Positions 1-29,047 of a stretch of DNA of 29,047 nucleotides are shown here, piece by piece. Made by a program: the position numbers and the translations under genes. The DNA is taken from IMG/VR virus record IMGVR_UViG_3300017706_002133, positions 1 to 29,047 of that record. One strand, given 5' to 3'. A model generated the notes under the pieces. It had not been told where the DNA came from. It worked only from the letters and a program-made list of their open reading frames with translations, and made no database searches. Origin of the DNA: a virus. Within the stretch, counting starts at the first letter, position 1; every line of letters starts with the position of its first letter.

Positions 1-1
1 T

Positions 2-142
2 AAAAAATCATTCGATTTAAGATATAAAATTGCACCTAAATTTGATTTAACCCAAATTGATGCATCTTTAACAAATGGTTTATTAGAAATTTTTATACCA
101 CTAGCTGAAGAAGCTAAACCAAAATCAATTAAAATTAAATAA
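2..142 (+). CDS. Small heat-shock protein (Hsp20/alpha-crystallin), C-terminal fragment
   Basis: This is the last 46 codons of a gene that begins left of the window. The visible part reads as the end of an alpha-crystallin domain: a strand with FDLRY, then IDASLTNGLLEI, which matches the family pattern of Asp-Ala-x-x-x-Asn/Asp-Gly-Leu-Leu. It ends in a short tail with KPKSIKIK. The I-K-I triplet fits the C-terminal IXI motif that small heat-shock proteins use to form oligomers. The family holds unfolding proteins in a soluble state until ATP-driven chaperones refold them. The gene lies just upstream of phage GroES and GroEL, so it is probably part of a chaperone module. The start and N-terminus cannot be seen. 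Confidence 0.8.
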   Translation, partial: KKSFDLRYKIAPKFDLTQIDASLTNGLLEIFIPLAEEAKPKSIKIK

Positions 143-158
143 GAGTTATTAAAAAAAA

Positions 159-172
159 GCGTGTCCTAGCGC
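159..172 (+). terminator. Weak hairpin after the Hsp20 gene
   Basis: GCGT and GCGC can pair (three G-C pairs and one G-T) around a six-base loop. It sits 16 bases after the Hsp20 stop and directly before the promoter-like TATATTCAC. The stem is short and no clean T-run follows, so at best it is a weak terminator. Its position just ahead of a promoter box copies the much stronger arrangement near base 28141. Confidence 0.2.
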
Positions 173-192
173 AATATTATTCGTATATTCAC
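161..192 (+). promoter_or_regulatory. Promoter-like site, Bacteroidota type, upstream of the unknown/GroES/GroEL genes
   Basis: TTCGTATATTCACG is followed by an A-rich leader ending in ACGTTATATG at the next start codon. The box TATATTCAC (184-192) resembles the Bacteroidota -7 element TAnnTTTG. A GTG, not the usual TTG, lies exactly 20 bases upstream (161-163). The same box and leader occur upstream of the genes at 24860 and 28205, which supports a real promoter. Expected transcript start is about 7-10 bases after the box. It would drive the gene at 212 and, by overlap, GroES and GroEL. Confidence 0.55.
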
Positions 193-211
193 GGATAAAT
201 AAAAACGTTAT

Positions 212-532
212 ATGACTAGAAAAGCAAAATCACTTACGGTAATCTCAGACCCTTTAATGGAACCTTACTACATAACTAAAGACGATGTATGTTACACAGT
301 TAATGAAAGAATTACCCCAAACAAAAACCATTTTAGGTCTAAAGGAAATGGTACTGAGTATGCAAAACCACAAGGATATTATCCTAACTTTAACCAAGCA
401 CTTCAAAAAATAGCTAAAGAAAGACTGCATACTAAAAAAGATTATAACTCACTTCGTGAGTTTTTAGATGAATTTAAATCAATAGAAACAAATATAAAAA
501 ATTATACAGATGGAATTAGAAGCACTATTTGA
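212..532 (+). CDS. Hypothetical phage protein upstream of GroES
   Basis: A 106-residue soluble protein with no signal peptide or membrane segment. I do not recognise the family with confidence. The first half contains short strand-like stretches (EPYYITKDDVCYTVNERI), followed by a Gly/Lys-rich segment. The second half (residues 66-100) is charged and probably helical. The layout recalls small single-domain phage proteins of unknown function such as DUF5405, but this is only an impression. The gene starts 20 bases after a promoter-like box and its last 23 bases overlap the GroES start, so it is the first gene of the chaperone operon. A role linked to the chaperonin is a guess from position only. 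Confidence 0.65.
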   Translation: MTRKAKSLTVISDPLMEPYYITKDDVCYTVNERITPNKNHFRSKGNGTEYAKPQGYYPNFNQALQKIAKERLHTKKDYNSLREFLDEFKSIETNIKNYTDGIRSTI

Positions 533-887
533 TGCAGTTATCGTCAAACCATATGAGTCAGAAGAGACTACTTATGGTAATATTATTGTTCCTGACTTAG
601 GGAAAGAAAAAAATGAATTTGGTGAAGTAATAGCAGTAGGACCAGGAAAACCTACTATTACGGGAGAAATTATATCTACAACAATTAAAGTTGGGGATAA
701 AGTTGTTTTACCAACAATGGGTTTTACTAAACTTCCATATGATGGAGAGGAATACTATGTAGGTCCCGAAAATCAAATATTGGCCAAAGTAAATAAAAAA
801 AGCAACCTTAATGAAGTGTTAAGTGATACTTTACAAAATATAAGTACAGAAGAAATTAATAATTTAAAAGATATATCAAATGAGTAA
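510..887 (+). CDS. groES: GroES-type co-chaperonin (Cpn10)
   Basis: A lid protein for GroEL: a heptamer that caps the chaperonin ring and encloses the folding substrate. The N-terminus LFDAVIVKPYE matches the GroES opening strand. The mobile loop that docks on GroEL is visible as EETTYGNIIVPD (about residues 18-29), and GEVIAVGPG and VGDKVVLP are typical Cpn10 strands. The core ends near residue 97. About 28 further residues form an acidic, hydrophilic tail (NEVLSDTLQNISTEEINNL) not found in normal 95-100-residue GroES. The start at 510 overlaps the upstream gene by 23 bases, and the stop overlaps the GroEL start by 8 bases, so translation is probably coupled. T4 encodes a GroES substitute (gp31) for its capsid protein; this protein is closer to true GroES. 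Confidence 0.9.
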   Translation: MELEALFDAVIVKPYESEETTYGNIIVPDLGKEKNEFGEVIAVGPGKPTITGEIISTTIKVGDKVVLPTMGFTKLPYDGEEYYVGPENQILAKVNKKSNLNEVLSDTLQNISTEEINNLKDISNE

Positions 888-2505
888 ACAAGTTATATTA
901 GGTTCAAAAGCTAGAACTAACCTAGTTAAAGGAATAGATGTGTTAGCTAATGCTGTAGTATCTACTTTGGGTCCTAATGGGAGAAATGTAGTAATAGCTA
1001 ATGATCAAGGTGCACCCCAATCAACAAAAGATGGCGTTACTGTTGCTAAATCAATTATACTAAAGGATCCAAATCAAGAATTAGGTGTACAGTTAGTGAA
1101 ACAAGCTGCAATTAAAACAGCCGAAAAAGCAGGTGATGGTACGACTACATCTACTTTATTAGCTAGTGAAATGATTAAAGCGGGTTTAAATGCTCTAAAT
1201 AATAATGAAAACGCTGTTCAAATTAAAAGAGATATTGATTCTACAGTTAAAGATATAGTTAATAATCTTAAAAATAAAATTGCAGAAGATATTTCAGGGG
1301 AAAAACAATTAGAACAAATTGCTACTATATCAGCAAATAATGATCCAGAAACTGGAAAGTTAATTGCTACTGCAATAGATAAAGTTGGAATGGAAGGAGT
1401 TGTTCATATTGAAGAATCTAAAACTGGAGAAACCTATCTTGAAACTGTTGAAGGGTTACAATTTGATAGAGGTTATAAATCACCTTATTTTGTTACAGAC
1501 AATAATTCAATGACTGCTACACTAGATAATCCTCTTATTCTTTTAGCAGATCAAAAACTAACACAGGTTAAAGAATTATTACCTATTTTAGAAAGTGTAT
1601 CCTCACAAGCACGTTCACTTTTAATTATTGCAGAAGATATTGATAACGAAGCTTTAGCAACTCTTATTGTAAATAAAATGAGAGGTACAATGAAAGTAGT
1701 AGCAGTAAAAGCTCCTGATTTTGGTGATAGAAGAAAATTAGTTTTAGAGGATATAGCTATTACAACTGGAGGTCAAGTTTTTGATAAACAAAAAGGTATG
1801 AAACTTGATAAATTTAGTTGGGATTGGTTTGGTGAAGCTAGGACCGTCACAGTAGGAAAAGAACAAACTACAATTGTAGATGGTAAAGGTGAAGTTGAAC
1901 CTATAGAAGCACGTATAAAAGAATTACAGGGACAAATAGATAAAGCGGCTACCCCATTTGAAGTAGAGAAGTTACAAGAAAGATTAGCTAAATTTGTAGG
2001 TGGAGTTGCTATTATTCATGTAGGTGGTAATACTGAAACTGAAATGAAGGAGAAGAAAGACCGAGTAGATGATGCCTTACATGCAACAAAAGCAGCTATT
2101 GAAGAAGGAATAGTACCTGGTGGTGGAACAGCTTTATTATATGCCTCATCAGGTATAGAAGTTAATTCAACAGGAGCAGCTATTGTAGTAGAAGCTTGTG
2201 CTAAACCATTTAATCAAATTTTAGTTAATGCTGGGTTTGATGAAGTAAAAGGACAAATTTTAGCTGATAATTTAGTTAACTCAGGTAACGATACTTGGGC
2301 AGGATTTAATATTAAAACTGAAGAAACAGTTGATATGAAAAAATCAGGTATTATTGACCCTACTAAAGTAGTAAGATTGGCCCTTGAAAATGCAGCTTCT
2401 GTTGCTGGTACAGTTTTATTAACTGAATGTACTATTGTAAATGAAATTGAAGAAAAAAATAATAACCAACCTCAATTAGACCCATCAATGATGGGGATGA
2501 TGTAA
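880..2505 (+). CDS. groEL: GroEL chaperonin, 60 kDa, full length
   Basis: ATP-driven folding chamber that works with GroES in the cytoplasm. At 541 residues it matches bacterial GroEL (about 545). Visible signatures are TKDGVTVAKSI near the N-terminus (nucleotide-binding Asp), GDGTTTSTLLA (ATP-phosphate and catalytic Asp), the apical domain with FDRGYKSPYFVTD and LLIIAEDI, and VDDALHATKAAIEEGIVPGGG (second catalytic Asp, hinge). The C-terminus ends in a Met-rich MMGMM tail like that of bacterial GroEL. No active-site residue appears lost. Most phages borrow host GroEL; a complete GroES-GroEL pair in a phage is uncommon, although phage chaperonins are known (for example in Pseudomonas phage EL). 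It probably helps fold abundant or difficult virion or phage enzymes. Codon use and AT content match its neighbours, so it is not a very recent host capture. Confidence 0.96.
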   Translation: MSKQVILGSKARTNLVKGIDVLANAVVSTLGPNGRNVVIANDQGAPQSTKDGVTVAKSIILKDPNQELGVQLVKQAAIKTAEKAGDGTTTSTLLASEMIKAGLNALNNNENAVQIKRDIDSTVKDIVNNLKNKIAEDISGEKQLEQIATISANNDPETGKLIATAIDKVGMEGVVHIEESKTGETYLETVEGLQFDRGYKSPYFVTDNNSMTATLDNPLILLADQKLTQVKELLPILESVSSQARSLLIIAEDIDNEALATLIVNKMRGTMKVVAVKAPDFGDRRKLVLEDIAITTGGQVFDKQKGMKLDKFSWDWFGEARTVTVGKEQTTIVDGKGEVEPIEARIKELQGQIDKAATPFEVEKLQERLAKFVGGVAIIHVGGNTETEMKEKKDRVDDALHATKAAIEEGIVPGGGTALLYASSGIEVNSTGAAIVVEACAKPFNQILVNAGFDEVKGQILADNLVNSGNDTWAGFNIKTEETVDMKKSGIIDPTKVVRLALENAASVAGTVLLTECTIVNEIEEKNNNQPQLDPSMMGMM

Positions 2506-2528
2506 ATTAACAAATAAATAATAAAAAA

Positions 2529-2696
2529 ATGACAAAAAATGAAATTTTTGAGATAATTGAAGAAAACTTCAATATCTTAGCAGAAAATAATAGTGGTACT
2601 ACTAAAAAAAGTCAAGCTACTGCAAGGAAAGCAGCACAAGCTATTAAACGAGTAATTACAGATTATAAAAAAGCATCTGTGGTTGAGTCAAAATAG
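2529..2696 (+). CDS. Small basic histone-H1-like protein (Hc1-type)
   Basis: A 55-codon reading frame 23 bases after GroEL, starting MTKNEIFEIIEENF. The second half, KKSQATARKAAQAIKR then DYKKASVVESK, has the spacing of Arg/Lys and Ala found in short Hc1-type histone H1-like proteins of Bacteroidota and their phages (RARKASLELEKLLKEFRKxSxxxxK pattern, from memory). Such proteins are thought to bind DNA or RNA non-specifically and compact nucleoids. The N-terminal 20 residues are acidic and helical; the rest is strongly basic. Its stop lies 11 bases before the next gene. The assignment rests on pattern recall, and a plain hypothetical protein is the alternative. Confidence 0.6.
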   Translation: MTKNEIFEIIEENFNILAENNSGTTKKSQATARKAAQAIKRVITDYKKASVVESK

Positions 2697-2710
2697 TTTC
2701 GTATATTATG
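2679..2710 (+). promoter_or_regulatory. Possible promoter-like box TTTCGTATATT at a gene start
   Basis: TTTCGTATATT (2697-2707) is the same core as the three better promoter sites in this window, and a GTG lies 20 bases upstream of TATATT (2679-2681), as at the first site. However, the next ATG follows immediately. A transcript starting at the usual distance would begin inside the gene at 2708, perhaps serving the clamp-loader gene at 2961 instead. It could also be a degraded copy. Low confidence. Confidence 0.3.
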
Positions 2711-2980
2711 GCTAAAATAAAAATTGAAGAAAAAAATATCCTAATCGCTAGGCGAGTACCGCCTGGCGATAAATGGAGATTAGTTGCAAACGAACCAGAT
2801 GGTCCTATACATAAAACTTTAACTGATTCCCTAGAAGCCTATATGGTTAAAACAGGTTTTAAAGGTAGTTATAGATTAGAACCCCTAAAAGGAAGTTTGT
2901 ATGCAATTGATTCTACAGAAACAGAGGTTATACCAGAACCAGAAAAAAAATATTCTATATATGGGGAATTTGGATCATAG
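2708..2980 (+). CDS. Hypothetical small phage protein before the clamp loader
   Basis: A 90-residue soluble protein starting MAKIKIEEKNILIARRVPPG. It is mixed alpha/beta in look, with DKWRLVANEPDG, then TLTDSLEAYMVKTGF (likely helix), then GSYRLEPLKGSLYAI (likely strands), and a proline/glutamate-rich tail. I do not recognise the family. The start follows the H1-like gene by 11 bases and the end overlaps the clamp-loader start by 20 bases, so it is cotranscribed with replication genes. No catalytic motif is evident; a small accessory or inhibitor-type protein would fit, but nothing shows it. Confidence 0.65.
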   Translation: MAKIKIEEKNILIARRVPPGDKWRLVANEPDGPIHKTLTDSLEAYMVKTGFKGSYRLEPLKGSLYAIDSTETEVIPEPEKKYSIYGEFGS

Positions 2981-3881
2981 TTTATTAGTAGAAAAGTATA
3001 GACCTAAAACATTAAATAATTATGTTGGTAATGAAAACATAAAAAAGTCTATATCTGCATACTTAAACCAAAATGATATACAAAATTTTATATTTTATGG
3101 CCCTGCAGGAACTGGTAAAACAACATTAGCCAAGATCATTGTTAATAGTCTAGATTGTGATCATTTATACATTAATGCCTCAGATGAGCGTGGTATTGAA
3201 ACTATTAGAGATAAAGTTTCTAGTTTTGCATCTGTTGCATCATTTAAACCCCTTAAAGTGGTTATTTTGGATGAAGCCGATTTTCTTACAATTCAAGCAC
3301 AAGCATCACTTAGAAATATAATTGAAACATTTTCACGTACTACAAGATTTATTATGACTTGTAATTTTGTAGAGCGTATTATTGATCCCCTGCAATCTAG
3401 GTGTCAAGTACTTAAAATTGTACCTCCAACTAAAAAAGATGTTGCTAAACATTTAAATTGGATATTACAACAAGAGCATATTGAACATGATATAAATGAT
3501 TTAGTACCCTTAGTTAACCAATATTATCCTGATTTACGTAAATGTATTAATACTATACAGCTATCTACACAAGATAATACATTAAAACTGGATAAATCAA
3601 TATTAGTATCATCTAATTATATAGATAAAGTTATTACTGAATTATCCAAAGGTAATAAAGTATCATCATTTAATACTATACGTCAAATTATAGCAGATGC
3701 TAATGTAGATGATTTTGATGAGCTGTTTAGAGCACTTTATGATCGTTCATCTGAATATTATAAAGATAAAGAAGGAACAGCTGCTGTATTAATAAATGAA
3801 CACCAATACAAAGCAAATTTCCGAATTGACAAGGAAATAAATATAATGTCATTAATTCAACAATTAACCAAAAATAAATAA
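2961..3881 (+). CDS. 44: Sliding-clamp loader large subunit (T4 gp44-like AAA+ ATPase)
   Basis: ATPase that opens the sliding clamp and places it on primed DNA for the replicative polymerase. From the ATG at 2961 the protein is 306 residues, close to T4 gp44 (319). The opening LLVEKYRPKTLNNYVGNE is the classic clamp-loader N-terminus. The Walker A motif is GPAGTGKT (residues 47-54), Walker B is VILDEAD (101-107), and the trans-acting arginine motif is SRC (146-148) in LQSRCQVLKI. An upstream in-frame ATG at 2901 would add 20 residues buried in the preceding gene (MQLILQKQ...), which looks non-conserved, so 2961 is preferred. The gp62-like partner lies one gene downstream. Confidence 0.93.
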   Translation: MGNLDHSLLVEKYRPKTLNNYVGNENIKKSISAYLNQNDIQNFIFYGPAGTGKTTLAKIIVNSLDCDHLYINASDERGIETIRDKVSSFASVASFKPLKVVILDEADFLTIQAQASLRNIIETFSRTTRFIMTCNFVERIIDPLQSRCQVLKIVPPTKKDVAKHLNWILQQEHIEHDINDLVPLVNQYYPDLRKCINTIQLSTQDNTLKLDKSILVSSNYIDKVITELSKGNKVSSFNTIRQIIADANVDDFDELFRALYDRSSEYYKDKEGTAAVLINEHQYKANFRIDKEINIMSLIQQLTKNK

Positions 3882-3888
3882 TTAAACT

Positions 3889-4131
3889 ATGGAACAACCA
3901 GTTCAACAACCCCAAATTGATCTAAAAAATACTACAGAAGTAAAAAATTTTAATGGTGGATCAATTTTTCAACAAGGAGTAATTTTACGTAGAGTATCTC
4001 GTTTTGTAACAGGAACAGATGAAGATGCTTTATTACCTATCCCAGTATTTTATGATCCTGAAACTAAAAAAGTATTAAAGGATTCAGTACCTAAAGATTT
4101 AAGAGAAGAATTAAAGGATGAATTATGTTAA
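3889..4131 (+). CDS. Hypothetical protein between clamp-loader genes
   Basis: An 80-residue soluble protein, MEQPVQQPQIDLKNTTE..., with a disordered Gln/Pro-rich first 15 residues. A strand-rich core follows: SIFQQGVILRRVSRFVTG, then LLPIPVFYDPETKKVL. The C-terminus is acidic (KDLREELKDELC). I do not recognise the family. It sits between the gp44-like and gp62-like genes and overlaps the latter by 14 bases, so a link to replication is plausible from position. No catalytic motif is seen. Confidence 0.7.
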   Translation: MEQPVQQPQIDLKNTTEVKNFNGGSIFQQGVILRRVSRFVTGTDEDALLPIPVFYDPETKKVLKDSVPKDLREELKDELC

Positions 4132-4537
4132 TATATTTGATTGGTTAAAAGCAATTAATAATACCAAACCTCCCGTTGAGTCATTTACTGATAAAGATTG
4201 GGAGGTTTGGAATAGTTATATGATTCATAGATTTTTATCTATGGATTGTTCTCATATTGAATTAATTAATGAAATCCAGGAGATATTACCCACAGATAAA
4301 AAGAAAATATATTCTATTTATAAAGAATTTATCCCTAAAAACAATAAATGGAATAAGTACATTAAATCTAAGGTAAAACAACCTAATAAAGATTTAGTAG
4401 ATCATGTAAAAAATTATTTTGAGTGTTCAAGTAAAGAATCAAAAGAATATATAAATATATTGGATACCGCAGAAATTAATTGTATATTAACAAATATGGG
4501 ATTAACCAAAAAAGAAATAAAACCCTTAATAAAATGA
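4118..4537 (+). CDS. 62: Clamp loader small subunit (T4 gp62-like)
   Basis: A 139-residue protein that fits the small, non-ATPase subunit of T4-type clamp loaders, which forms a complex with four copies of gp44. The opening NIFDWLKAINNTK, the segment VWNSYMIHRFLSM and the downstream KWNKYIKSKVKQP follow the pattern of gp62 proteins in T4-like marine phages: an FDWL box, a Y-hydrophobic-x-R-x-LS box and a basic W/Y-x-K segment. It is shorter than T4 gp62 (187). The helical C-terminus ends LTKKEIKPLIK. Position one gene after the gp44 homologue strengthens the call. It overlaps the preceding gene by 14 bases and the following gene by 4 (ATGA). There is no Walker motif, as expected. Confidence 0.75.
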   Translation: MNYVNIFDWLKAINNTKPPVESFTDKDWEVWNSYMIHRFLSMDCSHIELINEIQEILPTDKKKIYSIYKEFIPKNNKWNKYIKSKVKQPNKDLVDHVKNYFECSSKESKEYINILDTAEINCILTNMGLTKKEIKPLIK

Positions 4538-4758
4538 AAAAATTAATAGATATGTTAAGAACATCTGCACAAGCAGATAAAGCAAAAGCAATGTTATCAC
4601 TTGAGTTATTAGGTAACAAAGCAGTTGGTATCGGAGACCATTCCACAGAAGACTTTTACAAAAATGCAGAAGAAGCACTTGTTATGTTAGTAGATGCTGA
4701 CGATAGGCTAGAAACATTAGAAAAGTACTTTGATTCTAAAGGACAAATTAATGGGTGA
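4534..4758 (+). CDS. Conserved-looking hypothetical phage protein
   Basis: Starting at the ATGA overlap at 4534, the protein is 74 residues: MKKLIDMLRTSAQADKA and onward. It is probably mostly helical. The segment AKAMLSLELLGNKAVGIGDHS then EDFYKNAEEALVMLVDADDRLETL recalls a small family seen in T4-like marine phages, of unknown function; I cannot name it. An upstream in-frame ATG at 4480 lies inside the clamp-loader gene and is unlikely. It overlaps the Nmad1 gene downstream by 8 bases, which places it within the replication/nucleotide operon. Confidence 0.7.
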   Translation: MKKLIDMLRTSAQADKAKAMLSLELLGNKAVGIGDHSTEDFYKNAEEALVMLVDADDRLETLEKYFDSKGQING

Positions 4759-5194
4759 TTCAATTAAAAAATATTTTACAGATATGAGTGATAGAGAAAT
4801 TATGAACGCTAAGAATCCAAGTAAAAAAATTCAAGAATTTATAGATGATGAAACAAATCAAATCATAACTATTTTTGAAGAAGAATACCCAGAATTATCT
4901 AACGAATTTCAAATTATACAAGAAGAAATGTATGAAATGTTTGCTCGTAAACATATGGATTATGGGTTGAATAACATAGCATTAGGTGGAGATATTATTA
5001 ATAATAATGATGATAAAAAATTCTCACTAACTGGGTTGTGTATTAGATTAACTGATAAGATATCACGTTTAAAAAACCTATTAATAAATGGCAGATCATT
5101 TGTTAAAGGTGAAGGTATGGAAGACACTTTTATTGATATAGCTAATTATGGAATAATTGGTATGTTAGTAGGACGTGACAAATGGAAAAAATAA
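4751..5194 (+). CDS. Nucleotide modification associated domain 1 protein (Nmad1/DUF1599-like)
   Basis: From the ATG at 4751 the protein is 147 residues. Its C-terminal half carries the features I associate with Nmad1/DUF1599: a KHMDYG box (Lys/His-x-Asp-Tyr-Gly), then GLCIRLTDKISRLKNL, and then EDTFIDIANYGIIGML (a DT-x-x-D-I-A-N-Y helix). The conserved Asp and Glu on paired helices recall all-alpha NTP-pyrophosphohydrolases of the MazG type, so handling of modified nucleotides is possible, but the activity of the family is not established. It is encoded with clamp-loader and nuclease genes. The overlap with the preceding gene is 8 bases (ATGGGTGA). An earlier in-frame ATG at 4730 would add seven unsupported residues. 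Confidence 0.7.
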   Translation: MGDSIKKYFTDMSDREIMNAKNPSKKIQEFIDDETNQIITIFEEEYPELSNEFQIIQEEMYEMFARKHMDYGLNNIALGGDIINNNDDKKFSLTGLCIRLTDKISRLKNLLINGRSFVKGEGMEDTFIDIANYGIIGMLVGRDKWKK

Positions 5195-6170
5195 TTTGGC
5201 TAAAAAAATCCCTAATATTATAAAGGAGATTAGAAATAATCCACCTCCGCAAATTAATTTTGCTTACCAAAAAAATATATCTTATTCACAGATGTCTATT
5301 TTTAGAAGCTGTGCTTATAGGTGGAAATTACAATATAAGGATAAAATTAAAAGATTTAATTCATCTATTCATACTGTATTTGGAACAGCTATACATGAAG
5401 CAATGCAACATTATTTAGATGTATCTTATGATAAATCATTTGCTTTTGCAGATAGAGAAATAGATATAAAAGATTATTTTCAAGATAAATTTATATCTGA
5501 ATATCAATCCCAATATAAATCAAACAAAGATGAACATTTTTCTTCAGCAGAAGAAATGAGGGAATTTTTTGAAGATGGGGTTGCTATATTAGAATGGTTC
5601 AAGAAAAAACGAAGCAGATATTTCAGCAAAAAAGGTACATATTTAGTAGGTTGTGAAATACCTATTGTTATTCCACCAAATAAAATGTATAATAACGTAT
5701 TATACATGGGATATTTAGATGTTGTCACATACCATGAAGAAACAGAGACATTTAAGATAATCGATATAAAAACAAGTACTAAAGGTTGGAATAGTTATGC
5801 TAAAAAGGATGAAAATAAACATTTTCAATTAGTATTGTATAAACAATATTTTTCTGAGCAGTATGGTATTCCTTTAGATAAAATTGAAATTGAGTTTTTT
5901 ATTGTAAAAAGAAAGGTATTAGATTGGGATGATGATAGTATTATGTCCCCTCACCAAGCTTATAGGGTACAAACCTTTGTACCCCCAAGTGGTAAAATTA
6001 AATTAAATAGAGCTAAAAGTGCTGTTAATGATTTTATAACAAAATGCTTTAGTTCAAATGGAAAAATTAAAGAAATAGATTACCCAAAATCCCCTTCTAA
6101 ATGGAATTGTACATTTTGCCCTTATGGGGAAGATAAAGAATTATGTGGGGCAAGAGTACATTTTGAATAA
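5175..6170 (+). CDS. RecB/Cas4-like PD-(D/E)XK nuclease with probable Fe-S cluster
   Basis: A 331-residue nuclease of the PDDEXK_1 (RecB C-terminal/AddB/Cas4) type. Motifs in order are SYSQMSIFRSCAYRWKLQY with Cys46, FGTAIHEAMQ with the conserved His74, CEIPI (family Glu), GYLDVV (catalytic Asp) and IIDIKTS (Asp-x-Lys). The C-terminus carries WNCTFCPYGEDKELC with Cys312, Cys315 and Cys324. Cys46 and this trio give the one-plus-three cysteine arrangement that holds a 4Fe-4S cluster in AddB and Cas4. The enzyme probably degrades or trims DNA ends in replication or recombination. The start is uncertain: 5175 is a GTG overlapping the previous gene by 20 bases, and an in-frame TTG at 5196, just after the previous stop, is the alternative. 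No helicase domain is fused. Confidence 0.85.
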   Translation: MTNGKNNLAKKIPNIIKEIRNNPPPQINFAYQKNISYSQMSIFRSCAYRWKLQYKDKIKRFNSSIHTVFGTAIHEAMQHYLDVSYDKSFAFADREIDIKDYFQDKFISEYQSQYKSNKDEHFSSAEEMREFFEDGVAILEWFKKKRSRYFSKKGTYLVGCEIPIVIPPNKMYNNVLYMGYLDVVTYHEETETFKIIDIKTSTKGWNSYAKKDENKHFQLVLYKQYFSEQYGIPLDKIEIEFFIVKRKVLDWDDDSIMSPHQAYRVQTFVPPSGKIKLNRAKSAVNDFITKCFSSNGKIKEIDYPKSPSKWNCTFCPYGEDKELCGARVHFE

Positions 6171-6172
6171 TA

Positions 6173-6191
6173 CTTATATATGTATAATAAA
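6173..6191 (+). promoter_or_regulatory. Candidate phage late-type promoter, copy 1
   Basis: CTTATATATGTATAATAAA lies in the 41-base gap before the gene at 6212. Nearly the same string (CTTTATATATTTATAATAAA) occurs in the gap before the gene at 27215. The TATAATAA core resembles the TATAAATA late-promoter core of T4-type phages. AT-rich sequence makes chance similarity easy, but the two copies share about 18 of 20 bases and both sit in intergenic gaps. Confidence 0.4.
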
Positions 6192-6211
6192 CGTTTTAAA
6201 AAATAAAGATT

Positions 6212-6412
6212 ATGACAAATAAAAAACCAATGACACTAACGAGTGTCAAAGTCAAAAGCGATTTATTCGAGAATTTTAAAATTGAATGTGTAAAGCGTAA
6301 ATTTTCTTTTCAAAAACTTGCTGATCGTAGCTTGTTTTTATATCTTACAGATGAAGATTTTCGTAAACAAATTACTAATCAAATTAATCTCGAAATAAAA
6401 GGCGATGAATAA
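6212..6412 (+). CDS. Small protein, possible ribbon-helix-helix type
   Basis: 66 residues: a first strand MTLTSVKVKSDLFENFK, a helix with FKIECVKRKFSFQKLADRSLF, and a second helical segment LTDEDFRKQITNQI. The strand followed by two helices fits a ribbon-helix-helix (Arc/MetJ/CopG-like) fold, a dimeric DNA-binding fold often used by small repressors, but a true match is not proven. It is preceded by a candidate late-type promoter and overlaps the first glycosyltransferase gene by 8 bases. It therefore heads the glycan island and could regulate it. A short structural or replication-linked protein is an equally open reading. Confidence 0.65.
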   Translation: MTNKKPMTLTSVKVKSDLFENFKIECVKRKFSFQKLADRSLFLYLTDEDFRKQITNQINLEIKGDE

Positions 6413-7853
6413 AGACTTTAAGTATATCCCTAAGGATAAAAGAAAAAAAATACTCTTAATATGTGATGATATTAGAGTACATTCTGGTGTAGCTAATGTA
6501 GCTAAAGAAGTAGTACTAAGAACTACTCAACATTTTAATTGGGTACAAATAGCAGGAGCTATTAACCACCCAGAAAAGGGAAAAAGATTAGAATTATCTG
6601 AAGATACAAATAAATTTACTGGTCTAAAAGATGCATCAGTAGTAATTTACCCAACTGATGGTTATGGAAATAATGCATTATTAAGGCAATTAATTAATGC
6701 AGAAAAACCTGATGCCTTATTTTTAATAACGGATCCAAGATATTTTACTTATATTTTTAATATGGAACAGGAAATTAGAAAAAAAATTCCAATTATTTAT
6801 TTAAATATTTGGGATGATTACCCAGCTCCAATGTATAATAGACCATATTATGAATCATGTGATTTGTTATTAGGTATTTCAAAACAAACAGTAAATATTA
6901 ATAAATTAGTACTTGAAGATGCAGGGAAAAATAAAATATTTGAATATGTACCTCATGGTATAAATTCTGAATTATATTTTCCTATTAAGAAAGATGATAA
7001 ATATATAAAAGAATATAATAATTTAAAAAATCAACTTTTTGGTGATGTAGATCCTAAGTTTGTTTTATTTTTTAATTCCAGAAACATTAGAAGAAAACAA
7101 ATTCCAGATACAATGCTGGCTTTTAGAGCATTTTTAGATTCACTACCCAAAGAAGAAGCGAAAGAATGTTATTTAATACTTCATACTGAATTAGTTTCAG
7201 ATGCAGGTACTGATCTCGGAAAAGTGAAGGAATATCTTTTTGATGGAGAATATGAGGATAATATAAAATTCTCAACTAATAAATTAACTCAAGCTCAATT
7301 AAATTTCTTTTATAATATAGCAGACGTTCAAATATTATTAACTTCTAATGAAGGGTGGGGTTTAACTATTACTGAGGCATTATTTGCAGGTACTCCTTTT
7401 ATTGCTAATGTAACTGGGGGGATGCAAGATCAAATGAGATTTGAAGATAAAGATGGTAAGTGGTTTACTCCTGATGCTAATATACCTTCAAACCATAGAG
7501 CTACCTTTAAAAAACATGGAGAATGGGCATTTCCAGTTTACCCAACTTCCCGTTCTATTCAAGGTTCTCCTTCAACACCTTATATCTACGATGATAGATG
7601 TAAATGGGAAGATGCTACTGAAAGAATGAAGGAATGTTATAAATTAGGTAGAAAAGAATTAAAACGTAGAGGATTAAAAGGTAGAGAGTGGGCTATGTCT
7701 AATGAAGCTAAATTTACTACGGAAGAACAAGGAAAAACTATTATTAAGTCCATAGATAAATTATTTGAAACTTGGAAACCAAGGGAAAAATATGAATTAA
7801 TCAATGCCACTAAGTATAAAGGGAGATTTTTAAACCATAAAGTTATATATTAA
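6405..7853 (+). CDS. GT-B glycosyltransferase, GT4-like
   Basis: A 482-residue enzyme that likely transfers a sugar from a nucleotide sugar to a glycan acceptor, with retention of configuration. The N-terminal Rossmann half starts KKILLICDDIRVHSGVANVA, whose SGVA segment fits the acceptor-side glycine loop. The donor half contains FVLFFNSRNIRRKQIPD (phosphate-binding Arg/Lys) and the EX7E motif in NEGWGLTITEALFAGTP (Glu, seven residues, Glu), followed by PFIANVTGGMQDQM. It is longer than typical GT4 enzymes (about 380): about 60 residues after the EX7E region include a YPTSRSIQG stretch of unclear role. It is the first enzyme gene of the 18-kb island. The next gene starts one base after its stop. 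Substrate cannot be told. Confidence 0.88.
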   Translation: MNKDFKYIPKDKRKKILLICDDIRVHSGVANVAKEVVLRTTQHFNWVQIAGAINHPEKGKRLELSEDTNKFTGLKDASVVIYPTDGYGNNALLRQLINAEKPDALFLITDPRYFTYIFNMEQEIRKKIPIIYLNIWDDYPAPMYNRPYYESCDLLLGISKQTVNINKLVLEDAGKNKIFEYVPHGINSELYFPIKKDDKYIKEYNNLKNQLFGDVDPKFVLFFNSRNIRRKQIPDTMLAFRAFLDSLPKEEAKECYLILHTELVSDAGTDLGKVKEYLFDGEYEDNIKFSTNKLTQAQLNFFYNIADVQILLTSNEGWGLTITEALFAGTPFIANVTGGMQDQMRFEDKDGKWFTPDANIPSNHRATFKKHGEWAFPVYPTSRSIQGSPSTPYIYDDRCKWEDATERMKECYKLGRKELKRRGLKGREWAMSNEAKFTTEEQGKTIIKSIDKLFETWKPREKYELINATKYKGRFLNHKVIY

Positions 7854-7854
7854 G

Positions 7855-9144
7855 ATGAATAAACCAAGATTTGTTATAAGCTGTCCATTTGACACATACT
7901 CGGGATACGGAGGTAGATCCAGGGATATAGTTAAAGCTATTATAGAATTAGATAAATATGAAGTTCAACTTTTACCTCAAAAGTGGGGGGAAACTTCATG
8001 GGGTTTTTGTAAAGATCACCCACAATGGGAATTTTTATATAAATATACTGCTCCCCAAAATTGGCAACAGTCAAAACCTGACATTTGGATGCAAATTACT
8101 ATCCCAAATGAATTCCAACCCGTAGGAAAATATAATATAGGTCTAACAGCAGGTATTGAATCCACAGCATGTAAACCAGAATGGATAGAAGGTTTAAATA
8201 GAATGAATATAAATTGGGTATCTTCTAAATTTGCTAAACAAACTTTTGAAAGTATGTCTTATAAAAAAGAACATCCTGAAACTAAACAAGATATGGGGGA
8301 AGTTAGATGTCAAAAACCTATTCATGTTATATTTGAAGGAGCAGATTTAACAACATATAAGCCTCTTAAACCTAATGAAATCAAAACTATTAATTTAAAA
8401 GATATAAAAGAAAGTTTTTGTTATTTATTTGTAGGACATTGGATGAATGGGGAATTTGGTCATGATAGAAAAAATGTTGGTTTATTAATAAAAGCTTTTT
8501 ATGAAACTTTTAAAAATAAAAAGAATCCTCCTGCGCTTATATTAAAATCATCAGTAGGGGTAGCTTCTTATATGAGTAGAGATGAAATTTTAAATAGAAT
8601 TAAGAATATTCGACAATCATTAGGTAAAAATAGATTACCTAATATTTATCTACTAAATGGAGAATTTGATGATAAAGAAATAAATGAACTCTATAACAAC
8701 CCTAAGGTAAAAGCAATGGTTAGTTTAACTAAAGGAGAAGGATTTGGTAGACCCTTACTTGAATTTAGCCTAACAGGTAAACCTATTATAGCCTCTAATT
8801 GGTCTGGACATACAGATTTCCTTCATCCTAATAATAATATTTTACTTCCTGGGGAACTAGAAAATGTACACCATAGTGCTGCTAATAATTGGTTAATCCC
8901 GGAGGCACAATGGTTTAAAGTAAGTACTCCCCATGTAGGACAAGCTTTTAAAGATGTGTTTAAAAACTATAAAAAATACTATAAACTTTCTCAAAAGCAA
9001 AAATATTATGCTAAAAATAATTTTAGTTATGAGAAAATGAAGGAATTAGTAGATACTATTTTAAATAATAACATTCCTCAGTTTGCTCAACAAGTTGAAC
9101 TTAAATTACCTAAATTAAATTTACCTAAATTAAATAAAGTTTAA
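7855..9144 (+). CDS. GT-B glycosyltransferase, GT4-like
   Basis: 429 residues. The N-terminus RFVISCPFDTYSGYGGRSRDIV has the Gly-rich loop of GT-B enzymes. The middle part includes IGLTAGIESTACKPEWIEG and INWVSSKFAKQTF, typical of GT4 relatives that act after a cooperative acceptor fold. The donor site shows FVGHWMNGEFGHDRKNVGLLIKAF and the EX7E motif KGEGFGRPLLEFSLTGKP, then ASNWSGHTDFL. The protein ends in a Leu/Pro/Lys repeat (KLPKLNLPKLNKV) outside the fold. It starts one base after the previous GT gene, so both are made together, possibly acting in consecutive steps. Donor and acceptor are unknown. Confidence 0.88.
   Translation: MNKPRFVISCPFDTYSGYGGRSRDIVKAIIELDKYEVQLLPQKWGETSWGFCKDHPQWEFLYKYTAPQNWQQSKPDIWMQITIPNEFQPVGKYNIGLTAGIESTACKPEWIEGLNRMNINWVSSKFAKQTFESMSYKKEHPETKQDMGEVRCQKPIHVIFEGADLTTYKPLKPNEIKTINLKDIKESFCYLFVGHWMNGEFGHDRKNVGLLIKAFYETFKNKKNPPALILKSSVGVASYMSRDEILNRIKNIRQSLGKNRLPNIYLLNGEFDDKEINELYNNPKVKAMVSLTKGEGFGRPLLEFSLTGKPIIASNWSGHTDFLHPNNNILLPGELENVHHSAANNWLIPEAQWFKVSTPHVGQAFKDVFKNYKKYYKLSQKQKYYAKNNFSYEKMKELVDTILNNNIPQFAQQVELKLPKLNLPKLNKV
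9103..9132 (+). repeat. 15-bp tandem repeat, two copies, in the 3' end of a GT gene
   Basis: AAATTACCTAAATTA is followed directly by AATTTACCTAAATTA (14 of 15 bases equal). It encodes two LPKLN units at the C-terminus of the second GT4-like enzyme. It probably arose by replication slippage. Confidence 0.8.
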
Positions 9145-9145
9145 T

Positions 9146-9565
9146 ATGAATTATGATGAAATAATAAATTGTCCTAAATCAGGTGGCGATTTATGTTATA
9201 AAGTAGAAGTTAGCAAAGATATAACAAATTATATGAGTTTATCTTGTGGATTTTGGACCAATTCTTTAATGGTAAAGGATTCCAAATTTTATAATGAACA
9301 AATACTAACTTTACCTGAATTATATAAAGATTTAGCTTGGACCGACCCCGAAACCAATTTAATATGGATTCCTAATACTATAAATATAAAAGAAAAAGGT
9401 ATGGTATTTGCCGATGGTACAAGTAGCAATGATTGGAAATGGGCTGGTGTTAAAGCAATTCCTGATGAAGAAAAAGAATTTAAAACGGATATGTCTACTA
9501 TAAGACATTTTGAAGAACGTGATTATATAGAAGCTTTATCTTATATTGGAGTATTACCTGAATAA
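9146..9565 (+). CDS. Unknown protein within the glycan island
   Basis: A 139-residue soluble protein beginning MNYDEIINCPKSGGDLCYKV. I do not recognise it. It has three cysteines in the first 40 residues (two near the start, one in SLSCGFWTNS) that do not form a classic zinc knuckle. An aromatic, strand-rich middle follows (LIWIPNTINIKEKGMVF, then DWKWAGVKAIP), and the C-terminus ends in RHFEERDYIEALSYIG. The gene is set between a GT4-like and a GT2-like glycosyltransferase with gaps of one and three bases. Its context suggests a part in glycan synthesis or a piece of the recipient, but no motif shows an activity. Confidence 0.65.
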   Translation: MNYDEIINCPKSGGDLCYKVEVSKDITNYMSLSCGFWTNSLMVKDSKFYNEQILTLPELYKDLAWTDPETNLIWIPNTINIKEKGMVFADGTSSNDWKWAGVKAIPDEEKEFKTDMSTIRHFEERDYIEALSYIGVLPE

Positions 9566-9568
9566 AAT

Positions 9569-10192
9569 ATGAAAATAAGTTATGCAATAACGGTATGTAA
9601 TGAATATGAAGAAATTCAGAAACTAATATCTACTCTTATGTTAAATATAAGAGAAGAGGATGAAGTTATAGTACTATTTGATAAGCAAGCTGGTACGGAA
9701 CAAGTTTGGGATTATTTAGTTGGATTACAAACTCAGGATTTAATAAAAGCTTATACCGAATCTTTTAAAAATCATTTTGCTGATTGGAAAAATAAATTAA
9801 CTGAGTATTGTACTGGAGATTATATATTTCAAATAGATGCTGATGAAATCCCACATGAATCTTTAATTGATAATTTACCTTATATATTAGAATCTAACCC
9901 CAATAATGAAGTTTATTTAGTCCCTAGAGTAAATACAGTAGAAGGATTAACTATAGAACATATTAATAAATGGGGATGGAAAGTAGATGATAAAGGCTGG
10001 GTTAACTACCCAGACTACCAATGGAGAATTTGGAAAAATAAATCTGAAATCAAATGGAAAAATAAAGTACATGAGGTTTTAGAAGGACATAAAACATATT
10101 CTACATTACCTCCTCAAGAAGAATTATCTTTATATCACCCAAAAACAATAAAAAAACAAGAAAAACAAAATTCATATTATGAAACACTCTAA
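9569..10192 (+). CDS. GT2-like glycosyltransferase, short
   Basis: 207 residues with a GT-A fold. KISYAITVCNEYEEIQKLI is the family-2 start, where the nucleotide-binding Asp/Glu loop follows the first strand. EEDEVIVLFDKQ is the second strand, and DYIFQIDADEIP holds the DXD metal site (D-A-D). The tail carries WRIWKNKSEIKWKNKVHEVLEG, with the Trp/His-rich region often found in lipooligosaccharide glycosyltransferases of the WaaE/KdtX kind. It would add a sugar, using a metal-bound nucleotide sugar. The end overlaps the next gene by 14 bases. Donor unknown. Confidence 0.85.
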   Translation: MKISYAITVCNEYEEIQKLISTLMLNIREEDEVIVLFDKQAGTEQVWDYLVGLQTQDLIKAYTESFKNHFADWKNKLTEYCTGDYIFQIDADEIPHESLIDNLPYILESNPNNEVYLVPRVNTVEGLTIEHINKWGWKVDDKGWVNYPDYQWRIWKNKSEIKWKNKVHEVLEGHKTYSTLPPQEELSLYHPKTIKKQEKQNSYYETL

Positions 10193-11336
10193 AAAAGTTT
10201 GGTATGCTCCCAATAGATTAGAAGCTTATGGGGAAAAAGAAATTAAAGCAGTAGAAAAAAGCCTTAGAGATGGTTGGTTAGCTGGATTTGGACCAAGTAC
10301 TATAAAGTTTGAAAAGAAAATTGCTAAAGAATTTGGTAAAAAATATGGTGTTTTTGTTAACTCGGGTTCATCCGCTTGTTTACTTGCTATAGCAGCTTTA
10401 GATTTACCTAAGGGATGTAAAATAATAACCCCATCCCTTACATTTTCTACTACATTAGCCCCAATTATACAACTAGGTTATAAACCTATATTTATAGATT
10501 CTAATTTAACCTCTTATGTTCCTACAGTAGAAGATATTTTAGATAAAATAACTCCTGAAGTTAAAGCTATAATGGTACCTAATTTAATAGGTAATAAGCC
10601 AGATTGGGCCTTATTAAAAGCCGGATTAGAGATTTTAGGTAGAAAGGATATTTTTGTAATTGAAGACTCAGCTGATACTATAACATATACAAAAGAATCA
10701 GATGTTTCTACAACTAGTTTTTATGCTTCTCATGTTATAACAGCTGGTGGAATGGGAGGAATGGTAATGTTTAATGATGAAAAACATGTTAAAAAAGCAC
10801 TACAGTATAGAGATTGGGGTCGTATTGGTGATAATAGTGAAAACATGGATGAAAGATTTGCTCATGACGTTGATGGTATTCCTTACGACTATAAGTTTTT
10901 ATATGGGGTTTTAGGGTATAATATGAAATGTAGTGAAATGAGCGCTGCGTTTGGTTTAGTCCAATTAGAACGTTTTCAAACATTTAAACAAAAACGTAGA
11001 GATAATATTGAACGTTATCTAGAAAATTTAAAAGATGTTAAAGAATTAATACTACCAGATGATAGTATTAAACCAAATTGGTTAGCTATACCTTTTCAAA
11101 CAAAACGTAGATTAGAACTACTAACCTTTTTAGAAAATAACAATATACAAACACGAGTTACATTTGCAGGTAATGTTACTAGACATCCTATTTATAGAGA
11201 ATATCTACAAGATTTTAAAAATGCAGATGCTGTTATGGAAAATGGATTCTTATTAGGGGCTCACCATGGAATGGATTTAGAAGACGTTGATTATGTTTGT
11301 AATAAAATAAAAGAATTTTTTGGGTATGTCAAATAA
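10179..11336 (+). CDS. DegT/DnrJ-fold PLP/PMP enzyme with His at the lysine position (ColD/RfbH-like sugar 3-dehydratase)
   Basis: 385 residues with the full aminotransferase fold: GWLAGFGPSTIKFEKKIAK at the start, NSGSSACLLAIAAL (phosphate loop), VIEDSADTI (Asp for the pyridine nitrogen) and YNMKCSEMSAAFGLVQLERF. The active-site stretch reads TSFYASHVITAGGMGGMV. By alignment to the SFHPTKNLTTGEGG motif of sugar aminotransferases, the Schiff-base Lys is His185. Only dehydratase-type members, such as ColD (GDP-4-keto-6-deoxymannose 3-dehydratase, His188) and RfbH/E1, have His here; they remove the C3 hydroxyl to make 3,6-dideoxy sugars. The clustered cysteines I would expect for the E1 2Fe-2S site are not apparent, which favours the ColD type. 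The GEGG is altered to GGMGG. It overlaps both flanking genes. Confidence 0.82.
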   Translation: MKHSKKVWYAPNRLEAYGEKEIKAVEKSLRDGWLAGFGPSTIKFEKKIAKEFGKKYGVFVNSGSSACLLAIAALDLPKGCKIITPSLTFSTTLAPIIQLGYKPIFIDSNLTSYVPTVEDILDKITPEVKAIMVPNLIGNKPDWALLKAGLEILGRKDIFVIEDSADTITYTKESDVSTTSFYASHVITAGGMGGMVMFNDEKHVKKALQYRDWGRIGDNSENMDERFAHDVDGIPYDYKFLYGVLGYNMKCSEMSAAFGLVQLERFQTFKQKRRDNIERYLENLKDVKELILPDDSIKPNWLAIPFQTKRRLELLTFLENNNIQTRVTFAGNVTRHPIYREYLQDFKNADAVMENGFLLGAHHGMDLEDVDYVCNKIKEFFGYVK

Positions 11337-12288
11337 ACCTCGTTTAGTAATATCAGATATGTATAGAGCAAGAAATAAAGTTGCACTTTTTGCTATACAC
11401 CAAGCTTTAGATAAATTTAAAGAATTAGATCTAGAATTTCATATACTATGGGACGACCCTGAATATAAAGATGAATGGACTAAAAAATTTAGTAATTTAG
11501 AAAAATATATAGTATCTTACTCTAAAGAACAACTTGATGATTATTGTAGAGAATGGGGGATAAGCGAAGAAACAATCTCGGATTTTAAAAACTTTAAGTC
11601 TATTTATTTTGTAATTCATGGGCATTATTTAAAAAGTAAAAATATATGTAATTATTATCTAATTTATGATGATGATATTATACTACAAGATAATTTAAGT
11701 GAACTTATTAATTGCTTAAAAAGTAAAACACCAGTTTTAATAAAAGAACCATTAAACCCCGGGTGTGATAAAGTTTTATTAGAAAAATTAATAAAACTAT
11801 TTGGGGGTAAACCCGCTGCAGATTATTATCTAAGTATTAATCCTAAGTTATTAGGATTTAATGCCGGTTTTCAGGGGATGAGTTTGGATATGTATGAAGA
11901 TTTTTTAACTAAAGAAAGTTTTCAACTTTTATTAAATCTTTTTTATTTAAAGGGTATATATGATGAGAATGGTAAAGAAATAACGGGTCAACTTAGAACA
12001 TTAATAGATACTCAACAACAATCTTTTTTTGGCGTTATGAATATTATTAGATCTAAAACTAAACCACATATATTATCAGAAGATTATTTTACTTGTCCTA
12101 ATTGGGGTACACACCCTGAATATGGAGATATAAATACTTCTAATGAATATCAGGGTTGGGATATAAATTTAAAATCAAAAGTAGTACATTTTATAGGACA
12201 CACACAATTAGATGGTAAATACTATGGAAAACCTAAAATTTTTCATGATTTAGTAGATAAATATTTAGAAAAACATAGTTTATTATGA
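11326..12288 (+). CDS. Probable GT-A type glycosyltransferase
   Basis: 320 residues from the ATG at 11326; the in-frame TTG at 11320 is less likely. The start KPRLVISDMYRARNKVALFA and the segment LEFHILWDDPEY look like the first strands of a GT-A sugar-transferase. YYLIYDDDIILQDNLSEL contains an Asp-Asp-Asp sequence after hydrophobic residues, the expected position of the DXD metal site. SKVVHFIGHTQLDGKYY near the C-terminus has the His-Phe-x-Gly-His pattern often found in GT8-like enzymes. I cannot name the family or the sugar. The gene overlaps the dehydratase gene by 11 bases and the following gene by 4 bases. Confidence 0.65.
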   Translation: MSNKPRLVISDMYRARNKVALFAIHQALDKFKELDLEFHILWDDPEYKDEWTKKFSNLEKYIVSYSKEQLDDYCREWGISEETISDFKNFKSIYFVIHGHYLKSKNICNYYLIYDDDIILQDNLSELINCLKSKTPVLIKEPLNPGCDKVLLEKLIKLFGGKPAADYYLSINPKLLGFNAGFQGMSLDMYEDFLTKESFQLLLNLFYLKGIYDENGKEITGQLRTLIDTQQQSFFGVMNIIRSKTKPHILSEDYFTCPNWGTHPEYGDINTSNEYQGWDINLKSKVVHFIGHTQLDGKYYGKPKIFHDLVDKYLEKHSLL

Positions 12289-13268
12289 AAATAACATTTC
12301 TTACTGAAATGGGTTTTGAGGGCAAAATACCTTCTAACCATCCTAATATGAGAACAGAATTTGCTTGGATGCATGCTTTAGATGCTGAACATAATAATTT
12401 ACGTAATTATCAAAACATAAAAAATCAAGATCATGTTTTTATAATTTTTCCTAAGGGAGAAACTTTTTTAAATGCCGTAGGAGTTAAATTAATAGATAAA
12501 AATAACCCAACTTCAGATTTATTATCTTCTGATTTTATGGATATTTTAAAATCCAATAATAAAAAAATTCATTATATACAGGAAGGGCCTTCTTGGTTTT
12601 TTAATGATTATGAAATTATGGATCAATTTAATTTTTATAATATATTATCTAAATGTGATAGTATTTTTGCCCATAACAACCATGATATTAATTTTTATAA
12701 GGGTTTATTTTCTAATAAAAAAGTACACTCTATAAAAACCCTTCTAATAGAAACCCTTATATCCCATATAACCCCCAACCCAGAAGAAAAAGTTATAATA
12801 GGAGGAAATTTTGCTAAATGGTATGGGGGATTTCAAAGTTATATAATAGCGGATATTTTTAAAGTAGATAAATGGACCCAAGATTCCCATGCAAAAAGAA
12901 CTAATGAACATAATATACCTGATTTAAATCACCTTCAACGATTACCATGGGCTGGATGGATGAATGTATTATCTACGTTTAAATACGCTGTACATTTAAT
13001 GCCTACTATAGCAGCAGGAACGTTTAGTTTAAATTGTGCTTATTTTGGAATACCTTGTATAGGAAATAAAAAAGTTGATACCCAAAGAATTTGCCATCCT
13101 GATTTATCAGTTAATGTGGAAGATATAGAAAAAGCTCGTATATTAGCTAATAGACTAAAAGATGATAAAGAATTTTATTTGCATTGTAGTACCACTGCAA
13201 AAGAAAACTATAAAAAATATTATAATTTAGAAAAATGGAAAACAGAAATAAAGTTACAGTTGTCCTAA
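12285..13268 (+). CDS. Probable GT-B type glycosyltransferase
   Basis: 327 residues. The N-terminus MKITFLTEMGFEGKIPSNH resembles the opening of GT-B folds, and HYIQEGPSWFF and DSIFAHNNHDINFYKGLF look like the linker side. The C-terminal half shows KVIIGGNFAKWYGGFQSY (donor-side strand and loop), then PWAGWMNVLSTFKYAVHLMP and AAGTFSLNCAYFGIPCIGN, similar in layout to the nucleotide-sugar pocket of GT-B enzymes. No clean EX7E motif is seen; the matching region has a serine and asparagine instead, so it may be inverting or divergent. It begins with an ATGA overlap, and its last 34 bases are shared with the next gene. Confidence 0.6.
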   Translation: MKITFLTEMGFEGKIPSNHPNMRTEFAWMHALDAEHNNLRNYQNIKNQDHVFIIFPKGETFLNAVGVKLIDKNNPTSDLLSSDFMDILKSNNKKIHYIQEGPSWFFNDYEIMDQFNFYNILSKCDSIFAHNNHDINFYKGLFSNKKVHSIKTLLIETLISHITPNPEEKVIIGGNFAKWYGGFQSYIIADIFKVDKWTQDSHAKRTNEHNIPDLNHLQRLPWAGWMNVLSTFKYAVHLMPTIAAGTFSLNCAYFGIPCIGNKKVDTQRICHPDLSVNVEDIEKARILANRLKDDKEFYLHCSTTAKENYKKYYNLEKWKTEIKLQLS

Positions 13269-14020
13269 ATGGTTTTAGAAGAGGAGATAATCTTAATGAA
13301 CAATTAGAAGCTCTAAATAACCAAACAGTTAAACCAGATGAAATTCTTCTTTGGTACAATAATCCTGGGGATGGAACTGATCCTAACTATGATATTGGGA
13401 CTAAAATTCCTACAGCATATTGTAATTATAACTGGGGTGTTTGGGCAAGATTTTATTTCGCTATGAATGCAAAAAATCCTTATGTATGTGTATTTGATGA
13501 TGATACTATACCAGGAAAAAGATGGCTAGAAAATTGCTTTAATACTATGAAAACCCATGAAGGGTTATTAGGAACTGTTGGTTTACTTTATTTAAACCCC
13601 CTTCCTCCTCAAAATTCTTCTTATTATGAACATTATCTTAGATTTGGATGGGTACCAGCGGGTAATAATGAAATACCTGTTAAAGTAGATTTAGTAGGTC
13701 ATAGTTGGTTTTTTAAGAGAGAATGGTTATCCCATATGGTAAGAGAATTACCAGACCCTAAGTACAATACTTGTGGTGAAGATATGCATTTTTCTTATAT
13801 GTTGCAGAAGTATGCTAATATTCCTACTTATGTTCCTCCTCATCCTCCATCTGATAAAGAACTTTGGGGTAGTACAAAGGGCAGCGTATATGGGGGTGAT
13901 AATGTATCGCTTTGGGAAACTAATCAAGCAGGGGTAGATGGAACTCCTTTTAAACAATTAATGAATCAATATTTTAGAGAACAAAGAATAAAAGGTTGGA
14001 AATTAGAAAATGAAAAATAA
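13235..14020 (+). CDS. GT2-like glycosyltransferase
   Basis: 261 residues. NKVTVVLNGFRRGDNLNEQLEALNNQTVKPDEILLW is a standard family-2 N-terminus (strand, Asn-rich acceptor loop, Leu-rich helix, QTVKPDEI). PYVCVFDDDTIPGKRWLENC holds the DXD metal site, and AYCNYNWGVWARFYFAMN is the helix before it. TCGEDMHFSYMLQKYA contains the GED motif that supplies the catalytic base in many GT2 enzymes. C-terminal GSVYGGDNVSLWET closes the fold. It overlaps the preceding gene by 34 bases and the following gene by 11. It should add one residue to a growing glycan; the sugar is unknown. Confidence 0.88.
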   Translation: MENRNKVTVVLNGFRRGDNLNEQLEALNNQTVKPDEILLWYNNPGDGTDPNYDIGTKIPTAYCNYNWGVWARFYFAMNAKNPYVCVFDDDTIPGKRWLENCFNTMKTHEGLLGTVGLLYLNPLPPQNSSYYEHYLRFGWVPAGNNEIPVKVDLVGHSWFFKREWLSHMVRELPDPKYNTCGEDMHFSYMLQKYANIPTYVPPHPPSDKELWGSTKGSVYGGDNVSLWETNQAGVDGTPFKQLMNQYFREQRIKGWKLENEK

Positions 14021-15020
14021 ACCAATATTATTATGTTTTGGAACAAGACCTGAGTGGCTAAAAATAAAACCTTTAGTAAAACTTATGGCTAAAAATGATT
14101 ATAAACTTTTATTCACAGGTCAACACCCAGATTTATTAAAGAATATTAATGTTGATTATGAAATTAAAATGAGTAAAAGTTCTAATAGGCTAGATTCTAT
14201 TATATCAGATTGTATGATACAATTTCCTACTAGTGATGATTTTGATAAGGTATTAGTACAGGGAGATACTGGTTCTGCTTTTGGCTGTGCTTTAGCTGCT
14301 TTTAATAGAAAATTAAAAATTTATTATTTGGAAGCAGGATTAAGAAGTAAAAATTTAGACCATCCTTACCCTGAAGAAGGCTACAGACAAATGATAGCTA
14401 GAATATCTAATGTTAATTTCTCCCCTACTAGTATATCAGCACAAAATTTATTTGATGAAAAAGCTAATGGAGATACTTTTGTAGTAGGAAATTCCGTATT
14501 AGATAATTTACTAGAATATAAGGATAAATGTGAATATACTAATAAAGTATTAATTACACTACATAGAAGAGAAAATCACCATTGGATGGATCAATGGTTT
14601 AATAAAATTAATAGGTTAGCAAAAGATAATCCTGATTTAGAATTTATATTACCTATTCATCCAAATCCTAATGTACAAAAACATAGACATTTACTTACTA
14701 ATATAAAAGTAATAGAACCTTTATCCCATTCCAAATTATTAGATATTTTAGTAAAATGTAAATTAATAATTAGTGATAGTGGGGGATTACAGGAAGAGGG
14801 AGCATTTTTAAATAAAAAAGTTATTGTATGTAGAGAAACCACAGAACGACCTGAAGCTATTTATACTGGTCATTTGTTTTTATGTAAAACACCTAATAAT
14901 TTAGAAAAAATATTTGGAGAAATAAATAAAAATCCGTATATTGATACTAAATGTCCTTATGGTAAAGGTAATACCTCTAATTTAGTTTATAATATTTTAA
15001 TGGATGAAAAAGGAATTTAA
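14010..15020 (+). CDS. wecB: UDP-N-acetylglucosamine 2-epimerase-like enzyme (WecB type)
   Basis: 336 residues, somewhat shorter than E. coli WecB (376). The family normally converts UDP-GlcNAc to UDP-ManNAc. Matches in order are CFGTRPEWLKIKPL (GTRPE), LVQGDTGSAFGCAL (GDT), LEAGLRSKNLDHPYPEEGYR (EAGLR, PEE), FSPTSISAQNL, VGNSVLDNL, LITLHRRENHHW (HRREN with the catalytic His), HPNPNV, ISDSGGLQEEGAFLNKKVIV and TTERPEA. All expected active-site acids and the His are present. It supplies an activated N-acetylated sugar for the island's glycosyltransferases. Related enzymes act on other UDP-HexNAc sugars, so exact substrate is uncertain. It overlaps the preceding gene by 11 bases and the following gene by 17 bases. 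Confidence 0.9.
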   Translation: MKNKPILLCFGTRPEWLKIKPLVKLMAKNDYKLLFTGQHPDLLKNINVDYEIKMSKSSNRLDSIISDCMIQFPTSDDFDKVLVQGDTGSAFGCALAAFNRKLKIYYLEAGLRSKNLDHPYPEEGYRQMIARISNVNFSPTSISAQNLFDEKANGDTFVVGNSVLDNLLEYKDKCEYTNKVLITLHRRENHHWMDQWFNKINRLAKDNPDLEFILPIHPNPNVQKHRHLLTNIKVIEPLSHSKLLDILVKCKLIISDSGGLQEEGAFLNKKVIVCRETTERPEAIYTGHLFLCKTPNNLEKIFGEINKNPYIDTKCPYGKGNTSNLVYNILMDEKGI

Positions 15021-15783
15021 ACAACATTTTAATCTACTTTTAGATAAGATAAAAAACAAAGAAAATTTTGCCTTTGCCAGATTTTCTGATGGTGAGTTAT
15101 TTATTTTACAAAATAAGGAGTTAAAATTAGATGATAATTATATTCAAGTAGGGGACCAAGTAACTGGAGGTCCATATAAACCTGCGGATTTTAAGCATTT
15201 TGATCCTAAAAAACATTCATTTTATAGAGATAAACTGATAGAATCTTTTAAACATAAACAACCTAATTATTATAAAGGTATTAGTTGTAGTTGTTGTGTA
15301 GGAAAAGAAAGTTTTGATTGGCAAATTGATTTACATGGTGGTGATGATGAATCATTAACTTGGGCTAATTTATGGGTAAATGGAAATTATCATTCATTTA
15401 TACAAAATATATTACCCTTATTATATAGTAGAAAATGTATCTTTATAGGACATAATAGTGCTAATTTAACTAAAATCCCATTTTTTGTAAAAGATTTTAG
15501 AGTAGGGTATAATGCTATGATAAATGATTATCCTAAGATTAAAGATATAAGTGAATGGATTATTAAAAATAAAATTAAAAACCATTTGTTTTTATTCTCA
15601 GCTGCTAGTTTTACTAATTTGGCTATATATCAACTATTTAAAGATCACCCAAATAATACTTTTATTGACATAGGAACTTGTTTAGCCCCTATGATGGAAT
15701 TACCTGTTCAAAGGGATTACCTTCAAAAATACTGGTTATATCAAGGTGGAGGTGATAGTAATAAAATATGTATATGGAATTAG
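15004..15783 (+). CDS. GT-D fold glycosyltransferase candidate (DUF1792-like)
   Basis: 259 residues. The N-terminal FAFARFSDGELFIL matches the ARFGDGE signature of the DUF1792/GT-D family, whose Asp and Glu (D-G-E) bind the metal and nucleotide sugar. The C-terminal FIDIGTCLAPMME is like the conserved late strand, and KCIFIGHNSANLT the middle strand. GT-D enzymes are a rare fold found in some bacterial surface-adhesin glycosylation systems. CSCCVGKES (three cysteines) near residue 95 is unusual and could bind metal or be a chance cluster. It overlaps the epimerase gene by 17 bases and the acetyltransferase gene by 16 bases, so it belongs to the same operon. Confidence 0.65.
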   Translation: MKKEFKQHFNLLLDKIKNKENFAFARFSDGELFILQNKELKLDDNYIQVGDQVTGGPYKPADFKHFDPKKHSFYRDKLIESFKHKQPNYYKGISCSCCVGKESFDWQIDLHGGDDESLTWANLWVNGNYHSFIQNILPLLYSRKCIFIGHNSANLTKIPFFVKDFRVGYNAMINDYPKIKDISEWIIKNKIKNHLFLFSAASFTNLAIYQLFKDHPNNTFIDIGTCLAPMMELPVQRDYLQKYWLYQGGGDSNKICIWN

Positions 15784-16154
15784 TAAAATGTACTGAGCAA
15801 TATTGGGAATTTATAAGAACTCTAAGAAATGATAAAAGGGTATTAGATGGTTTTATAAAATCCACTTATATTACTAAGGAAATGCAATTAAGTTATATGA
15901 AAAATAATAATCAATATTTTCGTGTTGCATTAATAAACGAAACCCCAGTTGGGTATGTTGGGGTAATTAAAGATGATATAAGAGTATGTACTCATCCTAA
16001 TTATCAAGGTAAGGGAGTGGGTAAGTTTATGATTAATAAATGTATGGAAATATGGCCTACTGCATTTGCTAAAGTAAAAATAAATAATGAGGCAAGCATT
16101 AAATTATTTGAATCTTGTGGTTTTACTAAAAAATTTTATATATTAACAAAATAA
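15768..16154 (+). CDS. GNAT-family N-acetyltransferase
   Basis: 128 residues with the GNAT fold. VALINETPVGYVGVIKDDIRVCTHPNYQGKGVGKFMINK gives the third and fourth strands and motif A, where QGKGVGK is the acetyl-CoA pyrophosphate loop. FAKVKINNEASIKLFESCGF is motif B, ending in the typical SCGF. Similar to PseH- and RimI-like enzymes, it could acetylate an amino sugar made by the neighbouring DegT-type aminotransferase. The ATG at 15768 is used here; an in-frame ATG at 15774 is nearly as likely. It overlaps the previous gene by 16 bases and lies 5 bases before the small DegT gene, which suits a joint amination/acetylation step. Confidence 0.85.
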   Translation: MYMELVKCTEQYWEFIRTLRNDKRVLDGFIKSTYITKEMQLSYMKNNNQYFRVALINETPVGYVGVIKDDIRVCTHPNYQGKGVGKFMINKCMEIWPTAFAKVKINNEASIKLFESCGFTKKFYILTK

Positions 16155-16159
16155 AAATT

Positions 16160-16786
16160 ATGTTACATAATCCTTACAAAATAGTAAAAATGTTTGAAGA
16201 AGAAATTTCAGCTTATACAGGGGCGCCCTATGCGGTTTCTATAGATAGTTGCACTAATGCTTTATTTTTAATATGCAAATATTTAAAAGTAAAAGAAGTA
16301 ACTATCCCTTCAAAAACTTATTTATCGGTACCTCAATCTATAATACATGCTGGTGGTGAAGTAATATTTGATAAAAGGGGTAAAACTAACCATTGGAATG
16401 GAATTTATCAGCTTAAACCATATCCTATTTATGATGCAGCTAAAAGGCTTACTAAAAGTATGTATATTCCTAATACTTATATGAGTTTATCTTTCCATAT
16501 TAAAAAACAACTTCCTATTTGGAAAGGAGGAATGATTTTAACTGATAATAAAGAAGCAGCTGAATGGTTTATTAGAGCTAGATATGAGGGAAGAAGTCAA
16601 AAGTTTTATAAGGATGATGATATTGAATTTTGTGGTTGGAATATGTATATGACCCCACAACAAGCAGCTCATGGTTTAGCTATGTTTCAAAATTACCCTG
16701 AACATAAAGAAGATTTAGGAGAAAAAGGAGGATATAGAGATTTAACTGAATTTACTGTATTTAAAAACCATAAGGTAATAAAATAA
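16160..16786 (+). CDS. Compact DegT/DnrJ-type PLP aminotransferase
   Basis: Only 208 residues, compared with about 370 for normal DegT/DnrJ/EryC1 enzymes. The fold landmarks are still visible: YAVSIDSCTNALFLICKYL (phosphate loop), EVTIPSKTYLSVPQSI (PLP-side Pro loop), YPIYDAAKR (Asp92 for the pyridine nitrogen), SLSFHIKKQLPIWKGGMIL (Lys116 at the Schiff-base position) and GWNMYMTPQQAAHGLAMFQ (dimer helix). About 50 residues normally between the PLP loop and the Asp are missing, and the C-terminal domain is absent. Since Lys and Asp are kept, the enzyme could still be active. Truncation of an old gene is the alternative, but there is no frameshift or stray homologous sequence downstream. The fold partner could be another subunit. 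Confidence 0.78.
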   Translation: MLHNPYKIVKMFEEEISAYTGAPYAVSIDSCTNALFLICKYLKVKEVTIPSKTYLSVPQSIIHAGGEVIFDKRGKTNHWNGIYQLKPYPIYDAAKRLTKSMYIPNTYMSLSFHIKKQLPIWKGGMILTDNKEAAEWFIRARYEGRSQKFYKDDDIEFCGWNMYMTPQQAAHGLAMFQNYPEHKEDLGEKGGYRDLTEFTVFKNHKVIK

Positions 16787-16791
16787 TTAAT

Positions 16792-17517
16792 ATGAAAGTA
16801 GCACTTTGTTTACATGGTTTATTTGATTCTCTAACTGATACCAATTCCAAGGGAATAGATGGATTTAATCATATTAAAAAAAATATTTTAGATAAAGTAA
16901 ATGCTGATGTATATATTCATAGTTGGGAAGAAGAAAAAGCAGATGAAATAAAAAAGTTATATAACCCTAAACAATATTTATTTGAAACACAAAAAAATTT
17001 TTCTAATATAATATTTGAAAACAAACTAAACACTTTATTAAACCCTCCAAGACCACCTAAATCAGTCCTTTCACATTTATATAGTGTAACGGAATCTATT
17101 AAATTAGCTTTTAAAAGCAATATTGAATATGATATTATAATTAAGGCACGATTTGATTTAGGTAGGATTAATAGATTGACATCAGGACCAGGTAGAGGTA
17201 ACCCATACCCAGTTCAATGTATAAATTTTCAAACTAATATAGATGAAGGTAAAATTTATATGGCTAATTGGCAACATTTTCATATGGGTCCTGCTGATAT
17301 GTGGTTTTATGGATCTTCTAATATTATGAAATCGTTTACTACATTATATGAATCATTAGAAAGTAATATGAAAGTAGGTAGTAGATTTCATCATTTTTCT
17401 ACTAGTATTGAAAATAACCCTAACGATTTATCTAATGCTATTGCATTTTATAAATGGTGGATGTTAGAAAATGGGCTTTGGAATAAACGAATAAATTTAA
17501 ATACATCATGGGAATAA
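16792..17517 (+). CDS. Probable glycan-synthesis protein (glycosyltransferase-like)
   Basis: 241 residues starting MKVALCLHGLFDSLTDTNS. The opening strand, then DVYIHSWEEEKADEIKKLY (His-Ser-Trp after a strand), YSVTESIKLAFKSNIEYDIIIKARFDLGR and the later AFYKWWMLENG together resemble a class of capsule and lipopolysaccharide proteins with a strand-HSW motif and a YDxxxxxRxD motif, thought to be GT-A-like transferases. The assignment is from pattern recall, and no DXD is certain; FDLGR could hold the metal-binding Asp. The gene lies 6 bases after the compact DegT gene and overlaps the next by 10 bases. It probably acts in the same pathway. Confidence 0.5.
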   Translation: MKVALCLHGLFDSLTDTNSKGIDGFNHIKKNILDKVNADVYIHSWEEEKADEIKKLYNPKQYLFETQKNFSNIIFENKLNTLLNPPRPPKSVLSHLYSVTESIKLAFKSNIEYDIIIKARFDLGRINRLTSGPGRGNPYPVQCINFQTNIDEGKIYMANWQHFHMGPADMWFYGSSNIMKSFTTLYESLESNMKVGSRFHHFSTSIENNPNDLSNAIAFYKWWMLENGLWNKRINLNTSWE

Positions 17518-18239
17518 ATTCACCATTAGTACTTTACACACATACGGATATGGAAGATGTATGGCCAATGTTTTTTGGCCAGTTTCAAAAATACAATAGT
17601 AATTCTACTAAAATTTATGTAGCCGTAAATAAACAAAGCCCTTTATTACCAGACAATTGTATCCCTATATTATATGATGATTCCATTCCATATACAGATA
17701 GATGGAAACAAATTTTACCTGAAATTAAAGAAGAAGTATTCATGTTTTTACATGAGGATATGATTTTATTTAATAAACCTAAATTTAATTATATTGAAAG
17801 ATATTATAATTTAGTTAAAGATAAAAAAGTAGAATCTATAAAAATGATTTATGTGCCGTCTAATTTAATTGGAGGGAGTTTAGGTTTTACAGGAGATATG
17901 GTTTCGGATATAGATGATACTCTTATTACTAATGAATTTTCTCAATTCTCAATCCAACCAACTATTATATCCAAAACATCATTTAATTCTATACTTGATA
18001 GTGTAGGGTCTTTAAATATTTGGGATTTTGAAATGGCAGTTAAAAATAATTTTAAATCTTATATGGTAAAATTAGGAGGTGAAGTTAAAAGGGGATTATT
18101 TCATTGTGATAGTATTATTTTTCCTTATATTGCTACTGCCATAAGTAAAGGAAAATGGAATACCAGTGAATATAAAAAAGAATTAAGTATTTTCTTTAAA
18201 GAATATAATATAAACCCTAATATAAGAGGAGAAGTATGA
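17508..18239 (+). CDS. Probable GT-A-like glycosyltransferase
   Basis: 243 residues. SPLVLYTHTDMEDVWPMFF is a strand and acceptor-loop start; KIYVAVNKQSPLLPDNC is the second strand, EVFMFLHEDMILFNKP places His-Glu-Asp at the usual DXD position, and NIWDFEMAVKNNF could give the catalytic acid. The layout is like GT-A enzymes, but the metal motif is changed from DXD to HED, so function is inferred. GSLGFTGDMVSDIDDTL is unlike any motif I know. The start overlaps the previous gene by 10 bases and the end overlaps the HAD-nucleotidyltransferase gene by 4. Confidence 0.55.
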   Translation: MGINSPLVLYTHTDMEDVWPMFFGQFQKYNSNSTKIYVAVNKQSPLLPDNCIPILYDDSIPYTDRWKQILPEIKEEVFMFLHEDMILFNKPKFNYIERYYNLVKDKKVESIKMIYVPSNLIGGSLGFTGDMVSDIDDTLITNEFSQFSIQPTIISKTSFNSILDSVGSLNIWDFEMAVKNNFKSYMVKLGGEVKRGLFHCDSIIFPYIATAISKGKWNTSEYKKELSIFFKEYNINPNIRGEV

Positions 18240-19597
18240 TTAAGTTAGTTATTTTTGATTTAGATGGTGTTTTAGTTGAGGCTAAAAATATTCATTTTGA
18301 TGCTCTTAATATGGCATTAGGAAAAGAATATGCTATTAGCTGGAATGACCACTTATCTATTTATGATGGTTTAAAAACTAACCAAAAGTTAAAAATATTA
18401 ACAGAACGTAAAGGACTACCAGTTAATTTTTATAAAGAAATTTGGGGGAAAAAACAAAAATTAACTTTATCTAAATTATCATCCTTAAAACCTAGTAAAA
18501 CATTACAATCAATTATGAATGCTTTAGTTGAAGATGGTTATAAAATTGCAGTATGTTCTAATTCAATTAGAAAAACAGTTTTAACAGTACTATCTAAATT
18601 AGGTATAATGGAATACATGGATTTAGTTATATCAAATGAAGATGTAAAAAATTCAAAACCACACCCAGAAATGTATTGGAAGGCGATATCAATGATGAGT
18701 TGTTTACCTGAAGAGACTTTGATTATAGAAGATTCTCCTTATGGATTACTTGCCGCCTCAAGGAGTAAGTCATATATTTTAAGGGTAAAAAATCCAAACG
18801 AAGTAACTTATACTAATATATTTAAAAAATTAAATGAAATAAATATGGGAGAAAAACAAACATCCCCTGCTTGGAGAGATGAAACATTAAATGTTTTAAT
18901 CCCCATGGCGGGAGCAGGTAGTAGATTTGAAAAAGCTGGTTATACTTTTCCAAAACCCCTAATTGAGGTAAAGAAAAAACCAATGATACAAGTAGTAGTA
19001 GAAAATTTAAATATAAAAGCTAATTTTATATATGTTGTACAAAAATCACATAGAGAAAAATATAATTTAGATGCCCTGTTATCATTAATTACTCCTGGTT
19101 GTAAAATAGTAGAAACAGAAGGAATGACCGAAGGAGCAGCTTGTACTGCATTATTAGCTAAGGATTACATAAATTCTAAAGCACCATTATTTTTTGCCAA
19201 CTCAGACCAATTTGTTGAATGGGATTCAAATGAATTTTTATATAAAATGAATGAAACGGATGCTGATGGTGGTATTGTTTCATTTACTGCTACTCACCCC
19301 AAATGGTCTTTTGCTAAAGTTAATGAACAGGGGTTAGTAACAGAAGTAGCTGAAAAAAAACCAATATCTAATATTGCTACTGTAGGATATTATTATTGGA
19401 AACATGGGTCTGATTTTGTAAATTATGCAGAACAAATGATTAAAAAAGATATTAGAGTAAATGGTGAATTTTATGTTTGCCCTGTTTTTAATGAGGCTAT
19501 CCTTGATAATAAACAAATTAGAACTTTTAATGTTAATGGAATGTGGGGTCTTGGAACCCCTGAAGATTTAAAATATTATTTAGAAAATTATGAATAA
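18236..19597 (+). CDS. Fusion: HAD phosphatase + sugar-phosphate nucleotidyltransferase
   Basis: 453 residues in two parts. Residues 1-200 form a HAD hydrolase of the beta-phosphoglucomutase type: FDLDGVLVEA (Asp8/Asp10 nucleophile pair), CSNSIRK (second motif), NSKPHPEMY (Lys141) and LIIEDSPYGLLAA (acid pair). Residues 218-453 form a nucleotidyltransferase: VLIPMAGAGSRFEKAGYTFPKPLIEV holds the GxGxRF-x-PKP nucleotide-binding motif, FFANSDQFVEW the metal-binding Asp, and FYVCPVFNEAIL the rest. The fused enzyme may shift or remove a sugar phosphate and then activate it with an NTP. The linker has an in-frame ATG at 18845 that could yield a separate nucleotidyltransferase. This is the main activation step visible in the island. 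Sugar and NTP unknown. Confidence 0.88.
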   Translation: MIKLVIFDLDGVLVEAKNIHFDALNMALGKEYAISWNDHLSIYDGLKTNQKLKILTERKGLPVNFYKEIWGKKQKLTLSKLSSLKPSKTLQSIMNALVEDGYKIAVCSNSIRKTVLTVLSKLGIMEYMDLVISNEDVKNSKPHPEMYWKAISMMSCLPEETLIIEDSPYGLLAASRSKSYILRVKNPNEVTYTNIFKKLNEINMGEKQTSPAWRDETLNVLIPMAGAGSRFEKAGYTFPKPLIEVKKKPMIQVVVENLNIKANFIYVVQKSHREKYNLDALLSLITPGCKIVETEGMTEGAACTALLAKDYINSKAPLFFANSDQFVEWDSNEFLYKMNETDADGGIVSFTATHPKWSFAKVNEQGLVTEVAEKKPISNIATVGYYYWKHGSDFVNYAEQMIKKDIRVNGEFYVCPVFNEAILDNKQIRTFNVNGMWGLGTPEDLKYYLENYE

Positions 19598-20285
19598 CAA
19601 TACTTATGCTCAAATGCAAAAAACCCAATATAGTAGTGGGACTAGCAACCATGAAGAACATAATAATAATCCTGATTATTGGGATGTACTCCTCTCAGAT
19701 TTAAAAAATAGGGATTCATGGGAAGGAAAAAAAGCCTTAGACTTTGGTTGTGGTAAGGGTAGAAATGTTATAAATATGTTTAATTTGTGTAGCTGGGCTG
19801 GGGTAGATGGTATAGATATATCTGGGGGTAATATTGATTATTGTAATAAAACATATATAGGATACTCTGCTAAATGGTATTGTAATAATGGAACAGATGT
19901 ATCGGATTTAAAATCCAATGAATATGACTTTATTATGTCTACCATTACATTACAACACATCCCAGTATATAGTATTAGAAAATCTTTAATTACAGATTTA
20001 TTAAGAACACTAAAATCAGGAGGATTATTTTCTTTTCAAGTCCCATATGGTGAAGGATTAAAGCCCGGGAAGCTTGCCTCTACAAATAATAAAATAAGTA
20101 GTTACTATGAAAACGCTTATGGTGCGGTTGGTACAAACTCTGCACATGATTTTAGAGTAAATAATGAACAAGATATTATTAATGATTTAAAAGAAATAGG
20201 TTTTACAAATGTAGAAACTATTATAAAACCTTCTTATAGTGACTATAATCATGAAGAATGGATTTATGTAAAAGCTTATAAATAA
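19590..20285 (+). CDS. SAM-dependent methyltransferase (class I)
   Basis: 231 residues. KKALDFGCGKGRNVINMF (about residues 47-64) is motif I for S-adenosylmethionine; GVDGIDISGGNIDYC holds the acidic end of the second strand; YDFIMSTITLQHIP and TLKSGGLFSFQVPYGEG are the fourth and fifth strand regions of this type, near the active site. The N-terminal 30 residues (NNNTYAQMQKTQYSSGTSNHEEHNNN) look flexible and substrate-binding. In this setting it probably O-, N- or C-methylates a nucleotide sugar or the glycan. The C-terminal HEEWIYVKAYK strand closes the sheet. The gene overlaps the fusion enzyme by 8 bases and is followed by the GDPD-like gene after 2 bases. Confidence 0.85.
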   Translation: MNNNTYAQMQKTQYSSGTSNHEEHNNNPDYWDVLLSDLKNRDSWEGKKALDFGCGKGRNVINMFNLCSWAGVDGIDISGGNIDYCNKTYIGYSAKWYCNNGTDVSDLKSNEYDFIMSTITLQHIPVYSIRKSLITDLLRTLKSGGLFSFQVPYGEGLKPGKLASTNNKISSYYENAYGAVGTNSAHDFRVNNEQDIINDLKEIGFTNVETIIKPSYSDYNHEEWIYVKAYK

Positions 20286-20287
20286 TA

Positions 20288-20740
20288 ATGATTTTAATAT
20301 CACATAGAGGAAATATTAATGGGCCTAATCCTAAATTGGAAAATAATCCTATTTACATTGATATGGCTTTATCCCAAGGATTTAATGTAGAAATTGATTT
20401 ATGGGTTTGTAAAAAAGAATTTTTTTTGGGTCATGATAAACCAACATATTTAGTTGAACTTCAATGGTTAGTAGATAGGGGATTATCTTTATGGATTCAT
20501 TGTAAATCTTTAGACACTATAGGATTTATAAAAGAATTAGAATATAAAAAGGGTTTAAAAGGTTTAAATTATTTTTGGCATCAAGAAGATGATGTTACTT
20601 TAACCTCTAAAGGGGTAATATGGGCATATCCTGGTAAACAACCCATAAAATATAGTGTCGCCGTAGACCCTGAAAGGTACAATGATAATACGTCTTCAGC
20701 ATACGCAGTATGTTCTGATTATATTAAAAATTATAAATAA
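20288..20740 (+). CDS. Minimal glycerophosphodiester phosphodiesterase-like protein (GDPD)
   Basis: 150 residues, versus about 230-250 for ordinary GDPD enzymes. The catalytic set is intact: SHRGN (His6, Arg7), VEIDLW (Glu35, Asp37) and FLGHDKPTY (His49, Asp50), the metal and acid-base residues of the family; LSLWIHCKS is a further barrel strand. The TIM barrel seems short, ending at YWAYPGK-like strands and a short tail. GDPD enzymes cut phosphodiester bonds in glycerophosphodiesters; here the substrate may be a phosphodiester-linked sugar or lipid. It follows the methyltransferase by 2 bases, and its stop is directly joined to the dehydratase start. Confidence 0.75.
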   Translation: MILISHRGNINGPNPKLENNPIYIDMALSQGFNVEIDLWVCKKEFFLGHDKPTYLVELQWLVDRGLSLWIHCKSLDTIGFIKELEYKKGLKGLNYFWHQEDDVTLTSKGVIWAYPGKQPIKYSVAVDPERYNDNTSSAYAVCSDYIKNYK

Positions 20741-21727
20741 ATGAAAAAAATAGTTTATATAACTGGTTGTTTTGGGTTTATAGGTAGCTATGTGACTCGA
20801 GAATGTTTAAAAAAAGGATGGCATGTTATGGGTGTGGACAAAATGACTTATGCTTATTTTCCTGATGTATATGATGAATTTATAAAACATCCAAATTTTA
20901 AATTTCAAAAGAAAGATATTAATGATTTAGAATTTTTACATGAATGTGATTATGTAATTAATACAGCAGCTGAAACCCATGTAGGAAATTCTATAGTTAA
21001 AAGTGAAGATTTTTTACATTCTAATGTAAATGGTGTACATAACTTACTTGAATTAATTAGGAATTATAGAGCAGAAAGTAGTAAAAAACCTATTTTATTA
21101 CATTTTTCAACAGATGAAGTATATGGGGATATTACAGACGGAGAGCATATAGAAACAGATATACTTAAGCCTTCTAACCCATACTCAGCTACAAAAGCTG
21201 CAGCTGACCAGTTAATTACAGCATGGAATCGTACTTATAATTTACCTTATATTATTATAAGACCAACTAATAACTATGGAGTGGGGCAATATGTAGAAAA
21301 GTTAATCCCTAAATCCATTAAATATTTAAGTCTGGGTAAAGAAATCCCTTTACATAATAATGGTACCCCAGTAAGAAATTGGTTGCATGCTCAAGACACT
21401 GCTAATGCTATAATTACTATCATTGAATCAGGGGTTAAAAATGAAATATATAATATATGTGGTGGTTTTGAACAAACCAATTTGGATACTGTTAATAAAA
21501 TTATTACATTATACCATGGTGAAGATGAATCATTAAAAACAACTTTTCCTTATTATAATGAGGATAAAAACCAATTTTTAAACTTATCTTACTCTAGACA
21601 GGGTCAAGATGTTAGATATGCACTTAATGATGATAAACTTAGATTATTAGGTTGGGAGCCTAAAAAAATATTTGATAAGGAATTGCCTGCTATAGTAGGT
21701 TATTATAAAAATAATTTTATTTGGTAA
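20741..21727 (+). CDS. RmlB-like NAD-dependent sugar 4,6-dehydratase
   Basis: 328 residues, extended SDR. ITGCFGFIGS is the GxxGxxG NAD-binding loop (Gly9, 12, 15). VINTAAETHVGNSI matches the AAExHVD box of dTDP-glucose 4,6-dehydratase. HFSTDEVYGD carries the TDE triad (Thr124, Asp125, Glu126) found in 4,6-dehydratases, and NPYSATKAAAD gives Tyr148 and Lys152. RPTNNYGVGQYVEKLIP and the NGTPVRNWLHAQD (Arg for the nucleotide, W) are also RmlB-like. The enzyme would make a 4-keto-6-deoxy sugar nucleotide, the usual input to a ColD/RfbH-type dehydratase such as that at 10179. It is not certain whether the base is dTDP, CDP, GDP or UDP. The next start overlaps its stop by one base. Confidence 0.9.
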   Translation: MKKIVYITGCFGFIGSYVTRECLKKGWHVMGVDKMTYAYFPDVYDEFIKHPNFKFQKKDINDLEFLHECDYVINTAAETHVGNSIVKSEDFLHSNVNGVHNLLELIRNYRAESSKKPILLHFSTDEVYGDITDGEHIETDILKPSNPYSATKAAADQLITAWNRTYNLPYIIIRPTNNYGVGQYVEKLIPKSIKYLSLGKEIPLHNNGTPVRNWLHAQDTANAIITIIESGVKNEIYNICGGFEQTNLDTVNKIITLYHGEDESLKTTFPYYNEDKNQFLNLSYSRQGQDVRYALNDDKLRLLGWEPKKIFDKELPAIVGYYKNNFIW

Positions 21728-22335
21728 TGAATAAATTAAAAAAACGTATATTAGAAATTGCTTATAAGCATAAACTATCACATTTAGGTTCATATCTATC
21801 AGCTTTAGATATAATAGATGAGATTTATAATACTAAAGACTCTGATGATATTTTTATATTATCATCTGGACATGCTGCTTTAGCTTTATATGTGGTATTA
21901 GAAAAATATGAAGGTAAAGATGCTGAACATCTATTCTTAAAATATGGAGGTCATCCCCATTTAGCAGAAGAAGATGGTATCTATTGTTCAACAGGTAGTT
22001 TAGGAACAGGTATTACTATTGGGGTTGGAAGAGCGTTAGCTAATAAAAACAGGAAAGTATATGTTTTAATTAGTGATGGTGAATGTGCTGAAGGGAGTAT
22101 TTGGGAATCGTTACGTTTTATCAAAGAACATAATATAGATAATATAGAAGTATATGTTAATATAAATGGTTATGCAGCTTATGATAAAGTAGATACTAAG
22201 TACTTATCAGATAGATTAAAGGTATTTTTACCCAAAATAAAATTAAAATACACATCAGTAAATCAAACTTCATTTTTAAAAGGAATTAATGCTCATTATC
22301 ATGTTATGAGTGAGGAAGATTATAAATCATTATGA
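21727..22335 (+). CDS. Transketolase N-terminal half (TPP-binding), compact split subunit
   Basis: 202 residues from the ATG at 21727, overlapping the previous stop by one base (TAATG); an in-frame TTG at 21721 is less likely. HLGSYLSALDIIDEIYN and FILSSGHAALALYVVLE match the TK start and SGHAS-type region; GHPHLAEEDGIYCSTGSLGTG is the GHP...STGSLGQG box; LISDGECAEGSIWESLRF gives the TPP/metal motif (usual GDGE-x-EGxxWEA, here SDGE); and VYVNINGYAAYD is the N-x-Gly end. Normal split TK N-halves are about 270 residues. It lacks several surface loops but keeps the TPP core. It pairs with the next gene by an ATGA overlap, and the two together may transfer two-carbon ketol groups. Confidence 0.85.
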   Translation: MNKLKKRILEIAYKHKLSHLGSYLSALDIIDEIYNTKDSDDIFILSSGHAALALYVVLEKYEGKDAEHLFLKYGGHPHLAEEDGIYCSTGSLGTGITIGVGRALANKNRKVYVLISDGECAEGSIWESLRFIKEHNIDNIEVYVNINGYAAYDKVDTKYLSDRLKVFLPKIKLKYTSVNQTSFLKGINAHYHVMSEEDYKSL

Positions 22336-22802
22336 GAAAACAATTTGCAAAATACTTACATGATGAAATGTCTAATAACGAAGACATCATATTAATGACT
22401 GGGGACTTAGGTTATGGTTTATGGGATCAAATTAAAATCGACTATCCAGATAGGTTTATTAATTTTTTATCATCTGAACAATTAATGTTAGGAGCAGCTA
22501 CAGGCATGGCATTAGAAGGAAAAATTCCTATTGTTTATTCAATTACCCCCTTTGTACTATATAGACCTTTTGAGTGGATTAGAAATTACTTAGATCATGA
22601 ACAAATTCCTGTTAAATTAGTAGGTGGCGGGAGAGATAAAGATTACGGTTATTTGGGTTTTTCACATTGGGGAGAAGAAGATATTGATATTTTATCTGTA
22701 TTTAAAAATATTCAATTAATGAAACCTGAAGAATTAGATTTGCATACATTTAAGACATTTATTCATAGTACAAAAGCTACTTATATAAATTTAAAAAGAT
22801 GA
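22332..22802 (+). CDS. Transketolase C-terminal half (pyrimidine domain only)
   Basis: 156 residues, against about 310 for a normal split TK C-half. ILMTGDLGYGLWDQIKIDYPDRFINFLSSEQ is the pyrimidine domain start, and SSEQLMLGAATGMALEG holds the catalytic Glu in the usual GI-x-E-x-x-M helix. PFVLYRPFEWIRNYLDHEQIPVKLVGGG is the F-x-x-RxxE-x-IR region and G(H/Y)xGxxH-like SHWGEED follows. The protein stops at the end of this domain, so the extra transketolase C-terminal domain is absent. It starts with ATGA within the N-half stop, indicating a coupled heterodimer. In standard TK the third domain is not needed for TPP binding, so activity is possible. Confidence 0.85.
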   Translation: MRKQFAKYLHDEMSNNEDIILMTGDLGYGLWDQIKIDYPDRFINFLSSEQLMLGAATGMALEGKIPIVYSITPFVLYRPFEWIRNYLDHEQIPVKLVGGGRDKDYGYLGFSHWGEEDIDILSVFKNIQLMKPEELDLHTFKTFIHSTKATYINLKR

Positions 22803-23560
22803 AAATATTAGTTACAGGTAAAAATGGGTATGTAGGAAAAAGTATTATAAGTAAGTTAAAAGGTTATAATGTTATAGGTGTAGGAAGAGATGATTTTGAT
22901 TTAAGTAATAGAAAACAAACTAGTAAATTTTTTAAAGACAAATATTTTGACTGTGTAATTCATACAGCTAACTCAGGAGGAAGTCGTTTATCTAAAGATG
23001 ATAGTGATGTTTTATTTAATAATATTTCTATGTTTAATAATTTATGTAATGAATTTTTAAACTATAATCATTTAATAAGTTTTGGATCGGGAGCTGAAAG
23101 AATGTATCCTACTGACCCCTATGGGTTAAGTAAAAAATTTATAAATGATGTTATTAAATCAGAAAATAAATTTACTAATATTAGAATTTTTGGGGTGTTT
23201 GATGAAAATGAATGGGATACTAGATTTATAAAATCTAATATAAAAAGATACATTAATAAAGAACCTTTAATTATTCATAAAAATAAATTTATGGATTTTA
23301 TTTATATGGATGATTTAATTACATTAATTGATTATGCAATTAAAAACCCATATTCTAAATTATTAGAAGCTAATTACCTTCAACCCTATAGCTTACTTGA
23401 TATAGCTTTATTAATAAATGAATTATCAACACATAAATGTGAAATAAAAGTAAAAAAAGAAGGATTAGATAACCCATACACTGGTGATTTAAACCAAATA
23501 AAGCTGCCTTATATAGGTATGGAAAAATCACTAAAAAAAGTATATGAAGCAATTAATTAG
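22799..23560 (+). CDS. NAD-dependent epimerase/reductase (short extended-SDR)
   Basis: 253 residues, shorter than usual extended SDRs (about 300-320). ILVTGKNGYVGKSII has the GxxGxxG loop (Gly7, 10, 13). VIHTANSGGS sits at the family AAxxG-type position, SFGSGAERMYPTDPYGLSKKF gives the Ser and the Tyr-x-x-x-Lys pair, and NIRIFGVF and FMDFIYMDDLITLIDYA match the WcaG/GDP-fucose-synthase-like C-half. A 4-reductase or epimerase for the 4-keto sugar made upstream would fit, as ColC follows ColD in colitose synthesis, but substrate is not shown. Start overlaps the transketolase C-half by 4 bases and the end overlaps the GT gene by 17 bases. Confidence 0.82.
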   Translation: MKILVTGKNGYVGKSIISKLKGYNVIGVGRDDFDLSNRKQTSKFFKDKYFDCVIHTANSGGSRLSKDDSDVLFNNISMFNNLCNEFLNYNHLISFGSGAERMYPTDPYGLSKKFINDVIKSENKFTNIRIFGVFDENEWDTRFIKSNIKRYINKEPLIIHKNKFMDFIYMDDLITLIDYAIKNPYSKLLEANYLQPYSLLDIALLINELSTHKCEIKVKKEGLDNPYTGDLNQIKLPYIGMEKSLKKVYEAIN

Positions 23561-24815
23561 TTTTTGTATTAATACAGCTATTAATGAATTAGATTATATC
23601 AAGTTATTATTTAAATCATTAGAAGATAATCTATCTACATTAGAACATGAAATAATTGTTTTTATAGATTCGGATAATCAAGGTACCTTAGAATGGTTAA
23701 CTAAGCAAAAAACAACATTTCCAAATTTAAAAATATTAAAAAACCCACTTCCTATATGTTATGGGTATGCTAGAAATATTAATGAAATGTTTAAATTTGC
23801 ATCTAACGACATTGTCTCTTATTTACAATCAGATATGGTGATCAGTAAAAATTATGATGTATATATTAGTAAACACGTAAAAGATAATATGATATTATCC
23901 AGTACTAGAATTGAACCTCCTTTACATGGCCTAGGACTAGAAAAACATACTGAGGATTTTGGTTTATCACCAAAAGATTTTAAATATGAAATGTTTTTAG
24001 ATTGGTGTGAACATAATAGGGAAGAAAAACAAACAGAATATTTCTTTGCACCCTTTACAATGTATAAAAAAGTTTGGAATGAAATAGGGGGTCATGATAC
24101 TTATTTTAGACGTTCTAGAGAAGACTCTGATGTGTTAAATAGATTAGTTTTAAGTGGTAATAAAATAGTTCAAACTTGGGATGCTTTAGTTTATCATTTT
24201 ACTTGTGTATCTAGTAGAGGGCAAGATTGGCATAACCAACAAAATAAAAAAGCACAACAAAGAGCCCAGTTACAACAACATGCTGATATAGTTGAAATGT
24301 CTAGAATTAATAGAAAATGGGGTGGGTTTAGTCACGGCAAACCTAATGAATATTACTACAATATAAACTCAGAAATTAATATTGATACAAATAACTATAA
24401 CACATTTAAAATGGTATCCACATTTTTTAATATTAATTATATAAATGAGATTTCACTTTATAATGAATATATAAACCAAAATGAGCATACTTATGCTAAT
24501 CAATTATTAAATTTTACGGATAAACACTGGGATGAGTATTCTTATATGTATAATACTGAAAATTTAGAAGATTACGTAAGTTTAGGTGATTCCAAAGGTG
24601 ATGTATTGGTAAAATTTAATTTATCTAATATTAATCAAAATACATTTGATAATATTATATGTAATCTACAACATTTAGTAGACCACTATGATGTAGGGGA
24701 ATATGAGTATGAAGGGTTTAAAATTATTATTAAAAGTAAAAATAACATTATAGAAAATAAAATTAAAGTTACAAACCCAACTCTTAAAAAAGACCACAAA
24801 TACTTGGTTTATTGA
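23544..24815 (+). CDS. GT2 glycosyltransferase with long C-terminal extension
   Basis: 423 residues. A family-2 GT-A domain covers about residues 1-250: QLISFCINTAINELDYIK, HEIIVFIDSDNQGTLEWL (Asp-Ser-Asp), GYARNINEMFKFASNDIVSYLQSDMVISKNYD (QSDM as the DXD-like site) and SREDSDVLNRLVLSG, where ED is the likely base. VYHFTCVSSRGQDWHN closes this domain. The remaining 170 residues, including KWGGFSHGKPNEYYYN and DTNNYNTFKMVSTFFNINYIN, do not match anything I know and may bind the acceptor. The last gene of the 22-gene island; a new promoter follows its stop after 11 bases less than a helix turn of spacing. Confidence 0.85.
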   Translation: MKQLISFCINTAINELDYIKLLFKSLEDNLSTLEHEIIVFIDSDNQGTLEWLTKQKTTFPNLKILKNPLPICYGYARNINEMFKFASNDIVSYLQSDMVISKNYDVYISKHVKDNMILSSTRIEPPLHGLGLEKHTEDFGLSPKDFKYEMFLDWCEHNREEKQTEYFFAPFTMYKKVWNEIGGHDTYFRRSREDSDVLNRLVLSGNKIVQTWDALVYHFTCVSSRGQDWHNQQNKKAQQRAQLQQHADIVEMSRINRKWGGFSHGKPNEYYYNINSEINIDTNNYNTFKMVSTFFNINYINEISLYNEYINQNEHTYANQLLNFTDKHWDEYSYMYNTENLEDYVSLGDSKGDVLVKFNLSNINQNTFDNIICNLQHLVDHYDVGEYEYEGFKIIIKSKNNIIENKIKVTNPTLKKDHKYLVY

Positions 24816-24836
24816 TATTTTTTTCGTATATTTACA
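24804..24836 (+). promoter_or_regulatory. Promoter, Bacteroidota type, upstream of the zinc-ribbon gene
   Basis: TTG (24804-24806), a 20-base gap, then TATATTTAC (24827-24835) preceded by TTTTTTCG. Fits the -33 TTG and -7 TAnnTTTG layout of Bacteroidota, with A in place of the last G. The leader ends AAAGGTTATATATTTATG, as at the promoter before 28205. The -33 element overlaps the end of the preceding GT gene. Confidence 0.7.
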
Positions 24837-24859
24837 CCTAATTTAAAGGTTATATATTT

Positions 24860-25210
24860 ATGCGACATACTATTAAAACACCCATTAAAATGAAAATGAT
24901 TCCTTGTATTAAATGTGGTTCTCCTATGCCAGAATTAAGATTAACTAAATTTGGTTACAAAGTTTGTGTTAATTGCTCAACAGTAGGTACTAAACGTGGT
25001 ATTCCTGTAATGAGAGGATCAGGTGATCATACTTGGACTGAAACTATTATTATGGAAGAAGATCAATATGAAGAATTTGTAGTAGCATCTGCACTTGAAC
25101 GTGGTGATAAAAATGCTGCTAAAGCTGAAATGTTAAATATGGATAAAGAAGACCGTAATTTGCAAGGTCCATATCAAATAATTAATAATACAGATAAAGA
25201 TAGAACTTAG
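24860..25210 (+). CDS. DksA/TraR-type zinc-ribbon protein
   Basis: 116 residues. MIPCIKCGSPMPELRLTKFGYKVCVNCS is a four-cysteine zinc ribbon (C-x2-C, 17 residues, C-x2-C) with the IPExRL-like spacing of DksA/TraR zinc fingers, though without their long coiled-coil. GDHTWTETIIMEEDQYEEF and EDRNLQGPYQIIN form the acidic tail. Proteins of this class bind RNA polymerase through its secondary channel or act as small Zn-binding regulators, so a transcription role is possible, but the coiled coil that reaches the active site in DksA is not seen. The start at 24860 is supported by the promoter leader; M codons at 24890 and 24896 are alternatives closer to the zinc ribbon. It has its own promoter and is followed by the HNH-like gene 2 bases later. 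Confidence 0.65.
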   Translation: MRHTIKTPIKMKMIPCIKCGSPMPELRLTKFGYKVCVNCSTVGTKRGIPVMRGSGDHTWTETIIMEEDQYEEFVVASALERGDKNAAKAEMLNMDKEDRNLQGPYQIINNTDKDRT

Positions 25211-25212
25211 TT

Positions 25213-25830
25213 ATGCCAAAACCAAAACCATTATCTAAGGAAATGATAGTGGCAGCACAGGCTAAAACAAAATCTAATATGGCTGCTGCCAGATATTTGC
25301 ATGTTTCATACCAGCATTATAAAAGATATGCTAAAATGTATAAAATATTTGATAGTCATAAAAACCAATCGGGGAAAGGTATTCCTAAATTTTTAAAAGG
25401 ACCTAAAAAAATGCCCCATATGCTTGAGATAATTGAGGGTAGAATAGCAGCTTCATCATTTGACCCCAATAAACTTAAATACGCTCTTATAGAACAGGGA
25501 TATTTATCAGAGGAATGTTCTATATGCACATTTAAAGAAAGAAGGGTATTGGATTATAAAGTACCTCTTTTGTTACACTTCAAAGATAACAATTCTAATA
25601 ACTATAGTTTAGATAATGTTGAGTTATTATGCTATAACCATTATTTTTTAACAGTTGGTGACATTTTTAATAATAAGGATATTAAGCAGATTGAAAGTAA
25701 ACAAGAACACTATGGAACGTCTGAAAAAGTGGAGTGGGAGGTAGATGATTATCATTTACAACGTTTAAGGGAATTAGGATTAGATGACAATAATAAAGAT
25801 GACCCTAACCAATATATTTCTAAAATATGA
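25213..25830 (+). CDS. HTH plus degenerate HNH-type protein
   Basis: 205 residues. Residues 9-40, AAQAKTKSNMAAARYLHVSYQHYKRYA, look like a helix-turn-helix of the type that precedes HNH domains in phage genes. Residues 100-145 hold CSICTFKERR, then VPLLLHFKDNNSNNYSLDNVELLCYNHYF, which aligns with the homing-type HNH motif (C-x2-C, LDH-x-DGN-x-x-N-x-x-x-N-L-x-LLC). The catalytic Asp-His is changed to Leu-His, and the last zinc pair C-x2-C is C-x2-H. It may be a nicking endonuclease with relaxed ligands or a DNA-binding protein that has lost its activity. It is followed by a 4-base ATGA overlap with the next small gene. Confidence 0.7.
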   Translation: MPKPKPLSKEMIVAAQAKTKSNMAAARYLHVSYQHYKRYAKMYKIFDSHKNQSGKGIPKFLKGPKKMPHMLEIIEGRIAASSFDPNKLKYALIEQGYLSEECSICTFKERRVLDYKVPLLLHFKDNNSNNYSLDNVELLCYNHYFLTVGDIFNNKDIKQIESKQEHYGTSEKVEWEVDDYHLQRLRELGLDDNNKDDPNQYISKI

Positions 25831-25997
25831 AAAAAATAAGATCAATAGATAAAAAACACCATAAGATTACTAAGGATTATAGTAAGCAAAAAAGTAAACA
25901 CTTAGAAAAATTAACTGATAAAATACTTAAAAATGATGAAAAATCAAATCAATTAAAATCTAAAATAATGAAAGGTAACTTTTTAAAAAACTTTTAA
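25827..25997 (+). CDS. Small Lys-rich basic protein
   Basis: A 56-codon frame that starts in an ATGA overlap with the HNH-like gene: MKKIRSIDKKHHKITKDYSK and onward, ending MKGNFLKNF. About a third of the residues are Lys, with a few His; the middle is probably one long charged helix. No known motif. The phage-typical overlap and a stop just 2 bases before the next start support a real gene. Possibly an RNA- or DNA-binding accessory protein, but this is not shown. Confidence 0.55.
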   Translation: MKKIRSIDKKHHKITKDYSKQKSKHLEKLTDKILKNDEKSNQLKSKIMKGNFLKNF

Positions 25998-25999
25998 TT

Positions 26000-26308
26000 A
26001 TGAAATTTAAACACAATTGGGAATTTGATACTGAAGAAGAATTGCAGGAGATTTTTAATGGTAGTAGTAAAGAATTACATAATCTAATTGTAGATACTGC
26101 TTTATTAAATTTAAAAACTAGGAAAAAAACTATTCCTGTAGTTTCAATTCATACTAAAGATGATGATACTATATATGATATTATGATTGAACGTCCTGAT
26201 ATGATTGAAACACTAGAACAAAATTTAGTTACAATGGAAGAGTTTGAAGATTATGAACGTTGTCAAAAAATTGTTAATGCTATTAATTATTTAAAATTAA
26301 AAAAATGA
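26000..26308 (+). CDS. Hypothetical protein
   Basis: 102 residues beginning MKFKHNWEFDTEEELQEIF. Mainly acidic and helical, with a strand-like segment (TIPVVSIHTKDDDTIYDIMIERPD) and a final helix (EEFEDYERCQKIVNAINYLKL). I do not recognise it. It lies 2 bases after the small basic gene and overlaps the lytic gene by 4 (ATGA). Acidic pairing partner of the Lys-rich upstream protein is a possible but unsupported idea. Confidence 0.65.
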   Translation: MKFKHNWEFDTEEELQEIFNGSSKELHNLIVDTALLNLKTRKKTIPVVSIHTKDDDTIYDIMIERPDMIETLEQNLVTMEEFEDYERCQKIVNAINYLKLKK

Positions 26309-26871
26309 AAAGTATATTATTAATTATTTTATGCTGGGTAGGCATAGTTACAATTACACAACATAAACCAATAACTACCCCATCAGTAATAAGCATAGAT
26401 TCTCTTTCTATAAAAGAAATAGAAATAAAATCCGAACCTATTGAAGTAAAAATAATGGACCGTAATGCATTTTTAGATGCTATAGGGCACCAGGAATCTA
26501 GAAATAGATATCATATAGTTAATAGATACGGTTATATGGGTAGATACCAATTTGGTAAATCTACATTAAAGACTTTAAAAATTAAAGTAAGTAGAAGGCA
26601 GTTTCTAAAAGATACATTATTACAGGAAGAAGCAATGTTAAAATTACTTTTACATAATAAAAAAAGATTACAAAAACATATTGATAAGTATGAAGGTCAA
26701 TTAGTACATGGTATATTAGTAACTGAATCTGGATTACTAGCAGCGGCACATTTGGGAGGTCAAGGAAGTGTTAAGAAATGGTTTAGAAATGGGAGAGTAA
26801 AAAAAGATGGAAATGGAGTTAAAATTACTTCATATATGAAGCGCTTTGCAGGATATAAACTATATTTATAA
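26305..26871 (+). CDS. Lytic transglycosylase-like muramidase with N-terminal signal/anchor
   Basis: 188 residues. The N-terminus MKSILLIILCWVGIVTITQ is a hydrophobic signal or signal-anchor segment, followed by a flexible linker to residue 50. The core shows FLDAIGHQESRNRYHIVNRYGYMGRYQFGKSTL, with the catalytic Glu in GHQES and the NxxGxxGxYQF box of SLT-type transglycosylases (goose-lysozyme-like). LLAAAHLGGQGSVKKWF is the downstream conserved AAxHLGG box. It would cut peptidoglycan glycan strands in the periplasm, during lysis or DNA entry. The signal-anchor type recalls SAR endolysins, but a cleaved signal or tail-borne role is possible. It starts with ATGA inside the previous gene. Confidence 0.8.
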   Translation: MKSILLIILCWVGIVTITQHKPITTPSVISIDSLSIKEIEIKSEPIEVKIMDRNAFLDAIGHQESRNRYHIVNRYGYMGRYQFGKSTLKTLKIKVSRRQFLKDTLLQEEAMLKLLLHNKKRLQKHIDKYEGQLVHGILVTESGLLAAAHLGGQGSVKKWFRNGRVKKDGNGVKITSYMKRFAGYKLYL

Positions 26872-26882
26872 TAAAAAATAAA

Positions 26883-27017
26883 ATGGCAAGGTTAGTTGTA
26901 TTAAATTATAAACCAAATAAAAGAAAAAAACGACCTGGAATACATTCAAAAAATAAATCCAGCAAATTAAAAAATAGTAAAAATTATGTTAAAACGTATA
27001 AGGGGCAAGGAAGGTAA
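26883..27017 (+). CDS. Small basic protein, MARLVV...GQGR family
   Basis: 44 codons, starting MARLVVLNYKPNKRKKRPG and ending YVKTYKGQGR. The Lys/Arg-rich middle, followed by LKNSKNYVKTYKGQGR, matches a recurring tail in small basic proteins of flavobacterial phages (from memory: RPGxHSKxKxSxLKxSKNYxKxYxGQGR), function unknown. It ends one base before the start of the next small gene. Nucleic-acid binding is likely from charge alone. Confidence 0.6.
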   Translation: MARLVVLNYKPNKRKKRPGIHSKNKSSKLKNSKNYVKTYKGQGR

Positions 27018-27018
27018 A

Positions 27019-27171
27019 ATGGAATTAAGTACTATATCACTATTTAACCACCTAACTGATGAAGATTTTTTAGCTATCCACAATGCAGGACAGTTAAAAA
27101 ATTTATGTCAGGCATTAACTTTAGATTTACAACATAAAAAAGAAGGAAAAGATACAACTTATTCAGCATAA
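27019..27171 (+). CDS. Small acidic-helical hypothetical protein
   Basis: 50 codons from the ATG at 27019: MELSTISLFNHLTDEDFLA then GQLKNLCQALTLDLQHKKEGK. An upstream in-frame ATG at 26986 lies in the preceding gene and adds a charged, non-conserved lead. Two helices are likely. No motif is recognised. Its stop lies 9 bases before the candidate late promoter of the structural gene. Confidence 0.5.
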   Translation: MELSTISLFNHLTDEDFLAIHNAGQLKNLCQALTLDLQHKKEGKDTTYSA

Positions 27172-27180
27172 GCAAGTAAT

Positions 27181-27200
27181 CTTTATATATTTATAATAAA
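27181..27200 (+). promoter_or_regulatory. Candidate phage late-type promoter, copy 2
   Basis: CTTTATATATTTATAATAAA, nearly identical to the 6173 copy, stands in the gap before the probable structural gene at 27215. The TATAATAAA core plus a following TAAAATTTAATAAA A-rich leader suit a T4-type late promoter (TATAAATA). The expected start would be some 10 bases downstream. Confidence 0.45.
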
Positions 27201-27214
27201 TAAAATTTAATAAA

Positions 27215-28108
27215 ATGGGATTATATTCTATTAGACAAAACCCTGGATTATGGGCTAGTTGGTTTAAAAAACCTGAAAATAATAAACTTCCTATAATGGA
27301 AGCTAAAAAGAAATATTTAAAAGAACAATTAGATTTTCAAAACCAACAAAACTTTTTTACAGCCCAAAAAGCACAAAGAGGTGTTGTTATTGAAAATGGA
27401 GTAGAAACTGTAGCATTTGGAGAACCAGATATTCAATCTATATCAGCTAATGCCCCTTTTATAGATGTTGGATTTAAACTACCAGTTGTAGTAACGGGTA
27501 ATCCAACTATAACAGTTAATAATTCACAAGCTGGTAGTGGTTCTGCTGCCACATTTACTTATACTTATGGAACTGGTTCTGGAAGTGATGTATTAAGATT
27601 TGCTCATACTCATACCGCTTTTCCTAATAATAATGGAGGACTTGCAGCCGCTATATTAAGAGAAGATGCTGAAATATTAGCCTCTGCAACTACATTACCA
27701 ACATCTCCAGATGAAGATCTTTATGTTGGAGAAACAATGACTTATGCTCAGGGTTCAGGTGGAACAGGAGGTCAAAATGTGACCGCTACTATTCGTGTAG
27801 GTTCTACTGCAATTACATCAATTATAATAACTGATAATGGTAATGGAAGATTCTCACCTGGTAATACACTTACATTAGCAGGTTCTAATTTAGGTGGTAG
27901 TGGTAATTTAATTATTACTATAAGAAAAGAGGATCTTATAGGAGATGTAATAACTATTCCTGCACAATCTATAGCTTTAGCAGGAGGTACTATTAAAACT
28001 TTTGGAACTAATCCTAAAGTAAATGATTCTATTAGAAGAAAAGGTGATATACCTGGAACAGCTATACCAGTAGCTAATCAAGCCAGCAAAACAGTTGTTG
28101 CTAGTTAA
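27215..28108 (+). CDS. Probable virion structural protein, beta-rich
   Basis: 297 residues. The first 60 (MGLYSIRQNPGLWASWFKK and onward) are probably helical, then a Gly/Ser/Thr-rich beta region from about residue 75. TITVNNSQAGSGSAATFTYTYG and MTYAQGSGGTGGQNVTATIRV, then TSIIITDNGNGRFSPGNTLTL, follow the pattern of repeated beta modules seen in structural and fibre proteins of marine phages (TNGGxGYxxGDxLTV-like). AGGTIKTFGTNPKVNDSI and KTVVAS end the chain. Not membrane or secreted. It has a late-type promoter candidate and is followed by a terminator, so it is a single-gene late unit. Its position in the virion (neck, fibre, decoration) is unknown. Confidence 0.6.
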   Translation: MGLYSIRQNPGLWASWFKKPENNKLPIMEAKKKYLKEQLDFQNQQNFFTAQKAQRGVVIENGVETVAFGEPDIQSISANAPFIDVGFKLPVVVTGNPTITVNNSQAGSGSAATFTYTYGTGSGSDVLRFAHTHTAFPNNNGGLAAAILREDAEILASATTLPTSPDEDLYVGETMTYAQGSGGTGGQNVTATIRVGSTAITSIIITDNGNGRFSPGNTLTLAGSNLGGSGNLIITIRKEDLIGDVITIPAQSIALAGGTIKTFGTNPKVNDSIRRKGDIPGTAIPVANQASKTVVAS

Positions 28109-28140
28109 TAAAAATTAAATAAAAATAAATTAAAGATAAG

Positions 28141-28172
28141 CGTGGTAACATTTGGTTACCGCGTTTTTTTTT
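28141..28172 (+). terminator. Rho-independent terminator after the structural gene
   Basis: CGTGGTAAC (28141-28149), a five-base loop ATTTG, then GTTACCGCG (28155-28163) form a nine-pair stem with one G-T pair. A run of nine T follows (28164-28172). It ends the structural-gene transcript 33-64 bases after the stop. The T-run also forms the upstream part of the promoter at 28152-28183. Confidence 0.85.
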
Positions 28173-28183
28173 CGTATATTCAC
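28152..28183 (+). promoter_or_regulatory. Promoter, Bacteroidota type, overlapping the terminator
   Basis: TTG (28152-28154) lies in the loop of the terminator hairpin. Twenty bases on is TATATTCAC (28175-28183), preceded by TTTTTTTTTCG. The leader ends AAAGGTTATACTATG at the gene start 28205. Box, spacing and leader match the promoters at 24804 and, less well, 161. Confidence 0.7.
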
Positions 28184-28204
28184 GTATAAAATAAAGGTTA
28201 TACT

Positions 28205-28645
28205 ATGGCATTATGGAAATTTACAAATTTAAATAAACACGGAAATTATAGGTCAAGAATAATTTATACTGAGGGGGCATTAGGCATCCCAGGTAGTGGG
28301 TTTGGTCCAACTATATTTGCAAATCGATTTAAGTATGAATATAAAGATGAAGTTTTACCTCCAACAATAGCAAATATACGTGGTAAAACATATTTAATGC
28401 CTATATGGAAAGAAATAATTAAGGGTACTACAATTGATGACATAGAATGGATTAAACCAAAACCTAAGGTTAAACAAGAACCAATAGTTGTAATGACTGT
28501 TAGTAGTAGTAACGCAAATAAAACGTATAAAACGATATACTACCCAGATTCAGGTAAATTTCATTGTAATTGTCCAGGTAGATGGAGAGCGTTTGATGGT
28601 AAATGTAAACACATAAAAGAATTAGAATTAAAAATAAATAAATAA
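28205..28645 (+). CDS. SWIM zinc-finger protein
   Basis: 146 residues. The C-terminal region TIYYPDSGKFHCNCPGRWRAFDGKCKHIKEL has the CxC, about ten residues, CxH spacing of a SWIM zinc finger (Cys-Asn-Cys, then Cys-Lys-His). SWIM domains bind DNA, RNA or proteins in MuDR transposases, SWI2/SNF2 helicases and related proteins; a stand-alone SWIM is less usual. The first 90 residues (MALWKFTNLNKHGNYRSRI, TYLMPIWKEIIKGTT) are beta-rich with no match I know; KPKPKVKQEP is a basic linker. It has its own promoter and stands one base before the DNA ligase, so a role in DNA replication or repair is plausible. Confidence 0.75.
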   Translation: MALWKFTNLNKHGNYRSRIIYTEGALGIPGSGFGPTIFANRFKYEYKDEVLPPTIANIRGKTYLMPIWKEIIKGTTIDDIEWIKPKPKVKQEPIVVMTVSSSNANKTYKTIYYPDSGKFHCNCPGRWRAFDGKCKHIKELELKINK

Positions 28646-28646
28646 T

Positions 28647-29047
28647 ATGTTAGAATATACTGAGTTTATAAATGCAATGCGAGCCACAAGTAGCAGCACA
28701 GAAAAAGTTCAAATTATTAAGAACGCAAGTAATGATATTCATAGGTTATTAGAATATACTTATAACCCATTTAAACAATATCATGTTACAAGTAAAACTT
28801 GTAAAAAAAGAATTGATTTAATTAATGAAGAATCAGATAGTCCTCTATATGAATTATTAGATAAATTAACTAATAGAGAGATAACAGGACATGATGCTGT
28901 ACGTTGTATAAATGCTTTTGCTGCTCACAAATATGATCCAATTATTTATAAAATAATAGATAAAGATTTAGGTATTAGAGCAGGTGATTCAATAATTAAT
29001 AAAGCAATACCAGGATTAATACCTACATTTAAAGTTGCCTTAGCTAA
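28647..29047 (+). CDS. 30: ATP-dependent DNA ligase (T4 gp30-like), N-terminal part, cut by window end
   Basis: 133 codons and two more bases are visible from the ATG at 28647, one base after the SWIM gene stop. The segment LYELLDKLTNREITGHDAV, then YKIIDKDLGIRAGDSIINKAIPGLIP aligns with the T4 gp30 N-terminal DNA-binding domain (its RDLECGxSxxxANKxWPGLIP box). The nucleotidyltransferase core with the KxDG lysine must lie right of the window, so activity cannot be tested here. The enzyme seals nicks in DNA with ATP, in T4 during replication and Okazaki joining. It completes the replication link with the clamp loader. Confidence 0.8.
   Translation, partial: MLEYTEFINAMRATSSSTEKVQIIKNASNDIHRLLEYTYNPFKQYHVTSKTCKKRIDLINEESDSPLYELLDKLTNREITGHDAVRCINAFAAHKYDPIIYKIIDKDLGIRAGDSIINKAIPGLIPTFKVALA

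Follow-up and report, generated by a model that had tools for sequence, protein, structure and literature searches.

The window, that is, the whole 29,047-nucleotide stretch of DNA analysed here, is phage DNA, with genes for a clamp loader, GroEL, an exonuclease, a tail lysozyme and a DNA ligase; the full-length GroEL (541 aa) lies with a GroES-like protein at 510–2505 (nearest Flavobacterium phage immuto, 58.7%). Two genes on the + strand encode the halves of a minimal transketolase (mini-TK). The first, tkN (21727–22335; 202 aa from ATG), was identified from PF00456, AlphaFold2 and motifs as the ThDP-diphosphate/Mg-binding half, a minimal transketolase PP domain, and the second, tkC (22332–22802; 156 aa), from PF02779, AlphaFold2 and alignment to full-length halves as the pyrimidine-binding half, which stops at the end of the Pyr domain. 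The genes overlap at ATGA and lie exactly where a preliminary description of this DNA had placed two coupled ORFs of 202 and 156 residues (21727–22802); an in-frame TTG at 21721 would extend the tkN ORF by 2 aa, giving the 204-aa numbering used below. Pfam profile searches matched tkN to PF00456 (Transketolase_N, E=2e-9) and tkC to PF02779 (Transket_pyr, E=3e-13), with no match of either to PF02780 (Transketolase_C, the TKC domain) or to the TPP_enzyme_N/M/C architecture of the YerE-like type, and tkN scored 16.5 bits against PF00676 (E1_dh), under the cut-off of 22. By sequence comparison, the nearest solved structure for both halves is the Carboxydothermus split transketolase (6yak/6yaj). 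AlphaFold2 models, each half predicted alone from a 36-sequence alignment, reached pLDDT 95.4 and pTM 0.92 for tkN and pLDDT 95.5 and pTM 0.90 for tkC. The top PDB matches in Foldseek were 6yak_AAA for tkN (TMq 0.81) and 6yaj for tkC (TMq 0.76–0.81), with DXS matching the tkC model at 0.87, the N half thus finding TKs and the C half TK/DXS. The pair is a transketolase reduced to its cofactor-binding and pyrimidine domains.

The catalytic machinery of this reduced enzyme is conserved throughout the family. The ThDP/Mg motif SDGE-x2-EGS...N occupies 22075–22167 (+; D119 to N149, 204-aa numbering from the TTG at 21721), and the catalytic Glu (tkC E49, within SSEQ) is encoded at 22476–22478 (+) and aligns with the AEQ motif of 6yaj. 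Among 140 viral and cellular members, H21, H51, H78, D119, E124 and N149 of tkN and D25, E49, F74, R78, Y105 and H112 of tkC are invariant, and the equivalents of EcTK H26, H66, H100, D155, E160, N185 and E411 (EcTK numbering by our own mapping) are kept in 140/140. None of the donor-His, ThDP/Mg and catalytic Glu residues checked is missing from any of these sequences, which bears out the earlier statement that the TPP-binding, SDGE/EGS and catalytic Glu motifs are retained. Judged from the alignment, the TK phosphate site is kept in part only: Arg fills the R358-equivalent position in 135/140 sequences, and Arg or Lys that of R520 in 139/140, but Gly/Lys takes the place of S385 and, in the window, H461 aligns with Gly. 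At the D469-equivalent position, where the window has L, 72 of the 140 sequences have D and 52 have L, and loss of this Asp was rejected as a diagnostic mark because about half of the members retain it. H192-Y193 was likewise rejected as specific to the family, being the conserved His-Tyr of full-length split TKs in the alignment.

In the window, the gene order is dehydratase, tkN, tkC, SDR, each gene overlapping the next. The upstream gene (20741–21727, +) encodes an NDP-glucose 4,6-dehydratase of the dTDP-glucose type (TIGR01181, 294 bits; STDEVYG and YxxxK motifs), and the downstream gene (22799–23560, +) a short SDR reductase of cluster k4 (PF01370; GSGAE and YxxxK), in which motif inspection found no dehydratase TDE motif. 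Approximately 10 kb upstream of the pair lies a gene for an RfbH/ColD-type sugar 3-dehydratase (10179–11336, +) of the DegT fold, with His in place of the catalytic Lys (SFYASHVIT) and, on motif inspection, no Fe-S Cys motif; its best PDB match is 3bcx/3bb8 (CDP-6-deoxy-L-threo-D-glycero-4-hexulose-3-dehydrase; E=3e-55 for 3bcx), with ColD 3gr9 ranked after these (E=4e-36). The pair is therefore located with a 4,6-dehydratase, an RfbH-type 3-dehydratase and a reductase. A fusion of a beta-phosphoglucomutase-like HAD domain and a sugar nucleotidyltransferase domain at 18236–19597 may supply the NDP sugar. A 150-aa protein starting MILISHRGN (20288–20740), matching phrog_34507 and nothing in Pfam, is a recurrent neighbour of the TK pair (cluster 24; 9 viral loci).

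The pair is no peculiarity of this phage but is widespread. Scans of IMG/VR with the N half returned at least 117 loci, of which 97 were analysed (98 including the window), with a complete pair in all viral loci but one, on a truncated contig. Viral N halves span 200–248 aa and C halves 147–184 aa, the two genes overlap in 85 of 97 pairs, a count that includes the window, and in 58 they do so by exactly 4 bp, and dN/dS among close relatives is ~0.07–0.17; the 97 loci, the coupling and the low dN/dS together rule out a chance origin. Matches in INPHARED are only distant (at most 38% identity), so that the pair has no known carrier among cultured phages, and in PHROGs the family matches only families of unknown function. 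Two of the viral contigs with the pair, L042 and L044, are 220 and 357 kb long, a size that suggests jumbo phages. The family occurs on chromosomes of Patescibacteria and Omnitrophota as well, with several copies on long contigs, one of 1.09 Mb. Several of these loci (L111, L126, L128, L132 and others) share a compact operon of SDR, methyltransferase, tkN, tkC and an ArnC/PgfS-like GT2, near which RfbH is mostly absent.

Comparison with full-length split TKs (N about 270–295 aa, C about 300 aa) shows that, throughout the family, the C half terminates precisely where the Pyr domain does and that the N half lacks several loops, in agreement with the earlier observation that the third domain and several loops are absent. 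One segment of about 20–30 aa in the N half is kept in Patescibacteria and Omnitrophota (N about 240) and gone in phages, as well as in the Levyibacteriota loci L129 and L132. In the phylogenetic tree, the minis all group together, apart from the full-length forms (support 100). Sequences from Patescibacteria and Omnitrophota branch off at the base, and a single inner clade (99) takes in every viral mini along with a few phage-like MAG contigs. The 'cellular' contigs L105–L107, L110, L112 and L113 (Maricaulis, Thaumarchaeota, TMED MAG) have phage-like gene order and are nested among viral sequences, and are likely misbinned phage.

Across the mini-TK loci, the neighbours are nucleotide-sugar and glycosyltransferase genes, not the pentose-phosphate genes that a role in central carbon metabolism would lead one to look for. 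In 89/98 viral loci, a short SDR is encoded no more than 1.5 kb away, upstream if of family k3 and downstream if of family k4. A dTDP-type 4,6-dehydratase of the window's cluster lies within 6 kb in 60/98 and an RfbH-type enzyme within 6 kb in 40/98, the RfbH family being matched elsewhere on the contig in 12 of 39 further records, some of them weakly. In the phage RfbH proteins, His stands where the catalytic Lys would be, and most of them have a Cys motif such as a 2Fe-2S cluster would be expected to need. No RfbF exceeded the cut-off in 50 viral records and the encoded dehydratase is of the dTDP type, for which reasons a CDP-glucose route in phages was set aside.

The association was also surveyed from the RfbH side, in 90 phage loci with flanks of up to 10 kb; since a single-sequence RfbH scan recovered only 12 loci, an alignment-based scan was added. 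A ThDP carboligase is present in 67 of the 90, with exactly one type in 66 loci, two in 1 and none in 23. Split TKs occur in 24 loci (23 mini, 1 full-length type), adding to the co-occurrence with ColD-like genes that the preliminary description had suggested looking for. YerE-like enzymes of ~590 aa with TPP_enzyme_N/M/C occur in 30, their best PDB match being the YerE-like carboligase JanthE (8rph), and mini E1-like pairs (~211 + ~180 aa; E1_dh and Transket_pyr domains) in 14. The single full-length-type split TK (L182:5359-7166; 278 + 332 aa) keeps its third domain within a phage RfbH cluster. The E1-like pairs (E1-alpha-like and E1-beta-like; L203:13108-14280, and also in L166, L175, L178, L180, L206, L208, L213, L215, L229, L241, L244 and L248) lack a third domain and lie beside RfbH, dehydratase and SDR. 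Pairwise co-occurrence of carboligases across the 90 loci was observed once against about 16 expected. With relatedness only partly corrected for in the p-values of this survey, the deficit persists after dereplication at 75% RfbH identity (1 vs 8.4 expected, p<5e-5) and at 70% (1 vs 5.9, p=0.0009), and the k4 SDR occurs in 55/67 carboligase-bearing loci against 1/23 of the others (p=2e-11). This lone case lies at a contig end, where the contig starts inside the k4 gene. The k4 family accompanies all three carboligase types, and its tracking of the YerE-like and E1-like types is informative because the k4 model derives from TK loci. The minimal split TK, the YerE-like enzyme and the E1-like pair thus fill one genetic slot in phages.

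The strongest sign that the mini-TK and YerE serve the same kind of function is a natural swap, in which a cassette of YerE-like gene and k4 SDR (L161:7375-9956) is exchanged for one of tkN, tkC and k4 SDR (L163:3608-5575). On one flank, the DNA of the two contigs matches at 97% identity for 2.9 kb; on the other, RfbH plus dehydratase match at 96% (RfbH itself 97.8% identical). The two k4 SDRs share 39% identity. The RfbH tree implies at least 11 changes of TK and YerE state. This replacement of YerE-like genes points to carboligation onto the ketone of an NDP-deoxysugar.

It also speaks against reading the pair as a trimmed ordinary transketolase, either a metabolic AMG for the pentose phosphate or nucleotide metabolism of the host or a source of a free sedoheptulose-type precursor, which we consider very improbable. 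The TK homology is clear, and two metagenome surveys place viral transketolases, which may or may not belong to the mini family, in C1 metabolism (PMC8319345, PMC8306916). However, the gene context lacks pentose-phosphate functions, the mini-TK is exchanged with YerE-like enzymes, and 18 of 20 Patescibacteria and Omnitrophota genomes with the mini pair encode other TKC-domain proteins, so that the pair is unlikely to be the sole transketolase of its cellular carriers; on these three grounds the central-carbon reading was rejected. Of the two outcomes raised in the preliminary description, two-carbon transfer to a keto sugar is accordingly well supported by the RfbH/ColD-type gene and by the YerE-like and E1-like replacements, and the sedoheptulose-type precursor finds no support.

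From the gene company of the pair, and by analogy with YerE, we infer a function and with it a putative assembly, donor, acceptor, order of steps, product and destination. The mini-TK is probably a hydroxyacetyl transferase that branches an NDP-4-keto-6-deoxysugar to give a 4-C-(1,2-dihydroxyethyl) sugar nucleotide. In this scheme, tkN and tkC would form a two-chain ThDP/Mg enzyme, probably alpha2beta2, and the 4,6-dehydratase would supply the 4-keto-6-deoxy sugar, often converted by the RfbH/ColD-type 3-dehydratase into the 3,6-dideoxy form. A ThDP-bound dihydroxyethyl carbanion would arise from a ketose donor or hydroxypyruvate and attack the C-4 ketone of the NDP-4-keto-6-deoxy (often 3,6-dideoxy) hexose, to which the two-carbon hydroxyacetyl (glycolaldehyde-level) unit would thereby pass. 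The adjacent k4 SDR would then reduce the ketone of the new branch, and the branched sugar nucleotide would be used by the many glycosyltransferases of the phage.

RfbH is not nearby in about half of the viral loci and in most Patescibacteria loci, and the acceptor may therefore differ at many of them. The TK pair might even have a different ketone of the pathway as its target, or work ahead of the dehydratases (for instance on a non-deoxy keto sugar from the SDR), in which case RfbH would contribute to a separate sugar within the same glycan. The Patescibacteria operon, mostly without RfbH or dehydratase nearby, and the many phages that have a k3 SDR and no RfbH are consistent with this, but we regard it as unlikely, as a single operon of overlapping genes unites the pair with the dehydratase and the k4 SDR in the window's clade, and RfbH loci use one ThDP enzyme near-exclusively.

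The donor is the other point on which readings diverge. H100 of TK, which is Phe in DXS, controls pyruvate use and steers the enzyme away from pyruvate (PMC7661550), and a hydroxyacetyl donor is predicted for the mini-TK because the equivalent His is invariant (140/140). The same branching with pyruvate or another 2-keto acid as donor, giving an acetyl-type branch as with YerE or AviB1/B2, would fit the swapping of the mini-TK with YerE-like and E1-like enzymes in shared cassettes beside the same SDR family, and the partial loss of the TK phosphate site. Set against it are this invariant His, in contrast to the Phe of the pyruvate-using DXS, and the apparent retention of three enzyme types by phages, which makes more sense if the branches differ; we judge it distinctly unlikely.

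For hydroxyacetyl transfer in its fuller form, we see the chances as evenly balanced: phages would maintain an exchangeable slot for two-carbon deoxysugar branching that accommodates three ThDP types, one of them a minimal, naturally ketone-accepting TK. This TK, devoid of the third domain, would produce a branched C8 sugar (3,6-dideoxy, bearing a dihydroxyethyl arm), and its family would have been shared between phages and Patescibacteria/Omnitrophota. If right, this would provide many testable examples of a ketone-accepting transketolase, an activity proposed but never shown according to a 2025 review (PMC12247030), and a natural TK working without its third domain. Viral 'transketolase' genes filed under carbon metabolism could then be sugar-coat tailoring genes, and phages a reservoir of branched-sugar chemistry in which three enzyme types swap in one slot. 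The preliminary description knew of no phage role of this kind, and our search of literature available without subscription likewise found no paper describing the mini-TK family in phages.

Three ThDP superfamilies are described as accepting ketones, namely decarboxylase, aKADH2 and TK, the TK case being proposed only, for miharamycin and amipurimycin (PMC12247030); phage loci hold all three types in one genetic slot. Split TKs proposed for sugar branching comprise 13 putative cases, all from Streptomycetes and none characterised in vitro (PMC12247030), and the miharamycin/amipurimycin enzymes (section 2.3 of that review) differ from the phage pair, by description only, in being neither mini nor viral. 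The Carboxydothermus hydrogenoformans enzyme ChTK (6yaj/6yak; PMC7661550) resembles the mini-TK in carrying PP and Pyr on two coupled genes with common ThDP, Mg and donor-His motifs, but its 341-aa C chain retains the TKC domain, its N chain has 309 aa, and it was tested on simple aldehydes, without a sugar-nucleotide context. With pyruvate as donor, YerE attaches a C2 unit at C-4 of CDP-3,6-dideoxy-4-keto-glucose, and ketoreduction of its product is the proposed origin of C-4 hydroxyethyl branches (PMC12247030; PMC4753412). YerE, ErwE and JanthE share with the mini-TK the apparent slot beside RfbH, 4,6-dehydratase and short SDR, and form a ThDP-dependent C-C bond to a 4-keto-3,6-dideoxy sugar, the reaction proposed here for the mini-TK, but they are single ~590-aa acetolactate-synthase-like chains (PF02776+PF00205+PF02775) of the decarboxylase superfamily, with 2-keto acid donors and another fold arrangement. 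AviB1/AviB2 and other alpha-keto-acid-dehydrogenase-type pairs likewise consist of two small subunits with a proposed role in two-carbon attachment to sugars, and phage E1-like mini pairs of this type occupy the same slot as the mini-TK, from which they differ in belonging to the E1 (PF00676) family and in the pyruvate donor proposed for AviB1/AviB2.
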